64,000 bases of DNA from Actinomycetota bacterium (GTDB taxonomy: Bacteria > Actinomycetota > Acidimicrobiia > Acidimicrobiales > Ilumatobacteraceae): assembly GCA_016870865.1 (NCBI GenBank), contig VGAC01000002.1, positions 89,792 through 153,791 of the forward strand, read 5' to 3'. Shown here one piece after another: positions 1 to 64,000 of the stretch (positions within the stretch are counted from its first letter, which is position 1; every line of letters starts with the position of its first letter). Both the position numbers and the translations under genes were made by a program. Under the pieces are notes generated by a model. It worked only from the letters and a program-made list of their open reading frames with translations, was not told where the DNA came from and did not search any database.

Positions 1-35
1 AGCGAAACCTGATGGGTGTCGAAACACAACGTTAA

Positions 36-1887
<1,852 letters not shown>

Positions 1888-1918
1888 CGATTCGGCCCAG
1901 GTGGCCGAATCAACCGGG

Positions 1919-1956
1919 GCACGAAGCGCCGTCGCGTGAGCGGCGGCGCTTCGTGC
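1919..1956 (+). terminator. rho-independent terminator after amtB
   Basis: A 13-bp perfect stem (GCACGAAGCGCCG at 1919-1931 pairs with 1944-1956) encloses a 12-nt loop and is followed by a short T run (TTT). A smaller hairpin at 1890-1910 precedes it. Confidence 0.7.
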
Positions 1957-2022
1957 TTTGGCGGCGCTGAACCAGTCCGTTGACAAACGAACGCTGCTTG
2001 CACCCGACCTGACAGCCATCAA

Positions 2023-2037
2023 CCCATTGACAATGGG
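2023..2037. promoter_or_regulatory. perfect palindrome upstream of glnB
   Basis: CCCATTG-A-CAATGGG, 7-bp arms around one central base, contains a TTGACA. It lies about 178 bp before the glnB start. It could be an operator or a chance palindrome; it does not match the GlnR box pattern. Confidence 0.3.
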
Positions 2038-2190
2038 GCCACCGTGTGGGGACTTCTTTCCCGCGCGTTGGTGATTCCGCCGGCCACATCAAGTTCTGCG
2101 CCCATGCAATCTCGATCGACGAGGGGGGCGATCATCAACCACTCGGCGGTTGTGCAGCGGGTGTTCAGCCCAACGACTTCTCGGGCCTGA

Positions 2191-2553
<363 letters not shown>

Positions 2554-2608
2554 CGCACCCTGTCGCTCGAAGGGCGACCATGGGGGTCACATCACTAGAG
2601 TCGGACAC

Positions 2609-3820
2609 ATGACCATGACCGATTCGGCCCCCGCAGCCACGTCCCGCTGGACTGCCCAGTGGCGCGAGCTCTACAACGAAGTCATCAACACTGGGCTCTG
2701 CACCGGCTGCGCCGGGTGCGTCGTCACCTGTCCGCACGACGTCATCGGCTACGAACACGTCGAGGGTAAGTACAAGCCGTTCCACCTCGAGGAATCGCTC
2801 GGCCTCGACAACTGCATCCACGGTTTCGGCGAAGAGGGCGGCTGCACCACCTGCACCCGCGCCTGCCCGCGGTTTCGTCAGTGGGAAGAGGCCGCCGACA
2901 AGCACCTCTTTGGTCGCGTGCGAAACCCCGATGAAATGGCCGGCGTCTGGCGCCAACTCCTCCTCACCCGCGCCAGCGACACCACCCAACACGAAAAGGG
3001 CCAGGACGGCGGCTTCGTCACGGCGATGCTGTCGTGGTTGCTCGACAACGATTACATCGAGGGTGCCCTGGTCAGCGGCGTCGAAGACGACGACGCGTGG
3101 AAGGCCCGACCCCAGTTGGTGCGAACGAAGGAAGAAGTACTCGCCACCGCCGGCAGCCGTTACACGTACTGCGCCAACCCGCTCGCTCTACGCGATGCAA
3201 AGGACGCGGGACTCTCGCGTCTCGCCCTCGTCGGCATGGGCTGCCAGACCTCGTCACCGCCCGTGATGTGGGACCGCAAGGCGGGCAAGGTGAGCAAGCC
3301 GTTCCTCTTCAACATCGGTCTGTTGTGCTCGAAAACCTTCGACGACGCGATCTTCTCCGAACTCTTCGAGGCCAAGTACGGCCTGAAGAAACAGGACATG
3401 GTGAAGATGAACATCAAGGGTGTCTTCCAGATCTGGATGAAGGACGGCTCGTACCACGAGATAGACCTCAAGGAATGCCACCAGTGGACGCGCACGGGCT
3501 GCAAGCTCTGCCCCGACTTCGCCGCCGAACATGCCGACATCTCCACGGGTGGCATCGGCAAGGACAACGATTGGACGCTCACGATCGTGCGGACCGAAAT
3601 CGGTGAGGAGGTCATCAACCGCATGATCAGGGACGGCGTCATCGTTGCCCGTCCGGCGCAGGAGGACGAAGTGGCGATGAAGTTGTTGCGCACGCTCTCT
3701 ATCGTCAGCCGCCGCCGCTGGCCCGACTGGGCCGACAAGGCGCCGTCGGTCGGCGTACCGCCGCCGAAGAAAAAGGCCGAGCCCGCGCCGGCGGCCGAAG
3801 GGGCCGCGCCGGCGAACTAG
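2609..3820 (+). CDS. FrhB-family coenzyme F420 hydrogenase/dehydrogenase beta-subunit-like protein
   Basis: Protein of 403 aa in the family of F420-reducing hydrogenase and formate dehydrogenase beta subunits. It opens with a ferredoxin-type cluster motif (Cys31, 34, 37, 41 in CTGCAGC...CP) and a second cysteine set (Cys69, 79, 82, 86). The FrhB core follows, with CKLCPDFAAEHADIS near residue 300, which binds Fe-S, FAD and F420 in characterised members. The C-terminus is an Ala/Pro/Lys tail. No hydrogenase or formate dehydrogenase large subunit is nearby, so it probably acts as a stand-alone oxidoreductase with an unknown partner or small substrate. A -10-like TAGAGT at 2596-2601 suggests a leaderless start. 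Confidence 0.8.
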   Translation: MTMTDSAPAATSRWTAQWRELYNEVINTGLCTGCAGCVVTCPHDVIGYEHVEGKYKPFHLEESLGLDNCIHGFGEEGGCTTCTRACPRFRQWEEAADKHLFGRVRNPDEMAGVWRQLLLTRASDTTQHEKGQDGGFVTAMLSWLLDNDYIEGALVSGVEDDDAWKARPQLVRTKEEVLATAGSRYTYCANPLALRDAKDAGLSRLALVGMGCQTSSPPVMWDRKAGKVSKPFLFNIGLLCSKTFDDAIFSELFEAKYGLKKQDMVKMNIKGVFQIWMKDGSYHEIDLKECHQWTRTGCKLCPDFAAEHADISTGGIGKDNDWTLTIVRTEIGEEVINRMIRDGVIVARPAQEDEVAMKLLRTLSIVSRRRWPDWADKAPSVGVPPPKKKAEPAPAAEGAAPAN

Positions 3821-3830
3821 GTTTCGCCTC

Positions 3831-4754
3831 ATGCCACTTCATCCGCAGGCCAAGTTCATCACCGACTTCGTCGAGAGCCTCGGCAACAAGCCGTTCGAGG
3901 AAGACACCCCGCAGAACGCCCGTGAGTCACGGGCCGCAATGCAGGCCCCCTCGACGGTGCCGATCCACAAGATGACCGACATCGACGCGGGCGGTGTCCC
4001 CGCGCGCCTCTACAAACCCAACGAGGAACCGAATTTGCCACTCCTCGTCTACTACCACGGCGGTGGTTGGGTGCTCGGTAGCGTCGAGTCGCACGACAGT
4101 GTGTGCCGGGCGATCTGTATGCAGACGCCGTGCGCCGTGCTGTCGGTCGACTACCGACTCGCACCCGAGCATCCCTTCCCCGAGCCCCTCGTGGACTGTG
4201 TGAACGCCACACGCTGGGCACACCTCAATGCCACCTCGCTGGGCTGCGACCCCGGCCGCATCGCAATCGGTGGCGACTCGGCGGGCGGCAACATCGCTGC
4301 CGCCATCGCCAACATGCAGGTCATCCCCGCCGCGTACCAGTTGCTGATCTACCCGGTCACCGACTGCAATCTCGGCCATCCGAGTCACCAGGAAAACAAG
4401 GATGGTCCATTTCTCACGCACGCAGGAATGAAGTGGTTCGTGCACCATTACGTGTCCGACACCAACACGGCGCTCGACGACCCACGCCTCTCACCATTGT
4501 TCGACTCGGATGCGAATCTCGCCGCTGCACCGCCGACGTGCGTGATCACGGCCGAGTTCGACCCACTGCGTGACGAAGGTGATGCCTATGCGGCGAGGCT
4601 CGCCGCCCTCGGCGTGCCCGTTTCGCACATCCGTTTTTCGGGGCAGTTCCACGGCTTCGTTTCGCTCGCCGACTTCGTCGACGATGGCAAGGCTGCAATT
4701 TCGATGTCGTCGAGTTTGTTGCGAGCCGCATTCAATCCACCGCAGTTGAGTTAG
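3831..4754 (+). CDS. alpha/beta hydrolase of the hormone-sensitive lipase family
   Basis: Esterase of 307 aa with the HSL oxyanion motif HGGGW (76-80), the nucleophile elbow GDSAGGN (Ser150), an acid in the FDPLRDEG region and a His in HGFVSLAD. It likely hydrolyses short or medium acyl esters in the cytoplasm; the substrate cannot be deduced. It starts 10 bp after the FrhB-like gene and is probably co-transcribed. Its stop overlaps that of the convergent uracil-DNA glycosylase gene. Confidence 0.85.
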   Translation: MPLHPQAKFITDFVESLGNKPFEEDTPQNARESRAAMQAPSTVPIHKMTDIDAGGVPARLYKPNEEPNLPLLVYYHGGGWVLGSVESHDSVCRAICMQTPCAVLSVDYRLAPEHPFPEPLVDCVNATRWAHLNATSLGCDPGRIAIGGDSAGGNIAAAIANMQVIPAAYQLLIYPVTDCNLGHPSHQENKDGPFLTHAGMKWFVHHYVSDTNTALDDPRLSPLFDSDANLAAAPPTCVITAEFDPLRDEGDAYAARLAALGVPVSHIRFSGQFHGFVSLADFVDDGKAAISMSSSLLRAAFNPPQLS

Positions 4755-5410
4755 CGGCAGATCGCCTTCGCTCGCGCGAACACCGCGTCGATCATCGGTT
4801 CGGTGAGTTTGCCGGTGAACGTGTTCTGCTGGCTCGGGTGGAAAGAACACAACAAGGTGAGACCGCCGGCGGGTACCTCGACAGCGTGGCCGAACTTGGG
4901 GCGTGGTTTTACCCCGAAGTAGTCGGTTGCCACCTGATAGGCGAAGTTGCCGAGACACACCGCGACACGCAGTTCTCCGAGCAGGGCGATCTCACGGTCA
5001 AGAAAGGGCCTGCACGCATCGCGTTCACCGGGCATCGGTGCATTGCCCGGTGGCGCACATTTCACTGCCGCCGTCACCCAGGCGCCACGCAGTTCGAGTC
5101 CGTCGCTGCGATGTGTCGACGCCGCTTGGTTGGCGAATCCCGCCCTGTGCAGCGCGCGGTAGAGCCAGTCGCCGCTGCGGTCGCCGGTGAACACCCGTCC
5201 CGTGCGATTGGCCCCGTGCGCGCCGGGGGCAAGACCCAGGACGAGCAATCGCGCAGCCGGATCCCCGAAACCCGACACACCACGACCCCAGTAATCGTCG
5301 TACCGGAATGCGGCACGCTTTTCGACCGCCACGCGCTCTCGCCACTCGACGAGTCGCGGACATGCCACGCACTCGTGAACGTCGACCGCAAGACGCGCAA
5401 GAGAATCCAT
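4751..5410 (-). CDS. family 5 uracil-DNA glycosylase (UdgB type)
   Basis: Base-excision repair enzyme of 219 aa that removes uracil from DNA. Four cysteines suited to a 4Fe-4S cluster are present (Cys14, 17, 118, 133). The two active-site motifs are GLAPGAHGANRTGRVFTGD (59-77) and HPSQQNTFTG (191-200); the first has Ala rather than Asp or Asn after Gly-Leu, typical of family 5 rather than family 4. The start is moved inward to ATG 5410, since the longer frame would run into the divergent phosphatase gene. Confidence 0.85.
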   Translation of the reverse strand: MDSLARLAVDVHECVACPRLVEWRERVAVEKRAAFRYDDYWGRGVSGFGDPAARLLVLGLAPGAHGANRTGRVFTGDRSGDWLYRALHRAGFANQAASTHRSDGLELRGAWVTAAVKCAPPGNAPMPGERDACRPFLDREIALLGELRVAVCLGNFAYQVATDYFGVKPRPKFGHAVEVPAGGLTLLCSFHPSQQNTFTGKLTEPMIDAVFARAKAICR

Positions 5411-5464
5411 TTTTCGTGCGCCCACCTGCACAGAGTAGACACAGAGCCAGTATTTTCGGGACCG

Positions 5465-6118
5465 ATGGCACGCGCCGCGAAACCCAAGCACCCCTCAGCC
5501 ACGACCATTCTCCTCGTCAGGCACGGTCGTACTCCAACGACGGGTCAGTCGTTGCCGGGCCGCGCGAAGGGTCTCCACCTCAACGACATCGGTCGGGAAC
5601 AGGCCGCCGAGGTGGCCGAGCGACTGTCGACATTCCCAAAGATCCATGCCATCTACGCCTCACCCCTCGAACGCACCCGTGAAACCGCAGCACCACTGGC
5701 GAAGAAACTGCGGCAGCGCGTCGTCGTCGACAAGGGCCTCATCGAGTGCGACTTCGGCGACTGGACAGGTGCAAAACTCGCCGACCTCATGAAGAAACCC
5801 GAATGGGCGACCGTTCAACGGGCGCCAAGCACGTTCCGGTTCCCGAATGGCGAGTCGTTCACCGAGATGCAGGTGCGTATGGCCACTGCACTCGACTCGA
5901 TCAGACTGCGGCATCCTGGTGGTGTCGTTGTGTGCTTCTCCCATGCCGACCCGATCAAAGCCGCGCTCGCCCATGCGATGGGAACGCACCTCGACTTGTT
6001 CCAACGCATCGTCGTTAGCACCTGCTCCGTGAGCGCACTCGCCTACGGAACGGGTTCACCGATCGTTCTCACCGTCAACTCGACGGGTGGCTCACTGGCG
6101 GACCTGCGGCCCTCATGA
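5465..6118 (+). CDS. histidine phosphatase family protein (MSMEG_4193-like phosphoglycerate mutase family)
   Basis: Phosphatase of 217 aa with the phosphohistidine motif RHG (His20 in LLVRHGRT), the second arginine region ASPLERTRETA and the acid/His segment CFSHADPIK. Metabolite phosphatase activity is likely; the substrate is unknown. ATG 5465 is chosen because the open frame from 4838 only reads antisense through the glycosylase gene. TATTTT at 5451-5456 suggests a near-leaderless transcript. It overlaps the DUF3090 gene by 4 bp, the first member of an actinobacterial trio known from mycobacteria (Rv2135c/Rv2134c/Rv2133c region). Confidence 0.85.
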   Translation: MARAAKPKHPSATTILLVRHGRTPTTGQSLPGRAKGLHLNDIGREQAAEVAERLSTFPKIHAIYASPLERTRETAAPLAKKLRQRVVVDKGLIECDFGDWTGAKLADLMKKPEWATVQRAPSTFRFPNGESFTEMQVRMATALDSIRLRHPGGVVVCFSHADPIKAALAHAMGTHLDLFQRIVVSTCSVSALAYGTGSPIVLTVNSTGGSLADLRPS

Positions 6119-6642
6119 CGGTGTACCGCGACTTCGACACACCCGATGCCTTCACCACCGCCGCCCTCGGCCGGCCGGGCCAGCGCATCTTTCTCATCCA
6201 GGTGCGCGGCGAGGGTGAGGTCGTCACCCTGAAGTGCGAGAAGCAGCAGGTGGCGGCAATCGCGCACTTCGTGCGTGAACTTCTCGCCGACCTGCCCGAC
6301 GGTGACGTGCCCCTGCCCGACGCCCTCGATCTCATTCCCCTCGCCCAGGGTGCGAGTGCATCCGCCGGCACGTTCGACTTCGTGGTCGGGCCGATCGGTG
6401 TCGCCTACGACCGCGACATCGACCGTGTGGTCGTCCAACTCGACGAAATGGTTCCCCTCGACGAGAACGGCGAGCCCGACCCGGACGTCGTCGCCGGCCG
6501 TGTGCGCGGTCTCATCACCCGGGGGCAGGCACTCGCCTTCTGCGACCACGCCGACGACGTCGTTGCCGCGGGTCGGCCGAATTGCCGTTGGTGCGGTTTT
6601 CCCATCGACCCGGACGGACATCCATGTCCGCGAATGAACTAG
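6115..6642 (+). CDS. DUF3090 family protein
   Basis: Conserved actinobacterial protein of 175 aa without an established function. It shows the family's typical YRDFDTPDAF start, a central QLDEMVP segment and a C-terminal CRWCGFPIDPDGHPCPRMN, whose Cys-x2-Cys and further Cys suggest a small metal site. It overlaps the phosphatase gene upstream (ATGA) and the SCO1664-like gene downstream by 19 bp, so the three are translationally coupled and presumably act in one process. Confidence 0.85.
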   Translation: MTVYRDFDTPDAFTTAALGRPGQRIFLIQVRGEGEVVTLKCEKQQVAAIAHFVRELLADLPDGDVPLPDALDLIPLAQGASASAGTFDFVVGPIGVAYDRDIDRVVVQLDEMVPLDENGEPDPDVVAGRVRGLITRGQALAFCDHADDVVAAGRPNCRWCGFPIDPDGHPCPRMN

Positions 6643-7343
6643 TCGGTCACCACGACCCGATGCGCCTTCTTGCCGAGGGCGAAATCGAAGTCGTCGGTCG
6701 CATGCCTTGGAGCAGCAACGCGACGTTTCTCGTCAAGATTGCCGATGATTCGGGCAGCACGCAGGCCATCTACAAGCCGTTGCGCGGTGAACGGCCGCTG
6801 TGGGACTTCGAGCCCGGCCTGCATCGCCGTGAGGTGGCCGCTTATCAACTGTCCGAGGAGATGGGTTTCGACCTCGTTCCACCAACGATTCTCCGGGACG
6901 GACCCATGGGTGAGGGGTCGTTCCAGTGGTTCATCGAGGCCGACCCGAACGTGCACTACTTCACCGTGTTCGAAAGTCGCGACGAGCTCCACGACCAGTT
7001 GAAGACGATGGCGGTGTTCGACATCATCGCGAACAACACCGACCGCAAGGGTGGGCACGTACTCCTCGACACGAACGACCACGTATGGGGCATCGACCAC
7101 GGCGTTTGTTTCTCGGGCGATTTCAAATTACGCACCGTCATCTGGGACTTTGCTACCGAGAACCTCACGCCGTCGCACCGCGAGGCGCTGATGCGCATCG
7201 TCGACCAGGTTCCGATGCGCGTCGCGGCCCTGTTGAACGACGAGGAAGTTCAGGCGATCGCCGAGCGTGCGCGGTGGCTGCTCGATGCGGGTGTGCTGCC
7301 CTACGACCCGTCGGGTCGCAGGGTGCCCTGGCCGCTCGTCTGA
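6624..7343 (+). CDS. SCO1664 family protein, PI3/4-kinase-like fold
   Basis: Protein of 239 aa from a conserved actinobacterial family whose motifs resemble the phosphatidylinositol 3/4-kinase-like fold: an ATP-lysine segment IYKPLRGERPLWDF, the catalytic-type NNTDRKGGHVLL and the metal-binding-type IDHGVCF. Biochemical activity is unproven. ATG 6624 is preferred over 6582 because it limits the overlap with DUF3090 to 19 bp. Its co-occurrence with DUF3090 and the histidine phosphatase is conserved; the mycothiol gene mshC, which is near this set in mycobacteria, is absent here. Confidence 0.8.
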   Translation: MSANELVGHHDPMRLLAEGEIEVVGRMPWSSNATFLVKIADDSGSTQAIYKPLRGERPLWDFEPGLHRREVAAYQLSEEMGFDLVPPTILRDGPMGEGSFQWFIEADPNVHYFTVFESRDELHDQLKTMAVFDIIANNTDRKGGHVLLDTNDHVWGIDHGVCFSGDFKLRTVIWDFATENLTPSHREALMRIVDQVPMRVAALLNDEEVQAIAERARWLLDAGVLPYDPSGRRVPWPLV

Positions 7344-7362
7344 GCCGACCTAACCTGCCCCC

Positions 7363-8343
7363 ATGCACAGCGACCTCGATGCACTCGTCGACCGCGCAGA
7401 CCTCGACGAAATCATCCGCCGCATCGACGATCTGTGTTCGGCTCGCGAGTGGACACTGCTCGCCTCGTTGCGCGACAAGGCTGCTTTGGCCGTACAAACC
7501 GGCCGCCAGACGTGGCCTTGCGCGACGCTCGCCAACTACCGCCTCGCACTACACGGTCCGGCCGACATTGCTGCCGGCTCGCTGCAGCATCCCACCAGCA
7601 CCTTTAGCGTCGGTCCCCTGACCGAGGTCATCGCCCAGAACCACACGTGGGCCGAACTCGAACGACACATCCAGGATGCCCCCGTGCGTGGCTTCGTCGC
7701 CTACGAACGCGCGCTTCGTGGTGAGGGGGTGCCCGACGACGCAGCTCTGCGCGCCGTCCTCGAGATCCCGATCAATCCCGCCCCATGGGAACCGAACTAC
7801 GAGCCGGCGATCTACGACGACAACGGGGTGAGTGCCCCTACGCCACAGTTGAACATTGCGCCAACGAACGAAGTGGAGTGTTCCCCCGCTACGACCGATG
7901 CTGACCCCGACATCGAATCTGCGGTTCGCTCGGTTTTCGAGGCATGGACGACGCAGTCGAACGGTCGGGTGTCATTTGCTGCCACGTCGGGTGGCATCGA
8001 CTCGGCTCTCGGTGCGCTCGGTTTGTCACGGGCGCGGGTCTCACCGCTCGAGCCGTCACAGGTGTTGGCTCTCGTCGCGTGGGCTGGTGCCTCGGGTGGG
8101 GCGCACGGACGGCGTCGCGGCGGTGCCCAGGGCCGCTTCGGCGCGTGGTGGTTGGCGACCGCGATGGCCGATGCACTCGACGAATGGCCTCTTACGCAGG
8201 GCACGCTGCGTGCCGAGATGGAGGAGCTGCAGTGGTTCGTGTGGTCCACCGGCGAGCCGGCACTCGGGTGGCAACTCCAAATCGCGGTGTGGGACCCGTT
8301 CAACGACATGTCGTGGGCTTTCTCCGCCCGCGACATGTCATGA
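7363..8343 (+). CDS. uncharacterised actinobacterial protein
   Basis: I do not recognise a family for this 326-aa protein. It has an N-terminal helical part (about 1-140), a Pro/Thr-rich linker around 145-190 and a C-terminal domain (about 195-326) with SFAATSGGIDSALGALGLSR and a Gly/Arg-rich GGAHGRRRGGAQGRFGAWW segment. No signal peptide or membrane helix is seen. TAACCT at 7351-7356, 6 nt before the ATG, indicates a leaderless transcript. It is convergent with etfA, with a 9-bp gap. Confidence 0.65.
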   Translation: MHSDLDALVDRADLDEIIRRIDDLCSAREWTLLASLRDKAALAVQTGRQTWPCATLANYRLALHGPADIAAGSLQHPTSTFSVGPLTEVIAQNHTWAELERHIQDAPVRGFVAYERALRGEGVPDDAALRAVLEIPINPAPWEPNYEPAIYDDNGVSAPTPQLNIAPTNEVECSPATTDADPDIESAVRSVFEAWTTQSNGRVSFAATSGGIDSALGALGLSRARVSPLEPSQVLALVAWAGASGGAHGRRRGGAQGRFGAWWLATAMADALDEWPLTQGTLRAEMEELQWFVWSTGEPALGWQLQIAVWDPFNDMSWAFSARDMS

Positions 8344-8352
8344 TGACCCGCG

Positions 8353-9318
8353 TCAGCGACCCTTGAGGGCCTCGATCAGTTTCGGCAGAACTTTGTGCAC
8401 GTCCCCGATGATGCCGAGGTCGGCGATACCGAATATCGGTGCCTCTTTGTCCTTGTTGACGGCGATGATGTTTTTCGAACCCTTCATGCCGACCATGTGC
8501 TGCGTCGCACCCGAGATGCCCGCTGCGATGTAGACGCTCGGCTTGACGACCTTGCCGGTCTGGCCGACCTGGTACGAGTAGGGAACCCATCCCGCGTCGA
8601 CGATCGCGCGCGAGGCGCCGGGGGCACCCTTGAGCAGCTTGGCTAGCTCCTCGACCAACACGTACTTGTCGGATTCGCCCAAACCACGGCCCCCCGACAC
8701 CACGATGTCAGCCTCGTCGAGCTTCGGGCCCGTCGTCTCTTCGACGTGGACCGCGGTCACCTTTGCGGCACCCGTCGCGCCGAGGTCGGGCACGGCGACG
8801 GTGACGACTTCGGGGGCGCCACCTCCGGCGGATTCGGCGGTGAAACTCTTCGGGCGGAAAGCAACGAGGTACGGGCCTTGACCGGTGAAGGTGGTGGTGA
8901 CGAGCGTGTTGCCGCCGAATATCGGTGTCGTTGCACTGACCGCGCCGCCATCGACACTGACGTCGACGCTGTTGGTCAGAACCGTCTTGTCGAGCTTCAC
9001 CGACAGACGCGACATCACGTCACGGCCTTCGTAGTTCTGCGGGAACAGGACGAGGTCGGGCTTGTCACCAGCGTCGAAGACCGCCTTCATCGCCGAAGCG
9101 ACGGCCACGCCGGGAAGCTTGCCCCCGAGATTGCCGGTTGAGTACACCTTCGTCGCGCCGTACTCACCGAGTGCGCCGGCAACCGACGTCGCGTCGTCAC
9201 CGATGAACACGGCGACGTTCGACGCAAGGGACCGTGCCTTGGTGAGGAGTTCGAGGGTGGCCGACGTCGGCGCCCCGTTTGCGACCTGTGCGAATACCCA
9301 GACGTTGTTCACAGACAT
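8353..9318 (-). CDS. etfA: electron transfer flavoprotein alpha subunit
   Basis: FAD-binding subunit (321 aa) of the ETF heterodimer, which takes electrons from acyl-CoA and related dehydrogenases. The C-terminal FAD domain shows [29 protein letters not shown] and the ETF alpha signature [12 protein letters not shown] with the following [11 protein letters not shown]. It lies 9 bp after etfB on the same strand, the standard gene pair. No ETF-quinone oxidoreductase is in this window. Confidence 0.95.
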
Positions 9319-9327
9319 GTTTTGACC

Positions 9328-10104
9328 TCAGATCAGTTTCAGATTTTCAAGGAATGCAACGATCTTGCCGAACGACTCGCCATCGTCCTCGATGATCTCG
9401 CCGGCCTGACGGGCCTCGGCCTGCGCAACGTTCGAGATCTTTTGGCCCGCACCGGCCCAACCCGCGGGAGACACACCGAGGTCGGTGGCGGTGACGGTGT
9501 CGACGGGCTTGCTCTTGGCCGCCATGATCCCCTTGAAACTCGGGTAACGCGGCTCGACGACACCGGCGGTGACACTGATGAGGGCGGGCAACGCACACTC
9601 GACCTCGTCGTAGCCAGATTCGGTTTGGCGGTTGACCAGGAGCCTGCCGCCTTCGACTGCGACCTTCTTTGCGAAGGTCACCGACGGGAGACCGAGAACC
9701 TCCGCCATTTGTTCGGGCACCGTGCCCGTGTAACCGTCGGATGATTCCGTGCCGGCAATGATGAGATCTGCACCGCCCAACTTGCGCACCGCCGCGGCAA
9801 GCACCTTGGCGGTTGTCAACGCATCGCTGCCCAACAGAGCGGGGTCGGAAACAAGCACGCCTTTCGCCGCGCCCATCGCCAGGGCGGTGCGCATTCCTGC
9901 GGTCTCACCGTTCGGTGCCATCGACACGAGGTTCACTTCTCCCCCGCCCGCGGCAGCAACGAGTTGCAGTGCCATCTCGACGCCGTAGGCATCGGAGTCA
10001 TCGAGGATCAGCTTGCCGTCACGCTTGAGGGTGTTCGTGGAGCCGTCGAGGGCGCCGGGCGTGGCGGGGTCCGGAATCTGCTTGACACAGACGATTACGT
10101 TCAT
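9328..10104 (-). CDS. etfB: electron transfer flavoprotein beta subunit
   Basis: AMP-binding ETF subunit of 258 aa, starting MNVIVCVKQIPDP as is typical. The ETF beta signature region lies around residues 115-145 (AGTESSDGYTGTVPEQMAEVL). ATG 10104 is selected because the frame upstream runs towards the divergent lipid-kinase gene, and a GGAAGG ribosome-binding site precedes this ATG. It is transcribed before etfA. Confidence 0.95.
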   Translation of the reverse strand: MNVIVCVKQIPDPATPGALDGSTNTLKRDGKLILDDSDAYGVEMALQLVAAAGGGEVNLVSMAPNGETAGMRTALAMGAAKGVLVSDPALLGSDALTTAKVLAAAVRKLGGADLIIAGTESSDGYTGTVPEQMAEVLGLPSVTFAKKVAVEGGRLLVNRQTESGYDEVECALPALISVTAGVVEPRYPSFKGIMAAKSKPVDTVTATDLGVSPAGWAGAGQKISNVAQAEARQAGEIIEDDGESFGKIVAFLENLKLI

Positions 10105-10176
10105 AGGCCTTCCATTGTTACCGCTTGGTCGGTCTGCTGCCCAACCGAGAAGGCCCACTGGTAACGTCTGGGAACC

Positions 10177-11088
10177 GTGAGGCTGCTCCTGGTCGTCAAT
10201 TCGTTTGCGTCATCCGTCACAGCACGCAACACCGTCGTCGTCCACCAGCAGCTTGCCCGCCGCCACGACGTTCAAGTCGTCGAAACGAACCGTCGCGGCC
10301 ACGCCACCCGCTTTGCCCAGGATGCTGCCCGGCGCGGCCTGGATGTCGTCGTGGCCTTCGGTGGCGACGGCACCCTCAATGAGGCCGCCACCGGCGTGGC
10401 CGGCTCGGAGACGGCACTGGCCGTGTTACCCGGGGGGTCGACGAACGTCTTTGCCCGCACCCTGGGCATGCCCAACGACCCTGCTGCCGCGGTGAAACAA
10501 CTCTGCACCGCGCTCGACAACCAAGCCATCCGACCGATCGGTCTCGGCAACTGCAACGGACGCTTCTTCTGTTTCCATACGGGCGTCGGCTACGACGCCG
10601 CAGTCGTGCGCCTCGTGGAACGACGAGCCTCACTCAAGCGCTATCTCGGCCACCCACTCTTCGTTGGCGCTGCGCTGCAAACCTGGGCGGTCGGTTACGG
10701 CCGAAAGAAGCCGCACTTCAACGTTCGCATCGGTGAGACCGCACCCATCGAGGGCTTCTTCACGATCGTCATGAACACCAACCCGTACACGTTCCTGGGC
10801 AAAAAGCCACTCAACCTGTCACCGCAGACGAACCTCGATGCCGGCCTCACCGTCGTGGCCTTCAAGTCCCTGTCGGCAATCGGGCTCCTCGGGTCCCTCG
10901 GTCGCGCGCTCGCCCGCGGCGGTCTCCACGACAACAAACATCTCGTGGTCCGCCATGACGTGGCGGCGCTGTCCGTCGACCACGAGCGCCCTTTCCCGTA
11001 CCAGGTCGACGGCGACTATCTGGGTGAAACCACGGCGTTGCGTTTCACCCACGTGCCCGAGGCCCTGCGGCTTGTCATGCCGGCGTGA
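10177..11088 (+). CDS. diacylglycerol/lipid kinase family protein
   Basis: Protein of 303 aa with the DAGK catalytic-domain motifs: the ATP-binding FGGDGTLNEAATG and PGGSTNVFART, and the C-terminal QVDGDYLG. It probably phosphorylates diacylglycerol or a related lipid at the inner membrane face. The start is GTG 10177; TAACGT at 10162-10167 could be its -10 with a very short leader. It is convergent with a glycerophosphodiesterase gene 3 bp away, a plausible phospholipid-turnover pairing. Confidence 0.85.
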   Translation: MRLLLVVNSFASSVTARNTVVVHQQLARRHDVQVVETNRRGHATRFAQDAARRGLDVVVAFGGDGTLNEAATGVAGSETALAVLPGGSTNVFARTLGMPNDPAAAVKQLCTALDNQAIRPIGLGNCNGRFFCFHTGVGYDAAVVRLVERRASLKRYLGHPLFVGAALQTWAVGYGRKKPHFNVRIGETAPIEGFFTIVMNTNPYTFLGKKPLNLSPQTNLDAGLTVVAFKSLSAIGLLGSLGRALARGGLHDNKHLVVRHDVAALSVDHERPFPYQVDGDYLGETTALRFTHVPEALRLVMPA

Positions 11089-11091
11089 CGC

Positions 11092-11868
11092 TCACGCCCG
11101 TGCGGACAACGTCGCAATCGCAACGTCGGGCACGTTCGTGCAGATGCCGTCGACTCCAAAGGTGCGGAGTTCGGACATCTTCAGGGGGTCGTCGCAGGTC
11201 CACACGTTGACCATCAGCCCGTGTGCGTGGGCCCCGTCGACGAATCGGGGCGTCACGAGGCCGAACCAGGGGTGCACCGCGCAATGTCCTGCGTCGCGCA
11301 ACGAACCGAAGGTTGCCACCATGTCGTCGTCGGCGATGCCCGGCGTCAACCACGCGGTGGCGATCTCGGGCGCAACGGACCGGAACCGGTCGATTGTCTC
11401 GCGCCGGAACGACGACACGAGAAAACGCGCCGGTTCCCCGCGACACCGCAGGGCATCGGCGACCATGACGGCAATCTCATCGGTTTGGTCGAAATCGGGT
11501 TCTCCCGGATCGTTCTTGATTTCGACGTTGACCCACATTCCAAGGCAGGCATCGAGGGCCGGACCGATCCAAGGAACCTCCGTTGGAACCTCCACCCGTG
11601 AAGTTCGCACGATCACACGACCATCGGCAAGACGGGGGTCGTGATGAACGACGAGGTGCCCGTCAGCGCTTCGCCGTACGTCCAGCTCCACGGCGTCGGC
11701 CCCCATGTCGGCCGCCCGGGCAAAGGCCACGAGGGTGTTCTCGGGCTCGGCACGAGAGGCCCCACGGTGGGCCAGGACCGCGCAACCGCGACCCGGACCT
11801 GCGGGAATTGTGGGTATCGCCGCGGCGCCGGAATTTCCGCTCACAAATCTCACCGTAGCCCTTGTCAT
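11092..11868 (-). CDS. glycerophosphodiester phosphodiesterase family protein
   Basis: Protein of 258 aa with the GDPD TIM-barrel hallmarks: LAHRGASRAEPENT (catalytic His, Arg, Glu), ELDVRRSADGHLVVHHDP (metal ligands and second His) and VNVWTCDDP near the C-terminus. It likely releases glycerol-3-phosphate from glycerophosphodiesters. The first 25 residues are variable and no clear signal peptide is seen, so it may be cytoplasmic. It is divergent from whiB1 with a 119-bp gap. Confidence 0.85.
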   Translation of the reverse strand: MTRATVRFVSGNSGAAAIPTIPAGPGRGCAVLAHRGASRAEPENTLVAFARAADMGADAVELDVRRSADGHLVVHHDPRLADGRVIVRTSRVEVPTEVPWIGPALDACLGMWVNVEIKNDPGEPDFDQTDEIAVMVADALRCRGEPARFLVSSFRRETIDRFRSVAPEIATAWLTPGIADDDMVATFGSLRDAGHCAVHPWFGLVTPRFVDGAHAHGLMVNVWTCDDPLKMSELRTFGVDGICTNVPDVAIATLSARA

Positions 11869-11987
11869 CCGTCATCCAAGGGCGTAGGTTCACCGACGCC
11901 GTGGCGGACGGCCTTTGGGCGTTCGTCTCCACGTCAAATGTCAGCAACCGTTGGCGGCCCACCGCCCCGAACCCCCCAGGAGATGAA

Positions 11988-12290
11988 GTGACGATTCTCG
12001 CTTCGAGTCTCGCCCTCGGCGCCGCCGACTACACGTGGCGCCAGCAAGCAGTGTGTCGAGACACCGACCCCGAATTGTTCTTCCCGGTCGGCTCCACGGG
12101 TCAGGCCGTTTTGCAACTCAGCAAGGCCAAGGAAACCTGCAACCAGTGCACCGTGAAGATCGAGTGCCTGCGCTTCGCCATCGATACGAACCAGGACTCG
12201 GGCGTCTGGGGCGGAACCTCCGAAGAAGAGCGCCGAGTTCTGCGCCGCCAGATTGCGGTCCACAACCGCACAGCCCAGAACGCCGGCTAG
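11988..12290 (+). CDS. whiB1: WhiB1-type iron-sulfur transcriptional regulator
   Basis: WhiB protein of 100 aa. Four cluster cysteines (Cys23, 51, 54, 60; spacing C...C-x2-C-x5-C) bind a 4Fe-4S cluster, and the turn GVWGG (72-76) is followed by the basic ERRVLRRQ helix. The family members sense nitric oxide and bind the primary sigma factor. GTG 11988, behind a CAGGAGATG-type ribosome-binding site, gives the standard length; ATG 11862 would add 42 unrelated residues. Its gene faces pdtaS tail to tail (4-bp overlap), the same neighbourhood as Rv3219/Rv3220c in mycobacteria. A TAGGTT at 11885-11890 may be the -10, leaving a leader of about 90 nt. Confidence 0.92.
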   Translation: MTILASSLALGAADYTWRQQAVCRDTDPELFFPVGSTGQAVLQLSKAKETCNQCTVKIECLRFAIDTNQDSGVWGGTSEEERRVLRRQIAVHNRTAQNAG

Positions 12291-13828
12291 GCCGACAGCG
12301 GCACGCGCAGTTCGATGACGGTGCCGGGTCCCGCAGTCGTGTCGAACGCCGCCTGCATGTCAGCGTCGCTGTCGTAGTCGGCGGGAGTGGCGCGGCGCAT
12401 CGCGATCGTTCCACCGAGTTCGGTCGTCACGAGCGTGCGCACGATCGACAGCCCGAGGCCCGTTGCATTGGCGATGTCGAAGTCGGGGGCAAGCCCGGCA
12501 CCGTTGTCGATCACACGGACACACAGCACCGCATGATTGTCGGCGTCGGTCTCTTGGAGCAGTTGCACGGCCACACTCCCCCTGCCGGTGAGACCCTCGC
12601 GGAAACCGTGGTCGACGGCGTTCTGCAAGAGCTCGGTGAGGACCACCGACAGCGGTGTTGCCACGGTCGCCGGCACCCGGCCACCGTCACCATGGACGAC
12701 GAATCTGACGGGGCGGTCGGGCGACTGGAGACTGTCTTCGACGAGGCGCAGAAGTGGCCGCACGATTTCGATGAACGCAACGTCGTCTCCCGGCTCGCGC
12801 GAGAGAGTCTCGTGCACGAGTGCGATGGTGCGGATCCGGCGCACCGATTCGTCGACGGCGGCCTTCGCCTCGGCCGAGTCGAGCCGTCGAACTTGCAGTC
12901 GTAACAGCGACGAAATGGTCTGCAGGTTGTTCTTCACCCGGTGGTGGATCTCACGGATCGTTGCATCTTTGGAGAGAATCAACCTGTCGCGGCGACGCAG
13001 CTCTGACACGTCGCGCAGCAACAACACCGCCCCCGTGACCCGCCTTTCCCTGGCATCGCTCTTCTCGTCATCGTGGAAGAGGGGTATGCAACGCGCCAAC
13101 AGCGTGACCTCCGCTGTTTGGTCGAACTCCTCGACCACGGGCTCACCGCGTTCAAATGCCTGCCGCACCGCGCTGTCGGTGAAGCCGAGCTCGGAGAGGG
13201 TTTGGCCGACGCTGTTCGCACCGATTCCCACGCGGTGCAGCGCCGACACGGCGTTCGGGGACGCATAACGCACCTTCGCATCGTCGTCGATGACGAGGAC
13301 GCCGTCACCGACGCGTGGTGAGATACTGGAGTCGGCCGCACGGCCCGGAAACGGAAACAGGCCGCCTCGGATCATCCCAGCGAAGCGGCCGAAGATCTCG
13401 AGATAAGTGCGCTCGAGTTCACCGGGCTGGCGGCCCGAACGCGTCGACCACTCACGCGTAAGCACGGCAACCGGCCTGTTTCCGTGGCGCACCGGAATCG
13501 CGAGCATCCGTGCCGCACCGTCGGTGCCATCGATCGGAATCTCGCCCTCTTCGATCTCGCCACTGCGGTACGACGACTCGATGATGCGACGACGGTCGTC
13601 GACGACGGTCGACCCGACGAAGTCGGCGATGTAGAGGGTTTGACCGGTCGCGGCGCGGACATGCGCCGCGACCAGCCACTCGTCGGTCTTGGTCGGCAGG
13701 TAGAGCAGCAGGTCCGCAAAACAAAAGTCGGCGAGAATGCCCCATTCCGAAACGAGGTTCTGCAGGTGGCCGATCCCCTCTTTGCCGAGGTCGGTGTGCT
13801 GACGCGCGAAGTCGCCGAGGGTGGCCAT
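12287..13828 (-). CDS. pdtaS: PdtaS-type sensor histidine kinase (HisKA_2)
   Basis: Cytoplasmic kinase of 513 aa with a GAF-like domain (about 15-155), a PAS domain (about 170-280), a HisKA_2 phosphoacceptor region REIHHRVKNNLQTISSLL (His295/His296) and an HATPase domain with the N box LTELLQNAVDHG and G boxes DNGAGL and TGLGLSIV. In mycobacteria PdtaS phosphorylates the RNA-binding antiterminator PdtaR and responds to copper and NO; that regulator is not encoded here. It is the last gene of a minus-strand run after the two ArsA ATPases (31-bp gap). Confidence 0.88.
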   Translation of the reverse strand: MATLGDFARQHTDLGKEGIGHLQNLVSEWGILADFCFADLLLYLPTKTDEWLVAAHVRAATGQTLYIADFVGSTVVDDRRRIIESSYRSGEIEEGEIPIDGTDGAARMLAIPVRHGNRPVAVLTREWSTRSGRQPGELERTYLEIFGRFAGMIRGGLFPFPGRAADSSISPRVGDGVLVIDDDAKVRYASPNAVSALHRVGIGANSVGQTLSELGFTDSAVRQAFERGEPVVEEFDQTAEVTLLARCIPLFHDDEKSDARERRVTGAVLLLRDVSELRRRDRLILSKDATIREIHHRVKNNLQTISSLLRLQVRRLDSAEAKAAVDESVRRIRTIALVHETLSREPGDDVAFIEIVRPLLRLVEDSLQSPDRPVRFVVHGDGGRVPATVATPLSVVLTELLQNAVDHGFREGLTGRGSVAVQLLQETDADNHAVLCVRVIDNGAGLAPDFDIANATGLGLSIVRTLVTTELGGTIAMRRATPADYDSDADMQAAFDTTAGPGTVIELRVPLSA

Positions 13829-13859
13829 GCAGGAAGTCTGCCCGAGACGGGCACCCGAA

Positions 13860-14888
13860 CTAGGGCATCAGGTTGCCGGCGAGCGCGCGCACGGCGGCAA
13901 CATCGTTGACCGGCCGCTGGGCCTCGGCGACACGCTGTACGCGACATCCGTGACGCTCGGCAATCCGACGGCACAGGGCATCTTCACGCTCGACGGTCGC
14001 CAGGATTTCATCGACGGCCACCGCCAGATCGCCGCTGACCACCGAACCCGCGAGGGTCGCTGCTTCCCGCTTCGTCCCGTCGTCGATCATCCGGTTGACG
14101 ACCACTTCCGACAGATGCAGACCACGACGCACGAGCTCCCCGGCCAGGAACTCGGCCTCGGCCGCGGGTGCGGGTTCGGCGGTGGTGACGACGAGGAAAC
14201 GGGTCGACTCGTCACGCAACAATTCCTCGACCTCGCGGGCGTGCGTGGTGAACGTTGGTTCCATGAGTCGGAACAGCGCGAAGAATTCCGAGACATCGGA
14301 GAGAAACCGTGACCCGAGGACACGATCAGCCACCGCAAAGAACGGCCGGGACGTCACAGCGATGAGGCGGTTCGAGGCAGGCAGGGTGAGCCAACGCAGG
14401 AGGCGGCTGGCGAAGAATTCGCGCATCCGTTCCGCTGCATCGATGACGCTGAGTGCACTGCGTGACGGGGGCGTGTCGACAATGACGAGGTCGTAGAGGC
14501 CCGAACGGGTCACTTCCCACAGACGCTCGACGGCGATGTAATCGTGACTGTTCACGAACCGTCCGGTGATGTTGCGGTAAAGCCCGTTCGACAACACACG
14601 GTCTGCGACACTCGCGTTGGGTGCGACACGGCGGATGAGTGCATCCCAGCCGAGACGGGTATCGAGCATCGACACCGAGAACGGTGCACCACCGTCGGCG
14701 ACGGTGACAACCTCGTTGCCCTGGGCGACGACACCCATCGCCGAGGCCAGTCGACGCGCGGGGTCGACAGTGATCAACAGAACACGCACACCGACGCTGG
14801 CCGCGCTGCGGGCGGCCAGCGCGGCAGCAAATGTCGATTTTCCGACTCCGCCCGCTCCGGTGACGACGATGACACGCGTCGCGGTCAC
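13860..14888 (-). CDS. ArsA/Get3-like ATPase, second of pair (BagB-like)
   Basis: SIMIBI-class ATPase of 342 aa with the deviant Walker A GAGGVGKST, LLITVDPARRLASAMG as switch I and VIVDTPPSR as switch II. Together with the preceding gene it matches the mycobacterial Rv3679/Rv3680 pair (BagA/BagB, a Get3-like complex). Its ATG overlaps the stop of the first ATPase gene by 4 bp, supporting a stoichiometric heterocomplex. An arsenite-pump role is unlikely because no arsB is present. Confidence 0.8.
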   Translation of the reverse strand: MTATRVIVVTGAGGVGKSTFAAALAARSAASVGVRVLLITVDPARRLASAMGVVAQGNEVVTVADGGAPFSVSMLDTRLGWDALIRRVAPNASVADRVLSNGLYRNITGRFVNSHDYIAVERLWEVTRSGLYDLVIVDTPPSRSALSVIDAAERMREFFASRLLRWLTLPASNRLIAVTSRPFFAVADRVLGSRFLSDVSEFFALFRLMEPTFTTHAREVEELLRDESTRFLVVTTAEPAPAAEAEFLAGELVRRGLHLSEVVVNRMIDDGTKREAATLAGSVVSGDLAVAVDEILATVEREDALCRRIAERHGCRVQRVAEAQRPVNDVAAVRALAGNLMP

Positions 14889-15718
14889 AGCGACTCACCG
14901 AATTCGTCGTCGAGGAATCCCGCGACGGCGTCCACGACTCCTACTTCGTCGGCACCCGAGGCACGCGGCACGAGTACGAGCTCAGCGGAGGCAACTTCTG
15001 CCAGACGCGCCACCTGAGTCGTCGCGACGACGTGTCGCGCCGTGAGTGTTGCGGTGATTCGTGGCGCAATTGATTCGGCGCCATGGGGTGGTGAGGGCGG
15101 CATGCGGTTGACGACAACGAGGGGCACGTCAACCTGCGATTCGGAACGAATTCGTTCGGCGAGCTCGAGGGTCTCGTCGACGGGGCTCTCTTCGGGTGTC
15201 GTGACGATCAACGCCGCGGTGACGTCGCGATCGGAGAGCATTTCGATCATCCAGTCGGTTTGCTCTCGCAACATACCCACCTGGGCAAGCGAGCGGATCG
15301 TGCGCGGTGTGGCCAGCTGGCTGGCGATATGGCCGGAACTCTCGGCATCGACGACGACAAGGTCGAAGTGATTGGCGCGCACCTCGTAGCAGACCTTCCC
15401 GACGGCGAGAATTTCCTTCACGCCCGGTGCCGCATCCGCAACGAAATCGAGCGTTTGGGCGAGAACGCCGACCCGCGAGACGAGCGGTATCCGCACGTAC
15501 AGGCGGATGTATTCACGCAGAGCCTCTTCGGTGCGGTACACCGACGACGTGAGGTTCGGGTGAGACGGACAGGCGGGATCCTTGCCATCCATCGAGACCA
15601 GCAATGTCCTCTTGCCGCGACGCGCCGCCAGCGTGGCCACGGCCGCGGCGACGGTCGACTTTCCAACGCCTCCCTTGCCCGTCACGAACAGCAGACGGCG
15701 GTCGGAAATGCGGCGCAG
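14885..15718 (-). CDS. ArsA/Get3-like ATPase, first of pair (BagA-like), unusual start
   Basis: ATPase with Walker A TGKGGVGKSTVAAA near the very N-terminus, SMDGKDPACPS as a switch I equivalent and VVVDAESSGH as switch II. No ATG, GTG or TTG lies between the end of DUF3107 and the P-loop. I place the start at CTG 15718, 2 nt after the DUF3107 stop, with GGAG 7 nt upstream (277 aa). The alternative is GTG 15829, which would overlap DUF3107 by 109 bp and add a 37-residue, very basic tail not expected for the family. Confidence 0.75.
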   Translation of the reverse strand: MRRISDRRLLFVTGKGGVGKSTVAAAVATLAARRGKRTLLVSMDGKDPACPSHPNLTSSVYRTEEALREYIRLYVRIPLVSRVGVLAQTLDFVADAAPGVKEILAVGKVCYEVRANHFDLVVVDAESSGHIASQLATPRTIRSLAQVGMLREQTDWMIEMLSDRDVTAALIVTTPEESPVDETLELAERIRSESQVDVPLVVVNRMPPSPPHGAESIAPRITATLTARHVVATTQVARLAEVASAELVLVPRASGADEVGVVDAVAGFLDDEFGESL

Positions 15719-15720
15719 TT

Positions 15721-15957
15721 CTAGTCTCCGAAGCCGATCTTGCGTGCGCTGTCGGGTGAGCCGAACTCGACGAAGGCGATCTTCGAGCCCGGGACCGCGA
15801 CCTCGCGACCCTTTTTGTCGGTCAGCCACAAGGTGTCGCTTGCACCGGCCAACGCGGCGCTCACGGCCGTCTTTAGTTGCGCGCGCGTGGCGTCGTCGTC
15901 GGCCACTTCGACCACCACTTCGCGGCCGACCTGGCTCAAACCGATGCGTATCTCCAT
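15721..15957 (-). CDS. DUF3107 family protein
   Basis: Small conserved actinobacterial protein of 78 aa, unknown function (mycobacterial relative Rv3208A/TB9.4). It starts MEIRIGLSQVGREVVVEV and ends in a hydrophobic VAFVEFGSPD-like strand, consistent with a compact alpha/beta fold. It is first in the run leading to the two ArsA-like ATPases, and its 3' end carries the ribosome-binding site for the next gene, so the three are coupled. Confidence 0.8.
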   Translation of the reverse strand: MEIRIGLSQVGREVVVEVADDDATRAQLKTAVSAALAGASDTLWLTDKKGREVAVPGSKIAFVEFGSPDSARKIGFGD

Positions 15958-16008
15958 GGCCTCACCCTATAAGGCAGTGTCCGGAGACGGGCAGTCATGA
16001 CGCATGAA

Positions 16009-17154
16009 TCAAGAGATCTTCAGCTCGGCGTTGAAGATCTTCTTCGGGCGAAGCGTCGTCGCAATTTCGGCGGCAAGTGCGTGGAATGCGCGACCAGCCT
16101 CGCTGTCGGGGTCGACTGCCGCAATCGGGCGACCGTCGTCACCGCCTTGGCGCAACGTCGGCACCAATGGAATGCGGGCCAACAGCGGAACGTCGAGTTC
16201 GCCGGCAAGTTCCTCCCCACCACCCGACCCGAAGATCTCGTAGCGCTTGCCGTCGTCGCCGGTGAACCACGACATGTTCTCGATGATTCCACGCACCGGC
16301 AGGTTGACCTTCTCTGCCATTGCCGCCGAGAGTCTGGCGACTTTTTGTGCTGCCGGCTGCGGTGTCGTGACGACGTACACCTCGCCACGTGGCAGGTATT
16401 GGCTGAGACTCAGGGCGATGTCACCGGTGCCCGGCGGCATGTCGACGAGAAGGAAGTCGGGGTCATCCCAGAAAACATCGGTGAGGAACTGCTCGAGCGC
16501 CTTGTGCAGCATCGGGCCCCGCCAGATCACAGCCTGACCTTCGGGCACGAAATAGCCGATCGAGATGCAACGCACGCCGAACGATTCCGGTGGCACGAGC
16601 ATCTGGTCGATGACGACGGGATCACGGTCCGCACCCAGCATGCGGGGAATCGAATACCCGTAGATGTCGGCGTCGACGATGCCGACCGAGTGTCCGCGTG
16701 CGGCCAGTGCGACGGCAAGATTCGTCGTCACGCTGCTCTTGCCGACGCCACCCTTGCCTGAGGAGATGAGAAGGGGCCGCGTCTTGGAACCTGGCTGCGA
16801 AAACGGGATCATTCGACCCTCGGCGTGGCCGTGTGCCTGCGTACTTCCGGCGGTTGACGCGGCGTCACCATGCAACATTCGGCGCACGTTTTCGCGCTCT
16901 GCGTCGTTCATCACGCCGAACTCAAGCTTCACCGACGACACCTCGGGGTGGCTCCTCAGGGCTGCATTCACGCGGTTCTGGATTTCGTTGCGCAATGGAC
17001 AACCCGCGACGGTGAGCACCACCGTCAACGAAACCTCGCCCCTGACGCCGATCTCGACGTCGCGCACCATGCCGAGGTCGACGATCGACCGGCGCAACTC
17101 CGGGTCCTCGACGGGACGCAGAAGCTCGATGACGGCTTGGGTTGAAAGGGCCAT
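16009..17154 (-). CDS. mrp: Mrp/NBP35-family iron-sulfur cluster carrier
   Basis: Protein of 381 aa: an N-terminal MIP18/DUF59 domain (about 1-85, with VVLTVAGCPLRNEIQ) fused to an Mrp P-loop ATPase (SSGKGGVGKSSVTTNLA, VDADIYGYSIPRMLG, DMPPGTGDIALS). It would carry Fe-S clusters to apoproteins. The C-terminal Cys-x2-Cys of ApbC/NBP35 is missing: the site reads ENMSWFTGDDGKRYEIF. ATG 17154 is chosen over the frame starting at 17505 because the latter runs through the divergent regulator. Its 69-bp upstream region is shared with the SufR-like gene. Confidence 0.9.
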   Translation of the reverse strand: MALSTQAVIELLRPVEDPELRRSIVDLGMVRDVEIGVRGEVSLTVVLTVAGCPLRNEIQNRVNAALRSHPEVSSVKLEFGVMNDAERENVRRMLHGDAASTAGSTQAHGHAEGRMIPFSQPGSKTRPLLISSGKGGVGKSSVTTNLAVALAARGHSVGIVDADIYGYSIPRMLGADRDPVVIDQMLVPPESFGVRCISIGYFVPEGQAVIWRGPMLHKALEQFLTDVFWDDPDFLLVDMPPGTGDIALSLSQYLPRGEVYVVTTPQPAAQKVARLSAAMAEKVNLPVRGIIENMSWFTGDDGKRYEIFGSGGGEELAGELDVPLLARIPLVPTLRQGGDDGRPIAAVDPDSEAGRAFHALAAEIATTLRPKKIFNAELKIS

Positions 17155-17182
17155 GGTCGTCCTTGTTTTTTGCGGGGAAACT

Positions 17183-17217
17183 GTGCGACTGATTTGCACT
17201 ATCGCCGTAGGTAGAAT
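17183..17217 (+). promoter_or_regulatory. divergent mrp / SufR-like promoter region
   Basis: The region contains an inverted repeat GTGC (17183-17186) to GCAC (17196-17199) separated by 9 nt, and TAGAAT at 17212-17217 that fits a -10 for a leaderless regulator mRNA (ATG at 17224). The dyad lies where a repressor could control both genes. Autoregulation by the SufR-like protein is an inference. Confidence 0.4.
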
Positions 17218-17223
17218 AGCCCC

Positions 17224-17958
17224 ATGGCCGCTGAGATGAGCATGTCGTCGGGTGCATTCACCGCGACGGTGACGGCAATCACCTCGGCCTTTGGCGACCC
17301 CACGCGCCGCGCCGTGTATCTCTTTGTGCGCGAGAACTCGACGGGTGAGCACAGCCCCGGCGTGACCGCATCGCGGGTCGCCGAGAAATTCGACCTGCAC
17401 CCGAATGTCGCCCGACACCACCTCGACAAGTTGGCGGCCGGCGGTTATGTCGAGGCCAGCGTGGAAAAGCCCCAAGGTGGTGGGGCCGGCCGGCCCTCCA
17501 AGCACTATCGGTCGATCGGTCCGTCACCCCTTGAGTCACAGGTGCGCAGCGACGACCTCGTGCTCAGCCTCCTGGGCAAAGCGCTCGAGAACCTGCCACG
17601 TGATCGAGCCGAGGCGATGGCCGAAGAGGTCGGCGCCCAATACGGTCGCGCACTTGCCGCAGGTCTCGTGGGCGACGATCTCGCATCGGGTCGGCGTTCG
17701 TTGCGAACGGCGATGCAGGCGGTTGCCGATGCGCTCACCGCACACGGTTTCGCCGCACACGCCGACCAGCGCAACAACCAACTGCGCATCGTGAACAACC
17801 GGTGTCCGTTCGGCGACGTTGCGATCGAACATCCCGTCATCTGTGCCGTCGACCGCGGAATGGTGAAAGGCATGCTCGGTGCGCTCTACGGCGATACGAG
17901 TCCTGAATTGCAGGCGTCATTGCCGCAGGGCGACACCTTCTGCGCAACGACCGTCTAG
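17224..17958 (+). CDS. SufR-like winged-helix regulator with C-terminal cysteines
   Basis: Transcriptional regulator of 244 aa. A winged helix-turn-helix of the ArsR/DeoR type occupies about 10-95 (FGDPTRRAVYLFVRE, VAEKFDLHPNVARHHLDKL). The C-terminal domain ends with NNRCPFGDVAIEHPVICAVD and DTFCATTV. The first two Cys have the Cys-x12-Cys spacing of SufR, whose Fe-S cluster senses cofactor status. The third SufR cysteine is not at its expected place here. Its position divergent from mrp supports a role in Fe-S biogenesis control. Its stop overlaps the convergent sulfite-oxidase-like gene by 4 bp. Confidence 0.75.
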   Translation: MAAEMSMSSGAFTATVTAITSAFGDPTRRAVYLFVRENSTGEHSPGVTASRVAEKFDLHPNVARHHLDKLAAGGYVEASVEKPQGGGAGRPSKHYRSIGPSPLESQVRSDDLVLSLLGKALENLPRDRAEAMAEEVGAQYGRALAAGLVGDDLASGRRSLRTAMQAVADALTAHGFAAHADQRNNQLRIVNNRCPFGDVAIEHPVICAVDRGMVKGMLGALYGDTSPELQASLPQGDTFCATTV

Positions 17959-18566
17959 TCGCCCCAGAAGCGCTGCTCGCGGAACGGATCGCCGTACATG
18001 TGGTAACCGTTGCGCTCCCAGAATCCAGCGACATCACCCACGCGGGCCTCGATACCGCGCAACCACTTGGGTGACTTCCAGAAATAAAGATGCGGAACGA
18101 GAAGGCGCACCGGGCCGCCGTGGATCGGTTCGATGGCTTCGCCCTCGTATTCCCACACGACCAGCGCGTCATCGCCCAGGACATCGGCGAGGGGAAGGTT
18201 CGCGGTATAGCCGTACTCGGCGTGGCCCACGAAGTGTGTTGCCGTTTGGCGCAATCCGGCACGCTCGAAGAGGTCGCGCACGCGCACACCGCGCCAGGTG
18301 GTGTCGAACTTCGACCATTTGGTCACGCAGTGAATGTCGGTTGTGACCTCGACGCTCGGAAGCGCCGTGAGTTCTTCGAAAGTGAGACTGAAGTCCCGCT
18401 CAACCTCACCGAAGATCCGCATGTTCCATTCCCCCGGCGCATACTCCGGCACGTCACCAACGTGGAGCACCGGAAACCGGTCGGTGAGATACTGACCAGG
18501 GGGCAGGCGGGACGGGTCGTAGCCTGCCGCAACGACATCGTCGCGGTTGCGTTCGAAAAAGCCCAT
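17955..18566 (-). CDS. sulfite-oxidase-like molybdopterin oxidoreductase
   Basis: Protein of 203 aa with the sulfite oxidase/YedY molybdopterin domain only: the cofactor-binding Cys80 in DIHCVTKWSKFDTTW, GHAEYGYTANLPLAD, and PVRLLVPHLYFWKSPKWL. It lacks the dimerisation and haem domains, as in the bacterial short forms. No Tat signal is visible, so it may be cytoplasmic. ATG 18566 is preferred to 18602, which would overlap ccmI by 26 bp. It is the last gene of the ccm run and may be co-transcribed. The substrate is unknown. Confidence 0.82.
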   Translation of the reverse strand: MGFFERNRDDVVAAGYDPSRLPPGQYLTDRFPVLHVGDVPEYAPGEWNMRIFGEVERDFSLTFEELTALPSVEVTTDIHCVTKWSKFDTTWRGVRVRDLFERAGLRQTATHFVGHAEYGYTANLPLADVLGDDALVVWEYEGEAIEPIHGGPVRLLVPHLYFWKSPKWLRGIEARVGDVAGFWERNGYHMYGDPFREQRFWGD

Positions 18567-18576
18567 GGGGCGATTC

Positions 18577-19341
18577 TCACCCAGCGGCTTCGACTTCGGC
18601 AACTACTGCGTCGACGAAATCCTTGACCTGCGCCGGGGGATCGCTCGCCTCGCATTTTTCCAGCTCGGACCTGGCCGTCACGAGATCGTTTGCGAACCGG
18701 TAAGAGACGATACCGAGGAAACAATGGGCGTCGGGATACGAGTCGTCGAGGAGCGTTGCACGGCCCAGACCAAGGATCGCAGTCTGCACCGCTGCATCAC
18801 GCACCGACTGCTCGGCATCGCGCGCAGTGAGGGCGAGCAGCCACGACCTGTACGTCAACGCCTCGACGTTGTCGGGGTCGACCTTGAGCACCTCACTGTA
18901 GATGTTGATCGCGGTGATCGGGTCGTTGAAGTTCAGTTGCCGTGCCTGGGCGAGCTTGTTCGCGGCGCTGTCGGCAATACCACCCGACGCGGTTTCACCC
19001 GGCAAACGCTGGCCGCTTTGGCGCGCGACGAAAACACCGAGTCCCAGCGCGAACGCAACGACGGCAAGGGCACCGGCGAGTCGTCGCGCCACCTTGCCCC
19101 CGGGCCCCACCTCGGACTTCGCGTCGGGTGCCGTCTCGGCCCCGACCTGGCCGTTTTGCTCCAGTCGTCTGATGATGTCGGCCGCACGCGCGGTGTAACT
19201 GCTTCGCAGCGCCTCGTAGTCGGCGTCGTCGACGTCACCCGCCTTGCGTTCACGCTCGAGATCACGCAACGATGCGAGCAGAAAGTCACGCTGCTCTTCG
19301 AGGTTGCGGCGCTCGAGGTCGTCCATCTGCCAAGCCGTCAC
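18577..19341 (-). CDS. ccmI: CcmI-like cytochrome c biogenesis protein with TPR region
   Basis: Protein of 254 aa. The N-terminal part resembles CcmI/CcmH C-terminal modules (LEEQRDFLLASLRDLERE...DVDDADYEALR), followed by one membrane helix (LAGALAVVAFALGLGVFVA) and a periplasmic-type helical-repeat domain (about 130-254). In System I this chaperone-like domain presents apocytochrome c to the haem lyase. The GTG start overlaps the ccmH stop by 4 bp. Confidence 0.75.
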   Translation of the reverse strand: MTAWQMDDLERRNLEEQRDFLLASLRDLERERKAGDVDDADYEALRSSYTARAADIIRRLEQNGQVGAETAPDAKSEVGPGGKVARRLAGALAVVAFALGLGVFVARQSGQRLPGETASGGIADSAANKLAQARQLNFNDPITAINIYSEVLKVDPDNVEALTYRSWLLALTARDAEQSVRDAAVQTAILGLGRATLLDDSYPDAHCFLGIVSYRFANDLVTARSELEKCEASDPPAQVKDFVDAVVAEVEAAG

Positions 19342-19820
19342 AAGCCATCCGTCGGGTCATCGTGCTCGCGCAGCGCCGCGGCGACGATGTCGGCATCGTC
19401 GGGGTTGGCCCGCGCTCGACCCTCTCGCTGCCACCTGCGGAAGACCACGACGAGACCGCCAAAACCACAGACCAAGGCGACGACGGGCAACACCCAGACG
19501 AGCGAATCGACACCTTCGGTGGGCGGCAGCAACAGGCTTCCCGGGAAACGCGACTCGATGAAGGCGACGATTTCGTTGTCACCGCGCTGGCCTGCCGCCA
19601 CCTGTCGGGCGATCTCGTTGCGAATCGACTCGGCTGCCGAGGCGCGGCTGACATAGATGCTTTCGCCACTGCACGTCGGACACGCAAGGCGCTTGGAAAT
19701 CGCATCAATGCGCTCCTCCTGCGTCGAGGGGCCCGACGAGCGAGTGGCACCGAACGCCAACAAGCCGACCGTCAGCACGGCCATCACCGCCCACGTCAAC
19801 CCTGCTTTGAGTCTGCTCAC
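19338..19820 (-). CDS. ccmH: cytochrome c maturation thiol oxidoreductase CcmH
   Basis: Protein of 160 aa. An N-terminal anchor (about 8-25) precedes the redox motif RLACPTCSGES (Cys47, Cys50), which corresponds to the LRCxxC motif that reduces the apocytochrome CXXCH. A second membrane helix lies at about 103-125. It overlaps ccmG and ccmI by 4 bp each in the compact operon. Confidence 0.85.
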   Translation of the reverse strand: MSRLKAGLTWAVMAVLTVGLLAFGATRSSGPSTQEERIDAISKRLACPTCSGESIYVSRASAAESIRNEIARQVAAGQRGDNEIVAFIESRFPGSLLLPPTEGVDSLVWVLPVVALVCGFGGLVVVFRRWQREGRARANPDDADIVAAALREHDDPTDGL

Positions 19821-20374
19821 GACCCTGAGCCACTCATCATCGCCCGCATCGAGTCGATGCGGCCCGACAGAAACGAATTGGTGACCTCGCCCACAACGCG
19901 CATCCGCACGAAACCCGACGGGTCGATGACCCAGGTTTCTGGCACCTTGGCGACGCCGAATGCAACTGCAATCGTGCCGTCGGGGTCGCGGACCTTGTCC
20001 CAGTCGCCACCTTTTTCAGCGAAAAAAGCCGAGACGGCTTCGTCGGTGTCGTCGTTTATAACGCTGAAGAGTTCCGCTCCATCCCCGAGGCCCGCCTGCT
20101 CGTCGGCAAAGGCGACGAGTTCGGGATGCTCGTTGCGACACGGCACGCAGGTCGAGTTGAAGAAGTTCAGCACGACCCACGAACCCTTGCGTCGGGAGAG
20201 GTCGAAGTCGCCTTCGCCGACGAGCGTCGAGCGCACCGACGGTGCCGGATTGCCTATCAACGGCGACGCCACGTCGGCCTCCTCGCGGGGCTTGGAAACC
20301 GCGAGCACGACGAAGAACGCGACCAACACCAACCCCACCACGGGTGAGAGCCGGCGTGACAAGCGCGGTCTCAC
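19817..20374 (-). CDS. ccmG: CcmG/TlpA-like thioredoxin-fold protein
   Basis: Membrane-anchored redoxin of 185 aa: hydrophobic anchor at about 11-26 (VVGLVLVAFFVVLAV), then a thioredoxin fold with the active site NSTCVPCRNEHP (Cys76, Cys79) and the cis-Pro segment VPETWVID. It would supply reductant to CcmH and apocytochrome on the outer face of the membrane. GTG 20374 overlaps the ccmF stop by 4 bp and replaces the longer frame from 20497. Confidence 0.88.
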   Translation of the reverse strand: MRPRLSRRLSPVVGLVLVAFFVVLAVSKPREEADVASPLIGNPAPSVRSTLVGEGDFDLSRRKGSWVVLNFFNSTCVPCRNEHPELVAFADEQAGLGDGAELFSVINDDTDEAVSAFFAEKGGDWDKVRDPDGTIAVAFGVAKVPETWVIDPSGFVRMRVVGEVTNSFLSGRIDSMRAMMSGSGS

Positions 20375-22365
20375 GTAGTGACCCGCTCGTGGGCCGGCAC
20401 GGGCGCCGACGTCGGGTCGGTTGGTCGCCGACGACGCCCCGGGAAGGCCGCGAGAACAGTGCCGAGGGCCATCAGCCCACCGCCGATCCAGAGCCACATG
20501 ATGAGCGGCTTGACGAACACCTTGACCCGGGCCTCACCCGAATCTTTCTTTACCGGGGGTTCGAGGGTGAGATAGATGTCGTAGCGCCACGTGGTCTTCA
20601 CCGATGGCGTGCCGACGTTCATTCCCATGTTGAGAAACTTCGTGATTGCCGGTGCGTAGGCCTGACCCCCGTCGATTGACACGAGTGCCTTGATCGCCGT
20701 GCTGCGATCGTCCTTTTCCTCGCTGAAGCCGACGAGCTCGAAGGTGTGGCCGGCGAACGACGCGGGGACACCTTCCGACAGACGCAGTTCCTGCGAGCGT
20801 GTGTAGGCATTTGACGCCGAAAGCGCAACCGCGATGAGAATGACGCCCAGATGCACGATCATGCCCCCGTTGGCACGACCGACGAAACCACGCCAACCCT
20901 GGCGTCGCGTTGCGAGAACCACCTGTCGCAAGGCTGCTCCACCCGAAAAGCCACCCAGGGTGAAGGCCAGCAACGAGGCCAGGCCGTGGGCACCTGCAAG
21001 GAGGCCCACGACCAAAGCAGCGATGCCACACCACGCAGGCCAGAACAAACGGTCGCGCAAGAGTTCCGTGGACGCCTTGCGCCACGGCAGCACGGGGGCG
21101 ATGCACATGAGCGCCAGCATCGCGATGCCGATCGGTGCCGACAAGCGGTCGAAGAACGGTTCGGCGACCGAAATCTGCCGGTCCTGGAGGGCCTCGATGA
21201 TGAGCGGAAAGACCGTGCCGAGAAGCACGACGAAGGCAAACACGGTAAAGAGCACGTTGTTGGCCAGGAACGCACCTTCCCGCGACACGGGTGAGTCGAT
21301 CGAGCCGGGGGAACGCAGTTGGTCGCCACGCCACCCGATGAGAACGAGCGAGACCAGGACGACGAGACCGAAGAAGACCAGTAGGTACGTCCCGATGTCG
21401 CTTTCACTGAAGGCATGCACGCTGTTCAACACCCCGGACCGTGTGAGGAACGTGCCGAGAATGGTGAGGCTGAACGTGGAGAGCAACAACGAGAGGTTCC
21501 ACACCCGCAACATTCCCCGACGCTCTTGCACGAGCACCGAATGGATGTAGGCGGTGCCCGTCAGCCACGGTAAGAGGCTTGCGTTTTCGACGGGATCCCA
21601 GGCCCACACCCCCGACCAACCGAGCACCTCGTAGCTCCACCAGCCACCGAGGATGATGCCGACCGTGAGAAAGCCCCAGGCGAAGAGAGTCCAGCGACGC
21701 GTCTCGATGAGCCAACCTTCGCCGACACGGCCCGTCACCAACGCCGCGATTGCAAATGCGAACGGCACGGTGAAGCCGACGTAACCGAGGTACAGGATCG
21801 GCGGATGGAACAGCACCAGGATGTGGTTCTGCAACAGCGGGTTCGGGCCCGGCCCGTCGTTGACACCCGGCGCCCCCGCGGCGAACGGGTTGGCCGGCCC
21901 GAAGCTGAGGACGAAAAAGAACACCAACACGATGCAGATGACAGCGATCGCCCAGGAAATCAATTCATCGTCCAGACGCCTGCGGTAACGCCAGGCGACG
22001 AGTGCCGCCGACAGGGCGAGCGCAAAGATCCACAGGAGAATCGAACCTTCGAGCGCGCTCCACACCGCGGTGAAGTTGTAGAGAGCCGGGGTCGAGCGTG
22101 AACCGTGGTCCTGCACGTATTGCAGGGAGAAATCACGGGTGACCATCGCCCACTCCATCGCAACGATGGCTCCGAACGATGCCAGGAAAGCGAGTCCGAC
22201 GAAGCGCGGGACCAGCCGCGACGTGCGTACCGCCTCGCCGCGCGAGGATTCACGCGCGGCGGTGATCGCGGCGAGCGCACCAAAGGCTGCGGCAACCACC
22301 CCCACGAGAAGGGCACCGCGGCCGACGGGGCCCGCGATGCCGCTAGCCCACACGACTGCAGGCAT
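20371..22365 (-). CDS. ccmF: haem lyase component CcmF
   Basis: Polytopic membrane protein of 664 aa, the usual length. It carries the tryptophan-rich WWD haem-handling motif (WSGVWAWDPVENASLLPW) and conserved flanking histidines such as NHILVLFHPPILYLGY. It ligates haem from CcmE to apocytochrome c at the outer membrane face. The start lies inside the last codons of ccmE (23-bp overlap). Confidence 0.93.
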   Translation of the reverse strand: MPAVVWASGIAGPVGRGALLVGVVAAAFGALAAITAARESSRGEAVRTSRLVPRFVGLAFLASFGAIVAMEWAMVTRDFSLQYVQDHGSRSTPALYNFTAVWSALEGSILLWIFALALSAALVAWRYRRRLDDELISWAIAVICIVLVFFFVLSFGPANPFAAGAPGVNDGPGPNPLLQNHILVLFHPPILYLGYVGFTVPFAFAIAALVTGRVGEGWLIETRRWTLFAWGFLTVGIILGGWWSYEVLGWSGVWAWDPVENASLLPWLTGTAYIHSVLVQERRGMLRVWNLSLLLSTFSLTILGTFLTRSGVLNSVHAFSESDIGTYLLVFFGLVVLVSLVLIGWRGDQLRSPGSIDSPVSREGAFLANNVLFTVFAFVVLLGTVFPLIIEALQDRQISVAEPFFDRLSAPIGIAMLALMCIAPVLPWRKASTELLRDRLFWPAWCGIAALVVGLLAGAHGLASLLAFTLGGFSGGAALRQVVLATRRQGWRGFVGRANGGMIVHLGVILIAVALSASNAYTRSQELRLSEGVPASFAGHTFELVGFSEEKDDRSTAIKALVSIDGGQAYAPAITKFLNMGMNVGTPSVKTTWRYDIYLTLEPPVKKDSGEARVKVFVKPLIMWLWIGGGLMALGTVLAAFPGRRRRPTDPTSAPVPAHERVTT

Positions 22366-22837
22366 CGGCAGCAGCCTCAGCCTCGTCCATTCGGTCCTCG
22401 TTCTTCGCGACGTAGGTGTTCGAGTGCTTCACCTCGATGCGATCGCTGAGAAAGACGTCATTGACGAGGCGGCCGTGCGCGACGACGGGAATGCACTCCT
22501 GGAAAATACCGCCGGGGTCACCGTCGTAGCGAACGTCGAGATTTTTCGCGTTGAACGAAATGAGAAACGTCGTCGTACCGGCGGCCTGTTTGATGCTGCC
22601 CTGCTCGACCGTGCCCTGCACACGCAGTCGGCGATCAGCCTCGCAGCCGTCACGCTCACCGACCTCGTCGACGTTGCAGTAGTAGTCGATCGCCGACGAG
22701 AGGAACTGCGTCACGACGACTCCACCGGCCACGATGACCGCAGCAAGGATTCCGATCGACACCCAGCGTCGCCGCGCGGTACTCGAACGCACGGGTGGCG
22801 CGGCGCCAACACCGGGTTCGCGTGGACTCAGGTCCAC
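22343..22837 (-). CDS. ccmE: haem chaperone CcmE
   Basis: Protein of 164 aa with one N-terminal anchor (about 25-45) and an OB-fold domain. The haem-attachment motif is present as VKHSNTY (His138, Tyr142), the proteobacterial HxxxY form rather than the CxxxY form. Two extra extracytoplasmic cysteines (Cys54, Cys65) could form a disulfide. The GTG start overlaps the end of ccmD by 10 bp. Confidence 0.85.
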   Translation of the reverse strand: MDLSPREPGVGAAPPVRSSTARRRWVSIGILAAVIVAGGVVVTQFLSSAIDYYCNVDEVGERDGCEADRRLRVQGTVEQGSIKQAAGTTTFLISFNAKNLDVRYDGDPGGIFQECIPVVAHGRLVNDVFLSDRIEVKHSNTYVAKNEDRMDEAEAAADACSRVG

Positions 22838-22962
22838 GGCTTGTCGCTCTTTTCGACCAGGGGATCAAGCTGGCGGGCGCGTCGTGCGTTGCGCCACGCG
22901 TAGAACGCGATCGGGAGGAAGGAAAGCACCCAACTGATGACGATGAAATCGGCGTGCTTCAC
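22828..22962 (-). CDS. ccmD: CcmD-like small membrane protein
   Basis: A 44-residue protein hidden at the end of a longer open frame. It has one membrane helix (FIVISWVLSFLPIAFYAW) followed by a basic cytoplasmic tail (RNARRARQ), the size and shape of CcmD, which holds CcmE to the CcmABC complex. GTG 22962 overlaps the ccmC stop by 4 bp, and the stop overlaps ccmE. Identification rests on position, topology and length, since CcmD is poorly conserved. Confidence 0.75.
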   Translation of the reverse strand: MKHADFIVISWVLSFLPIAFYAWRNARRARQLDPLVEKSDKPWT

Positions 22963-23711
22963 GTTGGCACCCCTTCTGCGTGTCGCGCCGCCAACGCGGC
23001 GTCGATACCGCGCATCTCCACCGCGTCGACGAGTGCCAGGACGCGATTGCGGTGCAGAACCAGCCAGGCAAAAATAACCGTGAACACCGCGACACCAAAG
23101 ACGAGGGAGAACAGCATCAGACCATCCATCCTTACGTCGCCGTTCGGCCGCAACACCGTCGCCTCTTGGTGCAGCGAGCGCCACAACAAGACGCTGAAGT
23201 GAACGAGCGGAATCTCGATCACGGCAAAAAGCGCGACGATCGCGGATCGCTTGGCGCGCTGTTGCTGTGTGCCACCGAGTCCGCGCACCGCGAGATACCC
23301 CACGTACGTCACGAAGAGAAATACCGTCGTGGTGAGACGCGGGTCCCAGTCCCAGTACGTACCCCACGACAGACGACCCCAGAGGCTGCCCGTCACGAGT
23401 GTCAAACCCATGAAGATCACACCCACCTCGGCCGATGCGCCGGCGAGTCGGTCGAGGTTCAGCGAATGCTTCTTGCCGCGCAGGTAGCCGGCTGAACACA
23501 CCGCGGTGAACACGAAGGCGAGGTAGGCAACCCAGGCCGTGGGTACATGGACGTACATGATGCGAACGCTGCTCCCCTGGACGACGTCCTCAGCGGTGAA
23601 GAACAGACCAAGGAGCGCAAGAACGACCGATCCAAGAATGGCGATCAGGCCGAGGTTGCGCGTCGTGGCCGTGCGTGTCGGAGGGGGGACGCTCGTCTGT
23701 GCATTTGACAT
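22959..23711 (-). CDS. ccmC: haem transporter/handling protein CcmC
   Basis: Protein of 250 aa with six hydrophobic helices and the WWD-type motif GRLSWGTYWDWDPRLT flanked by conserved histidines (MYVHVPTAWV; IPLVHFSVLLWRSLHQ). CcmC loads haem onto CcmE. ATG 23711 is chosen; the upstream frame to 23810 overlaps ccmB. Confidence 0.92.
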   Translation of the reverse strand: MSNAQTSVPPPTRTATTRNLGLIAILGSVVLALLGLFFTAEDVVQGSSVRIMYVHVPTAWVAYLAFVFTAVCSAGYLRGKKHSLNLDRLAGASAEVGVIFMGLTLVTGSLWGRLSWGTYWDWDPRLTTTVFLFVTYVGYLAVRGLGGTQQQRAKRSAIVALFAVIEIPLVHFSVLLWRSLHQEATVLRPNGDVRMDGLMLFSLVFGVAVFTVIFAWLVLHRNRVLALVDAVEMRGIDAALAARHAEGVPT

Positions 23712-23722
23712 ATCGAAGTTGG

Positions 23723-24415
23723 CTACTCGTCGGTAAGGGGGCCGAACCCCAGTGTTCCACCAAACAGGAAGATCGCGCCAAACACAGCCAGAAGACCGAC
23801 CCACGGCCAACCCTCGGCGGCTCGCGCACCATCGGACCCGAACGCTGACTCCGTCGCTCTCGTGGCTCCGATCAAGACCGGTGCCAGCGCGGGCAGCAGC
23901 AACAGCGGCAACAGCGTCTCGCGACCGCGATCGGCGACGCTGAGTCCACCGTAAACCGCAGCGAGCGCGGCGATACCGAGAGACCCGAGAATGCAGGTTG
24001 TGACCAGCAGCACAGCACCGTGACGGTCGACATTCACCCTGTACAAGATCAGGGCGAGTGCAGCGAGCACGGCCTCACACACGACCAACTGCACGACCAG
24101 TGCGGCAACCTTGCCTAGGTAGACACCCTGGGACGGCACACCCGCGAGTCGCAGGGCGTCGATGGCAGAGTCGGCCGACTCGACGGCGAATGATCGCTGC
24201 ACGACCACGAGCGACGCGAATAGCGTCGCCATCCACACGAGGCCGGGAGCCACCCGTTGGAGGATGCCGTCGTTGTCGAGTGCGAATGCAAAGAGCACCA
24301 TCACGATCGCAGCAAAAGGAAGCACCTGGTTCGTCATCACGCGACTGCGCCATTCGATGCGCAGATCCTTCGACGCAACGGCACGGGCGACACCGACGAT
24401 TCGCGATGCGCTCAT
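23723..24415 (-). CDS. ccmB: haem exporter ABC permease CcmB
   Basis: Membrane protein of 230 aa with six helices, the CcmB-typical start (SKDLRIEWRSRVMTNQVLPFA) and QRSFAVESADSAIDALRLAG. It pairs with CcmA to drive release of holo-CcmE. It overlaps ccmA by 4 bp. Confidence 0.9.
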   Translation of the reverse strand: MSASRIVGVARAVASKDLRIEWRSRVMTNQVLPFAAIVMVLFAFALDNDGILQRVAPGLVWMATLFASLVVVQRSFAVESADSAIDALRLAGVPSQGVYLGKVAALVVQLVVCEAVLAALALILYRVNVDRHGAVLLVTTCILGSLGIAALAAVYGGLSVADRGRETLLPLLLLPALAPVLIGATRATESAFGSDGARAAEGWPWVGLLAVFGAIFLFGGTLGFGPLTDE

Positions 24416-25071
24416 GAGTGTCCGCCCGATTCTACGATGCGACCACCCACGACCTCGATCCGACGTGTCGCAAGCGAAGCCGAGCGTTCGAGTTCGTGCG
24501 ACGCGACCACGACCGTCGCACCGGCTGCGACCGCATCGCGCAACAACGTGTCGATTTCGTCACGACCTGGTGCGTCGAGACCCGCGTGAGGTTCATCGAG
24601 CAACCACAGCGTCGCCCTGCGCACCGCCATGACGGCGAGCGCCGTGCGGCGTTTTTGTCCTGCGGAGAGTCGACCCACCTGGGTCGACAGCAATCGTTCA
24701 CTCAGGCCCATTCGATGCGCTGCCGCCGCGACCTCCGTGCGGCTCGCCCCGACGACGTCGCTCCAGAACGAAAGGTTCTCGCCCGCAGTGAGGTCGGCGT
24801 ACAAACCGTTTGCGTGCCCGAGGAAACCCACGTTCGCACGTACGGCGGCACGATTGCTGCCGACGTCGTGGCCCATCACGCGCGCCGTGCCGCGTGCCAG
24901 AGGCACGAGACCCGCACACAAACGCAACAACGTCGTCTTGCCCGCACCGTTCGCGCCCTGCACCACGACCAGCTCGCCGCGTTCGATGGTAAGCGTTGCT
25001 TCGGCGAGGGCCGGAAACGAGCCGAGCAGAACGACCGCGTCACGCACATCGACGACGGATGTCTCGCTCAC
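24412..25071 (-). CDS. ccmA: ABC ATPase CcmA
   Basis: ATPase of 219 aa: Walker A GANGAGKTT, signature LSAGQKRRTALA, Walker B LWLLDEPHAGLD and the switch His in VVASHELERS. It energises CcmB. GTG 25071 gives the family length; the frame from 25188 adds 39 unrelated residues and would run through the divergent gene. ACGCTA at 25079-25084 (TAGCGT on the minus strand) lies 7 nt before the start and fits a leaderless operon promoter. Confidence 0.9.
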   Translation of the reverse strand: MSETSVVDVRDAVVLLGSFPALAEATLTIERGELVVVQGANGAGKTTLLRLCAGLVPLARGTARVMGHDVGSNRAAVRANVGFLGHANGLYADLTAGENLSFWSDVVGASRTEVAAAAHRMGLSERLLSTQVGRLSAGQKRRTALAVMAVRRATLWLLDEPHAGLDAPGRDEIDTLLRDAVAAGATVVVASHELERSASLATRRIEVVGGRIVESGGHS

Positions 25072-25123
25072 CAGTGAGACGCTACAGACCCAACGCCGCG
25101 GGAACCCACCAACGTCTTTTGCC

Positions 25124-25471
25124 ATGGTGGAACACGTGCGCCGACGTGTCGATGCCATTCTCGGCATCGTTGGCCGCACCTTCATCACCGCGGGACTGTT
25201 GCTCCCCGGCTTCGTCGCCTACCAACTGTGGGGCACCGGACTCGAGCAAAGCCGCGCCCAGAGCGGCCTGCGCGACGAGTTCACGACACTGATTGCTCTT
25301 CCCCCGACTCCGACCACGCCGTAGCGACCCAACTCGGCCCTCGCGTTGCTCGAGATCCCTTCGGCCAGCGTCGCACGTTTGGTGTCGTGGGCAGCGGCTG
25401 CCGTGCCATTTTTCGTCGCTTTGTTCTACCGGTACCACTTCATCAACATGCTGCTGCCCGAGAGCACCTGA
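25124..25471 (+). pseudogene. remnant of a class E sortase-like gene (in-frame stop, catalytic core missing)
   Basis: From ATG 25124 the frame encodes an N-terminal anchor typical of actinobacterial class E sortases (RRRVDAILGIVGRTFITAG, then GFVAYQLWGTGLEQSRAQ). It hits TAG at 25322-25324, and the same frame then continues for 48 codons with ALALLEIPS, which resembles the sortase strand after the linker. A hydrophobic segment (VSWAAAAVPFFVALFY) and a TGA stop at 25469-25471 follow. The roughly 130-residue catalytic core with its His, Cys and Arg is absent. An internal deletion plus a nonsense mutation explains this best. A functional 66-aa membrane peptide is the alternative. Confidence 0.6.
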
Positions 25472-25481
25472 ATTGCAGACT

Positions 25482-26258
25482 TCAGCGGCCGTTGAAGCGT
25501 GGCGGTCGCTTCTCCAAGAAGGCCTTCGGGCCCTCCAGGGCGTCTTCGCTGGCCCATGCCTGCGCGCGCAGTTCGTCGAAGCGCGCATCGACGACGAGGC
25601 GCTCGGCAACGGCTTCCAGACCACGCTTGTGGGCCCGGATCGTGATCGGTGCGAGCGCGGCAAGTTCCTCGGCCCACTCGAGGGCATCGGCGAGACCACC
25701 CAGACGGTGCACGCCTCCGTATGCGAACAACTGCTCGGCCGAGTACACACCGGTGCCAAGCAGCATGTGTCGCGCCACGCCCCAACCGAACTCGTGGCTT
25801 GCACGTTCGATCGTCCATTGGTCGACCGCGAGGCCCAGTTTTGCGGCGGGAATTCCGAAACGACTGGTGGCACTCGCCATCCGCAGATCACAAGCGAGAG
25901 CCAGCTGCGTACCCGCACCCATCGCCGGCCCGTCGACTGCGGCAACAGTGATGCACGGCAGCGTCGTGAAGCCACGCAACGCCGCATCGAGGGCATCGGC
26001 GAAGTCGTCACCCTCGACACCCGTCAGGTCGGCCCCCGAGCAGAACGCCGGCGGCTCACCCGTCAAGACGACCACCCGCGCCTCACCCTCGACTGCACGT
26101 TGGTGGGACACGATCGTTCTCAGAGTCTCGAGATCCACGGCATTTCGTCTGTGTGGACGTCGAATCGTGATCACCGCAACGTGCGGGCCCTGCCAATCGA
26201 GGGTGACCGGACCACCACCGACTCCGCTGGCACCTTTTTCCGCGTTCAGCCCTACCAT
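25482..26258 (-). CDS. EchA6-like non-catalytic crotonase family protein
   Basis: Crotonase-fold protein of 258 aa. The acyl-CoA oxyanion segment is intact (AFCSGADL), but both hydratase glutamates are replaced: the Glu144 equivalent is Gln in GAGTQLALACDLR and the Glu164 equivalent is Ala in FGIPAAKLGL. The sequence AKLGLAVDQWTIERAS and the ending EKRPPRFNGR closely resemble mycobacterial EchA6, which binds acyl-CoA without hydrating it and feeds FAS-II. ATG 26258 is chosen (TTG 26261 is possible). It diverges from the next gene with only 12 bp between. Confidence 0.8.
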   Translation of the reverse strand: MVGLNAEKGASGVGGGPVTLDWQGPHVAVITIRRPHRRNAVDLETLRTIVSHQRAVEGEARVVVLTGEPPAFCSGADLTGVEGDDFADALDAALRGFTTLPCITVAAVDGPAMGAGTQLALACDLRMASATSRFGIPAAKLGLAVDQWTIERASHEFGWGVARHMLLGTGVYSAEQLFAYGGVHRLGGLADALEWAEELAALAPITIRAHKRGLEAVAERLVVDARFDELRAQAWASEDALEGPKAFLEKRPPRFNGR

Positions 26259-26270
26259 CAATGAGACTGT

Positions 26271-26564
26271 ATGGCTTCCGGGAACCTCCCCCCCTCTTCA
26301 CCGGTTGACCCGGTTCGCGAGCGTCGCGCGCAGGTGGCCAAGTACACCCTCCTCGCCAATCGCGTCGGCTACCTGCTCTACGCGGGGACCATCGCCTGTT
26401 TCGTCTTCGCTTTCGCCTTGGGTTTCAACCCGACGATGGTGGGCATCATGACCTTCGGTCTCGTCGCCGGGTCCATTCTTCTGGCACCTTCGATCGTGCT
26501 CGGCTACGCCGTGAAAGCCGCCGAACGCGAAGACCGCGAACGCGAACAGGCGGCCGGCAGATGA
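26271..26564 (+). CDS. small two-helix membrane protein
   Basis: Protein of 97 aa, family not recognised. A Pro-rich N-terminus and basic stretch (VRERRAQVAKY) precede two membrane helices (about 34-51 and 58-79); a charged tail (EREDREREQAAGR) follows. Its stop overlaps the start of the TetR gene by 4 bp, so the two are coupled. Confidence 0.7.
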   Translation: MASGNLPPSSPVDPVRERRAQVAKYTLLANRVGYLLYAGTIACFVFAFALGFNPTMVGIMTFGLVAGSILLAPSIVLGYAVKAAEREDREREQAAGR

Positions 26565-27160
26565 GCATGACATCCGCCCGACTCACCGCAAGTGAGCGGC
26601 GCGAGCAGCTCCTCGGCGTGGCCTTGAAGGTGTTCGCGCGGAACGGCTTCCACCACTCGTCAATGAACGACGTCGCCGATGCGGCGGGTGTCACCAAGCC
26701 GGTGCTGTACCAACACTTCGACTCCAAGCGCGCGCTGTTCGCCGCCGTGCTCGAAGCGGTCGGTGAAAAAATGATCGGTGTGATCCGCGCCGCGACGCAG
26801 GGTGCTGCATCAGGTCGCGAAAAGACCACGGCAGGAATGGTTGCCTACTTCCAATGGGTGATGGACGACCCCCACGCCTTCATGCTGCTGTTCGGCAGTG
26901 GCACCCGTCGTGACGAAGAGTTCGCCGCAGTTTCCGCGCGCATCGAAAAGACCACCGCCGAAATGATCGCTCCACTCATCGACGCCGACGTCGATGCCGT
27001 ACAACAGCGCGTAATTGCCCACGCCCTCATCGGCATGAGCGAGGGTGCGTCACGCCACCTCATCCAGCGTGGAACGAAGTTCGACCCACGCGCCATCGGT
27101 GAGGAACTCGCCGCTCTCGCCTGGGCCGGCCTGCGTTCCATCGGCCGCAAGCCGTCTTGA
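26561..27160 (+). CDS. TetR family transcriptional regulator
   Basis: Regulator of 199 aa with an N-terminal TetR helix-turn-helix: LTASERREQLLGVALKVFAR, VADAAGVTKPVLYQHFDSK, then the ligand domain. The ligand is unknown. By position it could control the membrane protein gene it is coupled to, or the divergent EchA6-like gene. It is convergent with lhr. Confidence 0.85.
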   Translation: MSMTSARLTASERREQLLGVALKVFARNGFHHSSMNDVADAAGVTKPVLYQHFDSKRALFAAVLEAVGEKMIGVIRAATQGAASGREKTTAGMVAYFQWVMDDPHAFMLLFGSGTRRDEEFAAVSARIEKTTAEMIAPLIDADVDAVQQRVIAHALIGMSEGASRHLIQRGTKFDPRAIGEELAALAWAGLRSIGRKPS

Positions 27161-27161
27161 T

Positions 27162-30100
27162 TCAACGCTGCACGTAGCCGCGATACCCCTCCACGAAACC
27201 GACGGCGCGTAGTTCCTCTGCCAGCTCGTTGAAGAACGCATATTCCGTCGGGGTCTGGCCGTTGAGTTTGCGCACCTCGACCGAGCGCACTCGCCCATCC
27301 TTGCCGAGGGCGGCGAGTGCGACGGCGACGTTGCGCAATGTGAGCTGTGTCATCTGGCCAAGTGGCACGAGGTTTCCTGAACGCGTGTCGTACCAAGCAA
27401 GCGCAACACCTGCATCGAGCACCACGACCGAAGCAGCACTGCGTGCCGGACGCCCCGTATTGTCGGGCCACGGCAGAACCGCGCCGAAGGGCTGGGCCGG
27501 ATCACAAGACGCAAGAACGATCGGCGGCACGGCCTCGTTGGGATGCAGTTCGGTGTCCACCGTTTCGCGGAAACCCCTCAGCCGGTCGACCGCACCGGGC
27601 AGAGCGAACTGCGCCGCACCAAGGCCGTCGATGAAGTATCCGCGACGTACATGACCGCGCTCCTCGAGCACCTTCAACACCCCGTACACACTTGCAAAAC
27701 CACCCTTGACCGACTCGGCAAGAACAGCCTCGCGCGTCAGGACACCGTGGCGCTGCAAGAGTTGTTGGGCGATCGCGTGCAGTTCGGCGGTGCCGACCCG
27801 CTGGTCGTTTGGGGCCGGGGCAACCAGCGTGCTCCAGCGTCCCGAGCCGGCGGGCGGACCAACCCTCGTCAAGCGCATCGAACGTGGTCGACTGGTGGGA
27901 CGCTGGCTGCGGCGGCCACCACCGCTGCGGGCCCCACCGAGCAACGCACGTAGCGGGGCAAAGGTGTCGTTCGTGACTTCACCCGACCACACCAGATCCC
28001 ACAGTGCCGCGAGTCGTTCCGTGTCGGTTGCTCCGGGCGACGCGGCAACGATGCCGTTCCAGAAGCTCGCCCCCCGCTGCTCGAGCACCGCTCGGATTGC
28101 GTCGTGCAATGCGCCCACGGGTGCCTCGGGACGCTCGAGTGCGGGCAACAAATCGTCCACCTGATCGGCAAAGAACAGGCGGATACGGCCGTCGTTGGAC
28201 CCGATCGCACCTGCCCCCATCCACACGACTTCACCGCTGGCAAAGAGTGCGTCGAGATCGGCCGCACGGTAGCCACGCACGCGCTGGGGCAACACGTCGG
28301 ATTCGAGGGTCGAGGCGACGATCGCCGCACCCTGCAGCATCTGGATCACGTCGACAAGTGCATCCGGCCCGCCGCGTTGGCCCGACAACCGGCCCGAGGC
28401 TGCGGGATCGGAACCCGCGATACCGTGCCACGCCGGTAGGAATCGCGCGAAAACCACCTGTTCGACGGGTTCGACCTCCCGTCGCAGTACCGCCAGTGAG
28501 CGCCGTCGGATTTGCCGCAGCACTTCGACGTCGCACCATTCGCGTTCGATGCCGTCGGGCCGGAACGCACCGAGCACCACACGACCCTCGGTCTCCAGAG
28601 CGCGCAGCACACCGACGATGCGATCGGGGGAAACGCCGAACCGACCAGCGACAGCCGTGACGAGAAACGGTGCGTGCGTGCGTGCGTAACGTGCGACGAT
28701 CGCCTCGAGCGGACGCGCGACGGGTTCGGTGAACTCGCGCGGCAAGCCCAGCGGCAGCGCGCAACCAAGAGCATCGCGGTAGAGCGCCGCATCCTGCGCG
28801 GCGATGAATCGCTCCTCACCTGCGATGGAGACAGCGACAACGCGCCGCTCCCCGACGAGACGATCAACCGCCCCTTCGACGCCGGATTCACACCGCATCG
28901 AAGCTTCGAGGCGGGACAGGTCACCGACACGCCGGAACACGTCGTGTAGTTCGTCGTCGCTGCGCGCGCGACGGCCCTCGGTGAGGCACTGCGCCGACAC
29001 TTCGACGTCGGCGATCGCACCGCTGTCGAGTAGTTCGCGCAGCTCCTCGGTGCCGAGCAATTCGTTCAAAAGATCGCGGTCGAGTGACAACGCCGCGGCA
29101 CGACGCTCGGCGAGTGGTGCATCACCCTCGTACATGTACGAGGCAATCCAGTTGAAAAGTAGGCTCTGTGCGAACGGCGAGGCCTTCGGTGTGTCGACTG
29201 CGACGACTTTGATGCGACGCGAACGAATCTGGGTGAGGATGTCACGCAACCCGGGAACGTCGAACACGTCTTGCAGGCATTCCCGGCTGGCCTCGAGAAG
29301 CATTGGAAACGACGGGTACTTGCTCGCGACTGCTAGCAGGTCGGCCGCTCGCTGACGCTGTTGCCACAGCGGTGTGCGCTGGTCGGGACGCCGACGCGGC
29401 AACAACAACGCGCGACCGGCACACTCGCGGAACCTCGCGGCGAAGAGCGCCGTCTCGGGAAGGGCCGCGACGACCGCTTCCTCGATACCGTCGGGGTCGA
29501 GCATCAGGTCGTCGAGCGGTATCGATTCGAGCGCCTCGGGCAACCGCAGCACGATGCCGTCGTCGGCGTACATCGTCTCAACTGGCATGTCGAGTCGATC
29601 ACGGAGATGACGTTGAATCGCCATCGACCACGGCGCGTGCACCGGTACACCGAAAGGCGAATGGATGCACACACGCCAATCGCCAAGTTCGTCACGGAAA
29701 CGCTCGACGACGATCGTCGTGTCGTCGGGCAAGGCACCCGTTGCCTCGGCTTGTTCCGCGAAGTAGTTCACGATGTTCGTCGCGGCAAAGGCATCGAGAA
29801 AGTGCTCGCTGGCCAGAACGCCGAGCGCATCGTCGACGGGCATCGCACGCACTCGGCGCTGGAACTCGCCCACTGCCCGACCAAGTTCGAGAGGCCGCCC
29901 AAGAAGGTCACCGTGCCAGAACGGCATCTTCGCCGGCTCCCCGGGGGCCGGGCTGACGATCACTTTTTGGAAGGTGATGTCCTCGATACGCCACGTCGAG
30001 GCGCCGAGGAGGAACGTCTCGCCGGGCCGTGATTCGTAGACCATTTCCTCGTCGAGTTCGCCGACACGGGTGCCGTCGGGAAGAAAGACGCCATAGAGAC

Positions 30101-31706
30101 CACGGTCCGGAATGGTGCCGCCGTTCGTGACGGCAAGACGCTGCGCACCGTCGCGCGCGCGGAGGCGGTTGGTGATTCGGTCCCACACGATGCGGGGTCG
30201 AAGTTCGTTGAATTCCGCACTGGGGTAACGGCCCGCGAGAAGGTCGAGCACGTTGTGGAGGATCTCGTCGGAGACCTCGGCGAAGTTGGCGCAGCGGCGC
30301 ACCACAACCGCCACTTCGTCGACCGACGTTTCCCCGGAAATGGCCACGTGCGCGACGATCTGTTGTGCGAGAACATCGAGCGGATTGCGCAGGTAGCGGG
30401 TCGACTCGATCTGGCCGTCGACCATGCGCCGCGCCACCACCGCGGACTCGACGAGATCGCCACGGTGCTTCGGGAACAACCGCCCGCGACTGGCTTCTCC
30501 GACGCTGTGACCCGCCCGCCCGACACGTTGCAGGCCGCGACTCACCGCGCCGGGCGACTCGACCTGGATGACGAGGTCGACCGCACCCATGTCGATACCC
30601 AACTCGAGGCTCGAAGTCGCCACGAGGCCGCGCAACTTTCCCTTTTTCAATTGATCCTCGATGATGACGCGCTGTTCACGTGCGAGCGACCCGTGGTGCG
30701 CACGCACGAGGTCGTCGGCCAGTCCTTCGTTCGTGGCGAGCTCGTTGAGACTCGTGGCGAGACGCTCGGACTGACGGCGCGAATTGCAGAAGATGATCGT
30801 GCTGCGGTGCGCGAGGATCTGTTGGAGGATCTGCGGGTAGAGGCTCGGCCAAATGCTCGCACGGCGCGGCGTCAACGCCGCAGTGGCGGGACCGCTGACC
30901 AATTCGGGTTCGGTGTTGCGACGGCCGAGATCACCCATGTCCTCGACGGGGACGCACACCTCGATTTCGAGTTGCTTGCGCACGCCCACATCGACGATTG
31001 CGACGGGACGCGGCTGCCCCGAGGCGAAGCCACCGAGGAACCGAGCCGTCTCTTCGAGCGGACGCTGCGTCGCCGACAGACCGATGCGCTGCGGCTCGGT
31101 GCGCGTGATCTCGCACAGCCGTTCGATACTCAGCATGAGGTGAGCACCACGCTTGGTGCCCGCGAGCGCGTGGATTTCATCGATGATGATGGTGTCGACG
31201 TTGACCAGTGTCTTGCGGGCCTGCGAGGTCAGCATGAGATAGAGGCTCTCGGGCGTTGTGATGAGAAGGTCGGGTGGCCGCCGCAGCATCGCCTGACGCT
31301 CGCGGGTGGGGGTGTCACCCGTGCGTAAGCCGACCGTCACTTCGTTGGGCGTTTCTCCCCTTCGTTCGGCGGCGAGCGCGATACCAATGAGCGGAGCACG
31401 GAGATTCTTCTCGACGTCGAACGCGAGTGCCCGCAACGGCGAGACATACAGCACACGCGTGCGTTCGGCGGCCGGCGGTGGTGGTGTCGACACGAGTTCG
31501 TTGATCGACCAGAGGAAGGCGGTGAGGGTCTTGCCACTACCCGTGGGTGCGCAGATCAAGGTGTGTTCGCGCGCGGCGATACGCGGCCAACCCGCCGACT
31601 GTGGCGGCGTCGGTTGCGGGAACGACGACGCAAACCACTCGGCGACTGCGGGACGAAAAGAGTCGAGCACCGCCCGCGACGCTAATTGAGTGGTGCGACA
31701 AGACAT
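27162..31706 (-). CDS. lhr: large helicase-related protein Lhr
   Basis: Superfamily 2 DNA helicase of 1514 aa, the usual size of long actinobacterial Lhr. Walker A CAPTGSGKT (52-60), DEIH (176-179), SAT motif LSATQRPL and motif VI QRVGRAGHS are all present. They are followed by the Lhr winged-helix core and the long C-terminal domain that ends FVEGYRGYVQR. It translocates 3' to 5' and is linked to mitomycin-type damage repair. Only 31 bp separate it from the divergent DtxR-family gene. Confidence 0.93.
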   Translation of the reverse strand: MSCRTTQLASRAVLDSFRPAVAEWFASSFPQPTPPQSAGWPRIAAREHTLICAPTGSGKTLTAFLWSINELVSTPPPPAAERTRVLYVSPLRALAFDVEKNLRAPLIGIALAAERRGETPNEVTVGLRTGDTPTRERQAMLRRPPDLLITTPESLYLMLTSQARKTLVNVDTIIIDEIHALAGTKRGAHLMLSIERLCEITRTEPQRIGLSATQRPLEETARFLGGFASGQPRPVAIVDVGVRKQLEIEVCVPVEDMGDLGRRNTEPELVSGPATAALTPRRASIWPSLYPQILQQILAHRSTIIFCNSRRQSERLATSLNELATNEGLADDLVRAHHGSLAREQRVIIEDQLKKGKLRGLVATSSLELGIDMGAVDLVIQVESPGAVSRGLQRVGRAGHSVGEASRGRLFPKHRGDLVESAVVARRMVDGQIESTRYLRNPLDVLAQQIVAHVAISGETSVDEVAVVVRRCANFAEVSDEILHNVLDLLAGRYPSAEFNELRPRIVWDRITNRLRARDGAQRLAVTNGGTIPDRGLYGVFLPDGTRVGELDEEMVYESRPGETFLLGASTWRIEDITFQKVIVSPAPGEPAKMPFWHGDLLGRPLELGRAVGEFQRRVRAMPVDDALGVLASEHFLDAFAATNIVNYFAEQAEATGALPDDTTIVVERFRDELGDWRVCIHSPFGVPVHAPWSMAIQRHLRDRLDMPVETMYADDGIVLRLPEALESIPLDDLMLDPDGIEEAVVAALPETALFAARFRECAGRALLLPRRRPDQRTPLWQQRQRAADLLAVASKYPSFPMLLEASRECLQDVFDVPGLRDILTQIRSRRIKVVAVDTPKASPFAQSLLFNWIASYMYEGDAPLAERRAAALSLDRDLLNELLGTEELRELLDSGAIADVEVSAQCLTEGRRARSDDELHDVFRRVGDLSRLEASMRCESGVEGAVDRLVGERRVVAVSIAGEERFIAAQDAALYRDALGCALPLGLPREFTEPVARPLEAIVARYARTHAPFLVTAVAGRFGVSPDRIVGVLRALETEGRVVLGAFRPDGIEREWCDVEVLRQIRRRSLAVLRREVEPVEQVVFARFLPAWHGIAGSDPAASGRLSGQRGGPDALVDVIQMLQGAAIVASTLESDVLPQRVRGYRAADLDALFASGEVVWMGAGAIGSNDGRIRLFFADQVDDLLPALERPEAPVGALHDAIRAVLEQRGASFWNGIVAASPGATDTERLAALWDLVWSGEVTNDTFAPLRALLGGARSGGGRRSQRPTSRPRSMRLTRVGPPAGSGRWSTLVAPAPNDQRVGTAELHAIAQQLLQRHGVLTREAVLAESVKGGFASVYGVLKVLEERGHVRRGYFIDGLGAAQFALPGAVDRLRGFRETVDTELHPNEAVPPIVLASCDPAQPFGAVLPWPDNTGRPARSAASVVVLDAGVALAWYDTRSGNLVPLGQMTQLTLRNVAVALAALGKDGRVRSVEVRKLNGQTPTEYAFFNELAEELRAVGFVEGYRGYVQR

Positions 31707-31723
31707 CCACCGGGACCCGGATA

Positions 31724-31730
31724 TTAGGCT
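31724..31730 (+). promoter_or_regulatory. -10 / possible DtxR half-site upstream of the DtxR-family gene
   Basis: TTAGGCT contains TAGGCT (31725-31730), 7 nt before ATG 31738, so the transcript looks leaderless. TTAGGCT also resembles half of a DtxR/IdeR box, hinting at autoregulation, but no second half is clear. Confidence 0.3.
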
Positions 31731-31737
31731 CTATGGC

Positions 31738-32406
31738 ATGCCGAACCCCGGAGAGCACCACCCCGCCTTCGAGGAATACTGCGAGTGCATCTACGAATTG
31801 CTCGAGGACAACGTTGCGGTCATCCAGGCCCGCATCGCCGAACGGCTGTCGGTGTCACGGCCCTCGGTGTCGGAGATGGTCAAGCGGATGGAGGCCGAGG
31901 GCTTGCTGCGCACCGACGGAACGGTCATCGGCCTCACCGACACGGGCCTCGAGCTTGCGGTCAGCGTCGTGCGCAAGCACCGTCTTGCCGAACGGTTTCT
32001 CACCGACATCCTCGGCCTGTCGTGGGCGACGGCCCACCGCGAGGCAGGCAAGTGGGAACACGTGATGTCCGACGAGGTCGAGACCGCGATGGTGTCCGTG
32101 CTCGGAAACCCCACCACGTGTCCGCACGGCAACCCGATCCCCGGGACCGGCTTCGTCGCCGACGCCGCCTTCCCTCTCTCGGGTGTTTCGGCGGGCGGCA
32201 ACTTCACCGTCGCACGAATCCCCGAGACGCTCGAGTTCACTCCGGGTCTTCTCGACTTTCTCGAAACATCGGCCCTGTTGCCGGGCAGCACCGGCACGGT
32301 CGACTCGACGAACAGCGACGGCAGTGTCGTCGTGCGCGTCGACGGACGCAGTGTGACCGTCGATTCGCACGCCTCTGCCCGTCTGCTCGTCTTTGCGGCA
32401 CGTTGA
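31738..32406 (+). CDS. DtxR/IdeR-family metal-dependent regulator with altered metal ligands
   Basis: Regulator of 222 aa with the full DtxR layout: winged helix (ARIAERLSVSRPSVSEMVKRM), dimerisation/metal domain (VVRKHRLAERFLTDILGL, KWEHVMSDEVE, GNPIPG) and an SH3-like C-terminal domain. Compared with DtxR, Met10 is Glu13 and Cys102 is Gly104, while Glu107, His108 and His81 are kept, so metal preference may differ. ATG 31738 is chosen over 31690, which overlaps the divergent lhr gene. Its stop shares a base with the next start (TGATG). Confidence 0.85.
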   Translation: MPNPGEHHPAFEEYCECIYELLEDNVAVIQARIAERLSVSRPSVSEMVKRMEAEGLLRTDGTVIGLTDTGLELAVSVVRKHRLAERFLTDILGLSWATAHREAGKWEHVMSDEVETAMVSVLGNPTTCPHGNPIPGTGFVADAAFPLSGVSAGGNFTVARIPETLEFTPGLLDFLETSALLPGSTGTVDSTNSDGSVVVRVDGRSVTVDSHASARLLVFAAR

Positions 32407-32825
32407 TGCGGCGTCTGACCATTTGCGTGCTTATCACCGCGGGTCTCTTGCTGCCGACGGGTTGTGCAACGACGATCGAAGATGGTTCGGCCACGAGCAG
32501 CACGTCCCCCGCATCTACGACAACGACGATCCCACGAGGAACCGTGTCGGAACTCTTCGGCGCGATCCTCACGCTCGGCAGCGGACTGGGAAACGATATC
32601 GCTTCGGGTGAGATGCAGACCGCCCGCACAAAGCTGGCCGACATTCGTGCAACATGGCAGGCGATCACACCCCAGATTGCCGACCTCGGCAAAGACGTCA
32701 ACGACGACCTGCAGCGCCTGGTGAATCTCTATTCCTCGGCAGTCGAGCGCAGGCGGCCGGCCGATGCCGACAAGGCCACCCGGTTCCTTGACCTGGCGAT
32801 CGAGCCGATCATCGCCGCCGGCTGA
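32406..32825 (+). CDS. putative lipoprotein
   Basis: Protein of 139 aa with a lipoprotein signal (LITAGLLLPTGC, lipidated Cys20), a Thr/Ser-rich linker (23-42) and a helical domain (about 45-139) predicted extracytoplasmic. No family was recognised. It is directly coupled to the DtxR-family regulator upstream, so a metal-related or envelope role is possible but unproven. Confidence 0.75.
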   Translation: MRRLTICVLITAGLLLPTGCATTIEDGSATSSTSPASTTTTIPRGTVSELFGAILTLGSGLGNDIASGEMQTARTKLADIRATWQAITPQIADLGKDVNDDLQRLVNLYSSAVERRRPADADKATRFLDLAIEPIIAAG

Positions 32826-32832
32826 CGTCACC

Positions 32833-34938
32833 TCAGCGCATGCAGGCCGGTAGTTCGCGGCCGTGAACGATGGTGAGCCGCTGCGTCGCACGGGTGAGGG
32901 CGACGTACAGCCCTCGCAGCCCCATCGATTCGTCATCGACGATGTCGGAGGGTTCCACGACCACGACACCATCGAGTTCCAAACCCTTGACGAGACTGAC
33001 GGGGACGACGGTGACACCCGAGTCGAGTGCGGTTGCCGCCGCCCGTCCGTGTTCGATTCCTGCCTTCGACAGGCGCGCCGAGAGAGTCGCCACCATCGCG
33101 TCGGGACACACCACCGCCACGTTGCCACCGGCAAGGCCGGCAACGAGACCCGACGTCGCATCAACCACGGCCGAGGCAACGTCGTCGGCACGCACGAAGT
33201 GGGGCGTCTCGCCTCCCCCACGCACCGAACGTGGCGCACGCAGCCCCGGCGAGGCAGCTTCCATCACACGATCGGCAAGTTGCATGATCGAACCAGGAAT
33301 GCGGTAGCCCACCGACAAACCAATCACGCGGGGTTCCTTGCGGTCGGGCAAGTGCGCGAGCACGTCGCCCCACGACTCGGGGGCAAGCGCTCCCGTGGCC
33401 TGTGCGATGTCGCCAACCAATGTCATCGAACCGTTCAGCGAACGCCGGGCAACCATGCGCAACTGCATCGGCGTGAGATCCTGTACCTCGTCGACGACGA
33501 TGTGGCCGTAGGTACGTATTTCATCGCTTTCGTCGGCCTTGCCCGCCTTCTTGGGAGGAGGCCCCAGGGTTTCAAAGGCGTCGTCGAGCACCGCGACATC
33601 GTGTTCGCTGAACCGCGCCTCACCGATGTGACTCACACGTGGCCGGTACAGCGACAGATACTCGGCTTCACTCAGCCAACGTTCGCCGGCGAGGCGTAGC
33701 AGCGCTTTCGACCCGTAGAGATCATTGAGCAACTGTGCGGGCGTGAGTACCGGCCACATGCGTTCGAGGGCGACCCGATAATCGGCATTCGCACGCAGCG
33801 CATCACGAACCTCGTTGATCGACACACCGGGTTCATGCCAGGAAGTCGCGAGCATGGCGAGTACCTCGGTTTCGACCCACTTGCGTGCGGGGTTGTGGCG
33901 GCGGAACCTGCGCCGGGCACCACGCACGATGTCGGCCGACATCTCGGCACTCATGCGTACGTATCCCGAGCGGAAGGGCAGTCGGAGTTCCTCCGTCAGC
34001 GGTCTTTCGCGGTCGCCGATGGCCTTGGCCACGACTTTGGCCATGCGAATGTCGCCCTTCACCTGCGCTGCGGTCCACGAATCGCGCAGGCCGTAGGTGA
34101 CATCGGGAACCAGGTCGGCCAGAACGACCTGCTCCACCCCCGCCTCGCCGAGGCTGGGAAGCACGCGCTCGATGTAGCGCAGAAACACCCGGTTGGGCCC
34201 GATGACGAGCACCCCCTGGTCTTCGAGGGGAAAGCGGTGCGTGTAGAGGAGGTATGCGGCACGGTGCAGAGCGACGACGGTCTTGCCCGTACCCGGCCCG
34301 CCCTGGACGACCAGTACGCCGGGCTGTGGCGAACGAATGATCTCGTCCTGCTCGGACTGAATGGTTGCAACAATGTCGCCCATCTGGCCGGTTCGCCCGC
34401 GCTCGAGCGCGGCGAGAAGCGTGCTGTAGCCGCGCAGCCCCGTGGACGATTCGCCGAGCCCACCGTCATGACCGATGCCCGTGTGGCCTTCGCCGAAGAG
34501 TTCGTCTTCGATACCGAGCAATTGGCGGCCCTGCACGGTGAAGTGACGCCGGCGCGCGAGTCCCATCGACTCACGACCCGTTGCCCTGTAGAAGGGTTCG
34601 GCGACGGGCGCGCGCCAGTCGATGACAACCGGTTCGCGCTGCTGGTCGGCAACCGCGAGTCGCCCGATGTGGAAGGTCTCCAGTCGATCGGGGCTCTCGG
34701 CGTAACGATCGATCCGGCCAAACACCAGGGCCGCGTCGCCCAGGTCGAGCTGCGTCAGTCGGTTGATGAGCGCCTCATCGAACACGTCGCGCTCGTAACG
34801 AGCCTGGAACGTGCCCCCGAGTCCGGGTTCGGACAAGTCGCGCAGTTTCCAGGCATCAGTACGACTTTGTTCGAGACACGCATAGGCATGATCGATGAAG
34901 GACTGCTCTTCGGGGATGTCGGGGTGCGTCGCGGTCAT
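32833..34938 (-). CDS. helD: HelD-type UvrD-like helicase associated with RNA polymerase
   Basis: Superfamily 1 ATPase of 701 aa. An N-terminal coiled region and the HelD-specific VVIDWRAPVAEPFYRAT segment precede Walker A GGPGTGKT (213-220), IVVDEVQDLTPMQ (motif II) and a C-terminal SF1 domain (LVKGLELDGVVVVEP, LYVALTRATQRL). In actinobacteria HelD/HelR removes stalled RNA polymerase and can confer rifampicin tolerance. I saw no rifamycin-associated inverted repeat upstream. Confidence 0.88.
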   Translation of the reverse strand: MTATHPDIPEEQSFIDHAYACLEQSRTDAWKLRDLSEPGLGGTFQARYERDVFDEALINRLTQLDLGDAALVFGRIDRYAESPDRLETFHIGRLAVADQQREPVVIDWRAPVAEPFYRATGRESMGLARRRHFTVQGRQLLGIEDELFGEGHTGIGHDGGLGESSTGLRGYSTLLAALERGRTGQMGDIVATIQSEQDEIIRSPQPGVLVVQGGPGTGKTVVALHRAAYLLYTHRFPLEDQGVLVIGPNRVFLRYIERVLPSLGEAGVEQVVLADLVPDVTYGLRDSWTAAQVKGDIRMAKVVAKAIGDRERPLTEELRLPFRSGYVRMSAEMSADIVRGARRRFRRHNPARKWVETEVLAMLATSWHEPGVSINEVRDALRANADYRVALERMWPVLTPAQLLNDLYGSKALLRLAGERWLSEAEYLSLYRPRVSHIGEARFSEHDVAVLDDAFETLGPPPKKAGKADESDEIRTYGHIVVDEVQDLTPMQLRMVARRSLNGSMTLVGDIAQATGALAPESWGDVLAHLPDRKEPRVIGLSVGYRIPGSIMQLADRVMEAASPGLRAPRSVRGGGETPHFVRADDVASAVVDATSGLVAGLAGGNVAVVCPDAMVATLSARLSKAGIEHGRAAATALDSGVTVVPVSLVKGLELDGVVVVEPSDIVDDESMGLRGLYVALTRATQRLTIVHGRELPACMR

Positions 34939-35027
34939 GTTGTGAGCTGCATACGTCTTTTTTCGGGGTTTTCAGAGCCTACCTGGGGCGTGCGGAATTC
35001 GGCCTTTCCTGCGCACACATTGGGTCG

Positions 35028-35058
35028 GGACCGTGTCATGCTCTCCGACGCGGTCCCA
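35028..35058. promoter_or_regulatory. dyad upstream of the secreted-protein gene
   Basis: GGGACCG (35028-35034) and CGGTCCC (35052-35058) form a 7-bp inverted repeat with a 17-nt spacer in the 154-bp gap between helD and the secreted-protein gene. It may be a hairpin in the leader or an operator. Confidence 0.3.
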
Positions 35059-35092
35059 ATAGGGGTGGGGCAAGTATCGAAAGGACCGCATC

Positions 35093-35893
35093 ATGAAAAT
35101 CGTCATTGCCTTTCTCCTTGCGTTGCCGTCACTCGCCGTCGCGCCCCCCGTGCGTGCCGAAACCGATATCGATATCGGCGGCGACGGTCGCACGCTGATC
35201 GTTGGTCTCAACGTCGGCGAGCCCGGACATCGTGAGACAAGCACCTGCCGCTGGAGAACAACTGTTGTCGCCGACGGCGACGAAACGACCCATCGCATGG
35301 TTCGCGACGGGGTCGCCTATCGCCGGTACGCCCGCATCTGCCCTTCGACGACGACCGCAGGTGGCTACGAGCTGACTTATCACTGGGTGCCTGTGGTCTC
35401 GCAGGAGACGATGGCAACACAGGCGTCGGCTCTCGCAGTGGGTCTCATCCCGGTGCCGATTGTCGGCACCTCCCCACCCGCCCACCGCGGGATCGTCAAG
35501 GTGCCGATGTGGTGGTGGGTCTCTCCTGCGTCATGGCGGACGGTGAGTGTCAGTGTCTGGCTTCCGACACCGGCCGGGCCGATCACCGTGCGCGCAACTG
35601 CGAGACCCCTGCGGTTGCTCGTCGACCCGGCGGATCCGAGGGCGTTGGGCGGCGGTCGCCGGACGTGCGTGGGACCCGGCTTGGCGTGGCGGAAGTCGAT
35701 GGGCGACGACGCCGTCGGACCCTGCATGCACACCTACAACCATGCTTTTCCCGCCGCCCGCGCCAGGGTCACGATCGAGTGGGCCGTTTCATGGAAGTCC
35801 AACAGGGGCGGGGCCGGGCGCCTCCCGAACCGCAGAACCACCCGCACGGTACGCGTCAAAGTGGGCGAAATTCAGGCCTTGGTGAGCCATTGA
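35093..35893 (+). CDS. secreted protein of unknown function
   Basis: Protein of 266 aa with a classical signal peptide ([22 protein letters not shown]). The mature part is rich in beta-forming residues and has Cys pairs around RICPST, RTCVGP and GPCMHTY that could form disulfides. It resembles the many actinobacterial secreted proteins of unknown role. A GAAAGGA ribosome-binding site precedes ATG 35093. Confidence 0.7.
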
Positions 35894-35990
35894 CAAAAGG
35901 CAAAAAAATTCGAGCAGGGGTTCTCACTCTGCAACTGCCGTTATACCGTTAGATGCTCAGAAACCAAGTAATCGAGAAACGAGAAATGTG

Positions 35991-36191
35991 ATGCCAATCG
36001 GTACCGTGAAGTTCTTCAATGACGAGAAGGGCTACGGCTTCATCTCCCGAGAAGACGGCGAAGACATCTTCGTGCACTTCTCCAACATCCAGGGAACCGG
36101 TCGGCGGACCCTCGTGTCGGGTCAATCGGTGGAGTTCGATCTGGGTGAGGGGCGCAAGGGCGTCGAAGCCCACAACGTCCGCCCGCTCTAG
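35991..36191 (+). CDS. cold-shock protein CspA family
   Basis: Single cold-shock domain of 66 aa with both RNA-binding motifs: KGYGFI (RNP1 type) and DIFVHF (RNP2 type). It acts as an RNA chaperone. ATG 35991 is chosen; GTG 35988 is adjacent. A TATACC at 35942-35947 may be the -10, giving a leader of roughly 40 nt. Confidence 0.93.
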
Positions 36192-36198
36192 GGCGCTC

Positions 36199-36546
36199 TC
36201 ACTTCGCGGGTCGGTGCCAGACCGCCCCTTTTGGTTTGGCGGTCAATTCATGTGAGTCGCCGTTGTCGCGGCACTTCGCCGAACAATCCGCGATCACGGT
36301 GTGGTCATCGTATTCGTGGCGGCGCTCACCCACGGAAAGCGGCGGCCACACGATGGTCGCAGTTCCGGTTTCCTCGACATTGTTGGTCGTCCGTCGGCCC
36401 ACACGGGCAACGAACGACTCGCCGAGCCACTGCGCAACGACAGCGCGGACGTGCGGCCCGTCATCTGATGAAACGGTGATCACGTACGCGAAGGGGCGTC
36501 GTGCAACCGCACCCGCAACTTGCGTCGGGTCGATTCGCACGCTCAC
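36199..36546 (-). CDS. pyridoxamine 5'-phosphate oxidase-like split-barrel protein
   Basis: Protein of 115 aa that looks like a short FMN or F420 split-barrel protein: RRPFAYVITVSSDDGPHVRAV followed by GESFVARVGRRTTNNVEETGTATIVWPP. The C-terminal half is atypical, with a Cys-x3-Cys in DCSAKCRD. The substrate is unknown. It diverges from the gene at 36592. Confidence 0.6.
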   Translation of the reverse strand: MSVRIDPTQVAGAVARRPFAYVITVSSDDGPHVRAVVAQWLGESFVARVGRRTTNNVEETGTATIVWPPLSVGERRHEYDDHTVIADCSAKCRDNGDSHELTAKPKGAVWHRPAK

Positions 36547-36591
36547 GTCGCGAAACTACCAGTCACTCCCCCGCCTGCCTACACTTGCGCC

Positions 36592-37140
36592 GTGACAACA
36601 TCGCGTGAATCGATCATCCTCGAACGTCGCTTCGTCAGTGCACTTGCGGCGCTCGGTGACGATTCCCTGACCGTCGCTGCACTCGCCCTCGACGACGACC
36701 TGCGCGACGTTCTCGCCCAGGTTGCCGGCCTCGGGGCCGCAGCGTTCGACGACGAGGGCACGCTTGCCGGACGCATTCGTGAGGGGGCAGGGCGTCGACG
36801 CTGTGCGGGCGATGTCTGTGTGGTTCTCTGCGAGCCGTGCACCAACCATTGCATCGAGGTTCTCGGGTCGGCGTCCGACGACCCGTCGCTCGACGACCTC
36901 GTGGCGATCATTCCCGACGCAATCGAGAAGTTCGGCCTCGATGTCGTGAGATTGATGGTCCTGCAGTACTCGCTCTCACTGCAGGGCTTCAAGAAACTGA
37001 TCGCCAACGATGATCGTTTCGCATTGCCCGTGTCGCAGAGCCCCGCGACGCAACTGCGTGTTCCCGACGAAGGAGCCCAGGCCGCCAAGCGCGCGGCACG
37101 CAAGGCCCGCCGTGCCGCCGAGAAATCGAAGAAACGCTAG
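36592..37140 (+). CDS. uncharacterised protein with a cysteine cluster and basic tail
   Basis: Protein of 182 aa, family not recognised. Five cysteines fall within 17 residues (Cys71, 76, 80, 83, 87, in CAGDVCVVLCEPCTNHC), suggesting a metal or Fe-S site. The C-terminus is a lysine/arginine/alanine helix (AAKRAARKARRAAEKSKKR). GTG 36592 fits a leaderless transcript from TACACT at 36580-36585; the longer frame to 36520 would overlap the divergent gene. Confidence 0.65.
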   Translation: MTTSRESIILERRFVSALAALGDDSLTVAALALDDDLRDVLAQVAGLGAAAFDDEGTLAGRIREGAGRRRCAGDVCVVLCEPCTNHCIEVLGSASDDPSLDDLVAIIPDAIEKFGLDVVRLMVLQYSLSLQGFKKLIANDDRFALPVSQSPATQLRVPDEGAQAAKRAARKARRAAEKSKKR

Positions 37141-37154
37141 AAGGGGTGTCGCAC

Positions 37155-37598
37155 CTAATGCCGACCGAGCACACGGTCGGGGGTCAAGGCAAGCACGACC
37201 CGCTCTGCAGAAGCAGGATCAAAGGCCGCACCATCGGGGTGGCCGTGTTTGCGCACCACCGCGTCGCGCGTGATGAATTCGGGGTCGCTTGTCACGTCGA
37301 GAGAGCCCCGAAGTTCCACGTAGTGCGACGGGTTCTGTGGGTCGATCACGCTGAACGAGCCGCGGCCGGCACGCAGTGCGTTGACGTGCTTTTGGCGTCG
37401 AGCATGCGTACTGATGAGGATCTTTCCGTTGGACCACAGGAACCAGACGGGGGTCGCGTTGGGATCACCTTTGGCGTCGACGATGCACAACGTGCCCGTC
37501 ACCGGCTCACCGAGTATCCGCTCGGCATTTGCAGCCAAATGCAACCGTTTCGGTAACCCGGCGTTTTCTTTCAAGGGAAGACCCCCTTTCCGAACCAC
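37155..37598 (-). CDS. PPOX-class FMN/F420-dependent flavoprotein
   Basis: Split-barrel protein of 147 aa of the Rv1155/Rv3369 type: GTLCIVDAKGDPNATPVWFLW, ILISTHARRQKHVNALR and SHYVELRGSLDV are typical. Characterised relatives use F420H2 to reduce biliverdin or similar substrates. It is divergent from the pyrimidine operon, with the dyad at 37623-37654 between them. Confidence 0.78.
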   Translation of the reverse strand: MVRKGGLPLKENAGLPKRLHLAANAERILGEPVTGTLCIVDAKGDPNATPVWFLWSNGKILISTHARRQKHVNALRAGRGSFSVIDPQNPSHYVELRGSLDVTSDPEFITRDAVVRKHGHPDGAAFDPASAERVVLALTPDRVLGRH

Positions 37599-37622
37599 TC
37601 CTTGGTGTCACTACTATTGCAA

Positions 37623-37654
37623 CGGAGGGGTCAAAAGAATCGTAAACCCCTCCG
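37623..37654. promoter_or_regulatory. 9-bp dyad in front of the pyrimidine catabolic operon
   Basis: CGGAGGGGT (37623-37631) and ACCCCTCCG (37646-37654) form a perfect inverted repeat with a 14-nt AT-rich spacer. A further direct copy GAGGGGT occurs at 37670-37676. The site lies between the divergent flavoprotein gene and the operon starting at 37685, consistent with an operator for an unseen regulator; a hairpin role cannot be excluded. Confidence 0.5.
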
Positions 37655-37684
37655 GAAAGCGCTGACAAAGAGGGGTTAGACGAG

Positions 37685-38539
37685 ATGGCAAACAGTGTGC
37701 GCGCGGCTCTCCTGCAGACCGATTGGCCGGGGAGCAAAGAGGCCATGATCGACAAGCACGAGGCTGCTGCGCACGAGGCAAAGAAGCAGGGGGCACAGGT
37801 CATGTGCTTCCAGGAACTCTTCTACGGGCCGTACTTCTGCCAGGTGCAGGATACCGAGTACTACTCCTACACCGAGTACGTCCCAGACGGTGCCACGACA
37901 CAGCGGTTCCGGGCCGTCGCCAAGGAACTGGGCATGGTGCTCGTGCTGCCGATGTACGAAGTCGTACAGCCCGGCGTGTACTACAACACCGCCGCGGTGA
38001 TCGATGCCGACGGTACGTACCTCGGCAAGTATCGCAAGCAGCACATTCCACAGGTCAAGGGCTTCTGGGAGAAGTTCTATTTCAAGCCCGGCAACGGTGG
38101 CTACCCGGTGTTCGAAACCGCGGTCGGCAAGGTCGGCGTGTACATCTGCTACGACCGCCACTTCCCCGAAGGTTGGCGTGCGCTCGGAGTGAACGGCGCC
38201 GAGATCGTCTTCAACCCGTCGGCAACGCACCGCGGTCTCTCCGAGTACCTGTGGCGCCTCGAACAGCCCGCGTCGGCCGTCGCGAACATGTACTACGTCG
38301 GCGCGATCAACCGCGTCGGCATCGAACCGCTCGGAGAAAATGACTTCTACGGCCAGTCGTACTTCGTCGATCCCGAGGGCAAGTTCGTGGGTGAGGTCGG
38401 CGACCCGTACAAGCCCGAGCTGATCGTCCGTGATCTCGACATGGACAAGATCAAGCAGGTCCGTGACCGCTGGGCTTTCTACCGCGATCGTCGTCCCGAT
38501 GCATACGGTGATCTCACCGAAAACCGCCTCGGCGGCTGA
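37685..38539 (+). CDS. nitrilase-family amidohydrolase, probable beta-ureidopropionase
   Basis: Nitrilase-superfamily enzyme of 284 aa with the catalytic triad Glu44 (FQELFYGPYF), Lys118 (KYRKQHIP) and Cys155 (YICYDRHFPEGWR). The His-Phe-Pro-Glu-Gly-Trp-Arg context and the adjacent dihydropyrimidinase point to hydrolysis of N-carbamoyl-beta-alanine or N-carbamoyl-beta-aminoisobutyrate to the beta-amino acid, CO2 and ammonia. N-carbamoylputrescine amidase is an alternative. It is the first gene of the operon. Confidence 0.88.
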   Translation: MANSVRAALLQTDWPGSKEAMIDKHEAAAHEAKKQGAQVMCFQELFYGPYFCQVQDTEYYSYTEYVPDGATTQRFRAVAKELGMVLVLPMYEVVQPGVYYNTAAVIDADGTYLGKYRKQHIPQVKGFWEKFYFKPGNGGYPVFETAVGKVGVYICYDRHFPEGWRALGVNGAEIVFNPSATHRGLSEYLWRLEQPASAVANMYYVGAINRVGIEPLGENDFYGQSYFVDPEGKFVGEVGDPYKPELIVRDLDMDKIKQVRDRWAFYRDRRPDAYGDLTENRLGG

Positions 38540-38553
38540 AAACAGGGGGAAAC

Positions 38554-39978
38554 ATGGCACGCACTCTCATCATCAACGGAACCATCATCAGCCCGACCGG
38601 CCTCAGCACCGGCGATGTCCTCGTCGAGGGTGAAACCATCGCGGCAATCTTCCAGCCCGGTCACGTGGCTGCTCTGGGCGTCTCGGCCGACCGAACCATC
38701 GACGCCAAGGGCAAGTACATCATTCCGGGTGGCATCGACGTCCACACGCACATGGAGCTTCCCTTCGGCGGCACGGAAGCCTCCGACACCTTCGAAACCG
38801 GCAGCAACGCGGCCGCATGGGGTGGCGTCACGACCATCGTCGACATGGCGTTGCAGCGATACGGCGAGAACGTGCAGGACGGGCTCGCCACCTGGCACCG
38901 CAAGGCCGAAGGCAACTGCTCCATCGACTACGCGTTCCACCAAATAATCGGCGGAATCGACGACCAGTCACTAAAGGACATGACCTATCTCGTTGAAAAC
39001 GAGGGCGTCACCTCGTTCAAGTTGTTCATGGCGTATCCGGGTGTCTTCTACAGCGATGACGGCCAGATCCTCAAGGCCATGCAGGCCGCCAGCGAAAACG
39101 GCGCGATGATCATGATGCACGCCGAGAACGGCATCGCGATCGACGTTCTCGTCGCGCAACACCTCGCTCGTCGCGAGACCGATCCCAAGTACCACTCAAT
39201 CAGCCGTCCGAGCCTGCTCGAGGGTGAGGCCACACACCGCGCGATCGTGCTGTCGAAGGTTGCCGGCAACGTGCCCTTGTACATCGTCCACATGTCGGCA
39301 TCCGAAGCACTCGACGAAGTGGCCCAGGCCCAGAACGAGGGTCTCAACGTGTTCGCCGAAACCTGCCCTCAGTACCTCTACATGACACTCGAAGATCACT
39401 TGGCCCTGCCCGGCTTCGAGGGTGCAAAGTACGTGTGCAGCCCACCCATTCGCTCGAAGCACGACCACCGACATCACCACGCCGACCTGTGGAAGGGTCT
39501 GCGTATGAACGAGCTCGCCATCGTGTCGACCGACCACTGCCCGTTCTGCATGAAGGACCAGAAGGCGCTCGGCATGGGCGACTTCTCGAAGATTCCGAAC
39601 GGCATCGCCGGTGTCGAGCACCGCATGGAACTCATCTACCAGGGTGTCGTCCTGGGTGAGATCAGCCTCGAACGCTGGGTCGAGACCTGCTCGACGACTC
39701 CGGCGCGAATGTTCGGCATGTACCCGAAGAAGGGCATCATCGCCCCGGGGTCCGACGCCGACATCGTCGTCTGGGACCCGAATGCCAAGACGAACATCGG
39801 CATCAATCACAAGCATCACATGAACACTGACCACAGCGCGTGGGAGGGCATGGTCATCGACGGCAAGGTGGACTCAGTCATGTCACGCGGCATGATCGTC
39901 ATGGAAAACGACAAATTCACCGGACGCAAGGGCCACGGCAAGTACATCCGCCGGGGCCTGAGCCAGTACCTGCACTGA
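38554..39978 (+). CDS. hydA: dihydropyrimidinase / hydantoinase
   Basis: Cyclic amidohydrolase of 474 aa. Zinc ligands His64 and His66 (DVHTHMELP), the carbamylated Lys156 in TSFKLFMAYPG and further histidines (MMHAEN, YIVHMSAS) plus the catalytic Asp in VSTDHCPF are all present. It opens 5,6-dihydrouracil or dihydrothymine to the N-carbamoyl-beta-amino acid. It lies 14 bp after the ureidopropionase gene. Confidence 0.92.
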   Translation: MARTLIINGTIISPTGLSTGDVLVEGETIAAIFQPGHVAALGVSADRTIDAKGKYIIPGGIDVHTHMELPFGGTEASDTFETGSNAAAWGGVTTIVDMALQRYGENVQDGLATWHRKAEGNCSIDYAFHQIIGGIDDQSLKDMTYLVENEGVTSFKLFMAYPGVFYSDDGQILKAMQAASENGAMIMMHAENGIAIDVLVAQHLARRETDPKYHSISRPSLLEGEATHRAIVLSKVAGNVPLYIVHMSASEALDEVAQAQNEGLNVFAETCPQYLYMTLEDHLALPGFEGAKYVCSPPIRSKHDHRHHHADLWKGLRMNELAIVSTDHCPFCMKDQKALGMGDFSKIPNGIAGVEHRMELIYQGVVLGEISLERWVETCSTTPARMFGMYPKKGIIAPGSDADIVVWDPNAKTNIGINHKHHMNTDHSAWEGMVIDGKVDSVMSRGMIVMENDKFTGRKGHGKYIRRGLSQYLH

Positions 39979-39994
39979 CAGAAAAGAGAACCAC

Positions 39995-41479
39995 ATGAAG
40001 CGTATTTCCCATTGGATCGACGGCAAGGTCGCCGCTGGCACGTCGGGTCGTTGCGGTGCGGTCTTCAACCCCGCCACCGGCGAGGTGCAAGCCGAGGTCG
40101 ACTTCGCCGACATCTCAGAGGTGGACCGTGCGGTGGCAACGGCAAAGGCGGCGCTGCCGGCGTGGCGCGCCACGAACCTGTCGCGCCGTGCCGAGATCAT
40201 GTTCAACCTGCGGGAGCTGATCGATGCCAACCGCAAGGAGATCGCCGCGCTCTTGTCCCTCGAGCACGGCAAGGTGCTCTCCGACGCACTCGGCGAAGTG
40301 TCACGTGGCCTGGAGAACATCGAGTTCGCCTGCGGTGTGCCGCACCTGCTCAAGGGTTCGTACAGCGAACAAGCCTCGTCGGGTGTCGATGTGTACAACA
40401 TCCGCCAGCCCCTCGGTGTCGTTGCCGGCATCACGCCGTTCAACTTTCCGGCGATGGTCCCGATGTGGATGTTCTCCACCGCAGTGGCCTGCGGCAACAC
40501 CTTCGTGCTGAAACCCAGCGAAAAGGACCCGTCGGTCACGATGTTCGTCGCCGAGTTGCTCAAGCAGGCCGGTCTGCCCGACGGTGTGTACAACATCGTC
40601 CACGGTGACAAGGTTGCGGTCGATCGACTGCTCGACCACCCCGACATCGCGGCGGTGTCGTTCGTCGGCTCGACCCCCATCGCGAAGTACATCTACGAAA
40701 CCGGAACCCGCAACGGCAAACGGGTGCAGGCGCTCGGTGGAGCAAAAAACCACATGCTGGTTCTGCCCGATGCCGACCTCGACATGGCGGCTGATGCCGC
40801 GGTGAGTGCGGCCTACGGCTCGGCCGGCGAACGCTGCATGGCCGTTTCGGTGCTCCTGGCCCACGAGACGATCGCCGACTCGCTGGTCGGCAAGATCCAG
40901 GAGCGCATCCCGAACATCAAGGTCGGCCCCGGTGACGAACCGGGCAACGAAATGGGCCCGCTGATCACCGGCGAACACCGCGACAAGGTCGCGGGGTACG
41001 TCGCCGGAGCCACCAAGGAAGGTGCAAGGGTCGTCGTCGATGGTCGCGACGGGGCACCGAACGGGGGCTTCTTCCTCAAACCCAGCCTCATCGACGACGT
41101 GAAGCCCGGGATGGCCTGCTACGACGAGGAGATCTTCGGACCGGTGCTGTCGGTGGTTCGCGTCGGCAGTTACGACGAGGGTGTCGACCTGATCAACTCG
41201 AACCAGTACGGCAACGGCACGGCAATCTTCACCCGCGATGGCGGTGTCGCGCGCCAGTTCCAGTTCGACATCAACGTCGGCATGGTCGGCATCAACGTGC
41301 CAATTCCCGTTCCCGTGTCGTACTACTCGTTCGGCGGCTGGAAGGCCTCGCTCTTCGGCGACCAGCACATGTACGGCCCGGAGGGCATCAATTTCTTCAC
41401 GCGCGGCAAGGTGGTCACGTCGCGTTGGCCCGACCCGCGCACGTCGAAAGTCGACCTCGGCTTTCCGCAAAACCGCTAG
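39995..41479 (+). CDS. mmsA: CoA-acylating methylmalonate/malonate-semialdehyde dehydrogenase
   Basis: Aldehyde dehydrogenase of 494 aa with nucleophile Cys281 (SAGERCMAVSV). The usual general-base Glu is missing from the segment LGGAKNHM, which marks the CoA-dependent MmsA subfamily. It converts malonate or methylmalonate semialdehyde to acetyl-CoA or propionyl-CoA. The start is ATG 39995, 16 bp after hydA. It completes the route from the beta-amino acid once a transaminase has acted (candidate at 46330). Confidence 0.92.
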   Translation: MKRISHWIDGKVAAGTSGRCGAVFNPATGEVQAEVDFADISEVDRAVATAKAALPAWRATNLSRRAEIMFNLRELIDANRKEIAALLSLEHGKVLSDALGEVSRGLENIEFACGVPHLLKGSYSEQASSGVDVYNIRQPLGVVAGITPFNFPAMVPMWMFSTAVACGNTFVLKPSEKDPSVTMFVAELLKQAGLPDGVYNIVHGDKVAVDRLLDHPDIAAVSFVGSTPIAKYIYETGTRNGKRVQALGGAKNHMLVLPDADLDMAADAAVSAAYGSAGERCMAVSVLLAHETIADSLVGKIQERIPNIKVGPGDEPGNEMGPLITGEHRDKVAGYVAGATKEGARVVVDGRDGAPNGGFFLKPSLIDDVKPGMACYDEEIFGPVLSVVRVGSYDEGVDLINSNQYGNGTAIFTRDGGVARQFQFDINVGMVGINVPIPVPVSYYSFGGWKASLFGDQHMYGPEGINFFTRGKVVTSRWPDPRTSKVDLGFPQNR

Positions 41480-41504
41480 TCACACATCGAAAGGGGGAGC
41501 GAGC

Positions 41505-42521
41505 ATGGATCTTGGAGTCGTGCTGCAAACGACACCACCCGCGGCACGCATCATCGAACTTGCCAAGCGCGCGGAGGCCTTCGGCTTCACCCACGTCTGG
41601 ACCTTCGACAGCCACATACTCTGGGAAGAGCCCTACCCCATCTACTCCAAGATTCTCGATTCGACCAACAATGTCATGGTCGGCCCGATGGTCACCAACC
41701 CCGCCACTCGCGACTGGACGGTCACGGCCAGTCTCTTCGCGACACTCAACGAGATGTACGGCAATCGCACGGTCATCGGTATCGGCCGCGGTGACTCCGC
41801 CGTGCGGGTCACCAACGGCAAGCCGACGACGATCGCGACACTGCGCGAGAGCATCCACGTCATCCGCGAGCTCGCCAACGGCCGGGGTGTCGAGTACAAC
41901 GGATCAGAAATCCGCTTTCCCTGGGCCGGCAAGAGCCGTGCCGAGGTCTGGGTCGCTGCTTACGGCCCAAAAGCGCTGCAGTTGGCGGGTGAGGTAGGCG
42001 ACGGGTTCATCCTGCAACTCGCCGATCCCAGCATCACCGCATGGACGATCGAGGCCGTGCGTGCGGCGGCGGTGGCCGCGGGCCGCGACCCGAGGTCGGT
42101 CAAGATCTGCGTCGCGGCCCCCGCGTACGTCGGCACCGACATGGCGCACATGCGCGACCAGTGCCGCTGGTTCGGCGGAATGGTGGGCAACCACGTTGCC
42201 GACATCGTCGCCCGCTACGGCGAGAACTCCGCGGTGCCAAAGGCCCTCACCGACTACATCAAGGGCCGCGAGGGCTACGACTACAACCAGCACGGTCGTG
42301 CGGGCAACAGCCACACCACATTCGTGCCGGACGAAATCGTCGACCGCTTCTGCATCCTCGGCACTCCCGAGGAGCACGTTGCACGACTGCGTGAACTCGA
42401 GGCGCTGGGTGTCGAACACTTCTCGATCTACCTGCAGCACGACGGCAAGGACCAAACACTCGAGGCGTACGGAGAGCGCATCATGCCCGCGCTCGCGGAA
42501 TCGGTGCGGGCCAAGCGATGA
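41505..42521 (+). CDS. LLM-class F420-dependent oxidoreductase (TIGR03842-like)
   Basis: Luciferase-like TIM-barrel protein of 338 aa: start MDLGVVLQTTPP, cofactor-side HVWTFDSHILWEEPYP, GNRTVIGIGRGDSAVR and VAAYGPKALQLAGEVGDGF. The subfamily is predicted to use coenzyme F420. It has no assigned step in the textbook pathway. A role in reducing the pyrimidine ring, or in oxidising an uptake substrate, is an inference from operon context. ATG 41505 follows a GGGGGAG ribosome-binding site. It overlaps the next gene by 4 bp. Confidence 0.85.
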   Translation: MDLGVVLQTTPPAARIIELAKRAEAFGFTHVWTFDSHILWEEPYPIYSKILDSTNNVMVGPMVTNPATRDWTVTASLFATLNEMYGNRTVIGIGRGDSAVRVTNGKPTTIATLRESIHVIRELANGRGVEYNGSEIRFPWAGKSRAEVWVAAYGPKALQLAGEVGDGFILQLADPSITAWTIEAVRAAAVAAGRDPRSVKICVAAPAYVGTDMAHMRDQCRWFGGMVGNHVADIVARYGENSAVPKALTDYIKGREGYDYNQHGRAGNSHTTFVPDEIVDRFCILGTPEEHVARLRELEALGVEHFSIYLQHDGKDQTLEAYGERIMPALAESVRAKR

Positions 42522-43396
42522 ATCCACTCGTGCGGCGCGTCGTTCGTCGCTCGGCACTGTTCGTCGTCGCACTCGTGTTCATCGCCGCCTTGTGGGAGTT
42601 CTACAAGGTGGTCGGCCCCGAGGACGGCGGCGCACTCTTCGGAATCAACATCCTCCCCCGCTCGAACAGCCGTGCAATGCCCCACGTGTGGGACATGCTG
42701 TCGCGCTACGGCCGACCCGAATTGCGCTCATCGGAGCGCAAGATCTGGCGCGTCGTGCTGGCGGGTGCCTGGTTCTCCCTCCGTCTGTCGCTCGTCGGCT
42801 TCGCCATCGGCACCACAGTGGGCATCGCACTCGCGATACTGATGGCCCGATTCAAGGTCGTCGAACGCGGTCTTCTCCCCTATCTCGTCGTCTCACAGAC
42901 GGTGCCCCTCATTGCGCTCGCCCCGCTGGTCGTGTCGTGGGGCGGTAAATTGGAAGTGTTCGGTTACGAATGGCCGCGCTGGCTGTCCGCCTCGGTGCTC
43001 GGTGCGTTCCTTGCTTTCTTTCCCGTCGCCGTCGGCACGCTCCGCGGGCTCTCCTCGGCAAACCCCGCCTCACTCGAGTTGATGGACTCCTACGCCGCGT
43101 CGTGGACACAGACGCTGTTTCGCTTGCGGTTCCCCGCTGCGGTGCCGTTCATGGTTCCGGCGCTGAAACTCGCAGCATCGTCGTCCGTCATAGGTGTCGT
43201 CGTCGCCGAAATCTCGACCGGCCTCAGGGGTGGCATCGGCCGACTCATCATCGAGTACGCCCGGGAGGCCACGGGCGACCCCGCAAAGGTTTTCACCGCC
43301 GTGTTCGGCGCCGCACTACTCGGCCTCGCCATGGCCGGCCTCGTCGCCGCCTTTGATCTCTGCGCCATGCGCAACCGACCCAAAGAAGCGCTGTAG
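42518..43396 (+). CDS. ABC transporter permease (NMT1/SsuC-type), first
   Basis: Membrane protein of 292 aa with an N-terminal helix (about 14-30), a roughly 60-residue segment, then five helices and the cytoplasmic-loop motif typical of BPD_transp_1 permeases (GLSSANPASLELMDSYAASWTQTLFRLRFPAAVPF). It pairs with the permease at 44215 as a heterodimer. The ATG overlaps the LLM stop by 4 bp. Confidence 0.88.
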   Translation: MNPLVRRVVRRSALFVVALVFIAALWEFYKVVGPEDGGALFGINILPRSNSRAMPHVWDMLSRYGRPELRSSERKIWRVVLAGAWFSLRLSLVGFAIGTTVGIALAILMARFKVVERGLLPYLVVSQTVPLIALAPLVVSWGGKLEVFGYEWPRWLSASVLGAFLAFFPVAVGTLRGLSSANPASLELMDSYAASWTQTLFRLRFPAAVPFMVPALKLAASSSVIGVVVAEISTGLRGGIGRLIIEYAREATGDPAKVFTAVFGAALLGLAMAGLVAAFDLCAMRNRPKEAL

Positions 43397-43411
43397 AGCG
43401 AGGGATACACA

Positions 43412-44215
43412 GTGTCGACAGTCAGCGTCTCGAACCTCAGCAAGATCTTCAACGAGGGCAAGGCCAATCAGGTCGGCGCCCTCGTCGACGTGTCGCTGAG
43501 CATCGAAAAGGGTGAATTCGTCTCGCTGATCGGGCCCTCGGGATGCGGCAAGTCGACCCTTCTGCGCCTCATCGCCAACCTCCTCGAGCCGACATCGGGC
43601 GACATCGTCGTCGCCGGAAAGTCGGCCAAACAGTCGCGCCTCGACCAGGACTACGGCATGGCCTTCCAGCAGGCCGGCCTTTTCGACTGGCGCACCGTCA
43701 CGAAGAACATCGAACTTCCCCTTGAACTCAAGGGCTGGGACAAAACCAAGCGCGAAGCCCGCTCGCGCGAGATGCTCGACCTCGTCAAGTTGCCCGAGTT
43801 CGCCGACCACTTCCCGTGGCAGCTGTCGGGTGGCATGCAGCAGCGCGTTGCCATCGCCCGTGCGCTCGCCGCCCACCCGCCGCTCCTGTTGATGGACGAG
43901 CCCTTTGGTGCCCTCGACGAGATGACCCGCGAACACATGCAGGCCGAACTCCTCAGCATCTGCGCAGCGACCGGTACCACCGTCGTTTTCGTCACCCACT
44001 CGATTCCCGAAGCCGTCTATCTGTCGAACCGCGTCGTCGTCATGTCGCCCCGACCCGGACGCATCACCAAGATCGTCGATGTCAACCTCGACGGACACTG
44101 CAACGAAACCACCCGCGAACGCCCGGAGTTCTTCGCCGCGATCACCGCGGTCCGAGAAGCGCTACGCGCCAGTGGCAGCCATGGCCACACGGGTGTCGGG
44201 GTCGAGGACCGCTGA
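43412..44215 (+). CDS. ABC transporter ATPase (SsuB/TauB/ThiZ type)
   Basis: ATPase of 267 aa: Walker A GPSGCGKST (41-49), signature LSGGMQQRVAIARAL, Walker B LLLMDEPFGALDE and the switch His in VFVTHSIPEAVY. This subfamily energises uptake of sulfonates, nitrate or pyrimidine-like compounds with NMT1-type binding proteins. It starts with GTG 43412, and its stop shares a base with the start of the second permease gene. Confidence 0.9.
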   Translation: MSTVSVSNLSKIFNEGKANQVGALVDVSLSIEKGEFVSLIGPSGCGKSTLLRLIANLLEPTSGDIVVAGKSAKQSRLDQDYGMAFQQAGLFDWRTVTKNIELPLELKGWDKTKREARSREMLDLVKLPEFADHFPWQLSGGMQQRVAIARALAAHPPLLLMDEPFGALDEMTREHMQAELLSICAATGTTVVFVTHSIPEAVYLSNRVVVMSPRPGRITKIVDVNLDGHCNETTRERPEFFAAITAVREALRASGSHGHTGVGVEDR

Positions 44216-44994
44216 TGAAGTCGCGCCTGCGTGCCGCTCTTCCGCCGGTCGTGTTCGGTGTTGCCTTCTTCGCGTTGTGGGAGGCCGCCGTCAAGATCTT
44301 CGACCTGAAGCCCTATTTCCTCTCGGCTCCCTCGAAGATCTGGGATCAGTTCGCCAACAACAAGAGCCTCATCTGGGAGGCCGCGCGCGTGTCGGGTACG
44401 AATGCGCTCGTCGGCCTGCTCGCCGGGACCGTGCTCGGCGTCGCGATGAGCTTCCTTCTCAGTCGCTACAGGATTCTTGGTGACATCGTCACGCCGCTCG
44501 CCATCGCCCTCAATGCGATCCCGATCTTCGTCCTTGTCGCGGTGTTGAACAACATGTACAGCATCACAAGCGAGATTCCCCGAAGACTGATGGTCACGCT
44601 CGTCGTCTACTTCATCGTGCTCGTCAACGTCGCCAAGGGCCTCACACAGGTCAGTCCAACACAGATCGAACTGATGCGCTCGTACGCCGCACCCGAATCG
44701 GCGATCCTCCGAAAGGTCCGCGTCCCGAACGCTGTGCCCTACCTCTTCACCGCCCTCAAGATTTCTGCACCGGCCGCCGTCATCACCGCTTTCGTCTCGG
44801 AGTACTTCGGTGGGGCACAGAACGGTCTTGGCAGTCGCATCACCAGCAACATCGCAAATTCGAAGAACGCCGCTGCCTGGGCCTATGTGCTCGGTGCATG
44901 CCTTTTGGGCCTCGCGTTCTACCTGGTCTCCATCATCGTGGAGAGCACCGCTACACCCGGCGGCGCAAAGCGTATTTCGGGGCGTTCAAGATGA
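44215..44994 (+). CDS. ABC transporter permease, second
   Basis: Permease of 259 aa of the same family, with six helices and the ATPase-contact loop GLTQVSPTQIELMRSYAAPESAILRKVRVPNAVPYLF. The start is ATG 44215 (TGATG junction); the frame from 43816 lies over the ATPase gene and is discarded. Two different permease genes imply a heterodimeric channel. Confidence 0.88.
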   Translation: MKSRLRAALPPVVFGVAFFALWEAAVKIFDLKPYFLSAPSKIWDQFANNKSLIWEAARVSGTNALVGLLAGTVLGVAMSFLLSRYRILGDIVTPLAIALNAIPIFVLVAVLNNMYSITSEIPRRLMVTLVVYFIVLVNVAKGLTQVSPTQIELMRSYAAPESAILRKVRVPNAVPYLFTALKISAPAAVITAFVSEYFGGAQNGLGSRITSNIANSKNAAAWAYVLGACLLGLAFYLVSIIVESTATPGGAKRISGRSR

Positions 44995-45049
44995 GCGCTC
45001 CGACCAACACAAACAGCGGGACACCCCCGCGGGGAGGAATGCAACACAC

Positions 45050-46258
45050 ATGAAGAACCGTCTACTAAAGAGGCTCGCGGTCGGTGCCGTGGCCCTGTCG
45101 CTCGTTGCCGCTGCTTGTGGTGACGACAGCGATTCGGGCGACTCCACCGCCGACACCACGGCCGCAACCGCCGACACCACGGCGACAAGTGACACCACCG
45201 CCGCCGCTGCCGAGGAGTGCACCGAGCCAACCAAGGTGAAACTGCAACTGCAGTGGTTCATCCAGGCACAGTTCGCCGGCTACTTTGCCGCGCAGGACCA
45301 GGGCTACTACGCCGACCAGTGCCTCGACGTCGAAATCGTCGAGGGTGGCGTCGACATCGTTCCCCAGCAGCAGCTGGCCGACGGCGCCGTCGACTTCGCA
45401 CTGTCGTGGGTTCCGAAGGCCCTCGCCAGCCGTGAGGCCGGTGCGGACATCGTGAACATCGCACAGGTGTTCCAGCGCTCGGGCACCCTGCAGGTGTCGT
45501 TCAAGGACAAGGCCATCACCTCGGCCGCGGACTTCAGCGGCAAGAAGATCGGTAACTGGGGCTTCGGCAACGAGTTCGAAATCTTCGCCGCTCTGACCAA
45601 AGCCGGTCTCGATCCCGCCAAGGACGTCGAGCTCGTTCAGCAGCAGTTCGACATGGCCGCGCTTCTCGCCGGTGACATCGATGCTGCCGAAGCGATGACC
45701 TACAACGAGTACGCACAGGTTCTCGAGGCGAAAAACCCCGACACTGGCGAGCTCTACAAGCCCGAAGACCTAAACGTCGTCTCGTACGAGGCTGAGGGTG
45801 TGGGCATGTTGCAGGACGCCATCTGGGCAAGCGGTGCGAAGTTGGCGAGCGACGAGGCCTACAAGGCCACCGCCATCAAGTTCGTTGCTGCTTCGCTCAA
45901 GGGCTGGGCCTACTGCCGCGACAACGCCGAATCCTGCCGCGACATCGTCGTAGCCAAGGGTTCCAAGCTCGGTGCCAGCCATCAACTGTGGCAGATGAAC
46001 GAAGTCAACAAGCTCATCTGGCCCGCCGCGGGTGGCGTTGGTGCTTTCGACTCCGCAGCCTGGGACCGCACTGCGGCCCTTGCCCAGGAGACGAAGAACC
46101 TGGAGGGCAAGACCGTGCTCACCAAGGCCCCTGACGCAGCGGCCTACACGAGCGACATCGTCACCGAGGCGCTCGCGCTCCTCGAAGCCGATGGCGTCGA
46201 CACCAAGGGCGGAAGCTACGCGCCGGTTGAGGTCACCCTCAACGAGGGCGGCAACTGA
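45050..46258 (+). CDS. NMT1/THI5-like ABC substrate-binding lipoprotein
   Basis: Lipoprotein of 402 aa: signal with lipobox SLVAAACGDD (Cys23), a Thr/Ala/Asp-rich linker (about 25-58), then a periplasmic-binding fold beginning KVKLQLQWFIQAQFAGYFAA, typical of ThiY/NMT1 proteins that bind pyrimidine or thiazole compounds. With the catabolic genes it suggests uptake of a pyrimidine or dihydropyrimidine. ATG 45050 follows a GGGGAGGA ribosome-binding site. It is the last gene of the operon. Confidence 0.9.
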   Translation: MKNRLLKRLAVGAVALSLVAAACGDDSDSGDSTADTTAATADTTATSDTTAAAAEECTEPTKVKLQLQWFIQAQFAGYFAAQDQGYYADQCLDVEIVEGGVDIVPQQQLADGAVDFALSWVPKALASREAGADIVNIAQVFQRSGTLQVSFKDKAITSAADFSGKKIGNWGFGNEFEIFAALTKAGLDPAKDVELVQQQFDMAALLAGDIDAAEAMTYNEYAQVLEAKNPDTGELYKPEDLNVVSYEAEGVGMLQDAIWASGAKLASDEAYKATAIKFVAASLKGWAYCRDNAESCRDIVVAKGSKLGASHQLWQMNEVNKLIWPAAGGVGAFDSAAWDRTAALAQETKNLEGKTVLTKAPDAAAYTSDIVTEALALLEADGVDTKGGSYAPVEVTLNEGGN

Positions 46259-46280
46259 TCAGCCCGATCGAATGACGACA

Positions 46281-46310
46281 AAGGGCCCGGGTCGTGCGAC
46301 CCGGGCCCTT
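46281..46310. terminator. bidirectional terminator between convergent operons
   Basis: A perfect 14-bp stem, AAGGGCCCGGGTCG (46281-46294) with its complement at 46297-46310, around TG, begins in A and ends in T runs on both strands. It separates the binding-protein gene from the convergent aminotransferase gene. Confidence 0.9.
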
Positions 46311-46329
46311 TTCGTATGTCGGGGTTCGT

Positions 46330-47685
46330 CTACTTGCCGGTGTAGTACGAGTCGGCAACGTTGAGCGCCTCGTCGACGATGGCGAGGCCGTCGCGCATCT
46401 CTTGGTCGGTGATGACGAGTGGCGGCACCACGTGCATGCGGTTGAAGTGCGAGAAAGGCCACAGGTTCTGGGCCTTGCAAGCCGTGATGACGTCGACCAT
46501 CGGCTTGTTGTCGGCTCCACCCGCGTTGAACGGCACCAGCGGTTCACGCGTGGCGCGGTCACGCACCAGTTCGATGGCCCAGAACACACCAAGACCACGT
46601 ACGTCGCCAACCGACGGGTGCTTGTCCTTCAACTTTTGCAGGGTCGGACCAACGATGTCGTTGCCAAGATGACGGGCGTGCTCGATGATTCCTTCTTCCT
46701 TGAAGATGTTGATCGAGGCGACTGCCGACGCACAGGCGAGCGGATGTCCGCTGTAGGTCAGGCCACCCGGGAACTGGCGCTCGCGGAAGGTGCCGGCGAT
46801 GCGATCAGAGATGATCACTCCTCCGAGGGGCACATAGCCGGAGTTGACACCCTTGGCGAAGCAGATCAGGTCGGGGGTGACGCTCCAATGGTCGACGGCG
46901 AACCATTCACCGCAGCGACCGAACCCTGCCATTACTTCGTCGCAGATCATCACGATGCCTGTGCGATCGCAGATCTCACGCACGCCCGCCAAATACCCGG
47001 GTGGCGGGACGAGGATGCCGTTCGTGCCGACAACCGACTCGATCATGATCGCAGCGATGTTGTTCGCTCCTTCGACCATGATGACGTCTTCGAGGTGCTG
47101 CAAGGCACGCTGCGACTCTTCGGCCTCGTTCTGCGAATGGAACTGCGAGCGGTAGGGATACGGGCCCCAGAATTTGACGATGCCCGGCATCGCGGGCTCG
47201 CTCGGCCACCGACGCGGGTCGCCCGTTGCCTGAATGGCAGCGGCAGTCGCTCCGTGATAGCTGCGGTACGTGGTGAGAATCTTGAGACGGCCCGTGTGCA
47301 AACGTGCCATCCGCATCGCGTTCTCGGTCGCCTCGGCGCCGCCGTTGGTGAAGAACACCATGTTGAGATCCCCGGGGGCGATCTCAGCGATCATGCGTGC
47401 GGCTTCGCTACGTGCATCGTTGGCATGAATCGGCGCAATGGTGCAGAGCCGGTCTGCTTGTTCCTTGATTGCAGCGACGAGTTTCGGATGCTGGTGGCCG
47501 ATGTTGACGTTGACCAACTGGCTCGAGAAATCGAGGTAGCGACGTCCGGCATCGTCCCAGAACCATGCACCCTCTCCCCCGGCCACCACGATCGGGTTGA
47601 TCAGGCTCTGCGCTGACCACGAGTGAAAGACGTGTTTTCGGTCGTTCGTGAATGCGTCGGAAGGACGCGTTTCGAGACTGGTCAT
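46330..47685 (-). CDS. class III omega-aminotransferase
   Basis: PLP-dependent aminotransferase of 451 aa. The internal aldimine lysine is in ICFAKGVNSGYVPLGG, the PLP phosphate site in FTNGGAEATENAMRMAR, and the Asp in MICDEVMAGFGR. DFSSQLVNVNIGHQHP is typical of taurine- and beta-alanine:pyruvate transaminases. It lies 9 bp after livF, so it is probably the last gene of the liv operon. A role converting beta-alanine or beta-aminoisobutyrate to the semialdehyde used by mmsA is an inference from the facing operon. Confidence 0.88.
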   Translation of the reverse strand: MTSLETRPSDAFTNDRKHVFHSWSAQSLINPIVVAGGEGAWFWDDAGRRYLDFSSQLVNVNIGHQHPKLVAAIKEQADRLCTIAPIHANDARSEAARMIAEIAPGDLNMVFFTNGGAEATENAMRMARLHTGRLKILTTYRSYHGATAAAIQATGDPRRWPSEPAMPGIVKFWGPYPYRSQFHSQNEAEESQRALQHLEDVIMVEGANNIAAIMIESVVGTNGILVPPPGYLAGVREICDRTGIVMICDEVMAGFGRCGEWFAVDHWSVTPDLICFAKGVNSGYVPLGGVIISDRIAGTFRERQFPGGLTYSGHPLACASAVASINIFKEEGIIEHARHLGNDIVGPTLQKLKDKHPSVGDVRGLGVFWAIELVRDRATREPLVPFNAGGADNKPMVDVITACKAQNLWPFSHFNRMHVVPPLVITDQEMRDGLAIVDEALNVADSYYTGK

Positions 47686-47694
47686 GCACTCAGC

Positions 47695-48411
47695 CTAGCG
47701 ACCGCCCAGGTAAGCGGCCCGCACGGCGGGGTCATCGAGAAGCTCGATGCCCTTTCCCATTTTCACAACGTTGCCCGTTTCCAGCACGTAGGCACGGTCG
47801 GCACGACGCAGTGCCTGGGCGGCATTCTGCTCGACCAGGAGGACCGTTGTCCCCTGCTGGTTGATCTCGGTGATGATCGAAAAAATCTGGGCGATCAGTT
47901 TCGGGGCGAGACCCATCGATGGTTCGTCGAGCAACAAGAGGCGCGGACGGCTCATGAGCGCGCGACCGATCGCAAGCATCTGCTGTTCGCCACCCGACAA
48001 GGTGCCCCCTAATTGTGAAGTGCGTTCGCGCAGACGCGGGAACAGTTGCATAACGCGCTCCATGTCCTCGTTCACTGCCACCGACTTTTGATCCACCCTG
48101 GCGTAGGCACCCATGTCGAGGTTCTCCCGCACGGTCATGCCGGGAAAGATGCCGCGGCCCTCGGGTGCCTGGCAGATGCCGAGCTTGACGCGCTGGTGCG
48201 AGGGCATGGTGGTGATGTCTTGGCCGTTGAACTTGATCGAACCGCCGATCACGGTACGCAGGCCCGAGATGGTGCGCATCGTGGTGGTTTTCCCCGCACC
48301 GTTCGCACCGACGAGCGTGACGATTTCACCCTCATTGACGCCGAACGAAACGCCCTTCAGCGCCTCGATTTTGCCGTAGGCAACACGGAGGTCGGTTACC
48401 TCAAGCAGCAT
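47695..48411 (-). CDS. livF: branched-chain amino acid-type ABC ATPase LivF
   Basis: ATPase of 238 aa: Walker A GANGAGKTT, LSGGEQQMLAIGRALM and Walker B LLLLDEPSMGLAP, with the LivF-typical CQAPEGRGIFPGMTVRENL. ATG 48411 gives the family length and overlaps livG by 11 bp; the frame from 48495 adds 28 unrelated residues. Confidence 0.9.
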   Translation of the reverse strand: MLLEVTDLRVAYGKIEALKGVSFGVNEGEIVTLVGANGAGKTTTMRTISGLRTVIGGSIKFNGQDITTMPSHQRVKLGICQAPEGRGIFPGMTVRENLDMGAYARVDQKSVAVNEDMERVMQLFPRLRERTSQLGGTLSGGEQQMLAIGRALMSRPRLLLLDEPSMGLAPKLIAQIFSIITEINQQGTTVLLVEQNAAQALRRADRAYVLETGNVVKMGKGIELLDDPAVRAAYLGGR

Positions 48412-49177
48412 CGTCGGGTACTCCCAGATAGGCGGCAATGACGTCGGGGTTGTCTCGCACCTCGGCAGGTGAACCGTTGGCAATGATCTTGCCAAAGTCG
48501 AGAACCACGATGCGATCGGTGACTCCCATGACCAGGCTCACGTCATGCTCGATCAAAAGCACGGTGTAGCCCTGCGCCCGGATCCTGCGGATGAGCTCCA
48601 TCAGTTCCTGCTTTTCGGCCGGGGTGAAACCCGCGGCCGGCTCGTCGAGGCATAGCAACCGCGGATTGGTGGCAAGCGCACGGGCGATTTCGAGGCGACG
48701 CTGGTAGCCATAGGGCAGATTGCGGGCGGCCTCCCCGGCGCGGTCGGCAATACCCATGAACGTGAGCAGCTCCATCGCCATGTCACGGCCCTCACGCTCT
48801 TCGCGGTGATGGCGGGGCGAGCCGATGAGTGCCCCACCCACACTCGTCTTGTGGTTCGCGTCGGCCCCGACCATCACGTTCTCGATGGCGGTCATGTCGG
48901 GAAAGAGTCGTATGTTCTGAAAGGTGCGGGCGATGCCGCGCTTGGTGATCTGGAAACGCTTGAGGCCGGCCAGCGGCTTGCCGTCGAAGGTGACGGTGCC
49001 ATGGGTTGCCGCATAGACCCCCGTGATCACGTTGAAACACGTGGTCTTCCCGGCACCGTTGGGGCCGATCAGACCGAGGATTTCGCCGCGCGCGATGTCA
49101 AACGTGACTTCACTCAATGCGGTGACGCCACCGAACTGCATCGTCAAGTTGTCGACGGAGAGGAGACTGTCAGCCAC
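48401..49177 (-). CDS. livG: branched-chain amino acid-type ABC ATPase LivG
   Basis: ATPase of 258 aa: Walker A GPNGAGKTTCFNVITG, the LivG-typical GIARTFQNIRLFPDMTAIENVMVG, and Walker B LLCLDEPAAGFTPAEKQELM. GTG 49177 (8-bp overlap with livM) is preferred; GTG 49195 is also possible and adds six residues. Confidence 0.88.
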   Translation of the reverse strand: MADSLLSVDNLTMQFGGVTALSEVTFDIARGEILGLIGPNGAGKTTCFNVITGVYAATHGTVTFDGKPLAGLKRFQITKRGIARTFQNIRLFPDMTAIENVMVGADANHKTSVGGALIGSPRHHREEREGRDMAMELLTFMGIADRAGEAARNLPYGYQRRLEIARALATNPRLLCLDEPAAGFTPAEKQELMELIRRIRAQGYTVLLIEHDVSLVMGVTDRIVVLDFGKIIANGSPAEVRDNPDVIAAYLGVPDDAA

Positions 49178-50291
49178 GGCCCGTCCCCGTTTCACCGAAT
49201 TGCGGCGTTCGTTGAGGTGGTTTCCAGTTGGCCAACCAGCGCTCCTTGCGGATTTTGCGTGGGATCAGACCCTGCGGACGGAACACCATCACGAGGACGA
49301 GCGCCACACCAAAGACGAACACGCGCTTGTCGGCAAAATTACGGAAGCGCTCGGGCATCCATGCAACGACAGCACCACCGAGGATGGCGCCCCACATGTT
49401 GCCGGTCCCGCCCAGCACAACGGCTGCGAGAAACAGGATCGACAACTGCAGGGGGAAGTTGCTGGGGTTGATGAAGCGCACCTTGCCTGCATAGAGCGTG
49501 CCAGCAAGACCACCAATGGCTGCACCAATCGCGAACGCCCACAACTTGAACTTGAAAGTGTTGACGCCCATCAGTTCGGCTGCATCTTCGTCCTCCCGCA
49601 CGGCGTTCCATGCGCGACCGACACGACTGTGCTCAAGCCGACGCAGAAAGAACACCACGACGATGATGATCGTGAGCCCGAGGAAAAAGTACGGCTTTGC
49701 ATCGAGGATGCCGAATTTGAGCGGGCCGATGTTCGGCGGCTTGGCAATCTTGCTGATGCCCCGGCTGCCACCCAGCCAGTCGGCGTTGTTCGCAGAGATC
49801 CGGATGATCTCGCCGAATCCGAGCGTGACAATCGCCAGATAGTCTCCGCGCAGACGCAACGTCGGCGTGCCGAGGACGACGCCGGAAATCATCGATACCG
49901 CGACCGCGATGGGTACGCACAACAACCATGGCAGGTTGGCGTGCTGGCTCGACAGAACGCCCAGCGTGTACGCACCGACCGCGTAGAAGCCGACGTATCC
50001 GAGGTCGAGGAGGCCGGCGAGACCGACCACGACATTGAGGCCGAGCGCGACGAGGACGTAGATCACCACCTTGTCGGTGATGACACCCTCGAAACTCGTT
50101 CCCGGTGTGTCCACCAACCAGCCCAGTAGCGGCACCTCGGGCCACCACGGCATGAGATACAACGAGACGACAAAGAGCGCAATGAGCGACCAACGCGCGA
50201 CCCTCGGCATGTCTCCGACGCGCTCACCGACGCCCGAGACCGTCCGGGCAGGCCTTGACGTGAGCTCCTTGAACGCGTCCGACAGACTCAC
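49170..50291 (-). CDS. livM: branched-chain amino acid-type ABC permease LivM
   Basis: Membrane protein of 373 aa with about ten helices. It has the LivM hallmarks LGLNVVVGLAGLLDLGYVGFYAVGAY, RLRGDYLAIVTLGFGEI and GRAWNAVREDEDAAELMGVN. GTG 50291 overlaps the livH stop by 4 bp; the longer frame is rejected. Confidence 0.9.
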   Translation of the reverse strand: MSLSDAFKELTSRPARTVSGVGERVGDMPRVARWSLIALFVVSLYLMPWWPEVPLLGWLVDTPGTSFEGVITDKVVIYVLVALGLNVVVGLAGLLDLGYVGFYAVGAYTLGVLSSQHANLPWLLCVPIAVAVSMISGVVLGTPTLRLRGDYLAIVTLGFGEIIRISANNADWLGGSRGISKIAKPPNIGPLKFGILDAKPYFFLGLTIIIVVVFFLRRLEHSRVGRAWNAVREDEDAAELMGVNTFKFKLWAFAIGAAIGGLAGTLYAGKVRFINPSNFPLQLSILFLAAVVLGGTGNMWGAILGGAVVAWMPERFRNFADKRVFVFGVALVLVMVFRPQGLIPRKIRKERWLANWKPPQRTPQFGETGTGRG

Positions 50292-51412
50292 ACGCGGGCC
50301 TTTGCCAGGGACTCGCCGAGGATACCCGTGGGTCGGAACATGAGCACGGTGAGCAACAAGACAAAGGCGATGACGTCCTTCCATTGACCGCCAAACAACG
50401 CCGCCCCGTAGTTCTCGCCCAGTCCGAGTACCAATCCACCGAGTAGCGCACCACGCAGGTTTCCGATACCACCCAGAACCGCCGCCGTGAACGACTTAAC
50501 CCCGAGAAGGAAGCCGATGTTGAAGCGGGTCTGGTCGTAGACAAGGGTGAACATCATTGCGGCCGCACCCGCCATCACACCCCCGAGAAGGAAGGTGACG
50601 AGAATTACGAAGTCGACATTGACACCGAGAATCCTCGCCGTTTCAACGTCTTGGGCAACGGCACGCACACCACGACCGAGGCGGGTGCGGTTCACGAAAA
50701 GCACGAGTGCGGTCAACATCAACAACGCGCCAACGATGACCAACACGTAGTCGATGCGCACATCGGTACCGAGAAACTCAAAGAGCACTCTTTTTTCGAG
50801 AACACGCGAGGTCTGGTATTGCTCACGGTCACGAGGGCCCCAAATGGCCACGGCTTCGGCAACCGCGGTGGACGCGCCGATGGCAGAGATGAGAAAAGCA
50901 AGGCGAGGCGCAGAGCGGCCGCGACGGAAGATCCGCAGGTAGAGAACCGCGAGAGGCGCCGTTCCGACGAGGCCGATGATGATGTTCGTTCGAGTGCTGC
51001 CCGTGAAGATGAGACTCACCGTGAATGCGCTCGCAAACGCCAGCACCACGGCACCAACGTGCTCACCCGACCCGCGCAACGGTCGGTACGCGACCCGTTC
51101 CAAAAGTACCGCCCCGGCACCCGACACGACCATGCCGCCTACGATGCAGGCGAGAAGGACCGCGACGAGGGTGATACCCGTGCGGTACGGATAATTTCCC
51201 TCCTCGATCAACGGGATTCCGATGAAGTTCGTTGCCGTTATGAGGGTCGCAAACGTGCCCACCATGAAGACTTCAGAGTGGGCGAAGTTGATGAGACGCA
51301 AAACGCCGTACACCAGGGTGTAACCGAGGGCCACGAGGGCGTAGATCGCCCCGAGGGCCACGCCAGTAACCGTGAGGTCCCAGAACGTTCGATAAATCAA
51401 CCAATCACTCAT
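50288..51412 (-). CDS. livH: branched-chain amino acid-type ABC permease LivH
   Basis: Permease of 374 aa: GVALGAIYALVALGYTLVYG and RLINFAHSEVFMVGTF at the N-terminus and FLLGVKSFTAAVLGGIGNLRGA near the C-terminus are diagnostic. It is somewhat longer than enteric LivH (about 308 aa) because of an inserted region around 150-215. It follows livK after a 115-bp gap that holds a terminator. Confidence 0.9.
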   Translation of the reverse strand: MSDWLIYRTFWDLTVTGVALGAIYALVALGYTLVYGVLRLINFAHSEVFMVGTFATLITATNFIGIPLIEEGNYPYRTGITLVAVLLACIVGGMVVSGAGAVLLERVAYRPLRGSGEHVGAVVLAFASAFTVSLIFTGSTRTNIIIGLVGTAPLAVLYLRIFRRGRSAPRLAFLISAIGASTAVAEAVAIWGPRDREQYQTSRVLEKRVLFEFLGTDVRIDYVLVIVGALLMLTALVLFVNRTRLGRGVRAVAQDVETARILGVNVDFVILVTFLLGGVMAGAAAMMFTLVYDQTRFNIGFLLGVKSFTAAVLGGIGNLRGALLGGLVLGLGENYGAALFGGQWKDVIAFVLLLTVLMFRPTGILGESLAKARV

Positions 51413-51459
51413 CAGTACCTTCCAGCCCCGGCCATCTTAGGAAAGAACCACAGACGCAA

Positions 51460-51491
51460 AACGGTCGGGGACCGAAGTCCCCGACCGTTTC
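51460..51491 (-). terminator. hairpin between livK and livH
   Basis: A 14-bp perfect stem (51460-51473 with 51478-51491) and CGAA/TTCG loop, followed on the minus strand by TTTT. It lies after livK and before livHMGF, so it probably lets livK be expressed at a higher level than the transporter body, a common arrangement for binding proteins. Confidence 0.8.
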
Positions 51492-51527
51492 AGGAAACGT
51501 TCCGCCACGTCAGTGGCGTGATCGATG

Positions 51528-52724
51528 TTACTCGATCAGACCCTCGACGACGATTGCGCCACCCTCGACCTTGTAGGAGTAGACGGCGTTGCCGGCGACC
51601 TCACCGGTCTCGTCCCACTTGATCTGCTTGGTAACGCCTGCGACGTCGTAGCTCTTCAGGAACGCGAGGACCGCGGCGCGGTCGGCGGCACCCGAAGCAA
51701 TGGCTGCGAGGAACGCGTTGGCCGAGTCGTACGCCTCAGCGGCGTAGGTCTGGGGCGTCTCACCGGGGAACTGCTCGCCGTAGGCGGCGGCAAACTCGGC
51801 GTTCGAGGCGCCATCCGAACAGGTGCAGGTGATGATCGAACCCTCAGCGGCCGGACCGGCGGCCTCGATGAAGCCGTTGTCCTTCACACCGTCGCCGAAC
51901 ACCAGTGTCGCTTCGACACCTGCGTCACGGAGCTGCTTGGCAAGCTTGCCTGCCTCTGCGTAGTAACCGCCGTAGAAGATCGCGGCCGGAGCAGCGTCCT
52001 TCATCTTCGACACGGCAGCCGAGAAGTCAGCGGCAGCCGGGTCGATCGAATCGGAGGCCACAACCGCGTCACCCAGACCCTCGCGAACGATGTCAGCGAT
52101 GCCCTTGCCGTACTCGGTCGCGTCGTCGATGACGCCAACGGTCGCAGCAGCGAGCTTGTTCTTGATGTAGGCCACGACACCGGGGCCCTGCTTGTCGTCA
52201 CCGGCGAGCGCACGGTGGAAGATCTTCCAACCGTTGTCGTTGAGTGCCTCGTTGGTGGCCGACGGGGTGATGATCGAAAGACCGGCCTCGTCGAACAGCG
52301 GGTTGACGGCCTTTGATTCACCCGAGAAAGCCGGGCCGACGATACCGAGAATGGAGGCATCTTCGATCGCCTGGGTGGCGAGTGCAGGTGCCTGGTCGGG
52401 CGAACCCTGCGAGTCGAACTCCTTCAGGGTCACCTGGCAACCCGCGTTGGCAGCGTTGAACTGCACAACAGCAAGCTCGGCACCCTTCTTGATGTTCTGG
52501 CCAAGGTTGCCAGCGTCACCCGAGAGTGCGCCAAAGAACGCAATCGAGGTCCCTTCGGCGCAGGTTACGCCGGCGGCAGCCGTGGTGTCAGCGGTCGCCG
52601 TGTCTTCGGCGGCGGCTGTGGTGTCTTCGGTCGAGCCCGTATCGTCGTCGTCGCCGCAGGCGACACCGACAACCGCGAGGCTCACCGCAAGTGCGGCAAC
52701 GCGCACCAGACGGGTCTTCTTCAT
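51528..52724 (-). CDS. livK: branched-chain amino acid-type ABC substrate-binding lipoprotein LivK
   Basis: Lipoprotein of 398 aa: signal with lipobox VGVACGDD (lipidated Cys), a Thr/Ala/Glu linker, then the periplasmic-binding domain (IAFFGALSGDAGNLGQNIKKG, GIVGPAFSGESKAVNPLF, FYGGYYAEAGKLAKQLRDAG). It would bind an amino acid or related compound for LivHMGF. ATG 52724 sits behind an AGGGGAGAG ribosome-binding site. Confidence 0.9.
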   Translation of the reverse strand: MKKTRLVRVAALAVSLAVVGVACGDDDDTGSTEDTTAAAEDTATADTTAAAGVTCAEGTSIAFFGALSGDAGNLGQNIKKGAELAVVQFNAANAGCQVTLKEFDSQGSPDQAPALATQAIEDASILGIVGPAFSGESKAVNPLFDEAGLSIITPSATNEALNDNGWKIFHRALAGDDKQGPGVVAYIKNKLAAATVGVIDDATEYGKGIADIVREGLGDAVVASDSIDPAAADFSAAVSKMKDAAPAAIFYGGYYAEAGKLAKQLRDAGVEATLVFGDGVKDNGFIEAAGPAAEGSIITCTCSDGASNAEFAAAYGEQFPGETPQTYAAEAYDSANAFLAAIASGAADRAAVLAFLKSYDVAGVTKQIKWDETGEVAGNAVYSYKVEGGAIVVEGLIE

Positions 52725-52785
52725 GTGTCTCTCCCCTTCATCAAACATCCCCTCGGGACGTTCGGCTTGTTTGCTAGTGGGGCCT

Positions 52786-52814
52786 ATGTTACGGGGCGTT
52801 ACACAGCCTCGCAA
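52786..52814 (-). promoter_or_regulatory. sigma70-type promoter of livK
   Basis: On the minus strand TTGCGA (52809-52814) and TAACAT (52786-52791) are separated by 17 bp, a good -35/-10 pair. Transcription would start near 52779, giving a leader of about 55 nt before livK. Confidence 0.6.
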
Positions 52815-52853
52815 GTGGTGCTTGCAGAATGCAGAAACCCGGGAGGGCAGAAA

Positions 52854-55286
52854 TCAGAGGATCTGAACCACAACCGAAAGCGTTTGCGCCGGAAATGCGC
52901 CGGATTTGGCGACCGAGAGGCGCAGTTTGCACGACTTTCCCGTTGCAGGCGCAACCACCGTGCGACCCACGACACGACATCCGCCCGAGAGCGCGCGCCA
53001 CGTCACCTTGCCCTTCGAGTTGGTCGTCGCGATCTCGACGAGCAACGCACTCGTCCCCCGCCGCATCGCGTTGGCGGTCTGGCGTAGGCCGCCGACGAGG
53101 ACCGTCGACGATGTCGCGGCTTCCGACGAATCGGCAAGCGTCGTTGCCTCGACCGTGTACGACGCCCTCGAGGCGTTCTTCAACTTCGACACCCTGCACT
53201 TCAACGCCGTCGTCGTACACACCACCGCGCCGGTCGCATCCTTCACCACGTATCCCGTGAAGTAACCCGCGGGTGCGACGCCGAGAACACGCGCCTCGGT
53301 CCAGCGCAGGTCGACCCGCGTGTTGCCGGGAGTAACCGAGGAGAAAACCGGTTCGTACTCCCACGGCAACTTCGGCGCAACCTGCGCCGATGCCAACGAT
53401 GCGGTCGTGCCGGCGTCGTTCGTCGCCGACACGCTGAACGTGTACTTCGTTCCCACGCTCAAGCCCGTCACCACACACGAAAATTCTTCACCCGTCGTCG
53501 AACACGTCCTCGACTCCGGGGTCGACGTCACCGTGTAGGTCGTGATTGCGAGGCCACCATTGTCACTGGGTGCAGTCCACGACACCTCGACTTCGCCGTT
53601 GCCCGCGGTCGTCGTCGGCGTGCCGGGAGCCAGCGGCGGCGCACCTGCCGACAACGTCTTTGCCGCCGACGATGCGCCCGAGCCCGCACTGTTCGTCGCC
53701 GCAACCGTGATCGCATACGTCGTGCCCGCCACCAAACCCGACAATCGGCACGTCGAAGCCGCCGACACACACGTCACCGATGTACCGCCCGTCACCGTGG
53801 CTGTTGCCGTGTAGCTGGTGATGGCCAAACCACTCGACGACTCGGGTGCTTCCCACGTCACGTCGATCTCCGTACGTGATGCACGCGTCACGGTGACGTT
53901 GCGCGGCGCGCTCGGCGGACAGTTCGACGCGCACGTGTACAAGAGCAGATTTGGTGACGGCTTTGCACCCCGGGCGATCAGTGTCACGGCATTCGGCGTT
54001 GCCGTCGCAAGGACCTGGGATGTCACCTCGGCGGGCGTGGCCGTCGGGGTCGACTGCAACAACATTGCGATTGCACCCGCTACGAAAGGAGCAGCCATCG
54101 AGGTGCCCGACTTGTTGTAGCTGCCGGTGTCTGCGTACTTTCCGACGAAGGAATCAGGATTTTTGGCTTGTTCCACGGTCAGTCCATCGACCGGCCAAGC
54201 CGACCTGATGTTGGTTCCGGGCGCAAAGATGTCCACACACGGGCCGTGGTTCGAGTACGTCGCCTCATCGTCTTCTCGGGTGAAGACACCGCTGCTCACC
54301 CCACCCGTCGCCCCGACGGTGAGAATTCCGGCGGTCTGTGGTGTTCGTTTGGATGTACACGCGGGACTCAAGGACGTTTGCGTCGTGGCAAAGTCGACGT
54401 AGCCATTCGTAGTCGTCAAAGTGCCGCTGTTCCCCGCGGCGGCCACCACTGCGATTCCATCAGCCACCACGGCGCGCACTTGCGCATCGAGTGCGTCGGA
54501 CTGGATCGCGGTGCCGAGGCTGAGGTTCACGACCGCAGGTTCGTTTGGGTCATGGTCGGCGATGACCCACTGCATGCCCGCGACGAAGGCTGACACCACC
54601 GTGCCACCATCGCAAATGGCCTGCGAACCGCCCGGGAAAATCTTCACCGGAACGATCGTGGAACGCTTGGCAACCCCATAAGTCGTTCCCGCGGCAACAC
54701 CGGACACGTGTGTGCCATGACCACAGTCGTCGTCGGTCGATGACAGCGTGTGTGTCGGTCCACTCGGACCCATGACGATCGGCGAGACGTAGTGGCCCGT
54801 CGCAACTCGTCCGGTGAACTGCGAGTGACTGCGGCGAATTCCGGTGTCGAGAACGTAGATGTTCACCCCGAAGCCGTCGGCGGCGTACCGAAACTTGCGA
54901 TCCAAAATTGGGGAGATTTGGTCGATGCGATCGAGGCCCCAGTTGTCTGTCGACTGCGAGATCGCTATCGACTGTTCCGTGGCGACCTTGACGATGCTGT
55001 CGGGCTCGACCCAACGCACGCCGGGTCGCCGGCGGATGTCGGCGAGCCCGTCGGCGTCAAAGTTGGCCACCACCAGGTCGACCGCTCCCTTCAATTCCAT
55101 ATTTATTTCCACGTCGCGCGCTTCGAGGTGGTCGGCCACGACGTCGACGGCCTGGTCGCCATTCACAACGACGATGTAGGCAAGAACCTCATCTCGGGCC
55201 TCGACCGACGTCGCGACGCTGACCGCACCGGCAGCGAGCAGCGCGCCAAAGAGACACCGGACGCGACGCGGGTGAAAAGGCTCCAC
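52854..55286 (-). CDS. secreted subtilisin-like serine protease with fibronectin type III domains
   Basis: Secreted S8A protease of 810 aa. A signal peptide (about 1-30) and an I9-like propeptide (about 33-105) precede the catalytic domain. The triad is complete: Asp147 (YVLDTGI), His190 (CGHGTHVSG) and Ser396 (SGTSMAAP), with oxyanion Asn286. Three fibronectin-type segments follow (about 458-550, 555-640, 645-740), then a C-terminal beta-rich domain (to 810). It lies 18 bp after the tandem subtilase gene on the same strand and is probably co-transcribed. Confidence 0.88.
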   Translation of the reverse strand: MEPFHPRRVRCLFGALLAAGAVSVATSVEARDEVLAYIVVVNGDQAVDVVADHLEARDVEINMELKGAVDLVVANFDADGLADIRRRPGVRWVEPDSIVKVATEQSIAISQSTDNWGLDRIDQISPILDRKFRYAADGFGVNIYVLDTGIRRSHSQFTGRVATGHYVSPIVMGPSGPTHTLSSTDDDCGHGTHVSGVAAGTTYGVAKRSTIVPVKIFPGGSQAICDGGTVVSAFVAGMQWVIADHDPNEPAVVNLSLGTAIQSDALDAQVRAVVADGIAVVAAAGNSGTLTTTNGYVDFATTQTSLSPACTSKRTPQTAGILTVGATGGVSSGVFTREDDEATYSNHGPCVDIFAPGTNIRSAWPVDGLTVEQAKNPDSFVGKYADTGSYNKSGTSMAAPFVAGAIAMLLQSTPTATPAEVTSQVLATATPNAVTLIARGAKPSPNLLLYTCASNCPPSAPRNVTVTRASRTEIDVTWEAPESSSGLAITSYTATATVTGGTSVTCVSAASTCRLSGLVAGTTYAITVAATNSAGSGASSAAKTLSAGAPPLAPGTPTTTAGNGEVEVSWTAPSDNGGLAITTYTVTSTPESRTCSTTGEEFSCVVTGLSVGTKYTFSVSATNDAGTTASLASAQVAPKLPWEYEPVFSSVTPGNTRVDLRWTEARVLGVAPAGYFTGYVVKDATGAVVCTTTALKCRVSKLKNASRASYTVEATTLADSSEAATSSTVLVGGLRQTANAMRRGTSALLVEIATTNSKGKVTWRALSGGCRVVGRTVVAPATGKSCKLRLSVAKSGAFPAQTLSVVVQIL

Positions 55287-55304
55287 TAGACGATGCTAGA
55301 CACG

Positions 55305-58300
55305 TCACTTGGTCGATGAGGCACGCACGGTGACGCGCTTTTTGCCGATGCCCTTGGACTTGAGCAGAAGCACTCGCTTCTTTGTCCGGAGAATCTTCTT
55401 TCCATCGACGAAAACGTCGACGGACCCTCGTGCATTCGAGATGCGCACGAGCACTTGATCGGCACTCGAGCGCACGACCGTAGCTTGCGGCCCCGTGACG
55501 TCGAGTATACCGATGTCACTTGCTTGATAGCGCAACTGTTCGTTGGGCGACTGTTGAACCGTTTCGTTTGCGCGGGCGATCGTTGTCGGGGCCGAAGTTT
55601 CGACGGCAGCGGGAACCGTCGTCGCGGGCGCCGTTGTTGCGGGCACCGTCGTCGCGGGCACCGTCGTCGCGGGCGCCGTCGTCGCGGGCACCGTCGTCGC
55701 GGGCACCGTCGTCGCGGGCACCGTTGTTGGTGCTGGCGTCGCCGGCACAGTTGTCACGGTGGTTGTTGGTGCCGGCGTCGTCGGCGTGCTGGCACCCGAT
55801 GCGTTGGTGCCAGACCCGACGTAGACAAGAAGGTTCGGCGAGCCGGTGCCGGGACCGACGACGACGTTGCGTGTTGCCCGAGCCGTGAGCACTCCTGCGA
55901 CCTCCGCAGGGCTAAGCAGAGGGGCGGCATCGAGAATCAGGGCAGCGGCACCTGCCACGTGCGGAGACGCCATCGAAGTGCCGGAGAGAGTCGCCTCACT
56001 GCGGGCATCGACGATACCTGCGGAGAGGATGCCGCTACCCGGCGCGAAGACGTCGACGCATGAGCCGTAGTTCGAATAAGAGGCGCGCGCATCGGAGCGG
56101 TCGGTTGCACCGACCGTTACTGCCAGCGGCTCACTGCCCGGCGAGGTAAGACACGCATCGAGGGCGGAGTTGCCGGCTGCGACGACAACGGTGATCCCAT
56201 CGGCCACCGCCCGAGCGACTGCCTGGTTGAGGGCCACTGAGCTCGATCCGCCGAGGCTCAAGTTTGCCACTGCAGGCACACCGGCCTGGTGGTGAGAGAC
56301 GATCCAATCCAGACCGGCAACGACACCAGCGAGTGTTCCCGAGCCGAAGCAGTTCAGAACCTTGACCGGGATGATCGTCGCCTCGGGGGCGACGCCGAAG
56401 GTCTGGCCCGCCGCCGTGCCGGCAACGTGGGTACCGTGACCGTTGCAGTCAGTCGTGTCGTTCGGGTTGGGCGCGTTTTCGAGGGTGTTACGGCCCTGTA
56501 CGACGCGAGTGCCGAATTCGTTGTGCGAGGCAAGAACGCCGGTATCGACGACGTAGAGCGACACGGCGCGACCACTCGAGGTTCGTGTGATCATTCCGTC
56601 GAGGGGAAGCGTTCGCTGGTCGACGCGGTCGAGGCCCCAAGCGCGGGTTTGTACCGGCCGGTTGGTGGCGGTGTTCGGGGTGAACGTGACAGGCGGATTC
56701 GAAGCGGGGCCCTCACCTGCGGTGTTGCGCGCAACAACCGTGACCGAATACGTCGTTCCATTCTCGAGACCTTTGATCAGACAGTGCAGACCGGCCGTGG
56801 TGCACGATGCCGCTCCCGGTTGTGCGGTCGCGGTGTAGGTGATTGTTCCGCTGCCGAGCGTCGACGGCGCCTCCCATTTGACGAGGCCCGAGCCATCAAG
56901 TGCGTTCACGGTGACCGACCGGGGCTCGGTCGGCCTGGTCGAGTAGTCGACGGCGGTGAATGCCCACGACAGTTTCACCTGCCCCTTCGTGCCACCCCAT
57001 CCGTCGACTGCAATGTTGTAGCGGGTTCCGCCGAGCACCTCTATTTCGACCCGGCTCCAGAGTTGACCGTTGACGGGAGAGTGGTCGTCGTTTGTGGCGC
57101 GGGCCGTCAAAGAACCAACCGCGGTTCCCGTGTACACGCCGAGCAAAGTGTCAAAGTTGCTGGAGTAAGCGGCCCCTCTAGTCGAGCCCGTCGAGACGAC
57201 GAGTGTTCCGTCTGCCGGCGCGGTCCAGCGATACCAGAGCGATGCCGACCCTCCCGAGCCGCCGTGCGTTGGCTCGTAGGCCTCGCGGGTGGCGTGGACG
57301 TTCGATGCCTCGATGAGTCCGCCCGCACCGCTGATCGACTCGGCGTTTGCAAAACCGTCGTTCGCGGGTCGCGGCACGGTGGTCGTCGTGGTGGGTGCGA
57401 CCGTCGTCGTCGTGGTCGGTGCGACTGTCGTGGTCGGTGCGACCGTCGTGGTCGGTGCGACCGTCGTGGTCGGTGCGACCGTCGTGGTGGGTGCGACCGT
57501 CGTGGTGGGTGCGACCGTCGTCGTGGGTGCGACCGTCGTGGTCGGTGCGACCGTCGTGGTGGGTGCGACCGTCGTGGGTGACGGCGTGTTGGTGGAACCG
57601 GTGTAGAGCAACTTGTTGGGCGAACCAACGCCAACCGAGCCAAGCACGCTCGTGGTCGCGTCATTGACGATCCACGACGCGACCTGCGTTGGGCTGAAAG
57701 TGGGGTTTGCACCGAGGACCAGTGCCGCAACACCGGCGACGTGCGGCGCCGCCATCGAGGTGCCACTGAGGGTGCGCATGAGCGTGTCACTCCTGTTGGA
57801 TGCGGAGGCGATGCTCACACCGGGTGCGAAGACGTCGAGACAGGTTCCCCAGTTGGAAAACCGGGCACGCACATCGAGCGAATCCGATGCACCGACGGTG
57901 AGGGCCGAGGTCTCGCTGGCCGGAGACGTATTGCAGGCGTTGGCGTTGGAGTTGCCCGCCGCCACAGTGAAAGTGACCCCGTCGGCCACTCCACGTGCGA
58001 CGGCGGCGTTCAACATGGCTGACCTTGTTCCACCAAGACTGAGATTCGCAACCGCAGGTTGGCCGGCCGCGTGATCGGCAATGATCCAGTCGATACCTGC
58101 GATGACAACTGATATCCATCCTCTGCCGGTGCAACCCAGGACACGCACGGGCACAACCGTTGCCGACTTTGCGACACCCGCAGTGACCCCCGCGATTGTG
58201 CCGGCCACATGGGTACCGTGACCGTGGCAGTCGTCGGTGCCCCTGCCGTCACGCACGCCGTCGTAGCCGGCAACAACTCGACCCCCGAACTCGACGTGGG

Positions 58301-58967
58301 TCGGACGTACGCCGGTGTCGACCACATAGGCACGCACTCCGTTGGCGCCATTGTCGTAGGTGAAAGTTCGATCGAGTGGTAGGCGGCGCTGGTCGATGCG
58401 GTCGAGGCCCCACGACACGGGAGACAACTGTGTGCCCGATGTCAGAACGAGTGCGTCGGGTTCGATCGAGATGACATTCGGGTCGCTGGACAGGGCCACA
58501 TACGCCTCGGCCGTCAGGTCTGCAGCGAAACCCGTGAGCGCCTGCCGGTACGTCAGCACGTCGGTCGCACCGACAGCCGACGCCGCAGCGAGGGCACTGG
58601 CACCCGAACGCAGTTGCACGATGTAACGACCGGGGGATGCGGCAACACGGACCGTCGAGTTGGGTTCGATCGCGACGACATCGGCGTCGTTGCGCAAACG
58701 GCGCACATCGGCGGCGTCGAGCGTTGCGACAAAGCCATCGACGGCGTCGGAGAACACATCGGACACGTCGTTGCCGAGTGCGCGCTCTTTGCGGGCCTTT
58801 GCACCAGCATCCACGTCGGAGTCGAATGTGACGACGTAGTCCCCTGCAACGGGGGTCGCACTTACCGTCGAGGCAAGAGGTACGACGACGGGAACGAGCG
58901 AGCCCACCAGACCACCCACGATGGCGGCGGACAGACGTCTTCGGGCGCTCCTCACAACGCCCAACAT
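55305..58967 (-). CDS. secreted protein with two complete subtilisin catalytic domains
   Basis: Protein of 1220 aa with a signal peptide (about 1-38). Two I9-like propeptide segments follow (about 43-108 and 113-172). S8 domain 1 has Asp217, His250, Asn339 and Ser404. Next come a PTTTVA repeat linker (about 463-534), a PPC/jelly-roll-type domain (about 535-672) and a fibronectin-type domain (about 680-765). S8 domain 2 has Asp808, His844, Asn933 and Ser998. A PATTV repeat (about 1073-1120) and a basic beta-rich C-terminal domain end the protein. Both triads look active. ATG 58967 starts the signal peptide; the frame from 59306 adds 113 unrelated residues across the divergent gene. Confidence 0.88.
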   Translation of the reverse strand: MLGVVRSARRRLSAAIVGGLVGSLVPVVVPLASTVSATPVAGDYVVTFDSDVDAGAKARKERALGNDVSDVFSDAVDGFVATLDAADVRRLRNDADVVAIEPNSTVRVAASPGRYIVQLRSGASALAAASAVGATDVLTYRQALTGFAADLTAEAYVALSSDPNVISIEPDALVLTSGTQLSPVSWGLDRIDQRRLPLDRTFTYDNGANGVRAYVVDTGVRPTHVEFGGRVVAGYDGVRDGRGTDDCHGHGTHVAGTIAGVTAGVAKSATVVPVRVLGCTGRGWISVVIAGIDWIIADHAAGQPAVANLSLGGTRSAMLNAAVARGVADGVTFTVAAGNSNANACNTSPASETSALTVGASDSLDVRARFSNWGTCLDVFAPGVSIASASNRSDTLMRTLSGTSMAAPHVAGVAALVLGANPTFSPTQVASWIVNDATTSVLGSVGVGSPNKLLYTGSTNTPSPTTVAPTTTVAPTTTVAPTTTVAPTTTVAPTTTVAPTTTVAPTTTVAPTTTVAPTTTTTVAPTTTTTVPRPANDGFANAESISGAGGLIEASNVHATREAYEPTHGGSGGSASLWYRWTAPADGTLVVSTGSTRGAAYSSNFDTLLGVYTGTAVGSLTARATNDDHSPVNGQLWSRVEIEVLGGTRYNIAVDGWGGTKGQVKLSWAFTAVDYSTRPTEPRSVTVNALDGSGLVKWEAPSTLGSGTITYTATAQPGAASCTTAGLHCLIKGLENGTTYSVTVVARNTAGEGPASNPPVTFTPNTATNRPVQTRAWGLDRVDQRTLPLDGMITRTSSGRAVSLYVVDTGVLASHNEFGTRVVQGRNTLENAPNPNDTTDCNGHGTHVAGTAAGQTFGVAPEATIIPVKVLNCFGSGTLAGVVAGLDWIVSHHQAGVPAVANLSLGGSSSVALNQAVARAVADGITVVVAAGNSALDACLTSPGSEPLAVTVGATDRSDARASYSNYGSCVDVFAPGSGILSAGIVDARSEATLSGTSMASPHVAGAAALILDAAPLLSPAEVAGVLTARATRNVVVGPGTGSPNLLVYVGSGTNASGASTPTTPAPTTTVTTVPATPAPTTVPATTVPATTVPATTAPATTVPATTVPATTAPATTVPAAVETSAPTTIARANETVQQSPNEQLRYQASDIGILDVTGPQATVVRSSADQVLVRISNARGSVDVFVDGKKILRTKKRVLLLKSKGIGKKRVTVRASSTK
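55611..55730 (-). repeat. in-frame PATTVPATT-coding tandem repeat
   Basis: About eight near-identical 15-bp units encode Pro-Ala-Thr-Thr-Val/Ala in the tandem subtilase. It is a coding low-complexity linker, likely a flexible and possibly glycosylated spacer. Confidence 0.85.
57378..57578 (-). repeat. in-frame 18-bp tandem repeat coding Val-Ala-Pro-Thr-Thr-Thr
   Basis: Ten copies of Val-Ala-Pro followed by threonines, each in an 18-bp unit with a few silent changes. It links the first catalytic domain to the PPC-type domain. Copy number is probably variable between strains through slippage. Confidence 0.9.
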
Positions 58968-59082
58968 TAGGCAAAAAATGTCGGAAAGTCCGCTCGGATG
59001 TCCCCGGGCTGCGGGACGGCGGGGTTTCCCCCATCCGCGGTGAACCCGCGGCCGAAGTAGACCGACATTACGCTCATCTGTG

Positions 59083-60405
59083 ATGTCTGGACGCAGATGG
59101 GGGGCGTGGCGCGTGGTGCCCCCGCTGCTGTTGCTCACGCTCGGGGCGTGCGGGTCATCGAGCGGCACGGGACCTGCGCCGACGGGCCTGGGCCCCACGG
59201 CAAAGGTGGCCCCGCAAACCACTCTCGCGTCGATGCTTCCGGCATCGGGAACGATTCCGCTCGCACAAATCGGGGACGTCGTGCGCGGTGATGATCTGGT
59301 TGCCACGGCTCAGCGCGCCTTGCAGGCATGGCGCGATGCACCGGCCGAGTGTCTGCCCTCGAAAGCCGAGGCGTTGGCGGCACGTGATCAGTTGATTCGC
59401 GTCGAGACCTACCTCGGCAACGTGCGCGGCGCGGCCGGTGACCTCCTCAACGCAGCCGCGTACAAAGAGCTCATTGATGTTGAGGCTGCTTACCGATCAT
59501 ATGTGGCCACGCGCAAATTCATCGTGTGCGGGGAATCGGAGGCGATCGAGTCGTCATCACCCACAATCCGAACGACCATCCCCGGCGGCACCACGAAGGG
59601 TCTTACCGCCGGCGGCATCACCGAAGTCGTCCTCACCATCACCGGTACACCGAAGGTCGACCGCGAGTTCATCGTCGCCGACATCGGCACGCCGTGCGAC
59701 GGACTGAGCGCGAACACGACATTCCTCGTCAACTCACAGGACGCGTCGGGTCGCTGGGTGATCACCGACATCGTCGTCGACGCACAAGGCGCCACCCGTG
59801 CGGCGGTGATTCCGACGCGTGCGGGGCCGGGTGCCGTTGAATATCTCGCGTATTGCGGGACGCTCGACAAGCGCCACGGAGTCGTGACCTACCGGGTCTC
59901 ACCCACGGGTGACACCACCACGACGCAACCCTCACCAACGACAACCGACCCCTCGACACCGCTTCAGGTTGTAACCCTCGCCGAGGAAACGTCGGTGATC
60001 GTCGACCCACGCGCAGTCGAGGTGGCCATCGAACCAGAGAGTGTCACGGCCTTCCTTGACGCCAACGAAGCCGCAGGAGGTGTCGTGATCGCCCGACTGA
60101 ACCTGGGTGATTGGGTTGCACTGCGCGAGTCGGCAGTCACATGGATGCCGATTGGCCCCGGCGACGCTGGCCTTGAACTGCGCATCGTGGGTGCGAAGGT
60201 TGCGGTGCAGCGAACGCTGCGCGTGGCGGCCCCGAGCACCTCGACGACGTCGGCTTCAACGACGCAACCCTCACCGGCAACGACCGGCGCGGCCGTGCGG
60301 GGCGAAACGGGCGGTGATGGGGACACCACGCTGTGGGTGATCATCGGTCTGGTCGTCGTTGCGACGCTGACCGTGTTGGCGTCGCGCCTGCGCCCGCGGC
60401 GCTGA
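59083..60405 (+). CDS. surface lipoprotein with a C-terminal membrane anchor
   Basis: Protein of 440 aa (GTG 59080 is an adjacent alternative start). A lipoprotein signal (LLLTLGAC) is followed by a helical segment (about 70-150), a beta-rich region and a Thr/Pro-rich linker (TTTTQPSPTTTDPS). A second domain, another Ser/Thr linker and a C-terminal membrane helix (WVIIGLVVVATLTVLA) with a basic end complete it. Having both a lipobox and a C-terminal anchor is unusual. It diverges from the tandem subtilase with a short shared upstream region. Function unknown. Confidence 0.65.
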   Translation: MSGRRWGAWRVVPPLLLLTLGACGSSSGTGPAPTGLGPTAKVAPQTTLASMLPASGTIPLAQIGDVVRGDDLVATAQRALQAWRDAPAECLPSKAEALAARDQLIRVETYLGNVRGAAGDLLNAAAYKELIDVEAAYRSYVATRKFIVCGESEAIESSSPTIRTTIPGGTTKGLTAGGITEVVLTITGTPKVDREFIVADIGTPCDGLSANTTFLVNSQDASGRWVITDIVVDAQGATRAAVIPTRAGPGAVEYLAYCGTLDKRHGVVTYRVSPTGDTTTTQPSPTTTDPSTPLQVVTLAEETSVIVDPRAVEVAIEPESVTAFLDANEAAGGVVIARLNLGDWVALRESAVTWMPIGPGDAGLELRIVGAKVAVQRTLRVAAPSTSTTSASTTQPSPATTGAAVRGETGGDGDTTLWVIIGLVVVATLTVLASRLRPRR

Positions 60406-60547
60406 ACCCGTCGGTCTTCGTGTTCGGCGATTTCGCGACGGACTCACCCCCGGCGAGGTTGCGTACCGCGCCGATTGATCGGGCAGCGCACCGGCGAGGG
60501 TGACGACCGCGGTGGAGGCCGTCCCCCGAGTCGCCACACTGTCGGCG

Positions 60548-62191
60548 ATGAGCAGCATCGTCGTCTCTGATCTCGCCTACGCGCCACCGGGCGCCGACCA
60601 GATCTTCTTCGATGTCAACTTCGGTGTCTCACCGGGCGAACACGCGGCGATCGTCGGTGCCAACGGTGCGGGCAAGAGCACGATCCTCAAGATCCTCTCG
60701 GGTGTGTCGAGGGCCGATGAGGGCGACTTCACCGTCGGCGGGAACATGCTCTCGATGACACAGGACGTCGGCATGTCGCACCCCGACGACTCGCTGCGCG
60801 AAATGCTCATCGAAGTCGCACCAGGAGTTCTGCGCGATGCGGGTCGCGCACTGATCACCGCCGAGGCTGCACTTGCCGGCGGCATCGATGACGGCATGAA
60901 ATACGCCGAGGCACTGGGTGTGTGGGGCGACCTCGGTGGTTACGAACTCGAGGCGCGATGGGCCGCCGCCGCACAGCGCAGTGTGAAGACACCCGTCGAC
61001 GACTTCTCGCGGCGCAGAGTGTCGGAACTGTCGGGTGGCGAACGCAAACGCCTCGTGCTCGACCTTCTACTCACCTCCGGTGCCGACGTTTTGTTGCTCG
61101 ACGAACCCGACAACTACCTCGATATACCCGCGCGTGCGTGGCTCGAGGATCAGATTCGTTCGTGCCAGTCGACGATCCTCATGGTCAGCCACGACCGCGC
61201 GCTGCTCGAGCGCGTCGCGACAAAGATCATCGTCATCGAAGGTGCCGGCTGCTGGGTGCATGGCAGCTCGTACACCACTTTCCCCGAGGCCCGCGCGAAG
61301 CGTCAGGAGCAACTGGGCGACGACCTCAAGCGGTGGGAAACAGAGGAACGCCGGCTGTTCCATCACATGAAGATCATGAAGACGCGCGCCGCGCAGAACT
61401 TCAAGAACGCAACCAAGGCGAACGCGGCCGAAACCAGGTGGGAGAAGTTCGTGGCTGCGGGTCCTCCCCCGCCGCCCGTCCCCGACCAGCAGATTCATGT
61501 GCGCTTCCGCGGCAGCGACTCCGCGCGACGTGTGGTGAAGCTCGAAGACGTCGCCGTCGGCGACCTCTTCGCGCCGTTCTCGGAAGAAGTGCACTTTGGA
61601 GAGCGTGTCGGTCTCATCGGACCCAACGGCAGCGGCAAGACCCACATTCTCAACGCACTCAATGGGGAGACCGAGTCGCTGTCGGGAACCATCACGTTCG
61701 GGCCACGCACGTCGGTCGGCATGTTCACGCAGATCAACGACCGACCCGAGTTTGCCGGGCGCACGTGCATCGAGATCGTCCGGGACAGGCTGACGGATGA
61801 GGAAAAGTCGATGCGTGCGCTCGCCCGTTACGGACTGCGCAACCAGGCACGGCAGGAATTTCAGACCCTGTCGGGGGGACAAAAGGCCCGCCTGGAGATT
61901 CTCTCCCTCGAGCTCGACGGCCACAACGTGCTGCTGCTCGACGAGCCCACCGACAATCTCGACATCGATTCGTCCGAGGCACTAGAGCGGGCGCTCGACG
62001 GCTTCGAAGGGACGGTCATCGCTGTCAGCCACGACCGCAAGTTCCTTGCGCAGTTCGATCGCTACATCATGATCACCGACGAGGGCGGGGTGTTCGCTCT
62101 GCCCGACTTCGACGTTGCGATGACGGGTCTCGCTGAACCCGCGAAATTGGCGGGTGTGCGTCTTGCCAAGCCGCTGACAACCGGCCACTAA
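60548..62191 (+). CDS. ABC-F family ATPase
   Basis: Soluble ATPase of 547 aa with two nucleotide-binding domains: Walker A GANGAGKST and GPNGSGKTH, signatures LSGGERKRLVL and LSGGQKARLEI, and Walker B LLLDEPDNYLD and LLLDEPTDNLD. A linker rich in charged residues (about 250-330) is the P-site tRNA-interaction motif region. ABC-F proteins act on ribosomes and some protect against antibiotics. ATG 60548 is chosen over 60500. The 142 bp upstream hold no other gene. Confidence 0.9.
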   Translation: MSSIVVSDLAYAPPGADQIFFDVNFGVSPGEHAAIVGANGAGKSTILKILSGVSRADEGDFTVGGNMLSMTQDVGMSHPDDSLREMLIEVAPGVLRDAGRALITAEAALAGGIDDGMKYAEALGVWGDLGGYELEARWAAAAQRSVKTPVDDFSRRRVSELSGGERKRLVLDLLLTSGADVLLLDEPDNYLDIPARAWLEDQIRSCQSTILMVSHDRALLERVATKIIVIEGAGCWVHGSSYTTFPEARAKRQEQLGDDLKRWETEERRLFHHMKIMKTRAAQNFKNATKANAAETRWEKFVAAGPPPPPVPDQQIHVRFRGSDSARRVVKLEDVAVGDLFAPFSEEVHFGERVGLIGPNGSGKTHILNALNGETESLSGTITFGPRTSVGMFTQINDRPEFAGRTCIEIVRDRLTDEEKSMRALARYGLRNQARQEFQTLSGGQKARLEILSLELDGHNVLLLDEPTDNLDIDSSEALERALDGFEGTVIAVSHDRKFLAQFDRYIMITDEGGVFALPDFDVAMTGLAEPAKLAGVRLAKPLTTGH

Positions 62192-62853
62192 AGGCCCCTC
62201 AGGCGCCCCCGTTCGGCGTGCAGCTGCGCCAACAAGCGGTCGGTTGTTGCGTTGCACAGCGCGATGCCCCATTCGATGCGGAATTGCACCTCGTCGGCGA
62301 CGTCGGTGCCGTAGGCGAACCCCGAGTTTTTCTTGCGACCAGACACACCAAAGGTGCTGTATCCCGCTTCATTGTGCTCACACGCGATGACCTTCGCAAA
62401 CGGCCATTCGACGGTGTTCTTGGCGCCGAGGAACACCGCGCGACGGTTGGTTATGACAGTGTCGCCTTCCTCGATGAACGACAACGATTCTTCACCCGGC
62501 ACGCGGGTACCGCGAATGCCCCCCGTGTTGAGACGGATGCCCGCGAACAGCGGAAACGACACACCCCCGTACCCGCCCTGATAGGTGGCCGGTGCGCGAG
62601 TCGTTTCCATCAAAGCGGAGTTCTGGATGCGCGCAATCGCGAACTCTTCGGCCTTCAACACGAGTGAACCGTCGTCACCCTCGAACAAGCCGTCGAGGTC
62701 GCCCCGTGCGGATCGTTCGACCGCGTCGATCATGGTGTCGAGGAGGCCGATCTGTTCCTCGCGTTTGGCGGCCGACGCTGCGGCCTCGCGTTCGGCCGCT
62801 TGTTGCTCTTCGATGAATTTGCGCTCACGCCGTTTTGCAAAGAAGCCCACCAC
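62188..62853 (-). CDS. uncharacterised protein with charged coiled-coil N-terminus
   Basis: Protein of 221 aa, family not recognised. The N-terminal 60 residues are charged and helical (KRRERKFIEEQQAAEREAAA), compatible with a coiled coil. The rest is a beta-rich domain with FIEEGDTVITNRRAVFLG and NTVEWPFAKVIAC, resembling PH-like or GRAM-type bacterial domains. GTG 62853 (or 62850) is chosen because the longer frame covers the divergent ABC-F gene. It overlaps the convergent ABC-F gene at 60548 by 4 bp. Confidence 0.65.
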   Translation of the reverse strand: MVGFFAKRRERKFIEEQQAAEREAAASAAKREEQIGLLDTMIDAVERSARGDLDGLFEGDDGSLVLKAEEFAIARIQNSALMETTRAPATYQGGYGGVSFPLFAGIRLNTGGIRGTRVPGEESLSFIEEGDTVITNRRAVFLGAKNTVEWPFAKVIACEHNEAGYSTFGVSGRKKNSGFAYGTDVADEVQFRIEWGIALCNATTDRLLAQLHAERGRLRGL

Positions 62854-62879
62854 CCGAGCGTATGCAATCGGTGTCCTCG

Positions 62880-62885
62880 TATCAT
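62880..62885 (+). promoter_or_regulatory. -10 of a leaderless ABC-F transcript
   Basis: TATCAT ends 7 nt before GTG 62893 in the 39-bp gap between divergent genes, with no ribosome-binding site, indicating a leaderless mRNA. Confidence 0.45.
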
Positions 62886-62892
62886 CCACGGG

Positions 62893-64000
62893 GTGATCGT
62901 CATCGACGCACAGGGCCTCGCCGCAGCGCGACCGAACCGGCCCCTGTTCGGCAACCTGTCGATCACAGTCTCCAGCGGTGACCGTATCGGTATCGTCGGC
63001 CTCAACGGCTGCGGAAAAAGCACCTTGCTGCGCATTCTCACCGGGCAAATGCAGCCCGATGCGGGCCAGGTGCGAACGGGCCGCAACGCCCGGATTGGGG
63101 TTCTGTCACAGAACCCCGTGCTGCCCCTGGGTACGGTGCGCGATGCCGCCAGCGTCGACGTCGAGACGTGGCGCGCCGAGGCCGCGCTCTCACGCCTCGG
63201 GATGGGCAACATGCTCGATGCGCGTACCGACCGGTTGTCGGGAGGCGAAGCCAAACGAGTCGCCCTCGCCTCGCTCCTGTGTCGCGAGTGGGACGCACTC
63301 GTGCTCGACGAGCCGACGAACCACCTCGACCTCGATGCCATCGCCTACCTCGAGGACACTCTCGCGGCGTTGCCCTTCGGACTGCTGCTCGTTACCCACG
63401 ACCGTCATGTTCTCGACCGCGTCACAACAAAGGTGTTGGAGCTCGATCGCGGCCATGCCTACATCCACGAACCACGCGGCATCGACGCAGGGTCGGGCTA
63501 TGCCGCCTATCTCGCCGCGCGCATCGAACGCGAGGAAAACGCGGCCGCCGCCGAACAAGTGCGGCGCAACGCAGCCCGTAGGGAACTCGCATGGCTCCGG
63601 CGCGGCGCTCCCGCTCGTTCGACGAAACCCAAGGCCCGTGTTGATGCCGCGAAGAATCTCATCGCGCGACGCACCGATGCCCCGGCACGGCAGGGCGACA
63701 TCGGCCTCGATCTCGGTACGACGCGTCTCGGTACGAAGGGTGTCGAACTCGCCAACGTGTGTTTCACATGGCCCGGCCACACCTCACCCACCGTCGCCGA
63801 CTGCACCCTCACCCTCGAACCCGGCGACCGCATCGGCATCGTCGGGCCGAACGGTGCGGGCAAAAGCACGCTTCTCGACCTCGTTGCGGGTCGTGTCGAA
63901 CCCGCAACGGGCACCATCACTCGCGGTTCCACAGTCAAGATCGGTTACTACGACCAACTTGGTCGCGACCTCGACCCGACGCGGCGTGTTCGCGACGCGG
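62893..64000 (+). CDS. ABC-F family ATPase, truncated by the window edge
   Basis: Open from GTG 62893 to the end of the window (369 codons, 3' end missing). Domain 1: Walker A GLNGCGKST, signature LSGGEAKRVALA, Walker B LVLDEPTNHLDLDA and switch THDRHVLDRV. A linker with basic helices (ARRELAWLRRGAPARSTKPKA) follows, and then domain 2 with GPNGAGKST. The Uup-like linker RELAWLRRGAPARSTK favours the Uup subgroup. It is a different ABC-F protein from the one at 60548. Confidence 0.85.
   Translation, partial: MIVIDAQGLAAARPNRPLFGNLSITVSSGDRIGIVGLNGCGKSTLLRILTGQMQPDAGQVRTGRNARIGVLSQNPVLPLGTVRDAASVDVETWRAEAALSRLGMGNMLDARTDRLSGGEAKRVALASLLCREWDALVLDEPTNHLDLDAIAYLEDTLAALPFGLLLVTHDRHVLDRVTTKVLELDRGHAYIHEPRGIDAGSGYAAYLAARIEREENAAAAEQVRRNAARRELAWLRRGAPARSTKPKARVDAAKNLIARRTDAPARQGDIGLDLGTTRLGTKGVELANVCFTWPGHTSPTVADCTLTLEPGDRIGIVGPNGAGKSTLLDLVAGRVEPATGTITRGSTVKIGYYDQLGRDLDPTRRVRDA

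Follow-up and report, generated by a model that had tools for sequence, protein, structure and literature searches.

A crotonase-fold protein of the EchA6 type is encoded in a freshwater-type bacterium of the family Ilumatobacteraceae (Actinomycetota, Acidimicrobiia) that shows no sign of mycolic-acid synthesis. The gene (25482..26258, minus strand; 258 aa, ATG start) lies in the window, i.e., the whole stretch of 64,000 nucleotides that was analysed (GCA_016870865.1, contig VGAC01000002.1, positions 89,792 to 153,791 of the forward strand). The product groups with mycobacterial (Mtb) EchA6, and the probability that it is an old protein that binds acyl-CoA for fatty-acid synthesis and is no hydratase was put at roughly 0.55. 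EchA6 has been studied as a tuberculosis drug target (two sources on this, PMC7565900 and PMC12583738, gave nothing further about its function), and the literature consulted presents its role solely in terms of mycolic-acid synthesis. Among the matches listed in the literature search, no title dealt with EchA6 outside mycobacteria and corynebacteria (an AcuH paper cites EchA6), and a search for EchA6 together with Acidimicrobi- gave no match. The protein is of a known kind in new hosts, and the basic function of EchA6 can be studied in harmless bacteria that have FAS-II and neither FAS-I nor a mycolate signature.

Sequence, fold and descent of the window protein

The motifs GAGTQLAL and GIPAAKLG were both found in the translation of the window ORF. 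Alignment to crotonases with both catalytic glutamates (E/E) placed Q118 at the rat Glu144 position and A138 at the rat Glu164 position, as the first-pass annotation had read them, so that the Glu144/Glu164 pair of catalytic enoyl-CoA hydratase is not present in the window protein. In a related hydratase, mutants at the equivalents of both glutamates were described as inactive (PMC5651017).

The protein matched PF00378 (125.7 bits), and its top NCBIfam model was NF005891/PRK07854 at 235.2 bits, 1.8 bits short of the curated cut-off of 237, for which reason the protein is not filed under this equivalog. NF005891 was regarded as the EchA6 model because one protein, L050, scored high both on NF005891 (403.9 bits) and in the match to the PDB EchA6 (476 bits). 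The best solved relative of the window protein was Mtb EchA6 (165.9 bits), the next molecule scoring 101 bits. By protein similarity search, an EchA6 match of at least 146 bits (44-100% identity) was obtained in 36 of 61 related genomes, and the matches following this group scored about 110 bits or less, except for one in G006, where a split gene gave a further fragment. When the phylum was searched with NF005891, matches below about 190 bits mixed Q/S relatives with E/E enzymes, and this range was not taken as EchA6.

The 1.95-Mb window genome carries several further atypical crotonases: in pairwise alignments, both Glu were found in 4/14 of the other crotonases that could be scored, one in 3/14 and neither in 7/14 (the gene of L009 itself was left unscored, and L010, L011 and L015 gave no match). 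Double loss of Glu alone is therefore not diagnostic, and the special point is the lineage of the window protein, not the loss of both glutamates. Within that lineage, Q/A was found at the two sites in all 30 loci obtained by protein similarity search (L020-L049, including the window's own), and comparison of the window gene with its nearest sister (93% identical) by NG86 gave a dN/dS of ~0.06 (dN 0.04, dS 0.67); together these indicate that the Q/A state is more than chance. The gene is an accessory gene that is under strong purifying selection where it is kept. Gln occupied the first site in 28/28 rows of alignment A1 and in 68/68 rows of alignment A3, the latter count being partly built in, since the scan pattern contained Gln. 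Trp at the position of W148 was found in 21/21 rows of alignment A2 and in 67/68 rows of A3; W148 was equated with W133 of Mtb EchA6 by counting in the alignment, the 264-residue PDB chain carrying 21 extra residues. W133 of Mtb EchA6 presumably contacts the THPP inhibitors.

The AF2 model of the window protein (pLDDT 91.7, pTM 0.89; residues 1-14 unreliable) was compared with solved structures using Foldseek and VIA-align, in which, among the matches listed, Mtb EchA6 accounted for 13/13 top rows and 6/6 top entries, respectively. The best structural match among the 50 entries listed was the C20-CoA complex 5dtw_A (Z 34.0, 1.5 Å, 242 residues). EchA6, methylmalonyl-CoA decarboxylase and some others could be aligned from end to end, C-terminal helices included; many hydratases were aligned only to about residue 222.

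In a maximum-likelihood tree of 68 rows, a clade of 43 rows (support 100/99), anchored by L050, contained the proteins of Acidimicrobiia, those of Aeromicrobium/Nocardioides, the EchA6 of Mycobacteriales and one protein from a Micrococcales MAG. The Acidimicrobiia proteins (29 rows, 98/89) were sister to the group formed by the others, within which the Mycobacteriales EchA6 made up a subgroup of 8 rows (100/99). Next outside the clade (100/94) stood L070, a Gln/Ala protein without the Trp from another family of the same class, and the Gln/Ser-or-Ala group of families f35 and f44 was also outside. The L070 locus (L169) adjoins a gene with a sortase-like start, followed by ccmA and ccmB, and this shared gene order indicates that L070 is also orthologous by position. 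The split of the Q-type set from E/E enzymes and the genome's own paralogues received 98/76, below the starred level, and several of the paralogues are long-branched. The proposed phylogeny with EchA6 grouped the window protein with Mtb EchA6, apart from other crotonases, and the likeness to EchA6 that had been claimed from the letters alone was upheld by sequence, tree and predicted fold. One old origin followed by vertical descent within the phylum would be the simplest reading of the sequences; transfer between classes is a possible alternative.

Host fatty-acid synthesis and the echA6 locus

The search for FAS-II genes that the first-pass annotation had called for revealed a fabF-fabG-fabH cluster in the window genome (L189): FabH scored over its cut-off, and the FabF-like and FabG-like proteins encoded beside fabH passed NF005589 and NF009466, respectively. 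FAS-I, Emb and Pks13 were searched for in a panel of 18 genomes, in which the positive controls gave matches. FAS-I (PF08354) was found in 9/18 genomes (all 8 of family f57 and G267), Emb (PF04602) in 8/18, all of f57, and Pks13 (NF040607) over the cut-off in 8/18, the same f57 set. In the window genome (G000, 96% complete), PF08354 and PF04602 gave no match, and the best score for Pks13 was 127.6 bits against a cut-off of 2100, at the fabF locus; G267 gave no Emb match and no over-cut-off Pks13 match. FAS_meander (PF17951) was also tried as a FAS-I marker; it matched in no genome, controls included, and was set aside as uninformative in favour of PF08354.

EchA6-type proteins thus co-occur with FAS-I in a genome lacking mycolate genes (G267) and, in the window genome, with FAS-II as the sole synthase system found, from which it follows that feeding of mycolate synthesis is not the general role of the family and cannot be the job of the window protein. 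The EchA6-type protein outside the mycolate makers that had been suggested is accordingly present in this host.

The start codons of echA6 and of a gene for a 97-aa protein are divergent, with 12 bp between them. The latter gene (26271..26564, plus strand), encoding a small putative membrane protein with no Pfam match, is co-linear with, and overlaps by 4 bp, a gene for a 199-aa TetR-family regulator (26561..27160, plus strand). The best NCBIfam model for this regulator was FasR (NF053731) at 118.8 bits against a cut-off of 330, so that it is called FasR-like only, and its best solved relative was 6o6p/6o6n (Mtb FasR). Mtb FasR is described as sensing long-chain acyl-CoA via a tunnel (PMC7382501). 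By hand mapping of the alignment, the tunnel residues L98, L106, F123 and F138 correspond to M71, T79, Y96 and F111 in the FasR-like protein, and one of these four positions is polar (L106 to T).

A FasR-like match was found in 67/80 named loci and the 97-aa protein in 66/80. Comparison of coordinates placed echA6 within about 1.1 kb of the FasR-like gene in each of the family's 25 EchA6-positive genomes. Outside the family, six genomes had the two genes on one contig at a greater distance (~4 to 41 kb), and in other cases they were on different contigs or the FasR-like gene was missing (G044, G060); no FasR-like match was obtained at the Aeromicrobium/Nocardioides loci L145, L149, L154 and L157. 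Strict co-occurrence was rejected, FasR-like proteins being found in 34/36 EchA6-positive and also in 16/25 EchA6-negative relatives. The link of EchA6 to a FasR-like regulator, as suggested by this gene order, appears to be new.

At the two start codons lies a conserved promoter-like divergent element (26253..26271), in which TACAGT (minus strand) for echA6 faces TACCAT (plus strand) for 26271-27160. The form recurring in the intergenic DNA of 60 loci and the window was TANNNT, a short gap, and then ATGGTA or ATGCTA; this pattern, which was written after viewing the same 61 intergenic regions, was present in 51/61 of them, the shuffles giving a mean of 0.025 and a maximum of 1. TACAGT is a putative -10 box for echA6, the spacing of which would make the mRNA leaderless, starting at or near the ATG, and TACCAT or TAGCAT is a putative facing -10 box for the regulator operon. 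At L087, L091 and L112, a very short reading frame begins with ATGGTA/ATGCTA and terminates upstream of the real echA6 start or overlapping it, which argues that the DNA is conserved and not only the protein. The short frame at these three loci is possibly a leaderless upstream ORF.

On the other side, a sortase remnant (25124-25468, plus strand) lies between echA6 and ccmA of the window, with an in-frame stop in the N-terminal part and about 200 middle residues missing, catalytic motif included. A near full-length sortase is kept in relatives of the same genus (L021/L080, L022/L081, L023-L030), and the echA6-ccmA gap in relatives, suspected to hold an acyl-CoA carboxylase, holds the sortase instead. 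In Aeromicrobium, a 149-aa protein that by eye resembles only the N-terminal part of AMP-forming acyl-CoA synthetase is encoded 3' of echA6 with almost no gap (L145:10696-11145 and L154:10697-11146, plus strand). In the actinobacterial family f35, three consecutive genes specify a beta-keto acid cleavage enzyme, a biotin-carrier protein of 81 aa and a Gln/Ser crotonase (L175:6090-8070, plus strand).

In the family, echA6 was absent from 12/37 genomes, in which FasR and FabH mostly stay; EchA6 is therefore dispensable, and FAS-II is independent of it. The FasR region was compared in 9 of these 12 genomes, G003, G013 and G014 having no FasR-like match. Clean loss of echA6 was observed in 6/9 loci (L180, L181, L182, L184, L185 and L188), in which the small protein and the FasR-like gene still flank the site at one end and the sortase or ccmA at the other; L183 and L186 showed no ccm genes in the region compared, and the genes of L187 are arranged differently. 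Presence of echA6 tracked neither FabH, which was found in 57/61 genomes, nor genome size within the family.

Proposed role and alternative explanations

According to published descriptions (PMC5964476, PMC7688586), Mtb EchA6 shuttles acyl-CoA and lacks the residues that activity requires. The window protein has kept the acyl-CoA pocket and the oxyanion-hole sequence of its predicted crotonase fold, with both hydration glutamates lost. Most likely, medium- or long-chain acyl-CoA is bound without being hydrated and then handed, or signalled, to fatty-acid synthesis. Since only FAS-II synthase genes were found in the host, the acceptor would be FAS-II (fabF/fabG/fabH) and not FAS-I or mycolate elongation. 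The level of echA6 is probably set together with that of the divergent FasR-like acyl-CoA-sensing regulator through the shared promoter. In favour of this reading were counted the invariance of Q118 in A1, the clade with Mycobacteriales EchA6, the AF2 model and its matches, the low dN/dS, the FAS-II cluster and the FasR-like neighbour. Counted against it were the shortfall on NF005891, the low FasR score and polar tunnel position of the FasR-like protein, the absence of echA6 from part of the family, and the fact that no acc or fab gene adjoins the window echA6. A broader acyl-CoA shuttling role of EchA6-type proteins can nevertheless be fairly inferred.

More tentatively, EchA6 and the FasR-like sensor may have formed an old actinobacterial control-and-supply pair that was later put to mycolic-acid use by mycobacteria. 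The regulator would sense long acyl-CoA, and the dead crotonase sharing its divergent promoter would carry acyl-CoA into FAS-II for re-elongation; mycobacteria would have inherited the non-catalytic protein, and its mycolic-acid use would have come after FAS-I and mycolate synthesis arose. Mycolate feeding was probably added later to a more ancient acyl-CoA-binding function, and the EchA6 kind seems to predate the mycolic-acid pathway and to be more widely distributed than it.

It was judged unlikely that the protein is an active enzyme of different chemistry (e.g., a decarboxylase, thioesterase or isomerase) that works through Gln118 and the oxyanion hole, its glutamates having been replaced rather than simply lost. 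Both Q118 and P137 were invariant, as in an active site, in 28/28 rows of alignment A1; the search behind A1 did not select on Q, and the two E/E loci and L053 are not among its rows. Methylmalonyl-CoA decarboxylase, which works without the Glu pair, was aligned with the AF2 model over the whole length (Z 30.1, 2.0 Å, 244 residues). The second catalytic position, however, varied among A, S, T and I in A3, the mycobacterial-type row L053 had I/V at the two catalytic positions, and Mtb EchA6, which belongs to the clade of the window protein, has been described as having no catalytic activity (PMC7688586, PMC5964476).

Less probable again is that the protein assists biotin-dependent acyl-CoA carboxylases as a partner or chaperone, by which acyl-CoA would be guarded or presented for carboxylation, with feeding of fatty-acid synthesis being secondary. 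In the mycobacterial-type L160 the divergent neighbour of echA6 is a carboxyltransferase gene (PF01039/PF03255), and in L166 such a gene is found nearby; the deeper Q/S relative in L175 is immediately preceded by a biotin-carrier gene, and a link between EchA6 and accD has been described in Mtb and C. diphtheriae (PMC5501465). No carboxylase gene, however, was seen next to the window echA6; mapping of the 80 named loci covered only genes that the window itself has, so that a carboxylase gene elsewhere in those loci would have escaped notice. The same source states that corynebacteria lack FAS-II and that mutants of Mtb echA6 were obtained in screens (PMC5501465).

A role-less paralogue of a beta-oxidation hydratase, ordinary and either degraded or redundant, its synteny being inherited and meaningless, would agree with the lack of both Glu in half of the other scored crotonases and with the repeated clean loss of echA6 from the locus, but is very improbable in view of the low dN/dS, the invariant Q118 and the conservation of the sequence across two classes.

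Comparison with known systems

The non-hydratase acyl-CoA-binding protein proposed here shares the crotonase fold and the CoA-binding framework with rat and bacterial enoyl-CoA hydratases (1ey3, 3h81), in which both catalytic glutamates missing from the window protein are present. The f35/f44 crotonases (L072-L076 and L078; Q/S or Q/A) have Gln at the first site and no Glu at the second and are likewise outside the E/E enzymes; they differ in having Glu where the window protein has W148 and in branching more deeply.

The Aeromicrobium/Nocardioides proteins (L145, L149, L154 and L157) belong to the same clade and keep the Gln and the Trp, with Thr at the second site in place of Ala. G267, which is Aeromicrobium-like by the 76% identity of its EchA6 to those of L145/L154, has FAS-I, unlike the window genome. 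Aeromicrobium and Nocardioides are not known as mycolate makers.

Mtb EchA6 (Rv0905; PDB 3he2, 5dtp, 5dtw and others) has Thr at the Glu164 position, where the window protein has Ala. Its gene neighbours accD3, whereas the window echA6 neighbours the FasR-like gene and the cytochrome c maturation operon, and the window host, in which FAS-II was found but FAS-I, Emb and Pks13 over the cut-off were not, differs from the setting of Mtb EchA6. The two proteins fall in a common clade and have in common the Gln at the Glu144 position, the Trp at W133, 39-40% identity and a whole-length match of the fold that includes the C-terminal helices.
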